From Arthrobacter wenxiniae (GTDB lineage Bacteria > Actinomycetota > Actinomycetes > Actinomycetales > Micrococcaceae), in the NCBI RefSeq assembly GCF_013376105.1, contig NZ_JAAMFM010000009.1, positions 1 through 64,000 of the forward strand: a DNA stretch of 64,000 bases. Reading direction: 5' to 3'. Made by a program: the position numbers and the translations under genes. How positions within the stretch are numbered: the first letter of the stretch is position 1; the number at the start of each line of letters is the position of its first letter. This document shows, one piece after another, positions 1 through 64,000 of the stretch. A model generated the notes under the pieces. That model worked only from the letters and a program-made list of their open reading frames with translations. It did not search any database and was not told the DNA's origin.

Positions 1-82
1 GCTGACCCTCACCAGCCACTGACCCGCAAACCGGCGGACAACCCCAGACCCGGACAGCCCAGCCACCGGAGAGGGCGTTCAG

Positions 83-1285
83 CTACTTGGGGAGCACGCT
101 GCGGTAGACGCCAAGGGTCTCCTCCACGATCGACTCCCAGGAAAAGTTCTCCTGGGCCCGTGCGCGGCCCTTCTCCCCCATCGTGCGAGCCCGCTCGGGA
201 TCGCTGACCACCTCAATAAGTGCAGCGGCAAAGTCAGCCACGAATTTGTCCGGATCCAGGGGCGTGCCCGTTCCATCGGTGACTTGTTCCAGCGGCACCA
301 GCAAACCGGTCTCGCCATGGGCCACGACCTCCGGAATGCCGCCTGTCGCACTGGCCACGACGGCGGCGCCACAGGCCATGGCCTCAAGGTTCACAATGCC
401 GAGCGGTTCGTAAATTGAGGGACAGGCAAAGACGGTGGCATGGCTGAGCACCTGGATGAGCTCGTTGCGGGGCAGCATGCGTTCAATGACAATGATCCCG
501 TCGCGCTGGGCCTTTAGCCCGTCGATGAGCGAATTCACTTCGGCGCCCAGCTCCGGGGTGTCGGCGGCGCCGGCACACAGGACCAGCTGCACCTCCGGCG
601 GAAGCGCCGCGGCGGCCTTCAGCAAGTACGGCACGCCCTTTTGGCGCGTGACGCGCCCAACCCACACCACGCTGGGACGGGCGGGGTCGATGCCCAGGTG
701 CCGGACGACGTCGTCCTTCTCATCACGCTGCCAGGAGGACACATCTATGCCATTGTGGATGACCTTGACCTTGTCGGGGTCGACGTCGGGATAGCTGCTC
801 AGAATGTCCTGGCGCATGCCGTCGGACACGGCAATGATGGCCGCGGCGGCCTCATAGGCCGTCTTCTCCACCCACGAGGAAAGCGCGTAACCGCCGCCGA
901 GCTGCTCCGCCTTCCACGGTCGCAGCGGCTCGAGGCTGTGCGCGCTGAGCACGTGCGGAATCCCATGTAACAACGACGCCAAGTGACCCGCCATGTTCGC
1001 GTACCACGTGTGCGAGTGCACCAAGTCCGCACCGGCGATGTCCGGGACGATCTGGAGATCGACCCCCAGCGTCTGCATCGCGGCATTGGCGCCCGCGAGC
1101 TCTGGAAGGTTCCCGTAGGAGGACACCGTGGCGCCGTGGAAGTCCGGTTCGCGGTCGCCGCCAAACGCGTGGACCCGCAGGTCCACCTTCGCGGCAAGGA
1201 CACGGCTGAGTTCGGCGACGTGGACGCCGGCACCGCCGTATATTTCCGGGGGAAATTCTTTAGTCACAATATCGATACGCACCAT
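83..1285 (-). CDS. glgA: GT4 glycogen synthase GlgA / alpha-maltose-1-phosphate synthase GlgM
   Basis: This cytosolic glycosyltransferase transfers glucose from a nucleotide sugar in alpha-glucan synthesis. The 400-residue length and the N-terminal EFPPEIYGGAGVHVAEL match the actinobacterial GT4 type; its mycobacterial relative (Rv1212c) makes maltose-1-phosphate for the GlgE route. The C-terminal E-x7-E nucleotide-sugar motif is visible as EPLGIVNLE, followed by GGIPEVV. I chose the ATG at 1285 because family homology begins there; the frame continues 19 codons upstream with no family similarity. No Shine-Dalgarno sequence precedes it. A TACATT hexamer lies only 3 bases upstream, so a very short or absent leader is possible. 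It is divergent from glgC across about 100 bp. Whether the product is a polymer or maltose-1-phosphate cannot be decided from sequence alone. Confidence 0.93.
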   Translation of the reverse strand: MVRIDIVTKEFPPEIYGGAGVHVAELSRVLAAKVDLRVHAFGGDREPDFHGATVSSYGNLPELAGANAAMQTLGVDLQIVPDIAGADLVHSHTWYANMAGHLASLLHGIPHVLSAHSLEPLRPWKAEQLGGGYALSSWVEKTAYEAAAAIIAVSDGMRQDILSSYPDVDPDKVKVIHNGIDVSSWQRDEKDDVVRHLGIDPARPSVVWVGRVTRQKGVPYLLKAAAALPPEVQLVLCAGAADTPELGAEVNSLIDGLKAQRDGIIVIERMLPRNELIQVLSHATVFACPSIYEPLGIVNLEAMACGAAVVASATGGIPEVVAHGETGLLVPLEQVTDGTGTPLDPDKFVADFAAALIEVVSDPERARTMGEKGRARAQENFSWESIVEETLGVYRSVLPK

Positions 1286-1302
1286 CCCAATGTAGTGTCT
1301 TT

Positions 1303-1315
1303 GAACACGTTGTTC
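1303..1315. promoter_or_regulatory. Palindrome between divergent glgA and glgC
   Basis: GAACA-CGT-TGTTC is a perfect 5-bp inverted repeat with a 3-bp spacer. It lies 18 bp upstream of glgA and 71 bp upstream of glgC. Its position suggests an operator shared by the two glycogen genes. No regulator is encoded next to it, so the binding protein is unknown. Confidence 0.4.
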
Positions 1316-1385
1316 TAGTGTGAAGGTGTTGTACCCGGTCACGGGACGTTATCCATGGCAACAACAAGCTGTCGGAGGTTGGGGA

Positions 1386-2939
1386 ATGCCTGTCAAGAAA
1401 GTACTGGCGATCGTATTGGCTGGCGGTGAGGGCAAGCGGTTGATGCCCTTGACGGCAGATCGAGCCAAGCCGGCTGTGCCCTTCGCGGGATTCAGGCTTG
1501 TCGATTTTGCGCTGTCAAATTTGGTTAATTCGGGCTACCTGAAGATCGTGGTGCTGACGCAATACAAGTCCCACAGCATGGACCAGCACATCTCCCAGAC
1601 GTGGCGGATGTCCACGCAACTGGGCAACTATGTGGCCAGCGTCCCGGCGCAGCAGCGTCGCGGCAAGAGCTGGTTCTTGGGTAGCGCCAACGCCATCTAC
1701 CAGTCAATGAACCTGATAGTCGATGCGGCCCCGGACATTGTGGTGGTGGTGGGCGCCGACCACGTGTACCGCATGGACTTTGAGCAGATGGTGCAAAGCC
1801 ACATCAAGTCGGGCGCACGGGCCACGGTTGCAGCCGTACGGCAGCCCCTCGCCATGGCAGACCAGTTCGGTGTCATCGAGGTGGACCATTCCTTTGACAC
1901 CGGCGTCACGGGCGCGCACAAGATCTCGGCCTTCGTGGAAAAGCCCGCCTCCACCCCGGGACTGCCGGACGCGCCGGAACAGTTCCTGGCCTCCATGGGC
2001 AACTACGTGTTCGACACGGACGCGCTGGTCGAGGCGTTGGAACAGGACGCGCTCAAGAGTGACACCAAGAACGACATGGGCGGTGACATCATTCCCTACT
2101 TCGTGGACCGTGACGAGGCGTTCGTCTACGACTTCACCACCAACGACATCCCGGATGCGACGGACCGGGACCGCAACTACTGGCGCGACGTGGGGACCAT
2201 CGACTCCTACTACGACGCCCACATGGACCTGATCTCCCCGCTTCCCGTGTTCAACCTCTATAACAGGGCCTGGCCGATCTACACGCGCAACACCACCTCG
2301 CCGCCCGCAAAATTTGTCCACGGCGAGCACAACTCCGTAGGAACGGCCCTGGACTCGATCGTAGCCCCCGGCGTGGTGGTCTCAGGCGGGGTCGTGGAAA
2401 ACTCCGTCCTGTCCAACGACGTGTTTGTCGGCACCGGCTCGCGCGTCATGGATTCAGTGGTCATGGACGGCGTGGTGGTGGGCGCCGGTGCAGTGGTGAA
2501 GCGGGCAATCATCGACAAGTTCGTGCGCATCCCGGCCGGGGCGACGGTGGGCGTCAGCCAGGAACTCGACCTGGCGCGGGGCTTCACCGTCACCGATTCC
2601 GGGCTGACCATCCTCAGAAAGGGGCAGGTGGTGCCGGCCCCCGACGCCGACGAGCTGGCGCTGGCCAAGGCAGCTGCAGCCGCCCTGCCGGCAGCCGTGG
2701 AACTCGCCGTCGCGGAGCACCGGCTGCATCGCCAAACCTTGGACCAGGTGGTGGACAACCAGCTCACGGCCGCGGAGACTGCGGCCGGGCTGGAAGGCCG
2801 GCGCGACCTTGGGGCGGGGGGCGATTCCGCCAGCCGCCCTGCCCCGGCCGCGGACGGGCTCACTCCTGCCACCGATGGGAAAGGCCTGCCCGCAGCCGGG
2901 TCGGAGGGGGACGTGAAAGCAGCTAAAATTGTGGAGTGA
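1386..2939 (+). CDS. glgC: Glucose-1-phosphate adenylyltransferase with a long C-terminal tail
   Basis: It makes ADP-glucose from ATP and glucose-1-phosphate, the donor for glycogen and maltose-1-phosphate synthesis. The signature [21 protein letters not shown] begins near residue 11, followed by the nucleotidyltransferase fold and a left-handed beta-helix of hexapeptide repeats (about residues 290-400). The ATG at 1386 is chosen because GGAGG lies 7 bases upstream and family similarity starts there. The enzyme is normally about 405-430 residues. This one is 517, because about 103 Ala/Pro/Gly/Glu-rich residues follow the end of the conserved domain. The tail has no motif I recognise. The TGA stop overlaps the GTG of the next gene by three bases, which suggests translational coupling. 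Confidence 0.95.
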
Positions 2940-4375
2940 GCGCTGCTGAACTGACCCCTGAAGAAATCCAAAATTGCATTAAGGTTTTGGAAAACATTCA
3001 CGTTTATGATGAAGAAAATGCGGACTATGTTAACGTCCGCCGGGCCACCGGAAAAATGTTTAAGGCGGTCAAGCGATATCGCCGAAATGTTAAAAGGGAT
3101 GCCATAAATGATGCCGACAGGGCGGTCATGGCCAAAACGGCCACCGCCGCGCCCGACCGGATTGACGACGAAACACGTGGCAACAAGCTCAAGCCGTCAA
3201 CCACGGGGAGGGTGGCCGGAACGCTGCAGCGTTCCCGCCCCTGCTACATCTGCAAGCAGCACTACACGCAGGTTGACGCCTTTTACCACCAGCTGTGCCC
3301 CGCATGCGCCGCGTTCAACCACTCCAAGCGTGACGCCCGCACCGACCTGAGCGGCAGGAGCGCCCTCTTGACAGGGGGCCGCGCCAAGATCGGGATGTAC
3401 ATTGCCCTGCGCCTGCTCCGCGACGGCGCCCACACCACCATCACCACCCGTTTCCCGAAGGACGCCGCCCGCCGGTTCGCAGCCATGGAGGACAGCGGCG
3501 ACTGGCTCCACCGCCTGCGCATTGTGGGCATTGACCTGCGCGACCCGGCCCAGGTCATCGCCCTGACGGATTCACTCAACGCGGCCGGCCCCCTGGACAT
3601 CATCATCAACAATGCCGCCCAGACCGTCCGGCGATCGGGCAATGCCTACAGACCGCTTGTCGACGCCGAACTGGAACCGCTGCCGGACCACTGCCCCATG
3701 CCGGAGCTGCTCACCTTTGGGCACGCCCATGACAAACACCCCCTGGCCCTGGCGAGCCAGATCTCCGCGCACCCGCAGCTGGGTGGAGACGAAATTGCCG
3801 CATTGGCCCTTTCCATGGGCTCCGCCTCGCTGGAGCGGGTCGCGGCCGGCACCGCCATTGACGCCGGCGGCCTGGTGCCGGACGTGGCCACCGTCAACAG
3901 CTGGACGCAGGTGGTGGACCAGGTGGACCCCCTGGAAATGCTCGAGGTGCAGTTGTGCAACGTCACCGCCCCGTTCCTGCTCGTCTCGCGGCTGCGCCCG
4001 GCCCTGGCGGCCTCGGCTGCCCGCCGGAAGTACATTGTCAACGTCTCCGCCATGGAGGGCCAGTTCTCCCGCGCCTACAAGGGCCCCGGCCACCCCCACA
4101 CGAACATGGCCAAGGCCGCCCTGAACATGCTCACCCGCACCAGTGCCCAGGAAATGCTCGACGCCGACGGCATCCTCATGACCGCCGTGGACACCGGGTG
4201 GATCACCGACGAACGGCCCCACCACACCAAGATCCGGCTGGCCGAGGAGGGCTTCCACGCGCCCCTTGACCTGGTGGACGGCGCGGCGCGTGTCTATGAC
4301 CCCATCGTCACCGGCGAGTCCGGGAACGACCAATATGGCGTATTCCTCAAGGACTACAAGCCGAGCCCGTGGTAG
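2936..4375 (+). CDS. Zinc-ribbon SDR-like protein, probably lacking the catalytic Tyr
   Basis: This 479-residue protein has three parts. Residues 1-60 are charged and helical. A CX2C/CX2C zinc ribbon follows (C103, C106, C121, C124). From about residue 140 there is a short-chain dehydrogenase Rossmann domain, with TGGRAKIG at 146-153 and NNAAQ later. The usual Ser-Tyr-x3-Lys active site is not intact. In the segment HPHTNMAK the position four before K393 is Thr389, and the nearest Tyr (381) is 12 residues from the Lys. Catalysis may therefore differ or be absent. The first 180 bp are about 44% G+C by count, far below the rest. It starts inside the glgC stop and its own stop lies inside the next gene, so the three are probably co-transcribed. 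Function unknown. Confidence 0.75.
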
Positions 4376-5433
4376 GAACCGCCAAGACCGCCAGGGCCAC
4401 GTGGCGCGGCCGCACCGCGCCCCTGGTCCCGGGCCTCGCCGCCGCCCTGGCGGCCGTCGCCGTTGCCCTGGCAGTCCACGCGGTGGTGCCGCTGCTCCCG
4501 GCCATGACCATCGCCGTCGTCCTGGGCATAGCGGCGGTCAACCTGCCCGGGACGGCCGCCCTCTGCGACGGGGCGCTGCGGGCGGGCCTGAACTTTGCCG
4601 GCAAACACCTCATGCGCGCGGGCATCGTCTTTTTGGGCCTCAAGCTGAGCCTGGCTGACATTGCCGGGCTGGGGTGGGTGACGGTGGCGCTGGTGGTGGG
4701 CGTGGTCCTGCTCAGCTTTGCGGGCACCTATGCGCTCGGAAAGCTGTTCAGGCTCGACGGCGACCTGCCCCTCCTGATTGCCACAGGATTTTCCATTTGC
4801 GGCGCGTCGGCCATCGGCGCCATGGCCGCCGTGAGGGGCACCAGGCACGCCGACACCGTGCTGCCGGTGGCGCTGGTGACCCTCTGCGGCACCCTCGCCA
4901 TTGGTGTGCTGCCGCTGCTGATGAACCCGCTGGGGCTGGACGCACTGCGGTTTGGCCAGTGGGTGGGCGCCAGCGTCCACGACGTGGGCCAGGTGGTGGC
5001 CACCGCCCAGACCGCCGGCAGCGTCGCGCTGAGTGCGGCCATCGTCATCAAGCTGACGCGCGTGGTGCTGCTGGCCCCGATCGTGGGCGTGGCGGGGGGA
5101 CTGGAACGACGCCGGCACGCGCTCCGGGGCGCCGCGCTGCCCGGGGGCCAGGGCGCCGCTGCGGGGAAGTTCCCGCCCGTGGTGCCGCTGTTCGTGATGG
5201 GCTTTCTGGCCATGATCCTTCTGCGCACCACCGGCTGGCTCCCGGCGGGAATTGTCGCCGCGGGCTCCACGGCCCAGGACGTCGCCCTGGGCGCGGCCCT
5301 CTTCGGCCTTGGCGCATCCGTCCGGGTGCGCCAGCTTTTCAAGACCGGCGCGCGGGCCACGGCCATGGCGCTCTGCTCGTGGGCACTCATCGCCGCACTC
5401 GCCTTTGGCGCGGTCCACCTCATGGGGTCCTAG
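4369..5433 (+). CDS. YeiH family (UPF0324) membrane transporter
   Basis: This is an integral membrane protein of 354 residues with about ten hydrophobic segments. It matches the YeiH family, annotated as putative sulfate exporters, from the Gly-rich segments and the conserved GFSICGASAIGAMAAVR stretch in the middle. The substrate is not established. The GTG at 4369 overlaps the preceding stop by 7 bases; no better start is visible. It is the third gene of a tight plus-strand unit with glgC and the SDR-like gene, but nothing links its function to glycogen. Confidence 0.82.
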   Translation: MVGTAKTARATWRGRTAPLVPGLAAALAAVAVALAVHAVVPLLPAMTIAVVLGIAAVNLPGTAALCDGALRAGLNFAGKHLMRAGIVFLGLKLSLADIAGLGWVTVALVVGVVLLSFAGTYALGKLFRLDGDLPLLIATGFSICGASAIGAMAAVRGTRHADTVLPVALVTLCGTLAIGVLPLLMNPLGLDALRFGQWVGASVHDVGQVVATAQTAGSVALSAAIVIKLTRVVLLAPIVGVAGGLERRRHALRGAALPGGQGAAAGKFPPVVPLFVMGFLAMILLRTTGWLPAGIVAAGSTAQDVALGAALFGLGASVRVRQLFKTGARATAMALCSWALIAALAFGAVHLMGS

Positions 5434-5478
5434 GCCCGGGCCCAAGCGGTCCCCGGCGGCGCCCGCCCTGGTCCGTGG

Positions 5479-5484
5479 TTGAAT
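5479..5484 (+). promoter_or_regulatory. Possible -10 hexamer for leaderless pepN
   Basis: TTGAAT is followed by exactly 6 bases and then the GTG of pepN. The same spacing (hexamer, N6, start codon) occurs before serB, the YbaK gene and the ABC ATPase gene at 32906. No good -35 element is visible. Confidence 0.3.
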
Positions 5485-5490
5485 GAACTG

Positions 5491-8166
5491 GTGTCGAATT
5501 CCAACTTGAGCCGTGCCGAAGCTGCCACGCGAAAATCACTGATCACCGTCCATTCCTACGACGTCCGGGTGGACATCAGCAATGCCGCCGACCTGGACGA
5601 TCCAGGGTTCGCCACGCAGAGCACCATCACGTTCAGCGCGCATTCACCGGGAGCGAACACGTTCCTGGACTTCATCGGACAGGGCGTCAATGAGGTGGTG
5701 CTCAACGGCCGCGCGCTGGACGTTGGCCAGGTGGTGGATGGCGCCCGCATCACGCTGCCCGCTCTGGCCGCGGAGAACCGGGTCACCGTCAGGGCGACCG
5801 CAGCCTACTCCCGCAGCGGCGAGGGCCTGCACCGTTTCCAGGACCCGGCGGACGGCAGGATCTACACGTATACGCAATACGAACCGGCGGACGCCCGCCG
5901 CGTCTTTGCCAACTTTGAGCAGCCCGACCTCAAGGCACCGTTTACCTTCCACGTCACAGCCCCCGCCCACTGGGAGGTGGCCTCCAACCAGCCGGTTGCC
6001 GGCTATGCCGAAGTGGGGCGCGACGAGCAGGGCCAGGCCGTTTCCGGCTGCTGGGACTTTGCCCCGACGCTGCCCATTTCCACCTACATCACCACCATCC
6101 TGGCCGGGCCCTACTTCAAGGTCTCGGACCAGTTCAGCATGGTGTTCGGCCCGGACAGCGCACACGCCGGAACGGCCCTGGCGATTCCCCTGACCGCGTA
6201 CTGCCGTGCGTCCCTGGCGGACAATTTCGACACGGACCCGATCTTTGCCGTCACCAAGGCCGGCCTGGCCTACTTCAACGAGCTGTTCGACTACCCGTAC
6301 CCGTTCGGCAAGTACGACCAGGCCTTCGTCCCCGAATACAACCTGGGCGCCATGGAAAATCCGGGGTTGGTGACGTTCACCGAGTCGTACATTCACACCT
6401 CGCGCGCCACGGACACCCAATACCAGCAGCGGGCCAACACCATCATGCACGAGATGGCACACATGTGGTTTGGCGACCTCGTGACCATGGGCTGGTGGGA
6501 CGATCTCTGGCTCAAGGAATCCTTCGCAGACCTGATGGGCCACCTTGCCGTGGCCGACGCCACCGGCTGGGGCGCGAAGTCCTGGACGATGTTCGCCAGC
6601 AGGCGCAAGGCCTGGGCCTATGTCCAGGACCAGTTGCCCACGACACACCCGATCGTCGCCGACATCCCGAACCTCGAGGCGGCCAAGCAGAACTTTGACG
6701 GCATCACCTATGCCAAGGGCGCGTCCGTGCTCAAGCAGCTGCTGGCCTACGTGGGCAGGGACGCGTTCATGGCGGGCGCGCGAGAGTACTTCCGCGCCCA
6801 CGAATACTCCAACACCTCGCTGGCCGACCTGCTGGAACCCCTGGGGGCCGCCTCGGGCCGCGACCTGGCACAGTGGGCGGCCAGCTGGCTCCAGACCGCC
6901 GGCATCTCCACGCTGACGCCCACGTTAACCGTGGCGGACGGGGCCATCACCTCGTTTTCAATCGCCCAAGCGGCCGTGGATCCCACCACGGGGCTCCCGG
7001 CCCTGCGCCCGCACCGCCTGTCCGTGGGCCTGTTCAACTTCGGCACGTCCGCGGACGACGCCGGACGCCTGGTCCGCACCCATTCGGCGGCGGTCGATGT
7101 GGCCGGGCCCGTGACGGACGTGGAGGCGCTGGCAGGGCTGCCGGCGCCGGCCCTGATCGTCGTCAACGACCAGGACCTCAGCTACGCAAAGGTCCGGCTG
7201 GACCCGGCTTCCCTCCGGACGGCACTTGCCTCACTGGGGTCCGTGGCGGACCCGCTGGCCAGGAGCCTGGTCTGGTCCTCCTTGTGGAACGCCGTCCGCG
7301 ACGCCGTGCTGCCCGCCGGCAGCTACGTGACTGCGGTGTGCAGGCACGCCGCGGGCGAACCGGACATTGCGCTCCTGCAGACCTTGGCCGACAACGCCCG
7401 CTCCGCGGTGGCACACTACTGCGCGCCGGCAGCACGGGGCGGGGTGGAGGCGGAACTCCTGGCCGCCGTCGAACGCCACCTGGACGCGGCCGCACCGGGC
7501 AGCGATGAACAGCTGGTGTGGGCCAGGGCCCTTGCCGCGCTCGGGCGCAGCAGCGATTTGCCGACGGCCCGGATCCAGGGACTGCTGGCCGGGGACGCAG
7601 TCCCGCAGGAGCTGGCGGTCGACACGGAACTGAGGTGGCTGTTGTGGGAGGCGCTGGCGGCCCGAGGCGCCGCAACCGTGGAGCAGCTCGATGCCGAATT
7701 GGCCCGCCACACCACGGCGGAAACGCGGGTTGCGCGGACCACGGCCGGGGCTGCCCGTCCCGACGCCGCGAGCAAGGCCGCTGCGTGGGAGCAGGCGGTG
7801 GCCGGGACTTCCCTGACAAACGAACTGCTCAGCGCCACGATCGAGGGCTTCATGGTGGGCGGGCACGAGCTGCTCGATGCCTATGTTGAACCGTATTTCG
7901 CGGCGCTGAACACCGTGTGGGTGACGCGCAGCATTGAAATTGCCAGCCGGATTGTGGGCGGGCTGTTCCCGGCACGCCAGGATCTGGAGGACGGGGCGGA
8001 CCCGCTGGCGCATCCGGTGGTGGTGCGCACCGATGCGTGGCTCGCCGTCAACCCCGACGCGGCGACAGGGCTGCGCAGGATCCTGGTGGAACAGCGCGAC
8101 CACCTTGTCCGGGCCCTCACGGCCCAGGCCCTGGCGGCGTCGCTGACTGCTGGGGGGCCGGCCTAG
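5491..8166 (+). CDS. pepN: Aminopeptidase N, M1 family
   Basis: This cytosolic zinc metallopeptidase removes N-terminal residues from peptides. The exopeptidase motif GAMEN is at 286-290. The zinc motif HEMAH is at 320-324, with the third ligand Glu at 343. The C-terminal half is the helical ERAP1-like domain. At 891 residues it is slightly longer than the usual actinobacterial length of about 850-870. An in-frame TTG lies at 5479; I prefer GTG 5491 because the protein then begins MSNSNLSRAEA and a -10-like hexamer sits 6 bases upstream. The stop overlaps the stop of the convergent transporter gene by 4 bp. Confidence 0.95.
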   Translation: MSNSNLSRAEAATRKSLITVHSYDVRVDISNAADLDDPGFATQSTITFSAHSPGANTFLDFIGQGVNEVVLNGRALDVGQVVDGARITLPALAAENRVTVRATAAYSRSGEGLHRFQDPADGRIYTYTQYEPADARRVFANFEQPDLKAPFTFHVTAPAHWEVASNQPVAGYAEVGRDEQGQAVSGCWDFAPTLPISTYITTILAGPYFKVSDQFSMVFGPDSAHAGTALAIPLTAYCRASLADNFDTDPIFAVTKAGLAYFNELFDYPYPFGKYDQAFVPEYNLGAMENPGLVTFTESYIHTSRATDTQYQQRANTIMHEMAHMWFGDLVTMGWWDDLWLKESFADLMGHLAVADATGWGAKSWTMFASRRKAWAYVQDQLPTTHPIVADIPNLEAAKQNFDGITYAKGASVLKQLLAYVGRDAFMAGAREYFRAHEYSNTSLADLLEPLGAASGRDLAQWAASWLQTAGISTLTPTLTVADGAITSFSIAQAAVDPTTGLPALRPHRLSVGLFNFGTSADDAGRLVRTHSAAVDVAGPVTDVEALAGLPAPALIVVNDQDLSYAKVRLDPASLRTALASLGSVADPLARSLVWSSLWNAVRDAVLPAGSYVTAVCRHAAGEPDIALLQTLADNARSAVAHYCAPAARGGVEAELLAAVERHLDAAAPGSDEQLVWARALAALGRSSDLPTARIQGLLAGDAVPQELAVDTELRWLLWEALAARGAATVEQLDAELARHTTAETRVARTTAGAARPDAASKAAAWEQAVAGTSLTNELLSATIEGFMVGGHELLDAYVEPYFAALNTVWVTRSIEIASRIVGGLFPARQDLEDGADPLAHPVVVRTDAWLAVNPDAATGLRRILVEQRDHLVRALTAQALAASLTAGGPA

Positions 8167-9254
8167 TCGGCCACCGGCTCTTTGCGGCGGAGGAATGCCA
8201 CTGCGGCCGCAGCCATGCCGGCGGCCACCAGGATCCAGGCCGACACGGCGATCCAGTTGGCCCACAGGCCCAGCAGCGCCACCAGCGGCATGCCGTTCTC
8301 GTTTCCGAAGTGGTAGGTGGCCACCGCGAACATGCCCAGCGGGAACACGATCGACCACAGTGCGGTGGCATACTTCAACGGTTCGCGCCGGATGATGTGG
8401 CGCCACACCCCGAACGCCACCAGCAGCGGCACCCACCACAGGCCGAAGGCCCACAGCAGGTAGCTGAGGCCGCCAACGGTGGGCGCCGCCAGTTCCAGCA
8501 CAGGCACCCCCGCCGGCAGGTGCAGGATCATGGACCCGGCCAGCACCGTGATGGCGGTGGCGCCCATGAAGATCCAGTTCGTCGGGACAATGCCTCCCCT
8601 GTTTTCGCCGCCGGTCAGCAGGCGCAGGATCACCAGGGTGGTCAGGGTGAGGTACAGCATGATGCCGATGCCCCAGAAGGCGACGGCCGCGTCGCTGAGC
8701 AGGCGCTTGGTCTGATCGCCGCCTGCCAGAGTGGCCGACGCGACGGACAGCGACTGCGTGGACACGACCCACAGGAACCACGTGCCGTCCACGGGAAGCA
8801 GCCGCGGTACCGCGCTCTCCCCCATTTCCGTGCGGAGCATCATGGAGAGCGGAATCCCGTAGGCGAGGAACAGCCACAGCGCAAAGCTGATGATGCCCAG
8901 GGTCCAGGTGACGGCCGGATGGCTGCCGTGGAAGCCGGCGCCGACAACGTTCATGGCGGCCACCATGGTCAGGTAGCCGAAGCCGGAGTGCGGGTTGCGG
9001 AAGGCGGCCACCGCCGCACTGCGTCCAACGCAGAGCCTGCCTGCCAGCCCCACGGTCAGCAGGACCAGGGCCGCCGCCGCCAGCCAGAGAAGCGCCAGCC
9101 CGGCGGCCGCCACCCCCGCGTCGGTGAGTGCCGCGGAGACAATGCCCGTCGCCATGACGAACGCGAAGGCGGCCGGGGGCTGGCTGCGCCACCACACGCG
9201 CATAAGGGAAAGCGGCCCGGTCCCGGGGGCCGTCCCGGACGCGGCGCCGCTCAC
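8163..9254 (-). CDS. TDT family transporter (TehA / C4-dicarboxylate type)
   Basis: This 363-residue integral membrane protein has about ten transmembrane segments. It resembles the tellurite-resistance/dicarboxylate transporter family, which shares a fold with SLAC1 anion channels; family-typical features include AFAFVMATGIVS near the N-terminus. The family exports or conducts anions such as malate or sulfite, and the substrate here is not predictable. Its GTG overlaps the TGA of the lipoate ligase gene (GTGA), so the two are probably co-transcribed, ligase first. Its 3' end overlaps convergent pepN by 4 bp, leaving no room for a separate terminator. Confidence 0.82.
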   Translation of the reverse strand: MSGAASGTAPGTGPLSLMRVWWRSQPPAAFAFVMATGIVSAALTDAGVAAAGLALLWLAAAALVLLTVGLAGRLCVGRSAAVAAFRNPHSGFGYLTMVAAMNVVGAGFHGSHPAVTWTLGIISFALWLFLAYGIPLSMMLRTEMGESAVPRLLPVDGTWFLWVVSTQSLSVASATLAGGDQTKRLLSDAAVAFWGIGIMLYLTLTTLVILRLLTGGENRGGIVPTNWIFMGATAITVLAGSMILHLPAGVPVLELAAPTVGGLSYLLWAFGLWWVPLLVAFGVWRHIIRREPLKYATALWSIVFPLGMFAVATYHFGNENGMPLVALLGLWANWIAVSAWILVAAGMAAAAVAFLRRKEPVAD

Positions 9255-10312
9255 GGGATCCTGTTCAGCCAGGCCGGCGTGCCGAACTTGGTTTCCACCA
9301 GCCGGCCGGCGGCGGAAAGTTCCTGCTCCGTCAGCTTCGAGGGAGACGCGTTGTACCGGGCGGCGAACGTCTCCATCATGCGGGCCAGGATTTCAGCCCG
9401 CGGGAGGCCTGTCTGCCGCCGCAGCGGGTCGACGCGCTTCTTGGCCGAACGGGTCCCCTTGTCGGAGAGCTTTTCCTGGCCAATGCGCAGCACCTGGACC
9501 ATCTTGTCGGCGTCGATGTCGTAGCTCATGGTGACGTGGTGGAGCATGCCGCCGTTGCTGAGGCGTTTCTGTGCAGCCCCGCCAATCTTGCCCTGGTCGG
9601 TGGCGATGTCATTGAGGGGGACGTAAAACGCCTGCACGCCGATGGACTCCAGGGCCGCCATGACCCAGCTGTCCAGGAACTTGTAGGAATCCTCAAAGGT
9701 GAGCCCGTCCACGAGGCTCTGCAGGAGGTACAGCGAATAGGTGATGCAGTTGCCGGCCTCCATGAACATGGCCCCGCCGCCGCTGATCCGGCGCACCACC
9801 TGGATGCCGTACTTTTCGACGCCGGCCGGGTCCAGCTCGTTGCGCACCGACTGGAAGCTGCCAATCACCACGGAGGGCTCGTCCCAATCCCAGAAGCGGA
9901 GGGTGGGGTTGCGTCGTCCTGCCCCGACTTCCCCGGTGAGCACCTCGTCGAGGGCCACGTTGACGGCCGTGGGCAGGACGGTGGGGGCGATGACGTCCCA
10001 CTCGTGGTCGAGCCAGCTGCTGGCCTTGGCCAGGGCCCGACGGACGGCGATCGCCACGGCCTGGGCGGAAAAGCCGAAGAGGACGACGCCGTCGGGCAGG
10101 GCCGCCGTGATGGCGTCCGCCATCGCCGTGGCCGGGAGTTCCGCCGGGAGGCCGGTGAGGGCCCGGTTGATGTCCGCCAGGGCCTCGTCGGGCTCCAGGA
10201 AGAAGTCGCCGCTGACGGAGACGCCGGCCAGCAACCCGTCGGCGACTTCGAGATCAACCACCACCAGCTTTCCGCCGTGGACCTTGTATTCGCCGTGCAG
10301 TTCAGAAGCCAT
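9251..10312 (-). CDS. lplA: Lipoate-protein ligase A family protein
   Basis: It attaches lipoate (or a related acyl group) through an AMP intermediate to lipoyl domains of 2-oxoacid dehydrogenases or the glycine cleavage H protein. The motifs are VVRRISGGGAMF, then GKIGGAAQKR with the ligase Lys. The N-terminal 90 residues resemble the small accessory domain that is often C-terminal or separate in other ligases. The ATG at 10312 (MASELHGEY) is preferred; the frame extends 12 codons upstream without similarity. The protein is 353 residues. Whether it is a ligase or an octanoyl/lipoyl amidotransferase relative is not certain. Confidence 0.85.
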   Translation of the reverse strand: MASELHGEYKVHGGKLVVVDLEVADGLLAGVSVSGDFFLEPDEALADINRALTGLPAELPATAMADAITAALPDGVVLFGFSAQAVAIAVRRALAKASSWLDHEWDVIAPTVLPTAVNVALDEVLTGEVGAGRRNPTLRFWDWDEPSVVIGSFQSVRNELDPAGVEKYGIQVVRRISGGGAMFMEAGNCITYSLYLLQSLVDGLTFEDSYKFLDSWVMAALESIGVQAFYVPLNDIATDQGKIGGAAQKRLSNGGMLHHVTMSYDIDADKMVQVLRIGQEKLSDKGTRSAKKRVDPLRRQTGLPRAEILARMMETFAARYNASPSKLTEQELSAAGRLVETKFGTPAWLNRIP

Positions 10313-10391
10313 GGCTCCATCTTCCCTGCCCGCGGCATCCGCGCGCAAAGTCAGCCGGCAAGCCTTGGCCGCGCCGCCGTCGTGCCCTTAA

Positions 10392-10476
10392 AGCAGCCGG
10401 CCCGCAGCCGCGGTCGAGAATCGCGTCCAAAACGCGATTCTCCACCTGTGCTGCGGGCCAGTTGGAAGAGGCTGCT
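10392..10476 (-). terminator. Three-layer nested inverted repeat after rpmE2
   Basis: Three perfect inverted repeats nest around one centre. The outer arms are AGCAGCC and GGCTGCT (10392-10398, 10470-10476). The middle arms are GGCCCGCAG and CTGCGGGCC (10399-10407, 10451-10459). The inner arms are GAGAATCGCGT and ACGCGATTCTC (10416-10426, 10432-10442) with a 5-base loop. On the minus strand the outer stem is followed by TTTAAGGG. It begins at the rpmE2 stop, so transcript termination is the simplest role. Confidence 0.65.
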
Positions 10477-10729
10477 ACTTCTTGCCGAAGCCTGCGAAGC
10501 GGGCGTTGAAGCGCTCCACGCGGCCGGCGCTGTCCATGATGCGCTGCTTGCCCGTGTAGAACGGGTGCGACTCGGAGGAGATTTCAACGTCGATGACCGG
10601 GTAGGTGTTGCCGTCTTCCCACTCAATGGTCTTGCTCGACGTCGCGGTGGAGCGCGTCAGGAACTTGGTGCCGGAGGCCAGGTCGTTGAAGACGATGGCC
10701 TGGTACTTGGGGTGGGTGTTCAACTTCAC
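10475..10729 (-). CDS. rpmE2: 50S ribosomal protein L31 type B
   Basis: Ribosomal protein L31 of the large subunit, 84 residues. The sequence starts [10 protein letters not shown] and has the central [12 protein letters not shown] that identifies L31. It has no Cys at all, so it is the zinc-free B-type paralogue that replaces zinc-binding L31 when zinc is scarce. The start is GTG at 10729 with AGAGGT 5 bases upstream. A promoter-like pair (TTGTAG, 16 bases, TAACAT) precedes it. No Zur box could be recognised by eye. Confidence 0.96.
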
Positions 10730-10774
10730 GGGTGACCTCTAAATGTAATCGCCTGGTTTTTGCCAGACTGATGA

Positions 10775-10802
10775 ATGTTATGGCCGCACGGGCCAGCTAC
10801 AA
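10775..10802 (-). promoter_or_regulatory. Candidate promoter of rpmE2
   Basis: On the minus strand, TTGTAG (-35) is separated by 16 bases from TAACAT (-10). Both fit the vegetative consensus reasonably and lead into a leader of about 40 bases. The leader contains a small CTGG/CCAG hairpin before the ribosome binding site. Confidence 0.45.
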
Positions 10803-10824
10803 ACTTTACCGGCTGGGTGCCGAA

Positions 10825-11304
10825 TTATCCAAGCCGGCGCCAATTCCCAGGCGAGGTTGCCAGCGCGGCCAGGGCGTCGTTGGCGTGGACCTCCATGTTG
10901 GTCTCGCTGGACACCTGGAAGCGGAGCGTCAGCGACGGGTCCACGATGAACGTGGACCGCTTGGTGGGCAGCGTCCTGGCCAGCAGGTGGCGCCGGACGC
11001 CAAAGAGTTCCGTCACCTCTCCCCGCGGGTCGCTCAGGAGCGGGTAGCTGAACCGGTTTGCGGCGGCGAAGGCCAGCTGCCTCTCCGGTGAATCGGTGCT
11101 GATGCCCACGATCGCCGCGCCCGCGGCGGCAAATTCCTGCTCCAGGTCGCGGAAGCGGCACGCCTCGCGGGTGCATCCGCCGCTGCCCGCGAGGGGGTAG
11201 AAGAAGATCACGAGGGGGCCGTTTGCCGCCAGCGTGGAAAGCCTGCGCGGCGTGCCATGCTGGTCAGGCAGTTCAAAATCCGCAACCACGTCACCAATTT
11301 TCAT
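10825..11304 (-). CDS. Peroxiredoxin, Bcp/PrxQ type
   Basis: This cytosolic thiol peroxidase reduces hydrogen peroxide and organic peroxides. The active-site motif GGCTREACRFRD gives peroxidatic C44 and resolving C49 five residues later, the C-x4-C pattern of PrxQ/Bcp proteins. The 159-residue length is normal. It starts 9 bp after the methyltransferase stop on the same strand, so the two probably share a transcript. There is no Shine-Dalgarno sequence. A TAGGCT hexamer 6 bases upstream could allow leaderless initiation, but it overlaps the neighbour's stop codon. Confidence 0.9.
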   Translation of the reverse strand: MKIGDVVADFELPDQHGTPRRLSTLAANGPLVIFFYPLAGSGGCTREACRFRDLEQEFAAAGAAIVGISTDSPERQLAFAAANRFSYPLLSDPRGEVTELFGVRRHLLARTLPTKRSTFIVDPSLTLRFQVSSETNMEVHANDALAALATSPGNWRRLG

Positions 11305-11313
11305 GGTGCCAGC

Positions 11314-12132
11314 CTACCCGTGCGTCCCGTGTGGGGGCTGCGTGGCGAAGAAGGCAACGGCGCTGGCGGCGGCAACATTGAGCGAGTCGACCCCGGCGTG
11401 CATGGGGATCATGACGGCGTGGTCGGCCTCCGCCACGGTTTCCGCGCCGAGCCCGTCCCCCTCGGTGCCGAGGATGAGCGCCAGCTTCCCGTCGTTGCGT
11501 GCGGCGAGCTGGCGGATGGTGAGTGAATCGGGCTTCAGGGCGAGGGCCGCCGTCGTAAATCCGGCAGAACGCAGAAGGGACATGTCCTCGGGCCAGGCGG
11601 TGAGCCGGGCCCAGGGGACCTGGAAGACGGTGCCCATGCTCACCCGGATGCTGCGCCGGTACAGCGGGTCCCCGCAGCGCGGGCTGACCAGCACGGCGTC
11701 CACCCCCAGGGCCGCGGCGGAGCGGAAGATGGCCCCGATGTTGGTGTGGTCCACGATGTCCTCAAGGACGGCCACGCGGCGGGCCCCGGCCAGCAGCGCG
11801 GGAAGGTCCACCGGGGCCGGGCGGTGCATGGCTGCCATGGCGCCGCGGTGCAGGTGGAAGCCGGTGATGTCCTCGAGCAAGCGTGCCGTGCCCACAAAGA
11901 CGGGGACGTCGGGGTGGGCGTCGATGACGTCGGTGAGCTCCGCCAGCCATTTCTCCGCCATGAAGAAGGAGCGAGGACGGTGCCCCGCTTCCAGCGCGCG
12001 CCGCAGGACCCGCGAGCTTTCGGCGATGTACATGCCCTCGGCCGGTTCGCGGGTCCTGCGCAGCTGCACGTCGGTCAGCGAGGTGTAGTCGCTGACGCGC
12101 GGGTCCGCGGGGTCTGCCAGGTGGATGATCAT
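11314..12132 (-). CDS. SpoU (TrmH) family RNA 2'-O-methyltransferase
   Basis: A SPOUT-fold methyltransferase of 272 residues that methylates a ribose in tRNA or rRNA using S-adenosylmethionine. All three SpoU motifs are visible: NIGAIFRSAAALG (motif 1), LILGTEGDGL (motif 2) and IPMHAGVDSLNVAAASAV (motif 3). The N-terminal 90 residues resemble the RNA-binding substrate domain. The start ATG 12132 (MIIHLADPADPRV) is where similarity begins. The target nucleotide cannot be told from sequence. The ABC ATPase gene lies 52 bp upstream on the same strand. Confidence 0.9.
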   Translation of the reverse strand: MIIHLADPADPRVSDYTSLTDVQLRRTREPAEGMYIAESSRVLRRALEAGHRPRSFFMAEKWLAELTDVIDAHPDVPVFVGTARLLEDITGFHLHRGAMAAMHRPAPVDLPALLAGARRVAVLEDIVDHTNIGAIFRSAAALGVDAVLVSPRCGDPLYRRSIRVSMGTVFQVPWARLTAWPEDMSLLRSAGFTTAALALKPDSLTIRQLAARNDGKLALILGTEGDGLGAETVAEADHAVMIPMHAGVDSLNVAAASAVAFFATQPPHGTHG

Positions 12133-12184
12133 GCGCCGGTGGTCCCGGTTCCCGGGCGGCCGGGCACTGACGGCGGCCGCACCG

Positions 12185-12970
12185 CTAGTGGCGTGCGGTC
12201 GCGGCATAGCGGCCGCCCGTGCGCGTCACTGTCAGCGGCAGGCCGAAGGTGGCACTGAGGTGTTCCTCGGTCAGCACGGCGTCGATGGGACCCTGGGCGA
12301 CGATGCCGCCGTCGCGCATCAGCAGGGCGTGCGTGAAGCCCGGCGGGACTTCCTCCAGGTGGTGGGTGACCAGCACGGTGCACGGTGCCAGCGGATCCGC
12401 GGCCAGGTCCCCGAGCCGGCGGACCAGGTCCTCGCGGCCGCCCAGGTCGAGGCCGGCGCCGGGCTCGTCCAGCAGCAGCAGTTCCGGGTCGCTCATGAGG
12501 GCGCGGGCGATTTGGACGCGCTTGCGCTCCCCCTCGCTGAGGGAGGCGAAGGGGCGGTTCAGGAAGGTGGACATGCCCCAGTCTTCGAGAAGGCGGAAGG
12601 CGCGGCGCTCGTCATCGCGCTCGTAGGCCTCGCGCCAGCGGCCGGTGACGCCGTAGGAGGCCGTGACCACCACGTTCAGGACCTTCTCGTGCTCCGGAAT
12701 CTGGCTCGCCAGCGTGGCCGAGGCCAAGCCGATCCGGGGCCGCAATTCAAAGACGTCCACGGCGCCGAGGACCTCGTCCAGGATGCCCGCCACGCCGCGG
12801 GTGGGGTGCATGCGGGCACCGGCGATTTGCAGCAGCGTGCTCTTGCCCGCGCCGTTGGGCCCCAGGACCACCCAGCGCTCACCGTCGGCCACCCGCCAGT
12901 CGACCGAATCCAACAATGTTTTGGTGCCGCGGACCACGCTGACACCGGCCAAACCCAAAACTTCACTCAT
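12185..12970 (-). CDS. Stand-alone ABC transporter ATP-binding protein
   Basis: An ATPase of 261 residues with Walker A GPNGAGKST, signature LSEGERKRVQ, Walker B LLLLDEP and H-loop VTHHLEEV. The layout resembles ModF/FepC-like ATPases. No membrane subunit is adjacent, so its transporter partner is unknown or it acts alone. The start ATG 12970 (MSEVLGLAGVS) is where the domain begins; the frame is open 41 codons further without similarity. It is divergent from serB, an arrangement I recall from other actinobacteria. Confidence 0.83.
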   Translation of the reverse strand: MSEVLGLAGVSVVRGTKTLLDSVDWRVADGERWVVLGPNGAGKSTLLQIAGARMHPTRGVAGILDEVLGAVDVFELRPRIGLASATLASQIPEHEKVLNVVVTASYGVTGRWREAYERDDERRAFRLLEDWGMSTFLNRPFASLSEGERKRVQIARALMSDPELLLLDEPGAGLDLGGREDLVRRLGDLAADPLAPCTVLVTHHLEEVPPGFTHALLMRDGGIVAQGPIDAVLTEEHLSATFGLPLTVTRTGGRYAATARH

Positions 12971-13070
12971 AAACCATGAGCCTAGGGCACGCGGGCCAGC
13001 CAGCGCGAACTGCGCACCTGTGCCGAGCCAGGGCACAGCCGGTGTGCGCCGCATGGCGGGCCGGCTTCGA

Positions 13071-13076
13071 TAGAAT
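13071..13076 (+). promoter_or_regulatory. Possible -10 hexamer for leaderless serB
   Basis: TAGAAT is followed by CGGCCC and then the serB ATG. The same hexamer and an almost identical spacer (AGGCCC) precede the GTG at 32906. There is no Shine-Dalgarno sequence before serB, so initiation at the first transcribed codon is plausible. Confidence 0.45.
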
Positions 13077-13082
13077 CGGCCC

Positions 13083-13988
13083 ATGCCCTCCACATTTACC
13101 GCGGTCAGCTACGGCGAAACGCTCCCCCAGGAAACCCTGCGCCAAGTCCGGGCCGTGCTGGCCGCCAACGGACTGCGCATCACCGGGGAAACGGCCGAGA
13201 GCCACCCCGGCTTCGAATGCGCCACCTTCGCCCTGGCCGCCGGCACCAAGGACACGGGCGACGCCGTCACCAGGCTCCGCGCCGCCCTCGCCGCCGCGCC
13301 CATCGCGGGCGTGGACACCGCCGTCGTGCCCGACTCGCTGCGCGGCGCGGAACGGAAGTTCATCATCATGGACGTCGACTCCACGCTGATCCAGCAGGAA
13401 GTCATCGAACTGCTGGCCGCCCATGCCGGCACGGAGGCCGAGGTGGCGAAGGTGACAGCGGCCGCCATGCGCGGCGAGCTCGACTTTGCCCAAAGCCTGC
13501 ACCACCGCGTCGCCACACTGGCGGGGCTGCCGGAAAGCGTGCTGAATGAGGTGGGCGGCAAGATCAAGCTGTCGGTGGGCGCGGAACGCCTGGTGGCGCG
13601 GTCCAAGGCCGCCGGGCACGCGGTGGCAGCGGTCTCGGGCGGCTTTTCCCAAATCCTTGCCCCGCTCGCCGCGGAATTGGGGCTGGACTTTGCCCTGGCC
13701 AACGACCTTGAAATCGTGGACGGCCACCTGACCGGGCGGGTCCACGGCGCCGTGGTGGACCGTGCAGCCAAGGCGGCGTCCCTGCGCGCCTGGAGCGCCC
13801 AGGCCGGAATTGGACAGGGCGCCACCATGGCGATCGGCGACGGCGCCAACGACCTCGACATGATGGCGGCCGCTGCCCTCGGTGTGGCCTTCAACGCGAA
13901 GCCGGCCGTGCGGGCCGTCGCGGACGCCCAGATCAACCTGCCGAACCTCGACGTCGCGCTGGCCCTGGCAGGGATCCCCGTCGCGTAG
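13083..13988 (+). CDS. serB: Phosphoserine phosphatase
   Basis: It performs the last step of serine synthesis, phosphoserine to serine, in the cytosol. It is a HAD-family enzyme: the nucleophile motif DVDST is at D97-T101 (D97 nucleophile, D99 acid/base), then AVSGGF with the motif II Ser, and GDGANDLDMM for magnesium. About 90 residues precede the HAD domain, as in actinobacterial SerB. The ATG at 13083 is supported by the start of similarity and the leaderless promoter pattern. Confidence 0.95.
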   Translation: MPSTFTAVSYGETLPQETLRQVRAVLAANGLRITGETAESHPGFECATFALAAGTKDTGDAVTRLRAALAAAPIAGVDTAVVPDSLRGAERKFIIMDVDSTLIQQEVIELLAAHAGTEAEVAKVTAAAMRGELDFAQSLHHRVATLAGLPESVLNEVGGKIKLSVGAERLVARSKAAGHAVAAVSGGFSQILAPLAAELGLDFALANDLEIVDGHLTGRVHGAVVDRAAKAASLRAWSAQAGIGQGATMAIGDGANDLDMMAAAALGVAFNAKPAVRAVADAQINLPNLDVALALAGIPVA

Positions 13989-14021
13989 CGGCGCCGCCCT
14001 CCGTGCTGCGGGGGCCGGAGC

Positions 14022-14075
14022 CTTGCTTGCCTACTTTAACCTGCTTGCCTACTTGAACTTGCCGGCCTACTTGAA
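14022..14075 (-). repeat. Triple 18-bp tandem repeat carrying three in-frame stop codons
   Basis: Three 18-bp units lie at 14058-14075, 14040-14057 and 14022-14039. On the minus strand the middle unit reads TTCAAGTAGGCAAGCAGG. The first unit contains the final Phe-Lys-stop of the SDR gene. Because 18 is a multiple of three, the same frame meets TAG again in units two and three. Unit two differs from the others at 3 positions each. Confidence 0.9.
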
Positions 14076-14807
14076 GTAGTCGGCGCCGCCCACGTATTCG
14101 GTGTGGCCGGTCTCGACGTCGGCCGTGGCCATCCTGGCGATCTCCGCGGCAAACTCGGCCACCGAGTAGAGGCGGCCGGCTTCTGTACGGCGCGCCTCGA
14201 TGGCGCCCGGGTTGGCGCGGTCCAGCAGCGTGGCCGTGACAGTGCCCTCGATCATGTCGCCGGAGACCACCACCAGGGAGATGTCCTCGGCGGCCAGGTT
14301 CGGGATCAGGGCGCGCAGGGCGTCCTCGCCCGCACGCTTGCTCCTGGCCACGGGCTCGTACTCGGGCATGGTGGGCACGGTGTGGATGAAGTGTGCCTGG
14401 TGGCTGGTGACAAACACCACGCGCGATCCGGGCTTCATGAGGGGCAGGGCGGCGTTGAGCAGGTTGACCTGGGCGTTGCGGTTGAGCTGGAGCGCGTAGT
14501 CCTCCGCCATGCCGCTTTCCATGCCGCCGGATGCGTTGAGCACCACCAGGTCCAGCGATCCAAAGTTCTCCATGGCGGCACTGACCAGCGCCTGCACGCC
14601 TTCCTGCGTGGTCAGGTCCGCCCCAACGGCCACGGCGCTGCCGCCGGCCTCGGTGATCTGGGCAACCACCTTGTTGGCACGGGGCGCCTTTTGGCGGTAG
14701 TTGACCACCACAGCCGCGCCTTCGGCGGCCAGGAACTTCGCCACGTCGGCTCCCACTCCGCGCGAGGACCCCGTCACAATTGCTGTCTTTCCGTCAAGCT
14801 TTCCCAT
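14067..14807 (-). CDS. SDR family oxidoreductase with unusual active-site spacing
   Basis: A 246-residue short-chain dehydrogenase-like protein. The nucleotide-binding TGSSRGVG motif is near residue 11, and NASGG corresponds to the usual NNAG. The active site is not standard: S135, Y150 and K157 occur in TSHQAHF and YEPVARSK, so Tyr and Lys are 7 apart instead of 4. The start is ATG 14807, with AAGGA 6 bases upstream; two earlier in-frame ATGs lack this. It follows fabG on the same strand by 48 bp and probably shares its transcript, so a fatty-acid or polyketide reductase role is possible but unproven. Its 3' end lies in a triple repeat. Confidence 0.8.
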   Translation of the reverse strand: MGKLDGKTAIVTGSSRGVGADVAKFLAAEGAAVVVNYRQKAPRANKVVAQITEAGGSAVAVGADLTTQEGVQALVSAAMENFGSLDLVVLNASGGMESGMAEDYALQLNRNAQVNLLNAALPLMKPGSRVVFVTSHQAHFIHTVPTMPEYEPVARSKRAGEDALRALIPNLAAEDISLVVVSGDMIEGTVTATLLDRANPGAIEARRTEAGRLYSVAEFAAEIARMATADVETGHTEYVGGADYFK

Positions 14808-14855
14808 AAACATTCCTTCGTTTCTCAAATGGTGCGTTGGCTCGGTGGTGGGGGC

Positions 14856-16173
<1,318 letters not shown>

Positions 16174-16177
<4 letters not shown>

Positions 16178-16407
16178 ACCTGTTGGGCATCTCAGGCCCG
16201 GAACCGGCCGAGGCCATCTGCTCCCGCAAGGGCTGCCGGAACAGGGCCACCACCCAGTTGTTGTGGAACAACCCCAAAATCCACACGCCCGAGCGCCGCA
16301 AGATCTGGCTTGCCTGCGATGAACACGCGGCGTGGCTGGAAGACTACCTGCGGGGCCGGTCGCTGTGGAAGGAAACCCTGCCCATGACATCCGAGGGGCG
16401 CGCCTGA
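16174..16407 (+). CDS. Small Cys-motif protein of unknown function
   Basis: A 77-residue cytosolic protein. It has CSRKGC near residue 16 and WLACDEHAAWL near residue 45, giving C-x4-C plus C-x2-H, which could hold a metal. I recall relatives in actinobacteria with uninformative or doubtful names; the function is not known. The GTG overlaps the previous stop (GTGA) and the SURF1 ATG follows 3 bp after its own stop, so it is translationally linked to cytochrome oxidase assembly genes. A role as an accessory factor there is inference. Confidence 0.75.
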
Positions 16408-16410
16408 TCC

Positions 16411-17304
16411 ATGAAGATGTATAGATTCCTGTTCTCCAGCAAATGGGCCGGCTACTTCGCCGTGGCCGTGGTGTTCGCCGTCGCCTGCGTGGCGCTGGGA
16501 AACTGGCAGATGAACCGCAACAACGACACCATGGCCAACATCGCCAAGATCACGGCGAACTACTCCGCCGCCCCGGTGCCCTACCAGCAGCTTCAGGCCA
16601 ACTTCAACCACCTCGACCCGGCCAAGGAGTGGACCGCCGTCGCCATGACGGGGACCTACATGACGGCCGACCAGCGCGTGGTGCGCAACCGGCCCCTCAA
16701 CGGGGCCGCCGGCTATGAGGTCATTGTGCCGCTCAGGCTTGAAAACGGCGACACCGTCATCATCGACCGGGGCTGGCTCCCCATCGGCAACAAGGAACCC
16801 GGGCACCCTGACGTGGTGCCCCAGCCCCATGCCGGCACCGTGACGGTGGTGGCCCGGCTCCGTCCGCCCGAGCCCAAGCTGAACCGGGGCGCGCCGGCGG
16901 GGCAGATCGCCTCGATTGAACTCAACGACTACGCTGCCCAGCTCAGCTACCCGATCAAGACCGGCGCCTATGGACAGCTGGCCAGCGAGTCCCCGGCGGC
17001 CTCCGTGAACCCGACGCCGTTCCCGGCCCCGTCGATCGACCCGGGATCCCACCTCAGCTACGCCCTCCAATGGATCTGCTTCGGAGTGCTGGCCTTTGTG
17101 GGATTCGGCTACGCGGCAAGGACGCAGCGGCGCAATGACGAGTACGACGCCCTGGAGGCTGCCGAGACCGGCGTGCCCGTCGAGGAAGTCTACGGGCGCG
17201 GCTCCGCATTCCACCCGCGCCCCTCCCGGAAGGTGCGCAAGCCAGGTGCAAGGCCCACGGCCGAGGAGGAAGAGGACGCCATCCTGGATGCGCAGGGCTT
17301 TTAG
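16411..17304 (+). CDS. SURF1 family cytochrome c oxidase assembly protein
   Basis: A 297-residue membrane protein of the SURF1/Shy1 family, which helps insert heme A into subunit I of aa3 oxidase. It shows the family layout: one transmembrane helix at about 13-32, a periplasmic domain, and a second helix at about 224-242 before a cytoplasmic tail. The conserved LGNWQMNR is just after the first helix, and IDRGWLP is present. The acidic C-terminal tail is typical of actinobacteria. ctaA and ctaB, which make heme A, lie about 18 kb away in the same window. Confidence 0.9.
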   Translation: MKMYRFLFSSKWAGYFAVAVVFAVACVALGNWQMNRNNDTMANIAKITANYSAAPVPYQQLQANFNHLDPAKEWTAVAMTGTYMTADQRVVRNRPLNGAAGYEVIVPLRLENGDTVIIDRGWLPIGNKEPGHPDVVPQPHAGTVTVVARLRPPEPKLNRGAPAGQIASIELNDYAAQLSYPIKTGAYGQLASESPAASVNPTPFPAPSIDPGSHLSYALQWICFGVLAFVGFGYAARTQRRNDEYDALEAAETGVPVEEVYGRGSAFHPRPSRKVRKPGARPTAEEEEDAILDAQGF

Positions 17305-17319
17305 CCATTCCCACCGCCA

Positions 17320-17325
17320 TAGACT
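17320..17325 (+). promoter_or_regulatory. Possible -10 hexamer for leaderless YbaK gene
   Basis: TAGACT is followed by GGGAAG and then GTG at 17332, the same 6-base spacing as before serB. The spacer is also purine-rich and could serve as a weak ribosome binding site for an internal ATG, so the reading is uncertain. Confidence 0.35.
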
Positions 17326-17331
17326 GGGAAG

Positions 17332-17823
17332 GTGAGTGCTTTCATGTTTGAACACACTGTGGACCCTGCCGTCGAGAATGTCCGTGCCGCCCTGCTGGCC
17401 GCCGGCATGCCGGACACGGTGGTGCTGGTTGACGACAAAGTCGCCACGGCCGCGACGGCGGCGGCCGTGCTTGGCTGCGACGTGGGGGCCATCGCCAACA
17501 GCCTGATCTTCGAGTGCGGCGGGGAGCCCTTGCTGATCCTGGCAAGCGGCGCCGCGAAGGTGGACGTGAAGCTCGTGGCCCGCAAACACGGCCTGCCCAA
17601 GATCACCCGGGCAACCCCCGAATTCGTGCTTGAACACGCCGGGCAGCCTGTGGGCGGCGTGGCCCCGCTGGGACACCCCCGCCCGATCCGGGCCCTGCTG
17701 GACACCGAGCTGGCGCAGTATCCCGTGCTGTGGGCGGGGGCGGGCAGCCACCAGGCCATGCTCTCGATCAGCTATGACGACCTGGCCCGCGTCAGCGGCG
17801 CCGTGCCGACGTCGGTCCGCTGA
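17332..17823 (+). CDS. YbaK/EbsC family aminoacyl-tRNA deacylase
   Basis: A 163-residue protein with the YbaK/ProX fold, which hydrolyses mischarged tRNA such as Cys-tRNA(Pro). The conserved Lys is in VDVKLVARKHG, and the glycine-rich GQPVGGVAPLGH loop is present. I take GTG 17332 as the start; an in-frame ATG at 17344 is possible. It lies 27 bp after the SURF1 gene and converges on the ABC-F gene. The exact tRNA substrate is unknown. Confidence 0.87.
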   Translation: MSAFMFEHTVDPAVENVRAALLAAGMPDTVVLVDDKVATAATAAAVLGCDVGAIANSLIFECGGEPLLILASGAAKVDVKLVARKHGLPKITRATPEFVLEHAGQPVGGVAPLGHPRPIRALLDTELAQYPVLWAGAGSHQAMLSISYDDLARVSGAVPTSVR

Positions 17824-17844
17824 CCGGCGTCGTGCACAAAGTTC

Positions 17845-19443
17845 TCAGGCGAGCGTGATCAGGTCCAGGTAGTCCGGGTTCCACAGGTCCTCGTCGCCGT
17901 CGGGCAGCAGGACCACGCGCTCCGGGTCCAGGGCCGCCACGGCCCCTTCGTCGTGGCTGACCAGCACCACGGCCCCGGTGTAGTTCTTTAGCGCGCCCAG
18001 GATCTCCGCACGGCTGGCCGGGTCAAGGTTGTTGGTGGGCTCATCCAAGAGCAGCACGTTCGCCGAGGACGCCACGATGGTCGCCAGGGCCAGGCGGGTC
18101 TTCTCGCCACCGGAAAGGACGCCGGCGGGCTTGTTGACGTCGTCGCCGGAGAACAGGAAGGAGCCCAGGATGCCGCGCACCTCGGCGTCGTTCATGTCCC
18201 CGGCGGACGCACGCATGTTTTCCAGCACCGTCCGGGTAACGTCCAAGGTGTCGTGCTCCTGCGCGTAGTAGCCCACCTTGAGCCCGTGCCCGGGGATGAT
18301 CTCCCCGGTGTCCGGCGTGGACACGCCGGCCAGCATCCGCAGCAGCGTGGTCTTGCCGGCACCGTTGAGGCCCAGGATGACAACCTTGGAGCCGCGGTCG
18401 ATGGCCAGGCTGACGTCGGTGAAGATCTCCAGCGAACCATAGGACTTGCTCAGGCCCTCGGCCATCAGCGGGGTCTTCCCGCAGGGCGAGGGATCCGGGA
18501 AGCGCAGCGCCGCGACCCTGTCCTGGGCCCGCACGTCCTCCAGCCCGGCCAGCAGCCGCTCGGCGCGCTTGGCCATGTTCTGCGCAGCCACGGCCTTGGT
18601 GGCCTTGGCCCGCATCTTGTTGGCCTGGTCCATCAGGACGCCGGCCTTCTTTTCAGCGTTGGCGCGTTCCCGGCGCCGGGCCCGCTCATCGGTCTCGCGC
18701 TGGGCCAGGTACTTCTTCCAGCCCAGGTTGTACTGGTCGATCGTGGCGCGGTTGGCGTCCAGGTGGAACACCTTGTTCACCGTCGCCTCAAGGAGCCCGG
18801 TGTCGTGGCTGATCACGATCAGCCCGCCCTGGTGGCCCTTGAGGAAATCCCGCAGCCAGGCAATGGAGTCGGCATCCAGGTGGTTGGTGGGCTCATCCAG
18901 GAGCATGGTCTGGGCGCCGGAAAACAAAATCCGGGCCAGCTCCACCCGGCGCCGCTGGCCGCCGGACAGCGTCTTCAACGGCTGGTTCAGGATCCGCTCC
19001 GGCAGGGCCAGGTTGGAGGAGATGGCGGCTGCCTCGGCCTCGGCAGCGTAGCCGCCACCGGCCAGAAACTCCTGTTCGAGCCGGTCATAGCGGCGCATGG
19101 CCTTGTCCCGGACGCTGTCGTCCTCACTGGCCATGTCATGTTCTGCCGCGCGCAGCTTCGTGATGACCTTGTCCAGGTCGCGGGCGGCCAGGATGCGGTC
19201 CTTGGCCAGCTGCTCCATGTCGGGGGTGCGGGGATCCTGGGGCAGGTAGCCGATCTCGCCGCTGCGGGTGACCTTGCCACCGGCGGGCAGGCCCTCGCCG
19301 GCCAGCACGCGGGTCAGCGTCGTCTTGCCGGCACCGTTGCGCCCCACCAGGCCGATCTTGTCACCCTTGTCGATCCGAAATGACACTTCGTCCATGAGCA
19401 GGCGCGCCCCGGCGCGTAACTCAAGGTCTTGGACCGTAATCAA
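17845..19443 (-). CDS. ABC-F family ATPase, ribosome-associated type
   Basis: This is a 532-residue protein with two nucleotide-binding domains and no membrane segment. The first has GRNGAGKTT, LSGGQRRR and LLDEPTNHLD; the second has GLNGAGKTT, LSGGEKTR and LLDEPTNNLD. A highly charged linker (about 245-300) joins them, as in ABC-F factors that act on the ribosome E site. The start is TTG at 19443 with AAAGG 8 bases upstream. Whether it is a housekeeping translation factor or an antibiotic-resistance type cannot be settled; the short C-terminus and genomic context favour housekeeping. Confidence 0.92.
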   Translation of the reverse strand: MITVQDLELRAGARLLMDEVSFRIDKGDKIGLVGRNGAGKTTLTRVLAGEGLPAGGKVTRSGEIGYLPQDPRTPDMEQLAKDRILAARDLDKVITKLRAAEHDMASEDDSVRDKAMRRYDRLEQEFLAGGGYAAEAEAAAISSNLALPERILNQPLKTLSGGQRRRVELARILFSGAQTMLLDEPTNHLDADSIAWLRDFLKGHQGGLIVISHDTGLLEATVNKVFHLDANRATIDQYNLGWKKYLAQRETDERARRRERANAEKKAGVLMDQANKMRAKATKAVAAQNMAKRAERLLAGLEDVRAQDRVAALRFPDPSPCGKTPLMAEGLSKSYGSLEIFTDVSLAIDRGSKVVILGLNGAGKTTLLRMLAGVSTPDTGEIIPGHGLKVGYYAQEHDTLDVTRTVLENMRASAGDMNDAEVRGILGSFLFSGDDVNKPAGVLSGGEKTRLALATIVASSANVLLLDEPTNNLDPASRAEILGALKNYTGAVVLVSHDEGAVAALDPERVVLLPDGDEDLWNPDYLDLITLA

Positions 19444-19520
19444 CGTAGTAACCTTTCACATATGGGGGGCAGGTGATGCAAAACGCACCCTGCCGGCGGT
19501 TGGGCACTCGCGGCGCAACC

Positions 19521-19559
19521 TATACAGTCTAACGACGTCCGGGGCCAACCACGCCCCGG
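19521..19559 (+). promoter_or_regulatory. Candidate bioY promoter and leader hairpin
   Basis: TATACA at 19521-19526 is a good -10; TTGGGC lies 15 bases before it. The leader then forms a perfect hairpin, CCGGGGC / GCCCCGG (19539-19545, 19553-19559) with a 7-base loop, ending 2 bases before the GAGGAAAG ribosome binding region of bioY. The role of the hairpin is unknown. Confidence 0.4.
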
Positions 19560-19579
19560 CGCGAGGAAAGTCACGCACA

Positions 19580-20227
19580 ATGAATCGAACATCACGGCCG
19601 CACGCCCTTGACGGGCCGTCCAAGGGCACAACCCAGCCCGCCTCCACCGCCGGCCGGGGCGTCCGCCGCCAACGCTGGAGCGCCGTGGACCTTTCACTGG
19701 TCGCCGTCTTTGCGGCGCTGCTGGCCGCCTCCGTCGCCGTGCCGGGAATCAATGTGGGCCCGCTAGGCGTGGCGATCACGCTGCAGACCCTGGTGGTCAG
19801 CCTGTGCGGGCTGGTGCTGGGCTTTGGCCGCGGAACCGCCGCCGTGGCCCTGTACATTCTGCTGGGCCTCGTGGGGCTGCCCATTTTCAGCGGCTTCAGG
19901 GCCGGGCCGGCCGTGCTGGCCAGCCCGTCCGCCGGCTACATCATCGGCTTTGTCCTCGGCGCCGCGGTGGTGGGCCTGCTGTCCGTGTGGGCCGTGCGCA
20001 GCCGCTTCCGCGGCGTTGCACTGTTCGGTGCCGCCCTCGCCGGCATGGTGGTCATCCACCTCTGCGGCATTCTCGGCCTCGCCCTCAAGGGCATGGGGCT
20101 GGCCGCGGCGGCCGGCGCGGACGTCATCTTCCTCCCCGGTGACATCCTGAAGAACGTCGTTGCCGTCGCGATCGCGCTGAGCCTGCACCGGGCCTTTCCC
20201 GACCTTTTGGTGCGCCGCCGCCGGTGA
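19580..20227 (+). CDS. bioY: Biotin transporter substrate-binding subunit BioY
   Basis: The S-component of the ECF biotin importer, which binds biotin in the membrane. Its 215 residues contain six hydrophobic segments. It has the family features GLPIFSGFRAGPAVLASPSAGYIIGF and a later GDILKN. A 35-residue basic and Pro/Ser-rich N-terminal extension precedes the first helix. ATG 19580 is chosen with GAGGAAAG upstream; the frame is open upstream without similarity. It overlaps bioM by GTGA. Confidence 0.94.
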   Translation: MNRTSRPHALDGPSKGTTQPASTAGRGVRRQRWSAVDLSLVAVFAALLAASVAVPGINVGPLGVAITLQTLVVSLCGLVLGFGRGTAAVALYILLGLVGLPIFSGFRAGPAVLASPSAGYIIGFVLGAAVVGLLSVWAVRSRFRGVALFGAALAGMVVIHLCGILGLALKGMGLAAAAGADVIFLPGDILKNVVAVAIALSLHRAFPDLLVRRRR

Positions 20228-20943
20228 ACAACCCTGCACGCCACTCGATTGTGCTCTCCTCGGCCGGGGTCAGCATTCCGCCGGACGGGGCCGGCGGTGA
20301 CGGCCCCAAGACCATCCTGAAGCCGCTGGACCTGGAACTGGCGCAGCGGCGCATCGCCGTCATTGGGGCGAACGGATCGGGCAAGTCGACGCTGCTGCGC
20401 CTCCTCAACGGCCTGGTGCTCCCCAGCACCGGGACCGTGCGGGTCAACGGGCTGGACACCGCCATGGAGGGGGCCGCGGTCCGCCGCACGGTGGGCTTCG
20501 TCTTCACGGATCCGCTGTCCCAGCTGGTCATGCCCACTCCGGTGGAGGATGTCGAGCTGTCCCTGCGCCGGTTGAAGCTGCCCAAGCGGGAACGGCGGCA
20601 AAGGGCGCTGGACCAGCTTGCCGGGTACGGCCTGGCCCACCTGGCAGCCAACAGCATCTACGAGCTCTCCGGCGGCGAACGGCAGCTGGTGGCGCTGGCC
20701 GCGGTCCTGGCCGTGGAGCCCGCCATCCTGGTGCTGGATGAACCCTCCACGCTGCTGGACCTGCGCAACACGCGGATGCTGCGCGGGCTGCTGGCCGGGC
20801 TGCCCCAGCAGGTGATCATGTCCACCCACGACCTCGAGCTGGCCGCCAGCTGCGAGCGGGTGCTGGTGGTGGACGACGGCGGCATCGCCTTTGACGGTCC
20901 GCCCGGGCACGCCGTGGACCGGTACCGGGCCCTGGTGGCCTGA
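20224..20943 (+). CDS. bioM: Biotin ECF transporter ATP-binding protein BioM
   Basis: The ATPase of the biotin ECF importer, 239 residues. Walker A is GANGSGKST, the signature ELSGGERQLVALAAVLAVEP, Walker B ILVLDEP and the H-loop MSTHDLELA. FVFTDPLSQLVMPTVEDV-like residues after the Q-loop are typical of ECF ATPases. It starts inside the bioY stop and its TGA shares one base with the bioN ATG, so the three are co-translated. Confidence 0.93.
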   Translation: MNNPARHSIVLSSAGVSIPPDGAGGDGPKTILKPLDLELAQRRIAVIGANGSGKSTLLRLLNGLVLPSTGTVRVNGLDTAMEGAAVRRTVGFVFTDPLSQLVMPTPVEDVELSLRRLKLPKRERRQRALDQLAGYGLAHLAANSIYELSGGERQLVALAAVLAVEPAILVLDEPSTLLDLRNTRMLRGLLAGLPQQVIMSTHDLELAASCERVLVVDDGGIAFDGPPGHAVDRYRALVA

Positions 20944-21617
20944 TGCGCGGCCACGCCCACCTGGTGGCCGGGTACGTCCCGGGACATTCTCCCGTCCACC
21001 GCCTTCCCCTCTGGCTCAAGGCGGTCCTGCTGCTGGCCGTTGCCGTGCTGTGCCTGGCCTCCCCCGCCGTGTCCGTGGCTGCCGGGGCGGCCGTCACCAC
21101 GGCCGTGCTGCTGGTGGTCGTCGCGGGCCACGCCCTGGCCGGGCTGCCCCGGGGACGCCTGTGGCGTGCCGTCAGGCTCATGCTGGTGTTCCTGGTGCTC
21201 ATTGCCGCCTACCAGTGGTGGCAGAACGGGGCCGTGGTGGCGTGGCAGGTGGTGGCCGCCATTGTGGCCACGGTCCTGGCGTCGAACATCCTCACGGCCA
21301 CGACGCCGGTGGACGAGCTCCTGGACGGTCTGGCAGCGGTGGTGCGGCCGCTCGAGCGGCTTGGTGCGGATCCCGAGCGGTTCTCGCTCACCGTGGCCCT
21401 CATGCTGCGCAGCATCCCTTTTGTGATCGGCGCGTTCAGCGACGTGCGCGACGCCGCGCGGGCCCGTGGGCTCGAGCGCAACCTGCTGGCCCGTTCGCTG
21501 CCCGTCGTCATTGCCACCGTGGGATACGCGCGGGCCACGGGCGAGGCCCTGTCGGCGCGCGGCCTGGGCGACCCGGACCCCGCCGAAGGCTGGCATCATC
21601 CGGCTTCCACGCAGTGA
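20943..21617 (+). CDS. bioN: Biotin ECF transporter transmembrane protein BioN
   Basis: The EcfT-type coupling subunit, 224 residues with four or five transmembrane helices. The two Ala-Arg-Gly motifs that contact the ATPase are visible as ARARGLERN and ALSARGLGD near the C-terminus. It is the last gene of the bioYMN unit. Together these three genes give high-affinity biotin uptake; no biotin synthesis gene is in the window. Confidence 0.92.
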   Translation: MRGHAHLVAGYVPGHSPVHRLPLWLKAVLLLAVAVLCLASPAVSVAAGAAVTTAVLLVVVAGHALAGLPRGRLWRAVRLMLVFLVLIAAYQWWQNGAVVAWQVVAAIVATVLASNILTATTPVDELLDGLAAVVRPLERLGADPERFSLTVALMLRSIPFVIGAFSDVRDAARARGLERNLLARSLPVVIATVGYARATGEALSARGLGDPDPAEGWHHPASTQ

Positions 21618-21737
21618 CACCCCGTGGCCGCCAAAAGCCCGCTGCGCGCCCTGTACTGTCCCGTCCATCAGTTGTAACATGCCTCACAACAGACGTCTGC
21701 AGGGGCGGCGGCGGTGGACACAGGGGCGGGGTGCGCG

Positions 21738-24713
21738 ATGACGGCAAACGGCGAAATCGAGGACGGCGGGGCCACGCTGCGAGGCATCGTCCGCAAGGTC
21801 GAGCCCGGCACCGAGCCGGTGGGCGGCGACCTGACGTTCAGCCCGGACTACACGGTCACGGGCACTGACGACAAGGGCGGCCGCGTGCTCACCGGCGTCG
21901 AGGTCGTCATCGTTTTCTGGGGCAGCTTTTGGAGTGCCACGCCGTCCCCGTCCCGGGACCAGTACGAGCAGGCCATGAGGGGGATCGTGACGGGGCCGTA
22001 TATGAGCGGCCTAGGCCAGTACCGCGGGGTGGGCCAGGGCAGCGTCATCTACAGTGAGATCTTCGACGGCACCAGCCCGGCGAACGGCTATACCGACGCC
22101 GACGTCGTGGCGATGCTGAAGGCCCGCTTCGCGAACAACACCTCGATGCCACAGCCGGCCGCCGGGCACAACCGCTTCTACGCGGTGATTGCACCCCAGG
22201 GCGTCAGCAACAGCAACAACGGACTCGCCGGCCAGCACCAGAGCCTGACGTACAACGGCAACACCGCGTACTACGCCTGGGTGGACAACACCGGCTCGCT
22301 CACGGGCCACGATTGTGTGACGAAGGTGTTCTCGCACGAACTCGTCGAGGCCTGCACGAATCCCGACGTCGACACGTCAAACAACAGCATCCTCGTCCAG
22401 GGCACGAAGTCGGACGGGAGCCCGGTGACCAACGACGAGATTGGCGACACCTGCAACAACGAGTTCGCCACCGTCGACATGAACGGGATCACCTGCTCCG
22501 TCCAGAGCTACTGGAGCAAGGCGGCCAACACCTGCGTGTTGCCGCTGGGCTCGGTCTCCTTCTGGGTGGACAAGGACACGTTCGGCAAGGACGAGGTCCA
22601 GGACCTGATCAACACCAACGGCGGCAAGGCAGAGAACGCGTTCTGGCTCGTCGTCGAGGGCTTCAGCCGGACCACCTTCGGCTCGCTGCATGTCTCGGTG
22701 CCGACGCCCACGGGACCCTTCGCCGGCATCCCCGGGGTCACGGTCACGGCGAACGGCGCCGTCGACTTCGAAAACGCCGCGCAGCCCGACCAGCAGCAGC
22801 GGATCAGGGTGGCGTTCGACATCACCTTCTCTGCCCAGTCGCTGACGCATTTCCCGAGTGCCGGAAGCCAGACGTACCCGCTGGACGCGTACCTCGCCAC
22901 CGACGGGACCAAGGTGCCCTCCACCGACACGTCAGCCCTGTTCGAGCTCGTCGCCGGCGCCGATCCGTATTTCACCAACATCGACCCGGCGCAGGGCAAC
23001 GTGTTCTACCTGAGCCAGGACCTGCGCGTGTTCACGGCGACGCCGGCGGTCGACGGGACGCCCGTTCCCGGCGGGCCGGCCTTCCTTGCCGACAATCCGG
23101 CCGGGGCCTACGACTACGCCCAGCGGCTCCTCACCTGGCTCAACGCGACGTATGCGGACCCCGCCGGGAGCGATCCATTCGCCACGGTGCTCCCGGGGCA
23201 GGGCACCGCACTGAGCGGCGATTCGTCGGTGACCCCGTTCACCGTGGACTTCGGCCACTTCCCGCCCCAGGTGCACAGCAACTACCAGTTCGCCGTGGCC
23301 CGCGTGCGGCTCCGCGGGTCCCCGGGCCCTGCGGGCGCCGCCAACGGGGTGCGCACCTTCTTCCGGCTCTGGTCCTCCCAGACGGCTGACACCGACTACC
23401 AGACGGGCTCGACCTATCCGAGTTCCACCGATGCGGGCGGACTTCCGGCTTCACCGCAGCCGGGGGCGGGGCACACGACGCTGCCGTTCTTTGCCTCGGG
23501 AAACCTTGGGGCGAACACCGACTATGGCACCGGCGGTGCCAATACCCGCGATGTCGTGATCCCCACCGGCAAGGACAGCGTGTGGGCGTACTTTGGGTGC
23601 TTCCTGAACATCTACGACGCGTCGTACGTCATCGACGGCCGGCCCGTGCAGGGCTGGCTCAACGGCACCCACCATTGCCTCGTCGCCCAGATCGCCTTCG
23701 ACGGCGCACCGATCTTCGCCGGCGCGACCCCGGAGGGCTCAGACAAGCTCGCGCAGCGCAACCTGCAGGTGACCCACTCCGACAACCCCGGTCCCGCGTC
23801 CGCCCACCGCATCCCCCAGACGTTCGACCTGCGGCCCAGCCCGCTCGGGGCAATCGACGGGGTCGATGAGTTGATGATCGATTGGGGCCGGATCCCCTCG
23901 GGCAGCACCGCCTCGATCTTCTGGCCGCAGGTCGACGCCGGCGACGTCGTCGACCTTGCCACGGCCGCCCACCCGGCGCACGGGCTCACGGTGGCTGATC
24001 CGCACACGATCCGTTGCCAGGTGACCGGCGGCGTCACCTATGTGCCCATTCCCGCCCGGGCCGGCGGGAACCTCGCGGGCCTGCTCACGCTCGACCTGCC
24101 GACCACCGTGCACACCGGCGACCAGTACGACGTCGTCGTGCGGCGGCTGGGCCACAAGGCCAACCGGGTGATCGAGTTCCCCAAGGGCCGCGGGAAAGGC
24201 GGCGAACATCCCCCCATCCGGGCCGGAGCGACGTGGCGCTCCGTCATCGGGACGTTCTCCGTCAGGATTCCCGTGGGCACGGCCGAATCGATGCTCCTGC
24301 CCGAGGAGAACACCCTGGCCATCATGCGGTGGCGGCTGGGCCAGCTCCCGCCGGACGACCGCTGGCATCCTGTACTGAAACGCTATGTCGACTATCTGGC
24401 CGGACGTGTCGCAGGACTCGGGGGCGACCCGGAGTCGATCCTCCCCTCTCCGTCCGGCGTGCCCCCGCGCCACAAGGAGCCGTGCGGCGACCTGGTGGAG
24501 CACTCCGGGCGCGTCGCGGAGATCGTCTTCGACTGCCACGGGCGCATCGAGGGCTTCGCCATCGCCGGCTGCTGCGACGGACACCGCTACCTCACGCGGG
24601 ACCCGGACCTCGCCAAGCTGCTCCTGCGGGCCCGGCGCGACCGGCTCGACCTGGCTGTTCTCTCTCCCCGGCACCGGCCCGCGGACGTCGTGCGGATCAT
24701 CGTGCGGGCCTGA
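21738..24713 (+). CDS. Large HELVE-motif (zincin-like) protein of unknown function
   Basis: This 991-residue protein is not assigned to a named family here. Its N-terminal ~270 residues contain VVIVFWGSFW, the pattern GPYMSGLGQYRGVG, SHELVEACTNPD (H200, E201, E204) and DEIGDTCNN (233-241). HExxE plus a later Glu suggests a zinc-dependent peptidase-like domain, and I recall similar domains in uncharacterised bacterial proteins. Residues about 275-840 look like several beta-rich domains. The last 76 residues hold Cys at 916, 933, 945 and 946 (GCCDGH). There is no signal peptide or membrane helix, which is odd for a beta-sandwich protein. The start ATG 21738 is uncertain; the frame opens 8 codons earlier. 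It stands alone between bioN and a convergent thiolase. Confidence 0.8.
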   Translation: MTANGEIEDGGATLRGIVRKVEPGTEPVGGDLTFSPDYTVTGTDDKGGRVLTGVEVVIVFWGSFWSATPSPSRDQYEQAMRGIVTGPYMSGLGQYRGVGQGSVIYSEIFDGTSPANGYTDADVVAMLKARFANNTSMPQPAAGHNRFYAVIAPQGVSNSNNGLAGQHQSLTYNGNTAYYAWVDNTGSLTGHDCVTKVFSHELVEACTNPDVDTSNNSILVQGTKSDGSPVTNDEIGDTCNNEFATVDMNGITCSVQSYWSKAANTCVLPLGSVSFWVDKDTFGKDEVQDLINTNGGKAENAFWLVVEGFSRTTFGSLHVSVPTPTGPFAGIPGVTVTANGAVDFENAAQPDQQQRIRVAFDITFSAQSLTHFPSAGSQTYPLDAYLATDGTKVPSTDTSALFELVAGADPYFTNIDPAQGNVFYLSQDLRVFTATPAVDGTPVPGGPAFLADNPAGAYDYAQRLLTWLNATYADPAGSDPFATVLPGQGTALSGDSSVTPFTVDFGHFPPQVHSNYQFAVARVRLRGSPGPAGAANGVRTFFRLWSSQTADTDYQTGSTYPSSTDAGGLPASPQPGAGHTTLPFFASGNLGANTDYGTGGANTRDVVIPTGKDSVWAYFGCFLNIYDASYVIDGRPVQGWLNGTHHCLVAQIAFDGAPIFAGATPEGSDKLAQRNLQVTHSDNPGPASAHRIPQTFDLRPSPLGAIDGVDELMIDWGRIPSGSTASIFWPQVDAGDVVDLATAAHPAHGLTVADPHTIRCQVTGGVTYVPIPARAGGNLAGLLTLDLPTTVHTGDQYDVVVRRLGHKANRVIEFPKGRGKGGEHPPIRAGATWRSVIGTFSVRIPVGTAESMLLPEENTLAIMRWRLGQLPPDDRWHPVLKRYVDYLAGRVAGLGGDPESILPSPSGVPPRHKEPCGDLVEHSGRVAEIVFDCHGRIEGFAIAGCCDGHRYLTRDPDLAKLLLRARRDRLDLAVLSPRHRPADVVRIIVRA

Positions 24714-24745
24714 CGGTGGCGCCGGATCCCCGCCGCCATGCGGGC

Positions 24746-24766
24746 GTCCTGGGAAAATGGCAGGAC
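24746..24766. terminator. Weak hairpin between convergent genes
   Basis: GTCCTG and CAGGAC form a 6-bp stem around a 9-base loop in the 73-bp gap between the HELVE gene and the thiolase gene. There is no T-tract. It may serve both strands, but the stem is short. Confidence 0.3.
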
Positions 24767-24786
24767 GGGGCCGGCGACAGCCCGCG

Positions 24787-25998
24787 TCAGAAGGCGCGCC
24801 ACTCGAAGGCGGCGCTGACGCCCAGGCCGCCCGCGGCGCTGACCATGGCCACCGCGCCCAGGCCGGATTCGCCGCGCGCCAGTGACTGGGCAAACAACCT
24901 CGTGACGAGCACGGCGCCCGACGCCCCGTAGGGGTGCCCCAGGGCCAAGGCTCCGCCGTCGCGGTTGAAGGCTGCGGGGTCGACGCCCAGCAGCCCCGCG
25001 CACGCGAGGACCTGGGAGGCAAAGGCCTCGTTGAATTCCAGCAGCCCCGGCGCCAGCCCTGCCAGCCCGGTTCCCAGGGACTGTGAAAGGGCCAGGGTGG
25101 AGTGTGCGGCGCCCACCCCCATCAGCGTGGGGTCCGTCCCGGCCGCCGCGCTCCCCCGGAACACGAGGCCGTGTGCCGCCAGGCGCCGCGCCTTCGCCAG
25201 CGTGGTCACGACGACGGCCGCGGCGCCGTCGCTGTAAGGGCACGAGTTCCCCGCCGTCACGGTGCCGCCGCCCACGAAGGCCGCTGGAAAGCGGGCCATG
25301 AGCCGCGGGGTCAGCGTCCTGCGCAGCCCCTGGTCCGCGCTGAGCCCGGCCAGTGGCACGATCTCGCGGTCGAACACGCCGTTGTCCGCCGCGGCGCGGG
25401 CCCTGCGGTGGCTCTCCAGCGCATACGCGTCCTGGCGTTCGCGGCTGATGCCAAAACGGGCCGCCACGTTTTCGGCGGCCACTCCCGCGTCCGGATCCCC
25501 CGATGCCTGCGGGGCGAACTGCGCCCTGTCAAAGAAGTCCAGGCCCCCGCCGTCCAGCCGGTGGGCGCGGGCCGGCGCCGTGCTGATGCTCTCCGCACCC
25601 CCGGCGAGGTACAGCTCCCCCGCGCCCGCCTGGACAAGGCGGCACGCCAGGACCACCGCGTCGAGTCCGGAAGAGCACTGCCTGTCCACGGTGAGGCCCG
25701 GCACGGCGTCCGGCAGACCGGCCGTCAAGGCGGCCAGCCGGGCCATGTTGCCCCCGCCCCCGGTGGCGTTGCCGAGGATGACGTCGTCCACCTCGGCGCC
25801 GCCCACCCCCGAGTCGTCCAGGACTGCCCGGAGTACGGGGGCTGCAAGATCGTGGACGCGCAGCCGGCCGTAGGCGCCCCCGGCCTTGGCCGTGGCAAGC
25901 CGGCGGGCGGCAATGATGACCGGGGTGCGGGCGTCGTCGGGCACGACGCCGGGTTCGGCCCCGCCGGCGGGCTTGGAGTCAGTGGATCCGCTGCGCAC
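24787..25998 (-). CDS. Thiolase-like acyl-CoA acyltransferase with Cys-to-Ser change
   Basis: A 403-residue thiolase-fold protein. The nucleophile motif DRQCSSG (C108), NEAFAS, and GHPYGASG (H355) are intact. The second catalytic Cys, normally in a CxGGGxG loop near the C-terminus, is replaced: the loop reads VSAAGGLG, with Ser387 in its place. Acid/base chemistry for normal thiolysis or condensation would be impaired. It may act as a degradative thiolase variant, a different acyltransferase, or a non-catalytic partner. The GTG at 25998 overlaps the upstream ligase gene by 20 bp, so the two form one unit. Membrane signals are absent. Confidence 0.83.
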   Translation of the reverse strand: MRSGSTDSKPAGGAEPGVVPDDARTPVIIAARRLATAKAGGAYGRLRVHDLAAPVLRAVLDDSGVGGAEVDDVILGNATGGGGNMARLAALTAGLPDAVPGLTVDRQCSSGLDAVVLACRLVQAGAGELYLAGGAESISTAPARAHRLDGGGLDFFDRAQFAPQASGDPDAGVAAENVAARFGISRERQDAYALESHRRARAAADNGVFDREIVPLAGLSADQGLRRTLTPRLMARFPAAFVGGGTVTAGNSCPYSDGAAAVVVTTLAKARRLAAHGLVFRGSAAAGTDPTLMGVGAAHSTLALSQSLGTGLAGLAPGLLEFNEAFASQVLACAGLLGVDPAAFNRDGGALALGHPYGASGAVLVTRLFAQSLARGESGLGAVAMVSAAGGLGVSAAFEWRAF

Positions 25999-27451
25999 GG
26001 GCGTCCCCTCCGCCGATCCAGGCCTGCAGGAGGGTGCGGCTGAGCTTGCCTGCGCCGGTCAGGGGCAGATCCGTCAGGGCGTAGTAGCGGGTGGGGCGCT
26101 GGGGGGCCGGCAGGGCGGCCGCCCGCCGCCGGCAGGCGGCCAGCAGCTGTCCGGCCGTCAGGGGTGCCACGCCCGGCGGGCCCCCGCCCGGGAAGAGTCC
26201 GGCCACCACGCGCTGTCCGCGCACGGCGTCCGGCACACCCGCCACCACAACGGTGCCGGGGCCGGCAACGGCCTCCAGATCTCCCTCCACCTGCTGGGGG
26301 TAGACGTTCGCGCCGCCCGTGACGATCATGTCCGACGCCCGCCCCACCACATGGAGCCTGCCGGAGCCGTCCAGGAAGCCCTGGTCGTGGACCGTGTACC
26401 AGGGGCCGTCGGAAGCACCGCCCCCGGAAGCCCCGCCGCCGGGCAGCACGTTGAAGGCGAGTCCGTCGTCGCCCCAGGCGTAGCCGTTCCCCACGTAGGG
26501 GCCGCGGACGCAAATGCTGCCGCACTCCCCCGGGCCGGCAGGCAGTCCGCCGGTGCCGCGCACCGAAACTTCGGTCCCCGGGAACGCACGGCCCGCGCAC
26601 GGCGTCCCGTCGTCCCCGTCGTTCCCGGACGCAGCGACAAAGCCGAGCTCTGAGGCGCCATAGTACTGGAAGATCCTGGCCCGGGGCGCCCACTGCCGCG
26701 CCAACTCCTCCACGCCCGCGGGCAGCGCCGAACCGGCACACACGATCGACGTGACGGCCCCCGCCCCCTGCCCCGTGTCGAGGCCGCGCCTGGCCAGCAG
26801 GGCCAGAACGGTGGGGACCAGCACCAGGCGGGTGGCGGCGTCGTGCGTGACGGCGTGAAGGGCGGCATCGGCGCTGAACTGAGGGAGGGCCACAAAGGTG
26901 GAGCCCGTGAACAAGGCCTCGCCCAGGGCGTAGAGGTTCATGCTCGCAGCCATGGGGCCCGGCGCAAGCGTGACGTCCGCCGCGGTGACGCCGAAGTAGG
27001 CGGCACTCGCAGCGAAGGAGGCCTGCCATGACGCCCTCGACCGCGTAAAGGCCTTGGGCACACCGCTCGTCCCGGAGGAAAGGCCCAGCAGGAACGTTGA
27101 GCCGGGCGGCCCGTCGCGGAAGCCGGGTTCCGAGGCCGGGGGCGCCGCTTCCGTGGCCGCCCACGCGACCGCCCGGTCCGTGACCGCCGCCTTCAGTTCC
27201 TGCGGCCAGCTTGGGTCCAGCACGGCCGCCACGCCATCGCGGGCCACGGCACCCACAAAGCGTGCAGCCAGCGCGGTGCCGTCCGGTTCGTCAATGACGG
27301 CCAGTGCCGCGCCGGCGGACGGCTGGGGTGCCGGCCATGCCGCTGCCGCGTCAAGGAGCCCGGCGAAGCTGAGCCGCTGCGTGCCCACCACGACGGCGGC
27401 CCGGTGCGGTTGCGTGCGGGCCCAGTGCCGCAGCTGGTCGATAAAAGGCAT
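25979..27451 (-). CDS. AMP-dependent acyl-CoA synthetase (ANL superfamily)
   Basis: It activates a carboxylic acid as an acyl-adenylate and probably transfers it to CoA. In 490 residues the ANL motifs are in order: P-loop SSGTSGVPK, YGASELGF, the hinge region HDQGFLDGSGRLHVVGR, GGANVYP, and the C-terminal catalytic Lys in PLTGAGKLSR. The substrate is not predictable; MenE-like short enzymes look similar. ATG 27451 (MPFIDQL) is preferred over ATG 27460, since a TAAGAT hexamer lies 7 bases before it. The first gene of a two-gene unit with the thiolase-like protein, it suggests a CoA-dependent acid pathway. Confidence 0.86.
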   Translation of the reverse strand: MPFIDQLRHWARTQPHRAAVVVGTQRLSFAGLLDAAAAWPAPQPSAGAALAVIDEPDGTALAARFVGAVARDGVAAVLDPSWPQELKAAVTDRAVAWAATEAAPPASEPGFRDGPPGSTFLLGLSSGTSGVPKAFTRSRASWQASFAASAAYFGVTAADVTLAPGPMAASMNLYALGEALFTGSTFVALPQFSADAALHAVTHDAATRLVLVPTVLALLARRGLDTGQGAGAVTSIVCAGSALPAGVEELARQWAPRARIFQYYGASELGFVAASGNDGDDGTPCAGRAFPGTEVSVRGTGGLPAGPGECGSICVRGPYVGNGYAWGDDGLAFNVLPGGGASGGGASDGPWYTVHDQGFLDGSGRLHVVGRASDMIVTGGANVYPQQVEGDLEAVAGPGTVVVAGVPDAVRGQRVVAGLFPGGGPPGVAPLTAGQLLAACRRRAAALPAPQRPTRYYALTDLPLTGAGKLSRTLLQAWIGGGDARAQRIH

Positions 27452-27460
27452 GTGACCCAT

Positions 27461-27508
27461 CTTAAGGCAGCCGACTCTTAAGGCAGCGGACTCCTAAGGC
27501 AGCGGACC
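27461..27508 (-). repeat. Triple 16-bp tandem repeat with stops in all three frames
   Basis: Three adjacent 16-bp units occur: 27461-27476 (CTTAAGGCAGCCGACT), 27477-27492 and 27493-27508, differing at one to three positions. On the minus strand each carries TAA or TAG in CCTTAAG/CCTTAGG. A period of 16 shifts the frame by one, so every frame is stopped. The block sits directly upstream of the acyl-CoA synthetase gene and its last unit completes a TAAGAT -10-like hexamer. Confidence 0.9.
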
Positions 27509-27521
27509 TTGACACAGGGGA

Positions 27522-27551
27522 CCCCGCCAGCGCCCCTCAGGGCGGGCGGGG
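27522..27551 (-). terminator. Hairpin terminator after the suf operon
   Basis: CCCCGCC / GGCGGGG plus CGCCC / GGGCG form a 12-bp stem with a 2-base bulge and 4-base loop, 30 bp past the sufT stop. No T-tract follows on the minus strand. It closes the suf transcript before the acyl-CoA synthetase gene. Confidence 0.6.
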
Positions 27552-27581
27552 CCCCAAAAGCCGGCGCCGTTGGGCGGGCTG

Positions 27582-27932
27582 TCAGATGTTGAAGCCGAGG
27601 GCGCGCATCTGGTCGCGGCCGTCGTCGGTGATCCGTTCCGGACCCCACGGCGGCATCCACACCCAGTTGATGCGCCACTCGTCCACGATCGGGCCGAGCG
27701 AGTTTTCAACCTGCTCTTCGATGACGTCCTGGAGCGGGCAGGCCGCCGTGGTCAGTGTCATGTCCAGCAGAAGCGCGCCGTCGTCGCCATAGCGCATGCC
27801 GTACAGCAGGCCCAGGTCGACGATGTTGACGCCCAGTTCGGGGTCAATGACGTCCTTGAGGGCCTCCTCGACGTCTTCGAGGTCGGCCTGCGCGCTGGGG
27901 GCGGCGGCGCTGGTTTCGCTGATCTCAGTCAT
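27582..27932 (-). CDS. sufT: SufT-like metal-sulfur cluster assembly factor (DUF59/MIP18)
   Basis: A 116-residue protein of the DUF59/MIP18 family that helps mature Fe-S proteins. It has the family pattern VIDPELGVNIVDLGLLYG and a conserved Cys65 in TLTTAACPL. ATG 27932 starts MTEISETSA, 37 bp after sufC. The frame is open further upstream but that is antisense to nothing and has no similarity. As the last gene of the suf operon it probably carries or transfers clusters. Confidence 0.93.
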   Translation of the reverse strand: MTEISETSAAAPSAQADLEDVEEALKDVIDPELGVNIVDLGLLYGMRYGDDGALLLDMTLTTAACPLQDVIEEQVENSLGPIVDEWRINWVWMPPWGPERITDDGRDQMRALGFNI

Positions 27933-27969
27933 GATGTGTGTCTTCGCTTTCGCTTGAAGAGGGCCGGCG

Positions 27970-28737
27970 CTAGACCGTGGCCGGTGCGTCGGCCAGGTAG
28001 CGGTCGTAGCCTTCGTCTTCCAGGCGGTCCGCCAGCTCGGGGCCGCCCTGCTCGGCGATGTTTCCGTCCACGAAGACGTGCACAAAGTCGGGCTTGATGT
28101 AGCGCAGGATGCGCGTGTAGTGGGTAATGAGCATGGTGCCCAGCCCACCGTCCTCGATGGCGCGGTTGACGCCCTCGGAGACCACCTTCAGCGCGTCGAC
28201 GTCCAGGCCGGAGTCGGTCTCGTCGAGGATGGCGAACTTCGGCTTGAGCAGTTCGAGCTGGAGAATTTCGTGGCGTTTCTTTTCGCCGCCGGAGAACCCT
28301 TCGTTGACGTTGCGCTCGGCGAACTCGGGCTCGATCCGCAGTTGGGCCATGGCCGCCTTGACGTCCTTGGTCCAGGTGCGCAGCTTGGGGGCTTCGCCGT
28401 CGATGGCGGTCTTGGCGGTGCGCAGGAAGTTCGTCATGGTGACGCCGGGGATTTCCACGGGGTACTGCATGGCCAGGAACAGGCCGGCGCGGGCGCGCTG
28501 GTCGACGGTCATCGCGAGGACGTCCTCGCCGTCGAGCGTGATGGAGCCGCTGTCCACGGTGTAGCGCGGGTGGCCGGCGATGGTGGACGCCAAGGTGGAC
28601 TTGCCGGAGCCGTTCGGGCCCATGATGGCGTGGGTTTCACCGGTGTTGATGGTCAGGCTGACGCCCTTGAGGATCGGCTTGACGCCCTGCTCGGTGGCGA
28701 TGCTGACGTGCAGGTCCTTGATTTCCAGAGTCGACAT
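27970..28737 (-). CDS. sufC: Fe-S cluster assembly ATPase SufC
   Basis: The ATPase of the SufBCD scaffold, 255 residues. Walker A is GPNGSGKST, the signature FSGGEKKRHEILQ, Walker B AILDETDSGLD, and the H-loop THYTRIL; the SufC-specific TDSGLD is present. ATG 28737 is preferred, with AGGAG 11 bases upstream. It lies after the Rieske-type gene, 50 bp away. Confidence 0.97.
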   Translation of the reverse strand: MSTLEIKDLHVSIATEQGVKPILKGVSLTINTGETHAIMGPNGSGKSTLASTIAGHPRYTVDSGSITLDGEDVLAMTVDQRARAGLFLAMQYPVEIPGVTMTNFLRTAKTAIDGEAPKLRTWTKDVKAAMAQLRIEPEFAERNVNEGFSGGEKKRHEILQLELLKPKFAILDETDSGLDVDALKVVSEGVNRAIEDGGLGTMLITHYTRILRYIKPDFVHVFVDGNIAEQGGPELADRLEDEGYDRYLADAPATV

Positions 28738-28787
28738 GCTCTTTGTTTCTCCTAAGAATGAATGGGGGTGTGCTGGTGCGCGGGACG

Positions 28788-29150
28788 CTACTGCGTGCTG
28801 ACACCGTTGATGATGTTGGTGACGTCCACGTAGACGTCGCTGCCGTGGACTGACAGGGCAAAGACGGGCACCGGCTCGAATGCGGGCAGCGTCAGCGGTT
28901 CGCCTGTCCTGAGGTCGAACGAGCTGCCGTGTGCCCAGCATTCGATGGTGCAGCCTTCCACGTCGCCCTCACTGAGCGAGATTTCCGCGTGTGAGCAGGT
29001 GTCGCCAATGGCGTGCAGGACGCCTGCGGAGTCGCGGACTATGGCGATGGGGTAATCGTCAATTTCCACGAGCAGGGCGGACTTCACCTCGACGTCGCTG
29101 TCCTGGCAGACAACCACGCCTGTGGGCGTCGTGGTGGATGGCTCGGTCAT
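28788..29150 (-). CDS. Rieske-type [2Fe-2S] ferredoxin in the suf operon
   Basis: A soluble 120-residue Rieske protein. The cluster ligands are C52-x-H54 (TCSHAEI) and C71-x2-H74 (CWAHGSS). It resembles the small ferredoxin-like proteins of aromatic dioxygenase systems, but in actinobacteria it recurs between sufD and sufC, so a role as electron donor to cluster assembly is likely. Its ATG shares a base with the sufD stop (TAATG). Confidence 0.93.
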   Translation of the reverse strand: MTEPSTTTPTGVVVCQDSDVEVKSALLVEIDDYPIAIVRDSAGVLHAIGDTCSHAEISLSEGDVEGCTIECWAHGSSFDLRTGEPLTLPAFEPVPVFALSVHGSDVYVDVTNIINGVSTQ

Positions 29151-30487
29151 TACAGTGCGCCTGCCGCCAATTCACGTTCCACGGCGTCGCGCATGCGCTC
29201 TTCCAGTGCGGGAACCTTGATGTGCTGGATGACTTCGTTGAGGAAGCCGCGCACCACGAGGCGGCGGGCCACGTCTTCCTGGATGCCGCGGGACTGCAGG
29301 TAGAAAAGCTGCTCGTCGTCGAAGCGGCCGGTGGCGCTTGCGTGGCCGGCTCCTTCGATCATGCCCGTCTCAATTTCCAGGTTCGGCACCGAGTCGGCGC
29401 GCGCACCCTGGGTCAGGATGAGGTTGCGGTTCATCTCGTAGGTGTCGGTTCCCTCGGCCTCCTTGCGGATCAGCACGTCGCCAATCCAGACGGCATGTGC
29501 GCCGTCACCCTGCAGGGCGCCCTTGTACGTGACCCGGGACTTGCAATTCTTCGTGGAGTGATCCACGAACAGGCGCTGTTCCAGGTGCTGGCCGGCGTCG
29601 GCAAAGTACAGGCCGTACATTTCAACCTCACCGCCCGGGCCCGTGTAGCGGGCCGACGGCGTGGTGCGCAGCAGGTTGCCGCCCAGGTTGATGACGACGT
29701 GCTTGACCTTCGCGTCCCGGCCCACCGAGATGTGCTGTCCGCTGGCGTGCACGGCGTCGTCGTTCCAGTCCTGGATGCTGACAACCGTCAGGTTGGCGCC
29801 GTCCTCGACCAGGACCTCCACGTTCTCGCTCAGCACGGCGGTGCCGCGGTGGTCCAGGACCACCACGCCGGTGGCGAACTTCTTCGCGTGCACCACGATG
29901 TGTGAGGCCGCGGGGGTGTCGCCGGCGCCCGTCAGCGTCAGGGTCGTGACGTCGTCGGCCGTGCCCTGGTACTCGGCGGGCAGGGTGACCACGGTGGCCT
30001 CGGCGAAGTGCTCCCACGCGGCGGCGGCCACGCGGTCCTCGGGGATGCCCGCGGAGCCGATCCGGGCGTCGCCGCGCCCCACGGTCTCAACGGTGACGGC
30101 GTCGGGCTTGGTGACCGCGACGACGGGGGCTGGGCCATTGAGTTCCTGGCCCTTGACACCCACGCGGTCAAGGCCGCGCAGCCGCTTGAGCGGGGTGAAG
30201 CGCCAGTCCTCTTCGCGGCCGGTGATCAGCGGGAAGTCGGCCAGCTTGTAGGAGGTCAGGCGTCCGGCGCGCGAGCTGTCCGGAACTCCGACGCCGCCGC
30301 CGTGGCTGTCACCGTGGCTGTGGGCCTTGACGGCGCTGCCGCCGAGGGGGCCGGACTCGGGGTTGAGGTCGGAAAGTTTTTCGCCTTCCTCGGTCATGCC
30401 CTTGATGAAGCCCTGCGACCAGACCTTGCCGTCGTGCTCTTCAGAGACAGGGGTGTCAATAACTTTTTCTTCGGTGAGCTCGGTCAT
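29150..30487 (-). CDS. sufD: Fe-S cluster assembly protein SufD
   Basis: A 445-residue scaffold partner of SufB and SufC. The C-terminal beta-helix and the FYLQSRGI motif typical of SufB/SufD proteins are present. It starts exactly after the sufB stop (TAAATG) and ends overlapping the Rieske gene. The N-terminal 90 residues are variable and low in complexity, as usual for SufD. Confidence 0.95.
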   Translation of the reverse strand: MTELTEEKVIDTPVSEEHDGKVWSQGFIKGMTEEGEKLSDLNPESGPLGGSAVKAHSHGDSHGGGVGVPDSSRAGRLTSYKLADFPLITGREEDWRFTPLKRLRGLDRVGVKGQELNGPAPVVAVTKPDAVTVETVGRGDARIGSAGIPEDRVAAAAWEHFAEATVVTLPAEYQGTADDVTTLTLTGAGDTPAASHIVVHAKKFATGVVVLDHRGTAVLSENVEVLVEDGANLTVVSIQDWNDDAVHASGQHISVGRDAKVKHVVINLGGNLLRTTPSARYTGPGGEVEMYGLYFADAGQHLEQRLFVDHSTKNCKSRVTYKGALQGDGAHAVWIGDVLIRKEAEGTDTYEMNRNLILTQGARADSVPNLEIETGMIEGAGHASATGRFDDEQLFYLQSRGIQEDVARRLVVRGFLNEVIQHIKVPALEERMRDAVERELAAGAL

Positions 30488-31963
30488 TTAGCCGACGGCC
30501 CCTTCCATCTGCAGTTCGATCAGGCGGTTCAGTTCCAGCGCGTATTCCATGGGCAGTTCCTTGGCGATCGGCTCAATGAAGCCGCGCACGATCATGGCCA
30601 TGGCCTCGTCCTCGGGCATGCCGCGGGACTGCAGGTAGAACAGCTGCTCCTCGCTGACCTTGGACACCGTGGCCTCGTGGCCCATGGAGACGTCGTCCTC
30701 GCGGACGTCCACGTACGGGTACGTGTCGGAGCGGGAAATGTTGTCCACCAGCAGGGCGTCGCAGCGGACGGTGTTGGCCGAGTGGTTGGCGCCCTCGCGG
30801 ATCTGGACCAGCCCGCGGTAGGCGGAGCGGCCGCCGCCGCGCGCCACGGACTTGGAGATGATGGAGGACTGCGTGTTCGGCGCAATGTGGACCATCTTGG
30901 AGCCGGTGTCCTGGTGCTGGCCCTCGCCGGCAAATGCCACGGACAGGGTCTCGCCCTTGGCGTGCTCGCCGACCAGGTACACGGCCGGGTACTTCATGGT
31001 CACCTTGGAGCCGATGTTGCCGTCGACCCACTCCATGGTGGCGCCCTCGTGTGCGATGGCGCGCTTGGTCACCAGGTTGTACACGTTGTTGGACCAGTTC
31101 TGGATGGTGGTATACCTGACGCGGGCGTTCTTCTTCACCACGATCTCGACGACGGCCGAGTGCAGCGAGTCCGAGGTGTAGATCGGGGCCGTGCAGCCTT
31201 CGATGTAGTGGACGTAGCTGCCCTCGTCGGCGATGATCAGCGTCCGCTCAAACTGGCCCATGTTCTCGGTGTTGATGCGGAAGTAGGCCTGCAGCGGGAT
31301 TTCCACGTGGACGCCCGGGGGGACGTAGACGAACGATCCGCCGGACCAGACGGCCGTGTTCAGCGAGGCGAACTTGTTGTCGCCCACCGGGATCATGGTG
31401 CCGAAGTATTCCTGGAAGATTTCCGGGTACTCGCGCAGTCCGGTGTCGGTGTCGGTGAAGATGACGCCCTGGGCTTCGAGATCCTCGCGGATCTGGTGGT
31501 AGACCACCTCGGACTCGTACTGCGCCGTGACACCGCCCACCAGGCGGTTGCGCTCGGCCTCGGGGATGCCGATGCGCTCGTAGGTGTTGCGGATGTCCTC
31601 GGGCAGGTCTTCCCAGGTCTGGGCCTGCTTTTCGGTGGAGCGCACAAAGTACTTGATGTTGTCGAAGTCAATGCCGGAGAGGTCTGCACCCCAGGTGGGC
31701 ATGGGCTTGCGGTCAAAGTACTTCAGGCCCTTCAGGCGCAGGTCCAGCATCCATTCCGGCTCGCCCTTTTTCGCCGAGATGTCGCGGACGACTTCCTCGC
31801 TTAGGCCGCGGCGGGCATTGTCGCTGGCCGTGTTTTTGTCCGACCAGCCAAAGGCATAAGTGCCCAAGCCCTCCAGCTCCGGGTTTCTTTGAAGGATATC
31901 GTGGTTGGTGGAGTCTTCCACCGCACCATCCACGCGGACATCCTGCGCTAGTTGATCCGTCAT
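30488..31963 (-). CDS. sufB: Fe-S cluster assembly scaffold SufB
   Basis: The 491-residue scaffold on which the cluster is built. It carries the family sequences [25 protein letters not shown] and [13 protein letters not shown]. Mycobacterial SufB often contains an intein; this one does not, as the length and sequence are continuous. ATG 31963 has AAAGG 8 bases upstream and shares one base with the sufR stop (TGATG). Confidence 0.97.
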
Positions 31964-32739
31964 CACGGCCTTTCTTGCTGATGGTTGGAAATAATTGTCG
32001 ACGGTCGTGAGGCGTCCGCAGGCGCAGGGTCGCGCTTGCGGACCACGGCACGGCCCGTTGGTACATGGGTGGTGCACACGTGCCCGCCACTTGCCATGGT
32101 GGAGAGCCTGCGCACGTCGACACCGAGCAGCCGGGAAAAAACTTCCGTCTCGGCGTCGCAGAATGCGGGAAACGAGCTGGCCAGTTCCTGAATGGGGCAG
32201 TGCCCCTGGCACAGCTGCTCGGCCGCCATGGCCGAATGCGGGTTCAACGAGTTCGACGTCGCCACGAAGCGGTCCGCGTTCAGGGCCGCGGCCAGTGCCT
32301 TGGATCGTGCGGCAACATCGCTGCCGGCGGCGTCGACCAGCGGCTGGTAGCTGGCCTCCATCGTTGCAAAGCGGCGCTCGGCGAAGTCAACGACGCCCCG
32401 GTCACCGCTGTGTGCGGCAAGTTCGGACAGCGCCAGCCGGGCAATTTCCAGGTAGTCGTCACCGATTTCCGTCTGGCCCTGCCGCGAAACAACGTAGCGG
32501 CGGGCGGGGCGCCCGGCCCCGCTCTTGCGATTGCTGATGAGCTTGATTTCAATCACGCCGTGCCGGGACAGCGTGTCCAGGTGGCGGCGGACGGCGGCGG
32601 GCGTGAGGCCCAGCAGCTGGCCCAGCTGGGCGGCACTCACCGGGCCGTGTTCCAGCACGGCCGTCAGCACCCGGTCGCGGGTCCTCTCGTCCGGCTCGAC
32701 GGCGACGGCGGGGGCATGCCCTGCGTGAACGTCTGTCAT
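31963..32739 (-). CDS. sufR: Fe-S-sensing transcriptional regulator SufR
   Basis: A 258-residue DNA-binding repressor of the suf operon, with an N-terminal helix-turn-helix ([17 protein letters not shown]) and a C-terminal cluster site. Cys177, Cys181, Cys194 and Cys222 are candidate ligands; C181 and C194 have the C-x12-C spacing of SufR. It probably senses the Fe-S state and releases the operator when its cluster is lost. ATG 32739 is supported by GGAGG 8 bases upstream; the frame is open further. Confidence 0.92.
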
Positions 32740-32753
32740 TCCTGGCACCTCCG

Positions 32754-32809
32754 CCGCGTGAATAGGGGACACAACAATAAACAACACAATTATGTCGTAA
32801 TTCACGCGG
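32754..32809 (-). promoter_or_regulatory. Inverted repeat in the sufR/ABC intergenic region
   Basis: CCGCGTGAAT (32754-32763) and ATTCACGCGG (32800-32809) are a perfect 10-bp inverted repeat with a 36-base, A+T-rich spacer. On the minus strand the spacer holds CATAAT, a possible -10 for the suf operon. It is a candidate SufR operator or promoter control site. The wide spacing also allows looping of an mRNA leader. Confidence 0.45.
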
Positions 32810-32893
32810 ACTTTCCAGTAAGGCGACCCTACGCGGGCACGCACGGCGCCCGGACCGCCGTGGGACACTTCACCGGCGGGGTACTACATCACG

Positions 32894-32899
32894 TAGAAT
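32894..32899 (+). promoter_or_regulatory. Possible -10 hexamer for leaderless ABC ATPase gene
   Basis: TAGAAT is followed by AGGCCC and then the GTG at 32906. It matches the arrangement before serB (TAGAAT, CGGCCC, ATG). A weak -35, TTCACC, lies 19 bases upstream. Confidence 0.45.
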
Positions 32900-32905
32900 A
32901 GGCCC

Positions 32906-33898
32906 GTGACGCAGACTTCCCCTCCCGCTCCCGACGCCGCCCTCGTCATCTCCGGGCTCGTCAAGGACGTTGGTCCCATCGCCGCCCTTGACGGGCGGAT
33001 GAAAAGGATCGTATCCAATATTAGCCTCCAGGCCCGGTTCGGCGAGGTGACGGCCCTGCTGGGCGCCAACGGCGCCGGCAAGACGACCACCATCGAATGT
33101 GCCCAGGGTCTGCAGAACCGCACCGGGGGCAGCATTTCACTGCTGGGCCGGGACCCGGATGATGCCGACGCAACCCTCCGCGCCCGGGTCGGCGTGATGC
33201 TTCAGGACGGCGGGCTTCCGCCCGCGGCGCGGCCTGTGACACTGCTGCGCCACGTGGCCAGCCTCTACAGCAACCCGCTCAGCGTAGACGCGCTCGTGGC
33301 CCGGCTGGGCATCGGCGAGTTCTCCGGCACCACCATCCGGCGTCTCTCCGGGGGGCAAAAGCAGCGCGTGGCCCTGGCCGCAAGCCTGCTGGGCAATCCC
33401 GAGATCCTGTTCCTGGACGAGCCCAGCGCCGGGCTGGACCCGCAGTCGCGCCTGATGGTCTTTGAGCTGATCCGTGAACTGCGCGACGCCGGAAAGGCGA
33501 TCGTGCTCACCACGCACCTGCTCGACGACGCGCAGCGGCTGGCGGACTACGTCTACATTGTCAACCACGGCGAATCGGTCACCGAGGGCACCGTGCCGGA
33601 GCTGCTGAGCCAGTCGACGGCGTCGCAGTCCCACCGTGTCGTGACCTTTGAGGCGGCGCCGGGCCTGGACACGGCGGCCCTGGTCCACGACGGCGTACGC
33701 TGCGAGGAAACCCGGCCGGGCAGCTACCGGCTGGGCGGTGCGCTGGAACCGGCGGACCTGGGCCGCTTCGGCGGGTGGTGCGCCGGGCAGGGCATCATGC
33801 CCACCTCGGTCCACCTGGCGTCCCAGTCGCTGGAAGACGTGTTCCTGGCGATTGCGGCGTCCAAGGAACCCCTCGCACTGAAGACGGAGACCCGATGA
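32906..33898 (+). CDS. ABC exporter ATP-binding protein
   Basis: A 330-residue drug- or lipid-type ABC ATPase. Walker A is GANGAGKTTT, the signature RLSGGQKQRV, Walker B ILFLDEPSAGLD, and the H-loop TTHLLDDA. About 80 residues follow the ATPase domain, as in DrrA-like proteins. Its TGA overlaps the ATG of the permease gene (ATGA). The pair sits between suf and ctaA, a neighbourhood I recall in mycobacteria, so a link to heme or metal supply is possible. Substrate unknown. Confidence 0.9.
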   Translation: MTQTSPPAPDAALVISGLVKDVGPIAALDGRMKRIVSNISLQARFGEVTALLGANGAGKTTTIECAQGLQNRTGGSISLLGRDPDDADATLRARVGVMLQDGGLPPAARPVTLLRHVASLYSNPLSVDALVARLGIGEFSGTTIRRLSGGQKQRVALAASLLGNPEILFLDEPSAGLDPQSRLMVFELIRELRDAGKAIVLTTHLLDDAQRLADYVYIVNHGESVTEGTVPELLSQSTASQSHRVVTFEAAPGLDTAALVHDGVRCEETRPGSYRLGGALEPADLGRFGGWCAGQGIMPTSVHLASQSLEDVFLAIAASKEPLALKTETR

Positions 33899-34665
33899 GC
33901 ACCTTGTTCCGTGACGCCCCCGCCGGACTGCCGGCCTCCCTTGCCCGCCGCGTGCTGAGCCAGGGACGTTATGAGGCCGCCGCCATGCTGCGCAACGGTG
34001 AACAGCTGGTGCTGATGATCGTCATGCCGCTGCTGGGCCTGATCGCCCTCGCCGTGACGCCCATCCTCGACGGCATGGGCAATTCCCGGATCAACATTGC
34101 CACGCCGGGCATCCTGGCGCTGTGCGCCTTATCCACCGCCTTCACCGGCCAGGGCATTGCGACGGGCTTTGACCGGCGCTACGGGGTGCTCCGCTTCCTT
34201 TCCACCACCCCGCTGGGCAAGGCCGGCCTCATTGCCGGGAAGGTCATCGCCGTGCTCGTGGCGCTGGCCATCCAGGTCGTCATCATCTCCACGGTGGCCG
34301 CCTTCCTGGGATGGCGTCCATCCGCCGCCGGAGTTGCGCTGGGGATCCCGCTGCTTGTGCTGGGCGCGGCCACGTTTACCGCGCTGGGCTTGTTGATCGC
34401 AGGGACCGTTCGGCCGGAGGCCACCCTGGCCATCACCAACCTTGGCTGGATCCTGCTGGCTGCCTTGGGCGGGATTGTCCTGCCGGCCGCCAAGTTCTCG
34501 GCCACCATGGCCGGGATCGTGGACTGGCTGCCGTCCGGCGCGCTGGGCACCCTCATGCGGGCCGCGCTGCTCCAGGGCCGCGTTGATGTTTTTGCAATTG
34601 TCATCCTGCTCGCCTGGGCCGTTGCCGGTTCCATCGCGGCGATCAAGTGGTTCAAATGGACCTGA
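33895..34665 (+). CDS. ABC-2 type exporter permease
   Basis: A 256-residue membrane protein with six hydrophobic segments, partner of the preceding ATPase. It has the ABC-2 pattern FDRRYGVLRFLSTTPLGK in the cytoplasmic loop, then TM helices. Start ATG 33895 overlaps the ATPase stop. It ends inside or just before ctaA, so the three are probably one transcript. Confidence 0.87.
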   Translation: MSTLFRDAPAGLPASLARRVLSQGRYEAAAMLRNGEQLVLMIVMPLLGLIALAVTPILDGMGNSRINIATPGILALCALSTAFTGQGIATGFDRRYGVLRFLSTTPLGKAGLIAGKVIAVLVALAIQVVIISTVAAFLGWRPSAAGVALGIPLLVLGAATFTALGLLIAGTVRPEATLAITNLGWILLAALGGIVLPAAKFSATMAGIVDWLPSGALGTLMRAALLQGRVDVFAIVILLAWAVAGSIAAIKWFKWT

Positions 34666-35624
34666 AAGATGTGAATGAAGTGAGTCAAAGCAACACACTA
34701 AGATCCTTCACGGACAAGCTGCCCACCACCGTGACGCCCGCGATCCGCCGCCTCTCCGTGGGGCTGCTGATTGGGCAGGGCGTGCTGATTGTCTCCGGCG
34801 GCGTGGTGCGCCTGACCGGCTCCGGGCTGGGCTGTCCCACGTGGCCCAACTGCACGGCGGGGTCGCTGACCAACACGCCGGCCATGGGCATCCACGGCGT
34901 CATTGAGTTCACCAACCGGACCCTGACCTTTGCCCTGGCGGCCGTGGCCCTGGCCCTGCTGGTGGTGCTGTGGAACCTCCGCAAGGAGCGCAAGGACCTG
35001 TTCTGGCTCACGTTCTCGCTGCTGGCCAGCATCCCGGTCCAGGCCGTGATTGGCGGCATCACGGTGCTGACGGGCCTGAACCCCTACGTGGTGAGCCTGC
35101 ACTTCCTGGTCTCCGCCGCCCTGGTGGTCTTCTCCATGCTGCTGGTCAACCGGGCCTACGGCCGCACCGGCCGGACCGCCCCCGCCCACGCCGTCCGGCC
35201 CCGCAAGACCATCCGACAGCTGGCCGTGGCGGCCGCCGTGTGCACCTACCTCGCCGTGGCGCTGGGCACGCTCGTCACGGGCACGGGCCCGCATTCCGGC
35301 GACGCCTCCTCCCCGCGCACCAACCTGGACGGCTACCTCGTCACGCGCATCCACGTGCTTCCGGTCTATGTCCTGGTGGCGGTCTCGGTGCTGCTGGTGG
35401 TGCTGCTGTGGGGCCGCGGCAGGAACGACATCCTGCGCAACGCATCCCTGCTGCTGATCGTCACGGTGGTGTACCAGGGCGCCATCGGCTACTGGCAGTA
35501 CTTCACCGGCGTGCCCGTGTTCCTCGTCGGCCTGCACATGGTGGGCTCCTCCCTGCTGCTGGCCACGGGCACCAACATCGTTGACCTGGCCCTGCGCCGC
35601 GGCAAGGACCCCGTCCGCGCCTGA
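34656..35624 (+). CDS. ctaA: Heme A synthase CtaA (COX15)
   Basis: It oxidises heme O to heme A for aa3-type cytochrome oxidase. The 322-residue protein has eight hydrophobic segments. The four His that bind heme are in IHGVIEF, SLHFLVS, TRIHVLP and GLHMVGS. The extracellular Cys pair GCPTWPNC is present. ATG 34656 overlaps the permease stop; GTG 34671 or 34680 are also possible, since no clear ribosome site decides. It pairs functionally with ctaB. Confidence 0.93.
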   Translation: MDLKDVNEVSQSNTLRSFTDKLPTTVTPAIRRLSVGLLIGQGVLIVSGGVVRLTGSGLGCPTWPNCTAGSLTNTPAMGIHGVIEFTNRTLTFALAAVALALLVVLWNLRKERKDLFWLTFSLLASIPVQAVIGGITVLTGLNPYVVSLHFLVSAALVVFSMLLVNRAYGRTGRTAPAHAVRPRKTIRQLAVAAAVCTYLAVALGTLVTGTGPHSGDASSPRTNLDGYLVTRIHVLPVYVLVAVSVLLVVLLWGRGRNDILRNASLLLIVTVVYQGAIGYWQYFTGVPVFLVGLHMVGSSLLLATGTNIVDLALRRGKDPVRA

Positions 35625-35662
35625 CAGCCGGTTTCCCGGCCCCGCGGGCCGGCACAGCCAAA

Positions 35663-35691
35663 CGGCACCCGCCCGCAAGGGGTGGGTGCCG
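35663..35691. terminator. Bidirectional hairpin between convergent ctaA and ctaB
   Basis: CGGCACCC and GGGTGCCG form a perfect 8-bp stem with an inner CCC/GGG extension and GCAA loop. It lies in the 106-bp gap between the two stops and can serve both strands. There is no long T-tract on either side. Confidence 0.75.
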
Positions 35692-35730
35692 CCGTCGTGC
35701 TTCGGGTTGGGGTCGGTGGTTCAGGGTACG

Positions 35731-36714
35731 TCAGCGCATCAAGGCCGCGCCGACGAACGGGTCCACGGCCAGGGACAGGAACACCAGCGTCAGGTAGGTG
35801 ATGGAGACGTGGAAGACCTTCATGGCGTTCTTCTTGGTGACCAGGTCCTTCTTCGCATTGTTGTACAGCGTGTGGGCCTCGACCAGGAACCATGCGCCGG
35901 CGGCAACAGTCACCACGGCATAGACGATGCCCGCACCGCCCAGCGGGATCATGAGCAGCGAGCACGCCACCATGGCCCAGGTGTAGAGGACCACCTGCAC
36001 GGCCACGGTGCGGGAGCCGGCCACGGCACCGAGCATGGGCACGTTCACGGCGTTGTAGTCGTCGCTGTAGCGCATGGACAGGGGCCAGTAGTGCGGCGGC
36101 GTCCACAGGAAGATGATCATGAACAGGATCACGGCCGGCCACTGGACGGTGTTCGTCACGGCGGACCAGGCGATGAGCACGGGCATGCAGCCCGCCGCGC
36201 CGCCCCACACGATGTTTTGCGTGGTGCGCCGCTTGAGGATCAGCGAGTACACCACCACGTAGAGGAAGATGGCGCCAACGCCGAGCAATCCGGTGAGCGG
36301 GTTGATGCTCCAGAGCAGCACCACGGCCAGGACGGTCAGCACCCAGGAGAAGACGAGGGCCTCGCGCGGGGTGATGACGCCGGTCACCAGCGGGCGCTGG
36401 GACGTGCGGTGCATGACCTTGTCGATGTCACGGTCGATGTAGCAGTTGAACGCGCCTGACGCGCCGGCCGCCAGGGCCCCGCCCACCATCGTCGCGACCA
36501 TGAGCCACAGGCCCGGCAGGCCGCCCCTGCCCGAATGGCCCTGGGCGAAGAACATGGTGGGCAGCGTGGTGACCAGCAGCAATTCCACCACCCGGGGCTT
36601 GGTCAGGGCCAAATACCCCTTGGCCTTTGCGGAAAATCCCACCCGTGCGCCAGGCACTTCCGGTGAGGTTCCAGCGGTCGGGGCATGCGTTGCACTCACG
36701 TGTAATGTCACCAT
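35731..36714 (-). CDS. ctaB: Protoheme IX farnesyltransferase CtaB (COX10)
   Basis: It converts heme B to heme O, the step before CtaA. The 327-residue protein has about nine membrane segments. The prenyl-diphosphate-binding motif [15 protein letters not shown] (N-x3-D-x3-D type) is near residue 90. ATG 36714 is used; GTG 36699 is an alternative. The ribosome site is weak, and a palindrome lies 11 bases upstream. Confidence 0.94.
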
Positions 36715-37099
36715 GTTCTCGTCGGTTGTTCACAACAGATTCTCTGGCTCGGCGCCGCGGGCCTGGCGCACCGCACCAGCCGGCCTGCGGGCGCGGGCGG
36801 GCCAAACCTCTAAATATCATAGCCGCCCCCGCGAGAAAAGACATGAACGGGCATAAGTCAAGTCTTTACGCCAAGTTCGTGAAAACTAGATCAAATGCCC
36901 CGCCGCCACCGGCTTTATGAATTGGCCGCCGCACGCCAGTTTGGCCCTCCACGGCACCCGTGGCGCTAAGCTGAAGAAAGATCAATAGTTTCAACGCTGG
37001 ACAGTGCGCGGTGTCCGATGGCGGACGAGTTCACGCCCGCAGGCCATCCGTGTGCCCCGCACCTGCTTCATGCACGCACCCAACGAGAGGGACCTGTCA
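36715..37099. other. Divergent intergenic region between ctaB and tkt
   Basis: This 385-bp region has no gene I can support. It includes a GTTGTTCACAAC palindrome (36725-36736) next to the ctaB start, and a CCACGG/CCGTGG inverted repeat (36949-36963) near the middle. A possible plus-strand promoter (TTTACG, 16 bases, TAGATC) lies at about 36872-36899, and one GAGAGG ribosome site before tkt. The A+T content is higher than elsewhere, as expected for promoters. Confidence 0.5.
36725..36736. promoter_or_regulatory. Palindrome upstream of ctaB
   Basis: GTTGTTCACAAC is a perfect 5-bp inverted repeat with a 2-base centre, 11 bp before the ctaB ATG. It overlaps the expected ribosome binding area, so it could be an operator or a small leader hairpin. 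Its half-sites resemble the TGTTC of the glg palindrome. Confidence 0.35.
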
Positions 37100-39226
37100 G
37101 TGTCTAATCCTGAATCAGCAACATTTTCCTGGACGTCCGAGGACCGGCGGGCAGTGGACACGGCGCGCGTCCTGGCTGCGGACGCCGTTGAGAAGGTGGG
37201 CAACGGGCACCCGGGAACCGCGATGTCCCTGGCCCCGGCCGCGTACCTCCTGTTCCAGAAGGTCATGCGCCATGACCCGAAGCACCCGAACTGGACCGGC
37301 CGCGACCGCTTCATCCTTTCCCCGGGCCACAGCTCGCTGACCCTGTACATCCAGCTCTTCCTCTCCGGCTACGGCCTGGAGCTGCAGGACCTGGAGGCGT
37401 TGCGCACCTGGGGCTCGCTGACCCCGGGCCACCCGGAGTACAAGCACACCAAGGGTGTGGAAATCACCACCGGCCCGCTGGGCCAGGGCCTGGCCTCCGC
37501 CGTTGGCTTCGCGTACTCCCAGCGCCGCATGCGCGGGCTCATGGACCCCGACGCCGCCCCCGGCACCAGCCCGTTCGACCACACCGTGTGGGTCATCGCC
37601 TCCGACGGCGACCTGCAGGAAGGCGTCACATCCGAGGCCTCCTCGCTGGCCGGCCACCAGGAACTCGGCAACATGGTGGTCATCTATGACTCCAACCACA
37701 TCTCCATCGAGGACGACACCAACATCGCCTACTCGGAGGATGTGCTCAAGCGCTACGAGGCCTACGGCTGGCACGTCCAGCGCGTGGACTGGACCAAGAC
37801 CGGCGAGTACGTCGAGGATGTGGCCGAGCTCAACGAGGCGCTGGCGGTTGCGAAGGCCGAGACGAACAAGCCCTCCATCATCCTGCTGCGCACCATCATC
37901 GGCTACCCGTCACCGAAGAAGCAGAACACCGGCGCGATCCACGGCTCGGCGCTCGGCGCCGCCGAGGTGGCGGCCCTGAAGGCCGAGCTCGGCTTTGACC
38001 CGGAGAAGCACTTCGACGTCGACCCCGCCATCCTGGCCCACGCCCGCCAGGTCGCCGAGCGCGGCGCGGCCGCCCACAAGGAATGGGATGCTGGCTTCAA
38101 CGCCTGGAAGGCCGCCAACCCGGTCAACGCCGCCCTGCTGGCGCGCATCGAAAACAAGGAGCTCCCGGCCGGCTGGGAAAACACCCTCCCGGTGTTCGAG
38201 GCCGGCAAGGACGTCTCCACCCGCGTCGCCTCGGGCAAGGTCCTCAACGGGATCGGCGGCGTGCTGCCGGAACTCTGGGGCGGCTCCTGCGACCTCGCCG
38301 GCTCCAACAACACCACCATCGACGGATACGGCTCCTTCGTCCCGGCGTCCAAGCAGACCGACACCTGGTCCGGCGGACCCTACGGCAGGGTGCTGCACTT
38401 CGGCATCCGCGAGCATGCCGCGGCCTCGATCGTCAACGGCATCCACCTGGGCGGGCCCACCCGGGCGTTCTCGGGCACCTTCTTGATCTTCAGCGACTAC
38501 CAGCGCCCGGCCATCCGCCTCTCCGCGTTGATGGGCGTCCCGTCCATCTACGTCTGGACGCACGACTCCATCGGCCTGGGCGAGGACGGCCCCACCCACC
38601 AGCCCGTGGAGCAGCTCGCCACGCTGCGCGCCATCCCGGGCCTGGACGTGGTCCGCCCGGGCGACGCGAACGAGGTGGCCGCCGCCTGGAAGAAGATCCT
38701 GGAAACCACCGACCACCCGGCCGGCATCGTGCTCACCCGCCAGAACATCCCCACCTTTGCCCGCGGCACGGGCGCGGCGACGGCCACCGAGTTCGGTTCC
38801 GCCGCCGGCGCGGCCCAGGGCGGCTACGTCCTGGCCGAAGCAGTGCGCGACGGCGCCGTGGCCACGCCCGACGTGATCCTGATCGCCACCGGCTCCGAGG
38901 TCCAGCTGGCCGTGGAGGCCCGCGAAGCACTCCAGGCCGACGGCATCGCCACCCGCGTGGTCTCGATGCCGTCGGTGGAGTGGTTCCACGCCCAGCCCGC
39001 CGAGTACCGCGAGTCCGTGCTCCCCGCCGCCGTCAGGGCCCGCGTCTCCGTGGAGGCCGGGGTCGCCCTGACCTGGCGCGAGTTCGTCGGCGACGCCGGA
39101 CGCTCCATTTCGCTGGAGCACTTTGGCGCCTCGGCCGACTACAAGCGCCTGTTCCAGGAATTCGGCATCACCACCGAGGCAGTCACAGCCGCCGCCAAGG
39201 ACTCCCTCGCCGCCGCCGGCGCCTAG
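37100..39226 (+). CDS. tkt: Transketolase
   Basis: It transfers two-carbon ketol units in the non-oxidative pentose-phosphate pathway using thiamine diphosphate. In 708 residues the N-terminal GNGHPGTA, the cofactor motif SDGDLQEG...NHISIED, and the C-terminal [16 protein letters not shown] are canonical. GTG 37100 ([11 protein letters not shown]) is chosen with GAGAGG 8 bases upstream; the frame extends 32 codons further but without similarity. It opens the tkt-tal-pgi-zwf-opcA-pgl run. Confidence 0.97.
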
Positions 39227-39292
39227 CAGCCCCCGCCGTCGAACCGCCGACTCCCCCTGTCCATCATTTTTGAAGGAAAGAAGCAAGCAGAC

Positions 39293-40414
39293 ATGACTAC
39301 CAACTCACCCACCGCCCAGCTCTCGGCCGCCGGCGTGTCCATCTGGCTCGACGACCTCACCCGCACCCGCCTGACGGACGGCAGCCTGCAGAAGCTCATC
39401 GACGAGAGGAACGTCGTCGGCGTCACCACGAATCCCAGCATCTTCGAGGCCGCCATCACCAAGAGCGACGCGTACAAGTCGTCCCTGAAGGACTTCTCCG
39501 CCAAGGGCGTCCACTCCGAGGAAGCCGTGTTTGAAATGACCACGGAGGACGTCGCCAACGGCTGCGACGTTTTCGCAGGCGTGGCCGCGGCCACCAAGGG
39601 CGTGGATGGCCGCGTCTCCATCGAGGTGGACCCCCGCAAGGCCTGGGACACCGAGGGCACCATCGCCGAGGCCAAGCGCCTCTACGCGAAGGTCAACAAG
39701 AAGAACGTCTACATCAAGATCCCGGCCACCGTGGAGGGCCTGGAGGCCATCACGGCAACCCTGGCCGAGGGCATCAGCGTCAACGTGACCCTGATTTTCT
39801 CGCTGGAACGCTACCGCGCCGTGGTCAACGCCTTCCTCAGCGGCCTGGAAAAGGCGAAGGCCAACGGCCACAACCTCGCCGACATCCACTCGGTGGCGTC
39901 CTTCTTCGTCTCCCGCGTGGACACCGAGATCGACAAGCGCCTGGACGCCCTCGGCACCGACGAGGCGAAGGGCCTGAAGGGCAAGGCCGGCCTGGCCAAC
40001 GCCCGCCTGGCCTACCAGGTCTTCGAGGAAGTCTTCTCCTCCGAGCGCTGGGCCCTCCTGGCCGACGCCGGCGCCCTCCCCCAGCGGCCCCTGTGGGCTT
40101 CCACGGGTGTCAAGGACCCAGCCTACCCCGACACGCTGTACGTCACGGGCCTGGTGGCCAGGAACGTTGTCAACACCATGCCGGAAAAGACGCTCGACGC
40201 GACCTTCGACCACGGTGAGGTCACGGGCGACACCATCACCGGCACCTACGACGAATCCAACGCGCTGCTTAACAGGCTCGAGGGCCTGGGCATCTCCTAC
40301 AACGACGTTGTGGGCCTGCTGGAGACGGAAGGACTGGACAAGTTCGTGGCCAGCTGGAAGGACCTGCTCACCCACGTGCAGGACGCCCTCAACGCCGCAG
40401 GCAAGGACGCATAG
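39293..40414 (+). CDS. tal: Transaldolase
   Basis: It moves a dihydroxyacetone unit in the non-oxidative pentose-phosphate pathway. The 373-residue protein has the Schiff-base Lys in [12 protein letters not shown] and the N-terminal [13 protein letters not shown] 39293 follows tkt by 66 bp. Its stop is 3 bp before pgi. Confidence 0.96.
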
Positions 40415-40417
40415 CCG

Positions 40418-42055
40418 ATGACGACTCTCGCATTCGCGGCCACCGGCGCCGCACAGGCCGCCGGGTTGCTCCACCTCGACACACTCGTGGCCGACCAGGT
40501 GGCATCCAAGATCTTTGCCAAGGACCCCGCCCTGTGGGGCCCCGACGCCGAGTCCGAATCCGCCATCCGCCTCGGCTGGGTGGAAGCCCCCGGGGTCTCA
40601 GCCCCGCTCGTCACCGAGATTAATGCACTGCGCGCCGAACTGGCCGCCGAGGGCGTGACCCACATTGTCCTCTGCGGCATGGGCGGCTCCTCCCTGGCGC
40701 CCGAGGTCATCGCCGCCACGGCCGGCGTCGACCTGACCGTGCTGGACAGCACCGAGCCCGGCCAGGTCCGTGCGGCCGTGGCCGACCGACTGGCGCACAC
40801 CGCGATTGTGGTGTCCTCCAAGTCCGGTTCCACCCTGGAGACCGACTCGCAGCGGCGCATCTTCGAGCAGGAATTCACCGCCGCCGGGATCGAGGCAAGG
40901 CAGCGGATCGTGGTCGTCACCGACCCCGGCTCGCCGCTGGACAAGGCGGCCCGCCAGGCCGGGTACCGCAAGGTGTTCAATGCGGACCCCAACGTGGGCG
41001 GGCGCTACTCGGGCCTGACTGCGTTCGGCCTGGTCCCGTCCGGCCTGGCCGGCGTGGACGTCCAGGCGCTGCTCGACTCCGCGGAGGAAGCCGCCGAGTT
41101 CCTGCGCGAGGACGACGCCGACAACATCGGCCTGCGCCTCGGCGCGGCCCTGGGCGGCACCGCCCCGCTGCGCAACAAGGTGGTCATTGTCGACGAAGGC
41201 TCCGGCATTGTCGGATTCGCCGACTGGGCCGAACAGCTTATCGCCGAATCCACCGGCAAGCTTGGCACGGGCCTCCTCCCGGTCGTGGCCGGCCCGGCCT
41301 CCCCCGAGGTCACCGAAGGCCTCGCCGACGTCCTGGTGGTCCGGCTGGTGGCCGGGGACGCCGACGTCGAACTTCGCGACAATGAAGTGAGCATCGCCGG
41401 GGACCTGGGGGCGCAGATGATGGTCTGGGAGTTCGCCACGGCCGTGGCAGGACGCCTGCTGGGCATCAACCCCTTCGACCAGCCGGACGTGGAGGCCGCC
41501 AAGGCCGCCGCGCGCGGCCTGCTCGACGCCACGCCGGCACCCACCCCGGCCGTCTTCACCGAGGGCGCCATCGAGGTCCGCGCGGCCAACGCCGACGCCG
41601 GCTGGCTGACAGGGGTGTCAACGGTCACCGGCGCCCTCACCGCCTTGATCGGGACACTTCCCGCGGACGGCTACCTCAGCGTCCAGGCCTACCTGGACAG
41701 GCTCGCCAACGCCCCCCTCGCCGGCATCCGCGACAAGCTGGCGGGCGCAACGGCCCGCCCTGTCACCTTCGGCTGGGGGCCGCGGTTCCTGCACTCGACC
41801 GGCCAGTTCCACAAGGGCGGCCCCGCCATTGGCGTATTCCTCCAGGTGACCGGCGACGCGGCGCAGGACCTGGCCATCCCGGAGCGGCCGTTCACCTTTG
41901 GACAGCTGATCGCCGCCCAAGCTGCCGGCGACGCCGCGGTGCTGGCCGACCACGGCCGCCCCGTGCTGCGCCTGCACCTGACGGACGTCGACACCGGCGT
42001 TGAACAATTAAAGACTGCGGTGGCCGCGCTTGCGGGCCTCCGCACCGAAGCCTAA
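40418..42055 (+). CDS. pgi: Glucose-6-phosphate isomerase
   Basis: It interconverts glucose-6-phosphate and fructose-6-phosphate, using a SIS-fold. The 545-residue protein has two SIS-like halves, with GMGGSSLAPE and SSKSGSTLETD in the first and later ADWAEQLIAEST and STGQFHKGGPAIG. The sequence is of the actinobacterial type, more distant from the classic enzyme, so the gene name rests on context and these motifs. It sits between tal and zwf, linking glycolysis with the pentose-phosphate route. Confidence 0.9.
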   Translation: MTTLAFAATGAAQAAGLLHLDTLVADQVASKIFAKDPALWGPDAESESAIRLGWVEAPGVSAPLVTEINALRAELAAEGVTHIVLCGMGGSSLAPEVIAATAGVDLTVLDSTEPGQVRAAVADRLAHTAIVVSSKSGSTLETDSQRRIFEQEFTAAGIEARQRIVVVTDPGSPLDKAARQAGYRKVFNADPNVGGRYSGLTAFGLVPSGLAGVDVQALLDSAEEAAEFLREDDADNIGLRLGAALGGTAPLRNKVVIVDEGSGIVGFADWAEQLIAESTGKLGTGLLPVVAGPASPEVTEGLADVLVVRLVAGDADVELRDNEVSIAGDLGAQMMVWEFATAVAGRLLGINPFDQPDVEAAKAAARGLLDATPAPTPAVFTEGAIEVRAANADAGWLTGVSTVTGALTALIGTLPADGYLSVQAYLDRLANAPLAGIRDKLAGATARPVTFGWGPRFLHSTGQFHKGGPAIGVFLQVTGDAAQDLAIPERPFTFGQLIAAQAAGDAAVLADHGRPVLRLHLTDVDTGVEQLKTAVAALAGLRTEA

Positions 42056-42071
42056 GGCCGAACCTCCCCCC

Positions 42072-43616
42072 ATGCCCATGAACGCTGACACACAACAAGC
42101 CAATCCGCTCCGGGACAGCCGCGATCGCCGGTTGTCCCGGGTGGCGGGCCCGTCGTCGCTGGTGCTCTTCGGGGTCACCGGGGACCTGGCCCGTAAGAAG
42201 CTCATGCCGGCCGTGTACGACCTGGCCAACAGGGGATTGCTGCCGCCGAGTTTTGCCTTGGTGGGCTTTGCCCGGCGTGACTGGGACCGTGCGGACTTCG
42301 CCGCGGAGGTCAAGGCCTCCGTCCAGGCGCACAGCCGCACCCCCTTTGACGAGGCCGTCTGGAACCAGTTGAGCGAGGGCATCCGCTTTGTCCAGGGCAC
42401 CTTCGACGATGATGCCGCGTTTGAACGGCTCAAGGCCACCCTGGCCGGGCTCGATGAACAGCGTGGCACGCAGGGCAACCATGCGTTCTACCTCTCGATC
42501 CCGCCGAAGGCCTTCGAGCAGGTCTGCCGCCAGCTCTCCGGGCACGGGCTGGCCCAGGGCGGGCCGGACTGCTGGCGCCGGGTGGTCATTGAGAAGCCGT
42601 TCGGGCACAACCTGGCCTCGGCCAGGGCGCTGAACGACATTGTCGAATCGGTGTTCCCGCCCGATGCCGTGTTCCGGATCGATCATTACCTGGGCAAGGA
42701 AACCGTCCAGAACATCCTGGCCCTGCGCTTCGCCAACCAGTTCTTCGAGCCGTTGTGGAACGCGAACTATGTGGACCATGTGCAGATCACCATGGCCGAG
42801 GACATCGGCACGGGCGGGCGGGCCGGGTACTACGACGGGGTGGGCGCGGCCCGGGACGTCATCCAGAACCACCTGCTGCAGCTGCTGGCGCTGACGGCCA
42901 TGGAGGAGCCCATTTCCTTCAACGCCGAGGACCTGCGCGCGGAGAAGGAAAAGGTCCTGGCGGCCGTGAAGCTGCCGGCGGATTTGTCCGGCCATTCCGC
43001 GCGCGGGCAGTTCGCGGGCGGGTGGCAGGGCGGGGAGCAGGTGCTTGGCTACCTTCAGGAGGAGGGGATCCCGGCGGACTCCACGACCGAGACGTACGCG
43101 GCGGTCCGGCTGGACATCAACACCCGGCGCTGGTCGGGGGTGCCGTTCTACCTGCGGGCCGGCAAGCGCCTGGGCCGGCGCGTGACGGAGATCGCGGTGG
43201 TCTTCAAGCGCGCCCCGAACCTGTTGTTCACCGACCACGCCGAGGACGACTTCGGGCAGAACGCCGTGGTGATCCGGGTCCAGCCCGACGAGGGCGTCAC
43301 GATCCGTTTTGGCTCCAAGGTCCCGGGGACGCAGATGGAGGTCCGCGACGTCACGATGGACTTTGGCTACGGGCACGCCTTCACCGAATCCAGCCCGGAA
43401 GCCTACGAGCGGCTGATCCTGGACGTCCTGCTCGGCGAGCCGCCGCTGTTCCCGCGGCACCAGGAAGTGGAGCTGTCCTGGAAGATCCTGGACCCGTTCG
43501 AGGACTTCTGGGCGGCCGAAAACATCCAGCCCGAGGCCTACGAGCCCGGCAGCTGGGGGCCGGCCTCGGCCGATGACCTGTTGAAGCGAGACGGAAGGAC
43601 GTGGCGGCGACCGTGA
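42072..43616 (+). CDS. zwf: Glucose-6-phosphate dehydrogenase
   Basis: The first enzyme of the oxidative pentose-phosphate pathway, giving NADPH and 6-phosphogluconolactone. The cofactor motif FGVTGDLARKKLMPA and the substrate motif RIDHYLGKETVQN are both present in 514 residues. ATG 42072 is 16 bp after pgi; a second ATG at 42078 is possible. Its 3' end overlaps opcA by 16 bp. Confidence 0.97.
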   Translation: MPMNADTQQANPLRDSRDRRLSRVAGPSSLVLFGVTGDLARKKLMPAVYDLANRGLLPPSFALVGFARRDWDRADFAAEVKASVQAHSRTPFDEAVWNQLSEGIRFVQGTFDDDAAFERLKATLAGLDEQRGTQGNHAFYLSIPPKAFEQVCRQLSGHGLAQGGPDCWRRVVIEKPFGHNLASARALNDIVESVFPPDAVFRIDHYLGKETVQNILALRFANQFFEPLWNANYVDHVQITMAEDIGTGGRAGYYDGVGAARDVIQNHLLQLLALTAMEEPISFNAEDLRAEKEKVLAAVKLPADLSGHSARGQFAGGWQGGEQVLGYLQEEGIPADSTTETYAAVRLDINTRRWSGVPFYLRAGKRLGRRVTEIAVVFKRAPNLLFTDHAEDDFGQNAVVIRVQPDEGVTIRFGSKVPGTQMEVRDVTMDFGYGHAFTESSPEAYERLILDVLLGEPPLFPRHQEVELSWKILDPFEDFWAAENIQPEAYEPGSWGPASADDLLKRDGRTWRRP

Positions 43617-44554
43617 TCGTTGACCTACCCAGCACCACCACCTCGAAGATCACCAAAAGGATCGTCAAGATGCGCGAACAGGGCGGCGTTGTCACCCTGG
43701 GCCGGGTCCTGACCCTGGTGGTCATCACCCAAAACGGGCAGGAGGAGGCGGCCATTGCGGCCGCCAACCTCGCCAGCCGCGAACATCCCTGCCGCATCAT
43801 CGTCCTGGCCGCTGGCTCGGCCGGGGAGCCCACGCGCCTGGACGGGGAAATCCGGGTCGGCGGGGACGCCGGCGCCTCCGAGGTGATCGTGCTGCGCGGC
43901 TACGGCGAACTCGCCGCCGAAAGCGAGTCCGTGGTCTCCGCGCTCCTGCTTCCCGACGCCCCCATCGTGGCCTGGTGGCCCAACGAGGCCCCCGATTCCG
44001 TCAGCACGAGCCCGGTGGGCCGCATCGCCCACCGCCGCATCACCGACTCCGCCGGCCAGGCCGATCCCCGCGCGGCACTGGAACACATCGGCGCCACCTA
44101 CGCCGCCGGCGACACCGACCTGGCCTGGACCCGGCTGACCAACTGGCGCATCCAACTCGCCGCCGTCCTGGACCAACTGGACACCGCAGGCCCCATCACG
44201 GGCCTGCAGGTGGAGGGCGCCAGCGACTCCCCCAGCACGCTGCTGCTGGCGTCCTGGCTGCACCGCGCCCTGGGCGCCCCCATCACCGTGACGGAGGACC
44301 CCCGTGGCACCGGCATCCGCCGCGTGGTCCTGGAACGTGAGGGGGGCAACGTCGAACTCTACCGCCCCGGCACCATCGAGGCCGTGCTGACCCAGCCCGG
44401 CCAGCCCGTGCAGCAGATATCCCTTCCGCGGCGCACCCTGCAGGACTGCCTCGCCGAGGAATTGCGTAGGCTGGACCCCGACGAGGTCTTCGGCGAAGTC
44501 ATCACCGAAGGCATGAGGAAGCTGTTGGCGGAAGAAAAGGTAATCACGGCATGA
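43601..44554 (+). CDS. opcA: Glucose-6-phosphate dehydrogenase assembly protein OpcA
   Basis: An activator and assembly partner of Zwf, 317 residues, found in actinobacteria and cyanobacteria. The N-terminal start, central AWWPNEAPDS and the adjacent position to zwf support the call. GTG 43601 lies inside the zwf end. Its TGA overlaps the pgl ATG (ATGA). Confidence 0.93.
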   Translation: MAATVIVDLPSTTTSKITKRIVKMREQGGVVTLGRVLTLVVITQNGQEEAAIAAANLASREHPCRIIVLAAGSAGEPTRLDGEIRVGGDAGASEVIVLRGYGELAAESESVVSALLLPDAPIVAWWPNEAPDSVSTSPVGRIAHRRITDSAGQADPRAALEHIGATYAAGDTDLAWTRLTNWRIQLAAVLDQLDTAGPITGLQVEGASDSPSTLLLASWLHRALGAPITVTEDPRGTGIRRVVLEREGGNVELYRPGTIEAVLTQPGQPVQQISLPRRTLQDCLAEELRRLDPDEVFGEVITEGMRKLLAEEKVITA

Positions 44555-45357
44555 GCCACAATGTACGCATCACCCTGCACCCCTCCTTCGACGTGCTTGC
44601 GGCCACCACGGCGGCGCGGCTCATCACGCGGCTGCTGGACGTCCAGAGCGAACGCGGCGAGGCATCGGTGGTCTTGACCGGAGGCAGCGTCGGCATTGCC
44701 ACGCTGAAGGCCCTTGCGGAATCGCCTGCGCGCCTGGCCGTGGACTGGGCCAAGGTGAACATCTGGTTTGGCGACGAACGCTTTGTGCCCGCGGATTCCG
44801 CGGACCGCAACGCCGGCCAGGCCGCCGGCGCGCTGCTGGACCACATCGACGTGGATCCCGCCCGCGTGCACTTCATGGCGGCATCCGATGCGGTGGAGGA
44901 CCTGGACGCGGCCGTGGCCGACTACACGGCCCAGCTCGCGGCAGCGGCGCAGCAGGAATGGGAGAATGACGACGACGACCGTTCCGAGTCCGCCCCAGCC
45001 CTCCCGCGCTTCGACGTGCTGCTGCTGGGCCTGGGCCCGGACGCGCACATCGCCTCGCTGTTTCCGGAGATGTCCGGCATCCGCAGCCGCGGGGTGCCCG
45101 TGGTGGGGGTCGTCAACTCCCCCAAGCCCCCGGCGTCGCGCGTTTCCCTGACGCTGGAGGCCATCAACACGGCCCAGGAAATCTGGATCGTGGCGGCCGG
45201 CGCGGACAAGGCCGCCGCCGTGGGGCTGGGCCTGGCCGGCGCCAACCCGGTGCAGGTGCCCGCGTCCGGCGCCCGCGGGCTCAACAAGACGCTGTGGCTG
45301 ATCGACCAGGAAGCCGCCGCAAAGGTTCCCGAGCAGCTCATGCGCCGCGACACCTGA
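44551..45357 (+). CDS. pgl: 6-phosphogluconolactonase
   Basis: It hydrolyses 6-phosphogluconolactone. The 268-residue protein has TGGSVGIATLKAL, WFGDERFVP and LGLGPDAHIASLFP, all characteristic of the DevB/SOL type. The sixth and last gene of the pentose-phosphate run. An acidic insert (EWENDDDDRSES) near residue 140 is not usual but sits in a loop. A strong hairpin follows. Confidence 0.95.
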   Translation: MSHNVRITLHPSFDVLAATTAARLITRLLDVQSERGEASVVLTGGSVGIATLKALAESPARLAVDWAKVNIWFGDERFVPADSADRNAGQAAGALLDHIDVDPARVHFMAASDAVEDLDAAVADYTAQLAAAAQQEWENDDDDRSESAPALPRFDVLLLGLGPDAHIASLFPEMSGIRSRGVPVVGVVNSPKPPASRVSLTLEAINTAQEIWIVAAGADKAAAVGLGLAGANPVQVPASGARGLNKTLWLIDQEAAAKVPEQLMRRDT

Positions 45358-45361
45358 CGCG

Positions 45362-45401
45362 GGAAAGGTCCCGTCCGGACTGCTCCGGACGGGACCTTTC
45401 C
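45362..45401. terminator. Perfect 18-bp terminator hairpin
   Basis: GGAAAGGTCCCGTCCGGA and its exact complement flank a CTGC loop. The stem begins 4 bp after the pgl stop and the gap to the convergent secG stop is 75 bp, so it probably ends both transcripts. Only TTGTCC follows, not a long T-run. Confidence 0.92.
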
Positions 45402-45432
45402 TTGTCCCCGCGCCATTTTGTCTGCAGTCCGC

Positions 45433-45678
45433 CTACGTGGCGTAGGACATGACCAGGCCCAGGCCGATAATGACCACGCCCCAGGTGATGCCGAGCACGA
45501 CGGTGAATCGGTTGAGGTTGCGCTCGGCCACGCCGGAGGAGCCGAGGTTGGAGCTCATGCCGCCGCCAAACATGTCCGAGAGCCCGCCGCCCCGGCCCTT
45601 GTGGAGCAGGATCAGCAGGGTCAGCAGCAGGCTGGTGACACCCAGCAGGATCTGCAGGGCAATTTTCAGTGCTTCCAC
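45433..45678 (-). CDS. secG: Preprotein translocase subunit SecG
   Basis: A small subunit of the SecYEG channel, 81 residues with two transmembrane helices separated by KGRGGGLSDMFGGG, the SecG signature. GTG 45678 is chosen with AAAGG 6 bases upstream; the frame is open 12 codons before. A TAGACT hexamer at 45725-45730 may be its own -10. It is separated from tpiA by a repeat element. Confidence 0.93.
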   Translation of the reverse strand: MEALKIALQILLGVTSLLLTLLILLHKGRGGGLSDMFGGGMSSNLGSSGVAERNLNRFTVVLGITWGVVIIGLGLVMSYAT

Positions 45679-45750
45679 TTGAGGCCTTTCAGCGTGGTTC
45701 GTCTCATTGTCCAAGTCGCTCCCAAGTCTAGCGGTGTCCGTCCGTACATT

Positions 45751-45910
45751 GCGAACGCGCGCGGGGACGGCGTGGTGGGCCCACGCGCCCGAGGGGCCCC
45801 GTCTCGGCTCGCTTGCGAACGCGCGCGGGGACGGCGTGGTGGGCCCACGCGCCCGAGGGGCCCCGTCTCGGCTCGCTTGCGAGCCGAGACGGGGAGGGCG
45901 TGGGGACTAG
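45751..45910 (-). repeat. Palindromic repeat element, copy 1 (64-bp tandem duplication)
   Basis: Two identical 64-bp units (45751-45814 and 45815-45878) lie between tpiA and secG. They are followed by an arm completing a perfect 16-bp palindrome, CCCCGTCTCGGCTCGC / GCGAGCCGAGACGGGG (45861-45876, 45879-45894). The edge is a 20-base block ending CTAG (45891-45910) that contains the tpiA stop codon. A second copy of the family is at 63826-63968. The core GGGCCCACGCGCCCGAGG is shared. It may end tpiA transcription. Confidence 0.92.
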
Positions 45911-46722
45911 TTAGTGACGAGGTGGTTTTCGAAGCGGGCAATGTTCGCGAACTCGCCGGCGTCGAGGCTGGCCCCTCCCACCAGGACACCGTCGACGTCG
46001 CGCTCGGCCATGATCGCCGCAACGTTGGCCGCCTTGACGGAGCCGCCGTACAGCAGGCGGGTCTTGGCTGCGGTGTCCGCGTCGAACAGTTTGGACAGCT
46101 CGGCCCGGATGGCGGCGCAGAGCTCCTGGGCGTCCGCCGGTCCGGCCACTTCGCCGGTGCCGATGGCCCAGATGGGCTCGTAGGCGATGACCAGCTGGGC
46201 TGCCTGCGCGGCGTCCAGGCCGGCGACGGCGGCGCGCACCTGGGCGAGGGTGTGCTCCACGTGGGTGCCTGCCTGGCGGATCTGCAGCCCCTCGCCGGCA
46301 CACAGCACGGGCGTGAGGCCGTGGCGGAAGGCGGCCTTGACCTTGGCGTTGAGCAGTTCGTCGCTTTCGCCGTGGATCTCGCGCCGTTCGCTGTGCCCAA
46401 CCAGCACGTAGCTGCAGCCGAGCTTGTTCAGGAAGGCTCCGGAGATGTCACCGGTGTAGGCGCCCGAATCCTTGTCGGAGAGGTCCTGGGCGCCGTAGCT
46501 GAGCTTGAGCTTGTCGCCCTGCACCAGTGTCTGCACGCCGCGAATGTCGGTGAACGGGGGGAAGACGGAAACTTCAACCCGGGAAAAGTCGTGCCGGGCG
46601 TCGGACAGCGTCCATGCGAGCTTCTGCAGCAGCGTGATGCCCTGGACGTGGTCCATGTTCATCTTCCAGTTGCCGGCAATCAGCGGTGTGCGGTCAAATG
46701 TCCCGTTGGTCGAAGTGGTCAT
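45907..46722 (-). CDS. tpiA: Triosephosphate isomerase
   Basis: It interconverts dihydroxyacetone phosphate and glyceraldehyde-3-phosphate. In 271 residues the catalytic Lys (GNWKMN), His (GHSERR) and Glu ([10 protein letters not shown]) are all visible. ATG 46722 is preferred, with GAGAG 4 bases upstream; the frame opens 13 codons earlier. The stop TAG lies inside the edge of a repeat element. It follows pgk on the minus strand. Confidence 0.97.
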
Positions 46723-46785
46723 CGCTCTCTCGTTTCTTGCAGTGCTCGAAATGGAAATCATGGCGGCCCGGCGTGGGGCGCGCCT

Positions 46786-46818
46786 CCCGGCGGCGGCAGT
46801 CTTCCTGCCGCCGCCGGG
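46786..46818 (-). terminator. 14-bp hairpin between pgk and tpiA
   Basis: CCCGGCGGCGGCAG and its complement form a perfect stem with a 5-base loop, 5 bp after the pgk stop. There is no T-tract. It may be a partial terminator or an mRNA processing or stability site between co-transcribed genes. Confidence 0.65.
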
Positions 46819-46823
46819 TGTGG

Positions 46824-48062
46824 CTAACGCTCCAGCGCGTTCAGGCCGGGCAGGTCCTTGCCCTCGAGGAATTCCAGGCTGGCCCCGCCACCGGTGGAAA
46901 TGTGGCCAAAGTCGTCGTCGGCGAACCCGAGCGTGCGCACGGCGGCGGCCGAGTCCCCGCCGCCCACGACGGTGAAGCCGCCCCGCGCCGTGTTCTCCGC
47001 CAGCGCGGCCGCAATGGCCCGCGTGCCCTCGGCGAACGCCGGGAACTCGAACACGCCCATGGGCCCGTTCCAGAACACCGTCTTCGCCGTGGCAATGGCC
47101 GCGGCGAAGGCCGCACCGGACTCCGGGCCGATGTCAAGGCCCAGCCCGGCGGCGCCGAAGCTGGAGGACTCGATGGCGTCCGCGGCGACCGTTTCGTGGG
47201 CGGCATCGGCGGAGAAGCCGGCGGCCACCACGATGTCGGTGGGGAGCACGAACGTGGTCCCTGCCGCTTCGGCCCGCCTGAGGTAGTCCTGGACAACGGG
47301 GATCTGGTCCGTTTCCAGCAGCGACGCCCCCACCTTGTGGCCTTGCGCGGCCAGGAAGGTGAAGAGCATGCCGCCGCCCACCAGGATGGTGTCGGCCTTG
47401 CCCAGCAGGTTGTCAATGACGGCGAGCTTGTCGGAGACCTTCGAGCCGCCGAGGACCACCACATAGGGGCGGACCGGGTCCCGGGTCAGCCTGGTCAGCA
47501 CTTCCAGCTCCGTGCGCACCAAGTCGCCCTGGTAGGACGGGAGCGCCTTGGCGATGTCACAGACGCTGGCGTGCTTGCGGTGGACGGCGCCAAAGGCGTC
47601 GTCCACATAGGCGCCGTTGTCCCCGGTCAGGGCGGCGAGCTCGGACGCAAAGGCCGCGCGTTCGGCGTCGTCCTTGGATGTTTCCCGCGCGTCGAAGCGC
47701 ACGTTCTCCAGGACCAGCACGGAACCGTCCTTCAGCGCCGCCGCGGCTGCCTGGGCCGCGGGGCCGGTGGTGTCCGCCGCCAGGGTGGCGTTCAGTTCCG
47801 GCGCCAGTTCCGCGAGTCGGGCCACCGCCGGTGCCAGGGAATACTTCGCGTCGGGGGTGCCCTTGGGGCGGCCCAGGTGGGCGCAGACCAGGACCTTGGC
47901 GCCGGCGGCGGCCAGTGCCCTGATCACGGGCAGGGAGGCCTTGATGCGGCCGTCGTCACTCACGGAAGCGCCGTCGAGCGGCACGTTCAAATCACTACGG
48001 ATAAGAACGTGCCGCCCGCGGACACCTTCATCGACGAGTTCGCTGAGGGTGTGAAGTGTCAT
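46824..48062 (-). CDS. pgk: Phosphoglycerate kinase
   Basis: It transfers phosphate from 1,3-bisphosphoglycerate to ADP. The 412-residue protein has RSDLNVPLD near the N-terminus, HLGRPKG, and the C-terminal GGGDSAAAV. It lies 23 bp after gap and shares its transcript. Confidence 0.97.
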
Positions 48063-48085
48063 GCTGTTTTTTGCCTAACTTCGCC

Positions 48086-49147
<1,062 letters not shown>

Positions 49148-49238
49148 TCAACCGATGGTTCCCGCACGACGTTGGGCAGAGATTTCTTCAAGGCGCGCCT
49201 TGCGATGTGCACGCCGTGATCCATATTACGTTCCATGG

Positions 49239-49265
49239 GGCCCGCCCCGCCAATTTGGGCGGGCC
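49239..49265 (-). terminator. Hairpin terminator after sodA
   Basis: GGCCCGCCC and GGGCGGGCC form a perfect 9-bp stem with a 9-base loop, 60 bp past the sodA stop in a 231-bp gap. It ends the sodA transcript before the gap promoter region. No T-tract. Confidence 0.65.
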
Positions 49266-49324
49266 GGGCGTCCACAGAGTGGTCACACGCGCGCGGCAGG
49301 GGGCCGCGCACGCTTGTTTGTCGC

Positions 49325-49951
49325 CTATGGCAGGACGATCAGCCCGGTGGCGTTTTTGCGGGCGGCGTCGAAGCGCTTGGCGACGTCGGCCCAGTTGACG
49401 ATGTTCCAGAAGGCCTTGACGTAGTCGGCCTTGACGTTGACGTAGTCAAGGTAGAAGGCATGCTCCCACATGTCGAGCATGAGGAGCGGGGTGGTGGCGA
49501 CGGGGACATTGCCCTGCTGGTCGAAGAGCTGCTCGATGATGATGTTGCCGCCGAGGCCTTCGAAGGACAGCAGCGCCCAGCCGGACCCCTGGATGCCGAG
49601 GGCGGCTGCGGTGAAATGTGCGCGGAAGGCGTCAAAGGAGCCGAAGGCGTCATCGATGGCCGCGGCCAGTTCGCCCTCGGGCTTGTCGCCGCCCTCGGGT
49701 GAGAGGTTGTTCCAGAAAATGGAGTGGTTGGTGTGTCCGCCAAGGTTGAATGCGAGGTCCTTGGAGTACTTGGCGACGTTGGCGAAGTTGTTGCTCGCGC
49801 GTGCTTCAGCGAGCTGCTCCAGTGCCGTGTTGGCGCCGGCAACGTACGCGGCATGGTGCTTGCTGTGGTGCAGTTCCATGATGCGGGCGGAAATGTTCGG
49901 CTCCAGGGCAGCGTAGTCATAGCTGAGGTCTGGAAGTGTGTACTTGGTCAC
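49325..49951 (-). CDS. sodA: Superoxide dismutase, Mn/Fe type
   Basis: It converts superoxide to hydrogen peroxide and oxygen. The 208-residue protein has metal ligands in [23 protein letters not shown] and [11 protein letters not shown]. The metal cannot be told exactly. GTG 49951 has a strong GGAGG 4 bases upstream. It stands alone between whiA and gap. Confidence 0.96.
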
Positions 49952-50063
49952 GGTTCCTCCGTTGCGATTCTTCTGGTGGGTTGGCGCCGGGGCGTGAACC
50001 CCGGGCAAACTGCATAACCGGTGTGGTGCCGGTTATGTTTCTACTCTTTCATATTAGGCACAT

Positions 50064-51044
50064 TTACGATTCCAACATGTCGAACGTGACACTTGATTCG
50101 GTGCCCGGGATGCCCAGGTCCAGTGCCTTCTTGTCCGCCATGGCCAGCAGGCGGCGGATCCGCCCGGCAATGGCGTCCTTGGTCAGCGGCGGGTCCGCCA
50201 GGCGGCCGAGCTCGTCCAGGCTGGCCTGCTTGTGGGCCACCCGCAGCTCGCCGGCGTACTTGAGGTGCTCCGGGACGTCGTCGCCGAGGATTTCCAGGGC
50301 CCTGTCCACGCGGGCCCCGGCGGCGACGGCGGCCTGTGCCGAGCGGCGCAGGTTGGCGTCGTCAAAGTTGGCCAGCCGGTTGGCTGTGGCCCGCACCTCC
50401 TTGCGCATGCGCCGCTCCTCCCAGACCAGGAGGGTTTCGTGGGCGCCCATGCGCACGAGCAGCTCGGCGATGGTGTCGCCGTCGCGGATCACCACCCTGT
50501 CAATGCCGCGCACCTCGCGGGCCTTGGCGGCAATGTCGATGCGGCGGGCGGCACCCACCAGCGCCAGGGCGGCCTCCGGGCCGGGGCACGTGACTTCCAG
50601 GGCCGAGGAGCGGCCGGGCTCGGTCAGCGAGCCGTGCGCCAGGAACGCGCCGCGCCACACGGCCTCGGCGTCGGCGGCGGAGCCGTTGACGACGACGGAC
50701 GGCAGCCCGCGCACGGGCCGCCCACGGCCGTCGAGCAGGCCGGTTTGGCGGGCCAGCGCCTCGCCGTCGCGGACCACGCGGACCACATAGCGGCTGCCCC
50801 GGCGCAGCCCGCCGCCGGAGACCACGATGATTTCGCTGTGGTGGCCGTAAATCTCCGCGATGGCCACACGCAGGCGCCGGGCCGTGGCGGCGGAATCAAC
50901 CTCCGCCTCAATCACGATCCGCCCGGAAATGATGTGCAGGCCGCCGGCAAAGCGCAGCAGGGCCGACACTTCCGCCTTGCGCACCGAGGATTTCTTGATG
51001 TCCAGCCTGGACAGTTCCTCTTTGACCGATGCTGTCAGCGCCAT
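50064..51044 (-). CDS. whiA: DNA-binding protein WhiA
   Basis: A 326-residue conserved regulator with a LAGLIDADG-like N-terminal domain and a C-terminal helix-turn-helix. In streptomycetes it controls sporulation septation; in other Gram-positives it affects division. It keeps the classic rapZ-yvcK-whiA order and is 3 bp after yvcK. Family motifs include [10 protein letters not shown] and [10 protein letters not shown]. Confidence 0.95.
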
Positions 51045-51047
51045 GGT

Positions 51048-52076
51048 TCAGCCCTTCACTTTCAAATGCTGGTTGTCCCCAAAAATGTCCCGGTATGCCG
51101 CCGCCAGCCGCAAGGGGTCGTGGACGGAAGTTCCTGCGGAACTCCCCACTTTACCGAACACCACCTCGGCCCCCAGCATCGCTGCCGCCTCGGTGAAACC
51201 GGCCACGTCGGCGATGGAGGAAGGGTCGGCCAGGACCACGTCGACCCCGAAGTCCGGTGCGTAGCGGGAAATGACCCGCAGGTGGCCGGCCGCGTCCAGG
51301 CCGGTGGCCTCGAGGTCGTTGACGTCAAGGTTCATGGTCAGCAGCCGTCGGGCCCGGGTGGTGCACAGCGCCTCCCGCATGTCCGGCAGCAGCAGGTGCG
51401 GCAGGACGGAGGTGTACCAGGATCCGGGGCCCAGCACCACCCAATCGGCCCCGTGGATGGCCGTGACCGCCTCAACGCAGGCCGGGGCGTCCTCGGGCAG
51501 CAGCCGGACGTTGTCCAGTCCGCCGGCCTTGGCGAGCCGGGCCTGTCCCCGGATGACCTGCCCCTGCGGGTGGGCGGCGTCCACGGTGGCCACCACACGG
51601 CCCTCGATGGTCAGCGGCACGCTGGCCATTGGCAGGACTTCGCCGCGGGCGCCCAGCAGGGCCCCCGCCCACCGGAGGCCGGCCACGGTGTCGCCGAGGA
51701 GCTCCCAGAGGGTGACGATGAGCAGGTTGCCCAGCGCGTGGTTGTCGAGGGAGCCGGCAGTCCCGTTGCGGGACGTGAAGCGGTGCTGCATGACGTCGCG
51801 CCAGGTCCGGCCCCAGTCCGTGTCGTCGCACAGCGCGGCCAGGGCCATGCGCAGGTCGCCGGGCGGCAGGACGCCCAACTCTTCGCGCAGGCGGCCGGAG
51901 GAGCCGCCGTCGTCCGCCACGGTGACCACGGCAGTGAGGTTGCTCGTCAGCAGGCGCAGCGCGGAGAGCGAGGCGGCCAGGCCGTGGCCGCCGCCCAGGG
52001 CCGTGACCTTCACCCCGGACTCGAAGGCCGGCAGCCGCCCGCCGGCCGGAATGATCGGCAGGATGCCCGTGTACAC
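51048..52076 (-). CDS. yvcK: YvcK/CofD-like gluconeogenesis factor
   Basis: A 342-residue protein of the CofD-like YvcK family, needed in Bacillus for growth on gluconeogenic carbon and for cell shape. The start TALGGGHGLAASL and VADDGGSSGRLR are the family's nucleotide-binding motifs. GTG 52076 lies 3 bp after the rapZ stop with GGGAG 6 bases upstream. Confidence 0.94.
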   Translation of the reverse strand: MYTGILPIIPAGGRLPAFESGVKVTALGGGHGLAASLSALRLLTSNLTAVVTVADDGGSSGRLREELGVLPPGDLRMALAALCDDTDWGRTWRDVMQHRFTSRNGTAGSLDNHALGNLLIVTLWELLGDTVAGLRWAGALLGARGEVLPMASVPLTIEGRVVATVDAAHPQGQVIRGQARLAKAGGLDNVRLLPEDAPACVEAVTAIHGADWVVLGPGSWYTSVLPHLLLPDMREALCTTRARRLLTMNLDVNDLEATGLDAAGHLRVISRYAPDFGVDVVLADPSSIADVAGFTEAAAMLGAEVVFGKVGSSAGTSVHDPLRLAAAYRDIFGDNQHLKVKG

Positions 52077-52079
52077 CTG

Positions 52080-53000
52080 CTACTCCCGGCCCAGGTCGCG
52101 GTGCCGGATGCTGGTGGTGACCCTCGGGTACTGGCTCAGCCGCTTGGCCAGCTCGATGGCCACGGCCACGGAACGATGCTTGCCGCCAGTGCAGCCGACG
52201 GCAATCGTGGCGTAGTGCTTGTTTTCCCGGCGGTACCCCTCCAGGACGGGCTCGAGGGCGTGCACGTAGCGTTCCACGAAGTCGGCGGCCCCATGGTCCT
52301 TGAGCACGAAGTCGCTCACCGCCGCATCCTCGCCTGTGAGGGGGCGCAGTTGGGGGACCCAGTGCGGGTTGGGGATGAAGCGCACGTCCGCCACGAAATT
52401 GGCGTCCACCGGCAGGCCGTACTTGAAGCCGAAGCTCATGATGGTCAGGGCCAGGACCACGGGACCGGATTCGGAGAACAGCTCCGTCACGGCGGCGCCG
52501 AGCTCGTGGACGTTCAGGGCTGTGGTGTCCAGGACCATTTCGGCCTGTGACTTCATCTCGGCGAGCAGCTGGCGTTCGGAGCCGATCCCGTCCAGGATGC
52601 GGCCGTCCTTTTGCAGCGGGTGCGGGCGGCGGGCCAGTTCAAAGCGGCGCACCAGCGTTTCGTCGCTGGCGTCCAGGAACAGCACCCGGTAGGCCACGCC
52701 CGCGGAGGAGAGGGCGTTGAGCGACTCCCGGATGTCGGCAAACAGGGCCTTGCCGCGCACGTCCACCACCACGGCCAGTTTCGGCAGGGCGCCTGGCATC
52801 CGCGAGACCAGTTCCGACAGCGCGGCCAGCATCTGCGGCGGCAGGTTTTCAATGACGTACCAGCCCAGGTCCTCCAGCGCGTTGGCGGCGGTGCTGCGGC
52901 CGGCGCCCGACATGCCGGTGACCACCAGCAGTTCCGGTTCGACAGGCTTGACCGGCGTCAGGGGGCTGCCCTCGGTTGCTGGCTCTTGGTGCCCGGTCAT
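52080..53000 (-). CDS. rapZ: RNase adapter/nucleotide-binding protein RapZ
   Basis: A 306-residue P-loop protein (GMSGAGRST) with the C-terminal [16 protein letters not shown]. In E. coli RapZ controls glmS mRNA through RNase E; in Gram-positives the homologue (YvcJ) works with YvcK. ATG 53000 has GGGAG 6 bases upstream. First of the rapZ-yvcK-whiA trio. Confidence 0.95.
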
Positions 53001-53135
53001 TGCGCTCCCTTGAAGTCAGTGGCGTGGAAAGCCCGCCTGCAGTGCAGGGTGGGACGTTTTGTTACTGCCAGCCTAGAGGAATTTCCCGCCGGCTTGGAAT
53101 CCCCGCCTGCTGCGGGCAGCGGCGGTCCGGGCGTC

Positions 53136-55103
53136 TTAGTCAAGGATCTCGCCGGTTGCCATGTTGACGGCGGGGGCCGCGGCCTGGCTGCCGGAGGCCA
53201 GGGTGTCGTGGATGGACCGCGCCAGCACGGGGCCGATGCCTTTGGCCTGCTCCAGTTCCTCCACCGAGGCGGCCCGCACCTTTTTCAGCGAGCCAAAATG
53301 GCCCAGGAGGGCCTTTTGCTTGGCCGCGCCCAGGCCGGGGATGGTGTCGAGGGCGGAGGCTGTCATGGCCTTGCCGCGCTTGGCCCGGTGGAAGGTGATG
53401 GCGAAGCGGTGCGCCTCGTCGCGGATGCGCTGGAGCAGGTAGAGCCCTTCGGAGGACCGGGGCAGGATGACGGGGAAGTCGCTGTCCGGCACCCACACCT
53501 CCTCGAGCCGCTTGGCCAGCCCGACGACGGCGACGTCGGTGATGCCGAGTTCGGCGAGGGCGCGGGCGGCGGCGTTCACCTGGGGCACGCCGCCGTCGAC
53601 CACCACCAGGTTGGGCGGGTAGGCGAACTTGCTCCGGGCGGGCTCGGGGGCGTCGCCGGCGGTGATGTCCCCGGAAGCCTGCATGGTCCGGGCCCGCTCC
53701 TGCTTCTCGGCCAGGTAGTTGCGGAACCGGCGCGTGATGACATCGTGCATGGAGGCGGTGTCGTCGACGGCGGCGTCGCCGGTGATGGCGAACTTGCGGT
53801 ACTCGCCCTTCTTGGCCAGCCCATCCTCCACCACCACCATGGAGGCCACCACGTTGGTGCCCTGCACATGCGAAATGTCAAAGCATTCGATCCGCAGCAG
53901 GGGCATGGGAAGGTCCAGCGCCTCCTGCAGTTCGGCCAGTGCGAGCGAGCGGGCGGTGAGGTCTCCGGCGCGGCGGGACTTGTGCAGCACCATGGCCTGG
54001 CGCGCATTTTGCCGCACCGTGTCCATGAGCGCGGCCTTTTCCCCCCGCTGCGGCACCTTGATGTCCACCTTGCCCCCGCGCAGCCCGGCGAGCCAGGCGG
54101 CCAGGTCCCCGTGGTTCGCGGGGAGCTCGGGCACCAGGACCTGCCGCGGAATGGCGTCCTGCTGCTGGTCCTCGGCGCCGTAGACCTGCTGCATGAGGTG
54201 CTCCCAGAGGTCGGCGTCGGTGGCGTCCTCCACCTTTTCCACGACCCAGCCGCGCTGCCCGCGGATCCGGCCCCCGCGCACGTAAAACACCTGCACGGCC
54301 GCCTCGAGCTCGTCCTGTTCGACGGCGAAGATGTCGGCGTTGGTGTCTTCCGCCAGCACCACGGCGTTGCGCTCAAACACCTTTTTCAGGGCGATGACGT
54401 CATCGCGCAGCCGGGCGGCCTGCTCGTAGTCGAGTTCGGCCACGGCGGCCGCCATGTCCTTCTCCAGCCGTCCGATGAAGCGCTTGGCCTCACCGCCCAT
54501 GAAGTCGCAGAAGTCCTGGGCCAGCGCCCGGTGGTCCTGTTCACTGATGCGGCCCACGCACGGGGCCGCGCACTTGTCGATGTAGCCGAGCAGGCATGGC
54601 CGGCCGCTGCGTTCGGCGCGCCGCAGCACCCCCGGGCTGCAGCTGCGGACGGGGAAGACGCGCAGCAGGGTGTCCATGGTCTCGCGGATGGCCCCGGCCG
54701 TGTAGGGGCCGAAGTACTTCGTGTCCTTGCGCCGCTCGCCGCGCATGACCTGCACGCGGGGGTACTTCTCCCCCATGGAGACGGCCAGGTACGGGTAGGA
54801 CTTGTCGTCGCGGAAGGCGAGGTTGTACCGGGGCGAGAATTCCTTGATCCACGTGTATTCCAGCTGGAGGGCCTCGAGTTCGCTGCCCACGGTGGTCCAC
54901 TGGACGCTGGCCGCATGGTGCACCATGGCGTGTGTCTTGGGCAGCAGCCCGGCAGGGTTGGCGAAGTACGAGTTCAGCCGGGACCGCAGGTTTTTCGCCT
55001 TGCCGACGTAGATGATGCGCCCGTGTTCGTCCCGGAACCTGTAGACGCCGGGATCGGTGGGGATCTCCCCGGGCCGGGGCCGGTAGCTTGCTGGGTCTGC
55101 CAT
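53136..55103 (-). CDS. uvrC: UvrABC system protein C
   Basis: The excision nuclease, 655 residues. It has an N-terminal GIY-YIG domain (GVYRFRD...YVGKAKNLRSR), a UVR domain around residue 215, and the C-terminal helix-hairpin-helix (PGLGAAKQKALLGHFGS). It lies 2 bp after the acyltransferase gene on the minus strand. No SOS box is evident before this unit. Confidence 0.96.
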   Translation of the reverse strand: MADPASYRPRPGEIPTDPGVYRFRDEHGRIIYVGKAKNLRSRLNSYFANPAGLLPKTHAMVHHAASVQWTTVGSELEALQLEYTWIKEFSPRYNLAFRDDKSYPYLAVSMGEKYPRVQVMRGERRKDTKYFGPYTAGAIRETMDTLLRVFPVRSCSPGVLRRAERSGRPCLLGYIDKCAAPCVGRISEQDHRALAQDFCDFMGGEAKRFIGRLEKDMAAAVAELDYEQAARLRDDVIALKKVFERNAVVLAEDTNADIFAVEQDELEAAVQVFYVRGGRIRGQRGWVVEKVEDATDADLWEHLMQQVYGAEDQQQDAIPRQVLVPELPANHGDLAAWLAGLRGGKVDIKVPQRGEKAALMDTVRQNARQAMVLHKSRRAGDLTARSLALAELQEALDLPMPLLRIECFDISHVQGTNVVASMVVVEDGLAKKGEYRKFAITGDAAVDDTASMHDVITRRFRNYLAEKQERARTMQASGDITAGDAPEPARSKFAYPPNLVVVDGGVPQVNAAARALAELGITDVAVVGLAKRLEEVWVPDSDFPVILPRSSEGLYLLQRIRDEAHRFAITFHRAKRGKAMTASALDTIPGLGAAKQKALLGHFGSLKKVRAASVEELEQAKGIGPVLARSIHDTLASGSQAAAPAVNMATGEILD

Positions 55104-55105
55104 GG

Positions 55106-55774
55106 CTACTCCGCGCTGGGGCTTTGGTTGTACTGGGCGCAGCGTTCCTGGCCGGTCAGGGCGGCGATGGCGTCCATGATGGCGTCAGTGACGGCCCGGC
55201 GGGCGGGCAGCGAGTGGTCGGGGCCGGTCTTCTCAAAGTGGAGCGGCTTGCCGAAGCGCAGGGTGAAGTGTGCCGCCTTGACAGTATTCCGGCCGGCGGG
55301 CTGCAGCTTTTCGGTCCCGGTGATCCCGACCGGGACCACGGGTGCGCCGGTGGTCAGGGCCAGCCATCCCACGCCGGTGCGTCCGCGGTACAGGATGCCG
55401 TCGCGGGAGCGCGTGCCTTCCGGGTAGATGCCCACGCCGTCGCCGCGGCCCAGGATCTCCAGCAGCGTCTTCAGTGCCTGGACGCTGGCGGCCTGCTCGC
55501 CGCGCTCCACCGGGATGGAATGCACGGCCTCGAAAAACTGCCTCGTGAGGCGGCCCCGCACGCCCTTGCCGGTGAAGTACTCGGCCTTGGCAAAGAACGA
55601 GACGGGCCTGGGGGTGAGCGCCTGGACGATGACGGAGTCAAGGAAGGAGAGGTGGTTCGGCGCCACGATGAACGGTCCGCGCGCGGGGACGTTTTCCAGC
55701 CCCTCCACGGTGGGCCGGCACAGTCCGGCGATGGTCGCCCGGGTCAGGACCCGGGTGAGGTCATACAGTGCCAC
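55106..55774 (-). CDS. 1-acyl-sn-glycerol-3-phosphate acyltransferase (PlsC family)
   Basis: A 222-residue lysophospholipid acyltransferase. It has the H-x4-D motif NHLSFLD and the glycerol-phosphate-binding YPEGTRS. GTG 55774 overlaps the HAD gene's end by 14 bp. It makes phosphatidic acid or a related lipid at the membrane. Confidence 0.88.
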   Translation of the reverse strand: MALYDLTRVLTRATIAGLCRPTVEGLENVPARGPFIVAPNHLSFLDSVIVQALTPRPVSFFAKAEYFTGKGVRGRLTRQFFEAVHSIPVERGEQAASVQALKTLLEILGRGDGVGIYPEGTRSRDGILYRGRTGVGWLALTTGAPVVPVGITGTEKLQPAGRNTVKAAHFTLRFGKPLHFEKTGPDHSLPARRAVTDAIMDAIAALTGQERCAQYNQSPSAE

Positions 55775-56507
55775 TGGCGGCCTCCCCGGCGCCGGGGACG
55801 GACAGTTCACCGGCCAGTGCCTGCAGCAGCTCGGCCGACGAATGGACGACGCCGGCGGCCCCCGCCGCCTCCAGCTCGCCGTCGGGGGCGAATCCCCAGG
55901 CAACGCCGATGCAGTCCAGGCCGTTGGCACGGGCCCCGTTGACGTCCTGGTGCCGGTCCCCCACCATGACGGCGCGGTCCGGGCCGGCGAGTCCGACCAG
56001 GGCCGAGGAGATGATCTCCGCCTTGCCCGCGCGGTAGCCGGGGTCCCCCGGCATGAGGGACTCGTCCGTGTGGGAGCCGCGGATGATGTCAAAACAGGCG
56101 GCCAGCCCGTGGTGGGCGAGCAGGGTGCGGGCCAGGTGCTCGGGCTTTTGCGTGGCGACGGCCAGCTTGACGCCGCGGGTGCGCAGCTCGCCCAGCAGTT
56201 CCTTCATGCCGGGGTAGACCACGGACATGGCCATGCCCCGGTCGGCGTACCAGCTGCGGTACTCGGCAATCACCGTCGGCACCAGGGCCTCCGGCACCCC
56301 GACAATGCCGACCAGGCCGTCGGCCAGCTTGGGACCCACCATGCGGTCGAGGACCGCGGGCTCCGGGACGGGCAGGTCCATGGCGCGCAGGGCATGCGCG
56401 ATGCCGCCGGTGATGCCGCCGGCCGGGTCGACGAGGGTGCCGTCCAGGTCGAAGAGGACGGCGGGGATGGGGCCGGCGTCAACAACGGCGGCTTCGGCTA
56501 TAGTCAC
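55761..56507 (-). CDS. HAD family hydrolase, phosphoglycolate phosphatase-like
   Basis: A 248-residue haloacid-dehalogenase-like phosphatase. The nucleophile motif is FDLDGTLVD, followed by a helical cap, TQKPEHLA and MVGDRHQDV. The substrate is uncertain; phosphoglycolate or a nucleotide is usual. GTG 56507 is used. First gene of the HAD-plsC-uvrC unit. Confidence 0.87.
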   Translation of the reverse strand: MTIAEAAVVDAGPIPAVLFDLDGTLVDPAGGITGGIAHALRAMDLPVPEPAVLDRMVGPKLADGLVGIVGVPEALVPTVIAEYRSWYADRGMAMSVVYPGMKELLGELRTRGVKLAVATQKPEHLARTLLAHHGLAACFDIIRGSHTDESLMPGDPGYRAGKAEIISSALVGLAGPDRAVMVGDRHQDVNGARANGLDCIGVAWGFAPDGELEAAGAAGVVHSSAELLQALAGELSVPGAGEAASGTV

Positions 56508-56531
56508 GACCCTAGTTTCTCATGAGCCCTG

Positions 56532-56577
56532 CGGCCCGCCGGGCACATATGCCCCTGCCGGCATGCACGGCGGGCCG
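56532..56577 (-). terminator. Branched hairpin after uvrA
   Basis: CGGCCCGCCG and CGGCGGGCCG form a perfect 10-bp outer stem enclosing GGCA/TGCC hairpins. It lies 18 bp past the uvrA stop in the 88-bp gap to the HAD gene, so it probably ends uvrA. Confidence 0.6.
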
Positions 56578-56595
56578 TGCGGTATTTTCGCGCAC

Positions 56596-59481
<2,886 letters not shown>

Positions 59482-59583
59482 TGTTTCCTTCGCTTTTCCG
59501 TCCGGCGTCCTGGGGCTCCGGCACTCATTCCGGCCCAGTTTTCCGGCAGGCGCGGACGCGGTGCGCACGTCGCACCACCCTAT

Positions 59584-59606
59584 AGTATAGTCGAATCTTC
59601 GTTCGA
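59584..59606 (-). promoter_or_regulatory. LexA/SOS box and -10 of uvrA
   Basis: TCGAAT-CTTC-GTTCGA (59591-59606) matches the Gram-positive LexA box TCGAAC-N4-GTTCGA with one change. On the minus strand TATACT (59584-59589) follows it directly as a -10, so LexA would block the promoter. uvrA is a standard SOS gene in actinobacteria. Confidence 0.8.
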
Positions 59607-59659
59607 ACAACGCCTCTCGAACACCATTTTCGAACGGCACTCCGGGCGCCGCGCCCGGT

Positions 59660-60052
59660 CTAGCGCACGGTGCCGCGTTCCAGCGCGGCGGAGACAATTG
59701 CCAGCGCCTTGGGCCCGGGAATGCCCAGTGCGCGCACGACGGCGGCATAGGACTCCGCGGCCTCGGCCACCTGGGCGCCGATCACGTCCCCGCCGGAGGC
59801 GACGGCCGTGCCGCTGCGCCCCGCGGTGACGACGATCCCGGCCTGCTCGAGCTCGCGGTAGGACCGTGCCACGGTGTTGGCCGCGACACCCAGGGACGCG
59901 GCCAGCGACCGCACGGGGGGAAGCTTCGCGCCGACGGCCAGCCCGCCGGAGGCCGCAAGGTCCAGGATGCGCAGCCGGATTTGCTCGAACGGCGGCACCG
60001 AGGAGCCGGTGTCCAGGGCCCACCTGCGCACTATCACGTCCATGGCGTTCAC
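59660..60052 (-). CDS. GntR family regulator, YtrA type
   Basis: A 130-residue regulator with an N-terminal winged helix ([32 protein letters not shown]) and a short C-terminal helix, the YtrA subfamily. Such regulators commonly repress ABC transporter operons they belong to. GTG 60052 overlaps the preceding ABC gene by GTGA, so it is the last gene of that operon. ATG 60043 is an alternative start. Confidence 0.9.
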
Positions 60053-61980
60053 GCCGTGCCCACTTCCTCCACCAACGGGTCGCCGAATTGGCTCATGTAG
60101 AGATCGTAGTAGAACGAGTGCTGATCAAGCAGTTCGCCGTGCGTGCCCTGCTCGATGATCCGGCCGTCGTCCATGACCAGGATCAGGTCGGCGTCGCGGA
60201 TCGTGGAGAGGCGGTGGGCAATGACAAAGCTGGTCCGGTCCTTGCGCAGGCGGTTCATCGCCTGGCGGATCAGGACCTCGGTGCGGGTGTCCACGGAGCT
60301 CGTCGCCTCGTCCAGGATCAGGATGCCGGGGTTGGCGATCCAGGCCCGGGCAATGGTCACCAACTGCCGCTGGCCCTGGCTCAGCCCGCCGCCGTCGTCC
60401 GTCAGGACAGTGTCGTAGCCCTCGGGCAGGGAACGCACAAAGTGGTCCACGTGGGTGGCCTCGGCCGCCCCAATGATTTCCGCCTCCGTGGCGTCCAGCT
60501 TGCCGTAGGCCAGGTTGTCCCTGATGGTCCCGCCAAAGAGCCACGCGTCCTGAAGCACCATGCCGAACTTGCGCCGCAGCTCGTCCCGGGTGAGCTCGGC
60601 CGTGTTGACGCCGTCGATGCTGATCCGGCCGGAGTCGATCTCGTAGAAGCGCATGAGCAGGTTGACCAGGGTGGTCTTGCCGGCGCCCGTGGGGCCGACG
60701 ATTGCCACCGTCTGCCCCGGCTCGGCGACCAGGGACAACTCCCGGATGAGGGGCTCGTCCGGTTTGTAGCTGAAGTTGACGTGGTCGAAGACCACCCGGC
60801 CCCTGACCACGGGCAGCGTGGCGGCCGGCTGGTGGTCGGGTTTCTGCTCCGGCGCGTCAATGAGTTCAAACACGCGTTCGGCGGAGGCCACGCCGGACTG
60901 CAGGAGGTTGATCATGCTGCCGATCTGGGCCATGGGCTGGCTGAACTGCCGGGAGTACTGGATGAAGGCCTGGACGCTGCCGATCGTGAGGATGCCCGAG
61001 GCAACCTGGATTCCGCCGAGCACGGCCACCACCACATAGTTCAGGTTGGAGACAAAGTTCATGCTGGGCATGATGATGCCGGAAATGAACTGGGCCCTGG
61101 CGCTGGATTCGTAGAGTTCGTCGTTGGAGGCCCGGAACTTTTCAATGGCTTCGTCCTGCCGCCCGAAGGCCTTGACGATCTCGTGCCCCGTGAACATTTC
61201 CTCCACGTGTCCGTTGAGGTCGCCGGTGGACTTCCACTGCACCATGAACTGCACGCGGGAACGCTTGGCGATCACCACCGTGATGCCGGCGATGATGGGC
61301 ACGGTGAGCAGCGAGATGCCGGCCAGCAGCGGGGAGATGGAGAACATCATGGCCAGCACGCCCACCACTGTCATGGCGGCGATGAGCAGCTGCGTCAGGG
61401 TCTGGTTGAGCGTCTGGGAAAAGTTGTCGATGTCATTCGTGACGCGGGAAAGCACGTCGCCGCGGGATTCCTGCTGGAAGTGGGACATGGGCAGGCGGTC
61501 CAGCTTCTCCTCGATCTGCCACCGCAGGCGGTACATGGCCCGCTGGACAATGCCCGTGGTGATGTAGCCCTGGGACCAGTTGAAGAAGAAGGCCGCAATG
61601 TAGAGGGCCAGGACGATCGCCAGCACGGCGGCCAGGGCGTTCATGTCCATTCCCTGGCCCGGCACCACGTTCATGCCCGAGAGCATGTCCGCCAGCTGTC
61701 CCTGCCCGGCGGCACGCAGCGCCGCCACGGCCTGGTCCTTGGTGGTGCCGGCCGGGAAGCGGTCCAGCATCTGGCCCACCACGCCGTTGAAAATGATGTC
61801 GGTCGCGTGGCCCAGCACTTTCGGCGCCACCACGGACAGGCCCACGGACACGGCGGCGAGCACCACCACGGAGACCATCCGCAGCCGGTCCACGGCCAGC
61901 AGGCGCAGGATGCGCTTGAGGCTCGGGCCGAAGGCCATGGGCTTTTGCGGCGGCCTGCCGCCGCCCCTCATCATGCTCAT
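60049..61980 (-). CDS. Heterodimeric ABC exporter, catalytically intact half
   Basis: A 643-residue half-transporter with six membrane segments and a C-terminal ATPase domain. Walker A GPTGAGKTT, Walker B ILILDEATS with its catalytic Glu, and the H-loop IAHRLSTI are intact, while the signature is LSQGQ. With the partner gene it forms a multidrug-type exporter. It overlaps both neighbours by 4 bp. Confidence 0.92.
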   Translation of the reverse strand: MSMMRGGGRPPQKPMAFGPSLKRILRLLAVDRLRMVSVVVLAAVSVGLSVVAPKVLGHATDIIFNGVVGQMLDRFPAGTTKDQAVAALRAAGQGQLADMLSGMNVVPGQGMDMNALAAVLAIVLALYIAAFFFNWSQGYITTGIVQRAMYRLRWQIEEKLDRLPMSHFQQESRGDVLSRVTNDIDNFSQTLNQTLTQLLIAAMTVVGVLAMMFSISPLLAGISLLTVPIIAGITVVIAKRSRVQFMVQWKSTGDLNGHVEEMFTGHEIVKAFGRQDEAIEKFRASNDELYESSARAQFISGIIMPSMNFVSNLNYVVVAVLGGIQVASGILTIGSVQAFIQYSRQFSQPMAQIGSMINLLQSGVASAERVFELIDAPEQKPDHQPAATLPVVRGRVVFDHVNFSYKPDEPLIRELSLVAEPGQTVAIVGPTGAGKTTLVNLLMRFYEIDSGRISIDGVNTAELTRDELRRKFGMVLQDAWLFGGTIRDNLAYGKLDATEAEIIGAAEATHVDHFVRSLPEGYDTVLTDDGGGLSQGQRQLVTIARAWIANPGILILDEATSSVDTRTEVLIRQAMNRLRKDRTSFVIAHRLSTIRDADLILVMDDGRIIEQGTHGELLDQHSFYYDLYMSQFGDPLVEEVGTA

Positions 61981-63719
61981 GCCGCGGTCTCCCTGTCCTC
62001 GTCCGTCAGCTGCGAGGTGACAATTTCCTGGTAGGTGGGGCAGCTTTCCAGCAGTTCCTCATGCGTGCCCTGACCCACCAGCCTCCCTTCGTCCAGCACC
62101 AGGATGTTGTCCGCGTGGCGGATGGTGCCCACGCGCTGGGCCACCACCAGCACGGCCGCATTCGCGGTGACCGGCTTGAGGGCGGCGCGCAGCCTGGCGT
62201 CGGTGGCGTAGTCCAGGGCGGAGAAGCTGTCGTCAAACAGGTACAGGGACGGATTGCTGACCACGGCCCGGGCAATGCACAGGCGCTGGCGCTGGCCCCC
62301 GGAGACGTTGGCGCCGCCCTGTTCAATCGTGGCGTCCAGGCCGCCGGGCATGTCGCGGACAAAGTCCGCCGCCTGGGCCACCCCGAGGGCGGCCCACAGC
62401 TCGTCTTCGGTGGCGTCCGGCCTGCCCATGCGCAGGTTGGTCGCCACGGTGCCGCTGAACAGGTACGCCTTTTGCGGGACCAGCCCGATCGCGCTGCGCA
62501 GCGACTGCAGCGTCACCGCGCGGATGTCGTGCCCGCCCAGGGCAATGCTGCCGCCGGTGGCGTCGAGCAGCCTGGGTATGAGGTTCACGAGGGTCGACTT
62601 GCCGCTGCCCGTGGAGCCGATGACCGCCGTCGTGGTTCCGGGTGTGGCGTCAAAGCTGATGCCGGAGAGCACGGGGTCCTGGGCGCCGGGGTACTTGAAC
62701 GCGGCGTCTCGGACGGAGAGCCGGCCGTCCAGCCGGGCCACGGCGAGCGACTCCGGGGTGTCCGCCACGGAGGGTTCCGTGTCCAGGACCTCCTGGATGC
62801 GTTCGGCGCTGACGGCGGCGCGGGGGATCATCATGAACATGAACATGGCCATCATGACCGACATCAGGATCTGCATGATGTAGCTCAGGAACGCGGTCAG
62901 GGCGCCGATCTGCATGTTGCCGCCGGCTATGCGCTGCCCGCCGAACCAGAGCACGCCGACGCTGGTGAGGTTGACCACGAAGAAGATGGTGGGGAACATG
63001 AGGGAGAGCAGCCGGCCGGCACGCAGCTGCGACGCCGTCAGGGCGCCGTTGGCGGTGTCGAAGCGTTCGGCCTCGTAGTCCCTGCGCACAAAGGCGCGGA
63101 TGACGCTGATGCCGGTGATCTGCTCGCGCAGCACGCCGTTGATGTCATCGAGCTGGTGCTGGACCTTGCGGAAGGTGGGGACCAGGATGCGCACAATCAG
63201 GCCGATGGCCACCACGAGCACGGGCAGGATGACCAGCAGGAGCCCGGAGAGCGGCACGTCCTGCCGCATGGCCAGGATGATTCCGCCGATGCACATGATG
63301 GGCGCGGCGACCATGAGGGTGAAGGACATCAGCGTCAGCATCTGCACCTGCTGGACGTCATTGGTGGTGCGGGTGATCAGCGATGGCGCGCCGATGATTC
63401 CCACCTCCTGGGCCGAAAATGTCTCGACCTTGTTGAACAGGTCCCGGCGCACCTGCCGGCCCACGCCCATGGCCAGGCGGGCGCTGAGGAACGTTGCCAC
63501 AATGGCGCAGACGACCTGCCCGGCGGTGATCAGCAGCATCCAGCCGCCCAGGTTGAAGATGAGGCCGATGTCACCCTTGACCACGCCGTCGTCGATGATG
63601 TCCGCGTTGAGGGTGGGCAGGTACAGGGTGGCCAGGGTCGAGAGGAACTGCAGCACCACTATGGAAATGAGTGGAACCTTGTGCGGGGCCAGGTTGCGCC
63701 CGATCAAGCGGAACAGCAC
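61977..63719 (-). CDS. Heterodimeric ABC exporter, degenerate half
   Basis: A 580-residue half-transporter. Walker A is GSTGSGKST and the signature VSGGQ, but Walker B reads LFDD with D497 in place of the catalytic Glu, and the H-loop His is Q528. This is the pattern of asymmetric exporters such as LmrCD/TM287-288. GTG 63719 has AGGAGG 5 bases upstream. First gene of the exporter-exporter-GntR operon. Confidence 0.92.
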   Translation of the reverse strand: MLFRLIGRNLAPHKVPLISIVVLQFLSTLATLYLPTLNADIIDDGVVKGDIGLIFNLGGWMLLITAGQVVCAIVATFLSARLAMGVGRQVRRDLFNKVETFSAQEVGIIGAPSLITRTTNDVQQVQMLTLMSFTLMVAAPIMCIGGIILAMRQDVPLSGLLLVILPVLVVAIGLIVRILVPTFRKVQHQLDDINGVLREQITGISVIRAFVRRDYEAERFDTANGALTASQLRAGRLLSLMFPTIFFVVNLTSVGVLWFGGQRIAGGNMQIGALTAFLSYIMQILMSVMMAMFMFMMIPRAAVSAERIQEVLDTEPSVADTPESLAVARLDGRLSVRDAAFKYPGAQDPVLSGISFDATPGTTTAVIGSTGSGKSTLVNLIPRLLDATGGSIALGGHDIRAVTLQSLRSAIGLVPQKAYLFSGTVATNLRMGRPDATEDELWAALGVAQAADFVRDMPGGLDATIEQGGANVSGGQRQRLCIARAVVSNPSLYLFDDSFSALDYATDARLRAALKPVTANAAVLVVAQRVGTIRHADNILVLDEGRLVGQGTHEELLESCPTYQEIVTSQLTDEDRETAA

Positions 63720-63762
63720 GGATCCTCCTCATGGCGCCCGGTCGGGGCGCATTGACTCATTC

Positions 63763-63774
63763 AGCTAACAAGCT
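63763..63774. promoter_or_regulatory. AGCT-N4-AGCT inverted repeat before the exporter operon
   Basis: AGCT-AACA-AGCT lies 44 bp upstream of the exporter GTG. It could be an operator for the GntR regulator of the same operon. The half-sites are short. Confidence 0.25.
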
Positions 63775-63797
63775 ACTCCCCCGGCTTGTGCCTTGTC

Positions 63798-63817
63798 TGC
63801 CCAGTTTTCTCTGGGCA
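63798..63817. terminator. Short hairpin TGCCCAG / CTGGGCA
   Basis: A 7-bp perfect stem with a 6-base loop. On the plus strand TATTTT follows, as in an intrinsic terminator, but no plus-strand gene precedes it. On the minus strand it lies past the repeat element and may belong to the end of the preceding gene. Confidence 0.35.
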
Positions 63818-63825
63818 TATTTTCC

Positions 63826-63968
63826 GTGGGAGGGCGTGGTTGGGCCCACGCGCCCGAGGGGCCCCGGCTGACGCGCCAGCGTTGGCGTGGGAGGGTGTGG
63901 TTGGGCCCACGCGCCCGAGGGGCCCCGGCTGACGCGCCAGCGTTAGCCGGGGAGGGCGTGGGGACTAG
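63826..63968 (-). repeat. Palindromic repeat element, copy 2 (61-bp tandem duplication)
   Basis: Two units of about 61 bp (63826-63886, 63887-63947) are nearly identical to each other. They share the GGGCCCACGCGCCCGAGG core and a 20-base edge block (63949-63968) with copy 1 at 45751. The edge again ends in CTAG and contains the stop codon of the next gene. The last arm folds as CCCCGGCT...AGCCGGGG with an inner GACGC/GCGTT. It is the same fold as copy 1 with different bases. Confidence 0.9.
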
Positions 63969-64000
63969 CCGTAGAGTTCGAACCTCACCTGGCCCCCTGC
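63965..64000 (-). CDS. C-terminus of a gene running off the window
   Basis: Eleven codons and a TAG stop remain, encoding AGGQVRFELYG. The reading frame is chosen by analogy with tpiA, where the repeat edge carries the stop. The family cannot be told from this fragment. Confidence 0.5.
   Translation of the reverse strand, partial: AGGQVRFELYG

Follow-up and report, generated by a model that had tools for sequence, protein, structure and literature searches.

REP-like hairpin repeats behind stop codons in Arthrobacter, a candidate family of non-autonomous mobile DNA

Repeated hairpins between tpiA and secG

The window studied here, the first 64,000 nucleotides of contig NZ_JAAMFM010000009.1 of Arthrobacter wenxiniae, carries a repeated hairpin element between the genes tpiA and secG (Table 1). 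The original prediction for this DNA, made from its letters alone, had described in this gap two identical 64-bp units, a perfect 16-bp palindrome and an edge block shared with a relative 18 kb away. All of these proved to be real: the inverted repeat closes on a loop of 2 nt, and the edge block, GGGAGGGCGTGGGGACTAG, is found exactly at 45892-45910 and 63950-63968, the expectation being 0.04 occurrences in the window with up to three mismatches allowed. The position between the two genes was likewise borne out. On the minus strand the element adjoins the stop codon of tpiA, and its boundary could be refined to 45906, the first base past that stop; from there to about 45754 it comprises two units followed by an incomplete third left arm.

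The repeat unit has the layout TCCCC-N6-TCCC-(stem-loop)-GGGNCCCTC-N6'-GTGGGCCCA. The element has two stems, P1 and P2, with an NCCCTC bulge, and units follow one another in head-to-tail arrays. The perfect 64-bp duplication takes in native host flank, with which its ends share TCGCAA, and at the equivalent site of another genome (G021) the units are of different sequence and spaced by 63 bp; the duplication was therefore rejected as a family feature and is regarded as local.

The predicted relative at 63826 was confirmed and is itself tandem, with cores at 63842 and 63903. This second locus (about 63826-63964) repeats the layout of the first and follows directly on the stop codon that closes a PIG-L deacetylase gene. 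When folded as RNA, the tpiA element exceeds its shuffles in stability (z -4.6); the second locus is not exceptional against shuffles (z -1.2), which counts against a strong RNA fold there. Motifs similar to the TAGACT upstream of secG exist at the tpiA-secG site in genomes both with and without the element. The window gave no match to Rfam RNA families at the gathering score, and a known RNA family was thus rejected.

Table 1. Features of the two loci in the 64,000-nucleotide window
Feature	Positions	Strand	Basis and remarks
tpiA, triosephosphate isomerase	45907..46761	-	ORF; Pfam PF00121, E 1.4e-88; stop TAG 45907-45909
CTAG tag (C + TAG stop), directly 5' of the element	45907..45910		Sequence
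Element unit 1, TCCCC-ACGCCC-TCCCC-stem-loop-GGGGCCCCTC-GGGCGC-GTGGGCCCA	45840..45906	-	Sequence, fold
Variable stem-loop P2 of unit 1	45861..45894	-	Arms 45861-45876 / 45879-45894; 16 nt, 100% complementary
Element unit 2	45776..45839	-	Sequence; left arm with host-flank-like bases, poorer pairing
Perfect 64-bp tandem duplication	45749..45876	+	Repeat comparison (45749-45812, 45813-45876)
Partial third left arm	45754..45775	-	Sequence; limits approximate
TAGACT, putative -10 box of secG	45725..45730	-	Promoter role inferred
secG	45433..45678	-	Pfam PF03840; GTG start 45678 inferred from relatives; ORF open to 45714
PIG-L deacetylase gene, 3' end	63965..64000	-	Stop TAG 63965-63967; continues to contig position 64663
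Second copy, unit 1	63902..63964	-	Sequence
Second copy, unit 2	63841..63901	-	Sequence
Second copy, partial third left arm	63826..63840	-	Sequence; limits approximate

A dispersed family in the genus

Many copies had been anticipated in the genome. Indeed, a 24-nt core with up to three mismatches gives 14 matches at nine loci of the own genome, and none when the pattern is read backwards; the 18-nt core has little discriminating power by itself (four matches in the window against 0.76 expected, with the same tolerance). A core pattern is present throughout the genus (23 of 23 genomes) and, among 35 relatives beyond it, in G031 alone. A general pattern with free stem letters occurs in 51 of 295 Micrococcaceae genomes, namely in 23 of 23 within the genus (367 matches, 2-54 per genome) and in 28 of 272 outside it, which belong to five genera and have 1-6 matches per genome. 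Read backwards, the same pattern has no match in any of the 295 genomes. The expectation of a dispersed, REP-like palindromic family, placed at gene ends in one strict orientation, is borne out; what had been named as contrary to it, the lack of further copies or copies inside genes without orientation bias, did not occur. Spread by phages is unsupported, the window unit having no match in phage records at E 0.001 and viral contigs no exact match to the pattern.

The analyses that follow are based on a strict pattern with 174 matches, from among which the first 140 of 150 listed copies were read with their flanks; none of the 140 comes from G000, G001, G002, G009 or G022, and G019 contributes 8 of 17. 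From TCCCC to GTGGG these listed copies measure 54-67 nt, and CCCA then follows. The strict pattern leaves the letters of P2 unconstrained and dictates the frame and the CC/GG in P1, which are therefore conserved by construction.

Placement at stop codons

Directly before the element stands a stop triplet in 126 of the 140 listed copies, drawn from the 174 strict matches; the other 14 do not adjoin one. In the frame of that stop, 113 of the 126 have at least 100 open codons, a length that the two remaining frames reach in 16 and 12 copies. Furthermore, an independent annotation (NZ_CP012477.1, Arthrobacter sp. ERGS1:01) ends the CDS of an inorganic diphosphatase at the TAG that precedes an element.

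The stops are strongly skewed: TAG 98, TAA 24 and TGA 4 before listed copies, as compared with TAG 364, TAA 250 and TGA 385 (36/25/39%) in a baseline of 999 genes called by a simple, purpose-written ORF caller. C before TAG is also enriched (73 of the 98 TAG stops at listed copies vs 152 of 364 in the baseline), and the tetranucleotides preceding the 140 listed copies are mainly CTAG (73), CTAA (17), GTAG (12) and ATAG (9). Such a tag bias would be natural for a purely selfish repeat without host function, its placement resulting from tag preference and the purging of harmful insertions, and the uneven copy number in the genus (2-54) and the nested copies described below fit that account too. 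Nevertheless, 70 of the 73 listed CTAG copies lie at ORF stops, although non-coding CTAG sites outnumber CTAG stops by about 2:1 (297 vs 152, the former including short genes missed by the ORF caller). The tag alone therefore does not explain the placement, which seems to reflect both a preference for the tag and the survival of copies at gene ends. As both-sided stem changes at shared gene ends also speak against it, we consider a purely selfish repeat rather unlikely.

The downstream neighbour is convergent for 72 of 120 listed copies, no downstream gene being called for 6 of the 126 that adjoin a stop, vs 392 of 996 in the baseline. From the stop to the next codirectional gene, the median distance is 167 at listed copies vs 42 in the baseline, weak evidence given that the length of the element is part of that distance. 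A terminator had been among the roles first suggested for the repeat, but there is no terminator-like site at the tpiA locus, and only 4 of the 140 listed copies have TTTT within 20 nt downstream, so that a canonical intrinsic terminator was rejected. One copy of genome G014 (L323, 1305-1359) lies in frame within the SAICAR synthetase gene (purC), in an ORF open from 1226 for 327 codons through the copy.

Stem pairing and turnover

In the 65-nt class (53 distinct copies) the consensus fold has 24 pairs and 96.3% of the cells are paired, against 28-46% when slid by 1-3; in the 55-nt class (41 distinct copies) the figures are 96.3% and 30-57%, the consensus fold being derived in both cases from the tested copies themselves, which favours high pairing. 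A fixed-arm test, which uses no derived fold, gave for the long class 597 paired positions out of 657, where shuffling gave a mean of 310 and a maximum of 345. Moreover, this class shows 68 distinct left arms among 73. The genome is GC-rich and the short core by itself is weak, as would suit palindromes arisen by chance in GC-rich DNA; nevertheless, the covarying stems and the forward matches in 51 of the 295 genomes, against none for the backwards pattern, led us to reject chance, whose probability we regard as negligible. Among 790 pairs, G.T (22) is not in excess over A.C (36), and the data thus do not show RNA rather than DNA as the folded molecule.

Copies occur in at least two genomes at 24 shared gene ends vs 3.9 expected, a count made on the 117 of the 140 listed copies with a readable upstream frame and in groups that may mix paralogs, since they were formed at 55% ungapped identity over the last 30 residues. 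Sharing of gene ends is also expected from vertical inheritance. The constancy of the frame at these gene ends carries no weight, the frame having served to find the copies. In 28 ortholog pairs of the same length, which are not independent, 111 stem pairs are the same and 77 have new letters in both arms with pairing kept; among those unpaired in one copy, 8 show changes in both arms and 20 in a single arm.

Both the shared gene ends and this preponderance of paired changes, like the excess of convergent neighbours, favour an immobile, vertically inherited 3'-end element with a function, whose stems would drift under compensatory selection and whose nested copies would be arm duplications; stacked left arms in genome G012 go in the same direction. 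Its role could be that of an mRNA 3' hairpin, a terminator without U-tract or a stop-proximal ribosome brake. However, 24 of the 52 ortholog pairs differ in length, there is neither a U-tract nor a wobble signature of RNA, and termination would leave the bias for C before TAG and the avoidance of TGA unexplained. To these are added the nested copies and the patchy tpiA site treated below, and we judge such an element, in any of these roles, to be quite improbable.

Complementary turnover might have another source. For RNA genes, PMC8794818 describes hairpins maintained by template switching, with multibase complementary stem changes. By analogy with these changes, template switching could make both-sided stem changes at once in the present case, a dispersed repeat instead of an RNA gene. 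Near-identical dispersed copies are few, as 13 of 771 within-genome pairs differ at four or fewer positions, and this counts against mobility.

Traces of insertion

The junction CTCGCAAG^TCCCC, in which a copy starts within the loop of another, is present 16 times in 8 of the 23 genomes of the genus. According to a strict test, in which the right halves of the inner and then of the outer copy must follow, with five or more of the six P1 pairs formed in both, six of the 16 are clean nests (L436, L439, L440, L442, L445 and L446), three of them (L439, L440 and L446) seeming to have one gene end in common. The P1 letters of the inner and outer copies differ in five of the six and are alike in L442, a difference that counts against the vertically inherited, immobile element. 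So does the pair L263 and L271, which share an identical inner copy but have unlike outer left arms; in L263 the right half of the outer copy is incomplete. When the flanks were joined in silico at L264 and L271, the only two caught by the pattern, the outer hairpin folded.

Of the ten junctions that fail the strict test, some consist of left arms stacked on one another (three in G012), some have an outer copy from a related subfamily, and in others a right half is incomplete or missing; arm duplication is accordingly an alternative for some junctions. In L433 (G012), one loop holds a stack of three left arms and just one right half that matches, a hint that arms are duplicated in addition to whole units being inserted. 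One pattern for reverse-oriented nests gave none at the loci examined, and no target duplication was seen in the nests that were read.

Six of the 23 genus genomes are occupied at the tpiA site, G000, G021, G020 and G002 by full copies, G015 by a changed copy and G013 by a remnant; the other 17 have none. Even sister genomes disagree, G020 being occupied and G012 empty. On a tree of 24 rows, in which one of four outgroup rows was kept, this occupancy requires four changes, at least three of them forced by well supported branches, which could be gains or losses; 49 of 500 shuffles need as few. The element was absent from the site in the 13 outgroup loci read, out of 80 loci. Such patchiness argues against strictly vertical descent. 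Conversely, the changes may be losses, and would then weigh against mobility.

Search for a mobilizing enzyme

A transposase had been suggested as a possible mover of the family, but the own genome has no match to PF01797 (Y1_Tnp) at E 1 and none to the RAYT model NF047646. Across the genus, NF047646 is over the cut-off in 0 of 23 genomes, with weak matches (E 1 or less) in five, two of which are the same TnpA genes that PF01797 finds in 2 of 23 genomes, both near a TnpB gene. TnpB is over the cut-off in 2 of 23 genomes, and a third, weak match exists in G011. These counts led us to reject mobilization by a RAYT or IS605 gene that most of the genus would still carry. The Y1_Tnp and RAYT models recover matches in known control genomes; a strongly diverged enzyme could escape them.

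In two of the 23 genomes an IS200/IS605-type tnpA lies about 1 kb from the tnpB match (L166 in G019 and L167 in G017). No transposase was found between inverted copies in the loci scanned; one such locus holds a short ORF that by eye resembles WXG100.

Comparison with known systems

A search of the literature, with most subscription journals outside its scope, returned no paper describing this family of hairpin repeats. The nearest known elements are the GTAG REPs and their RAYTs, as presented in passages of PMC3733652 and PMC2817692. Both they and the present repeats are short, dispersed, mostly extragenic palindromes, one end of which carries a tetranucleotide whose last letters are TAG; both often lie behind ORFs, vary by complementary stem changes and are held to be non-autonomous. 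GTAG REPs often supply the TAG stop, and RAYT genes can be lost, according to the same pages of PMC3733652. However, the tag here is mainly CTAG (GTAG accounts for the 12 listed copies noted above), the unit exceeds the 20-40 bp given there for REPs, and the RAYT gene flanked by REPs in those systems has no counterpart over the cut-off in the 23 genomes. The element works like a REP but fails in these three defining features and is better treated as a variant than as a member of that class; two stems with an NCCCTC bulge and head-to-tail arrays further set it apart. CGTC-tagged REPs, in the lines that PMC3733652 devotes to them, are likewise palindromic without a dedicated transposase, and differ in tag and hosts.

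In Escherichia coli, an excerpt of PMC12306157 counts 446 of 4,072 REPs within 15 nt of a stop codon and relates, after an earlier study, that stop-proximal REPs stall ribosomes and lower translation; the hairpin lies next to the stop in both cases, here in 126 of our 140 listed copies. That excerpt includes Arthrobacter livingstonensis with counts only.

MITEs of the IS200/IS605 group leave no target duplication and go in on the 3' side of a fixed tetranucleotide. The present family shows a CTAG bias and six clean nests, yet its tag is not strict. Such MITEs have a parent IS with TnpA or TnpB, whereas here TnpA is found in two of 23 genomes and TnpB passes its cut-off in two.

A possible mode of spread

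We favour, with a probability of about 0.6, a REP-like, CTAG-tagged, non-autonomous mobile DNA hairpin that is kept at gene ends. The covarying pairing, the placement, the tag bias, the nested copies and the presence and absence at one site were observed directly; the searches found no known mover, and this counts against it. The unit, of some 54-67 nt from TCCCC to GTGGG followed by CCCA, would insert as a discrete piece of constant orientation, immediately 3' to a CTAG-like tetranucleotide (CTAG or CTAA, and CAAG in loops). Such tags would be offered by stop codons, by some -10-like boxes and by the loops of older copies, and the copies that persist would be those behind stop codons. Tandem arrays, among them the 64-bp duplication, would arise later through local slippage. 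The hairpin would be transferred in single-stranded, folded form, and the Y1-like enzyme responsible would since have been lost, be rare or have escaped recognition. In turn, a benefit as an mRNA 3'-end hairpin would explain persistence at gene ends, and new stem letters would arrive in complementary sets through template switching.

A more speculative version, which we think unlikely, invokes an unrecognised activity, other than the Y1 kind found here, that would move the folded hairpin into CTAG-like tags and existing loops, the stems being rewritten as complementary sets so that structure and not sequence is inherited.

The passages on REPs cited above tie the GTAG type to RAYT transposases and to other phyla (PMC3733652, PMC2817692), the former listing Proteobacteria, Cyanobacteria, Chloroflexi and the PVC group, and no Actinobacteria in that passage. 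With a large actinobacterial family that bears a different tag, shows traces of insertion and has no detectable mover, the mobilization of orphan REPs becomes testable. Furthermore, the same gene ends carry, in different species, stems that diverge by complementary sets, and these constitute a natural data set on compensatory evolution.

Related and composite copies

A related subfamily, tandem and with CTAG at its unit boundaries, is found at three loci of the own genome (L027, L032 and L039) and at one of G012 (L447), and its last CTAG lies inside a TAGGCT that resembles by eye the -10 box of the next gene. Similarly, at C1:19353 of the own genome (L048) and at L283 of G021, the CTAG seems by eye to be part of a TAGGCT -10-like box of the opposite-strand gene, and not of a stop. 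Finally, a longer common 5' sequence ending in GATAATCCCC precedes copies L277-L279 (G021), L310 and L316 (G006) and, in the own genome, L051 and L052, which perhaps form a larger composite repeat.
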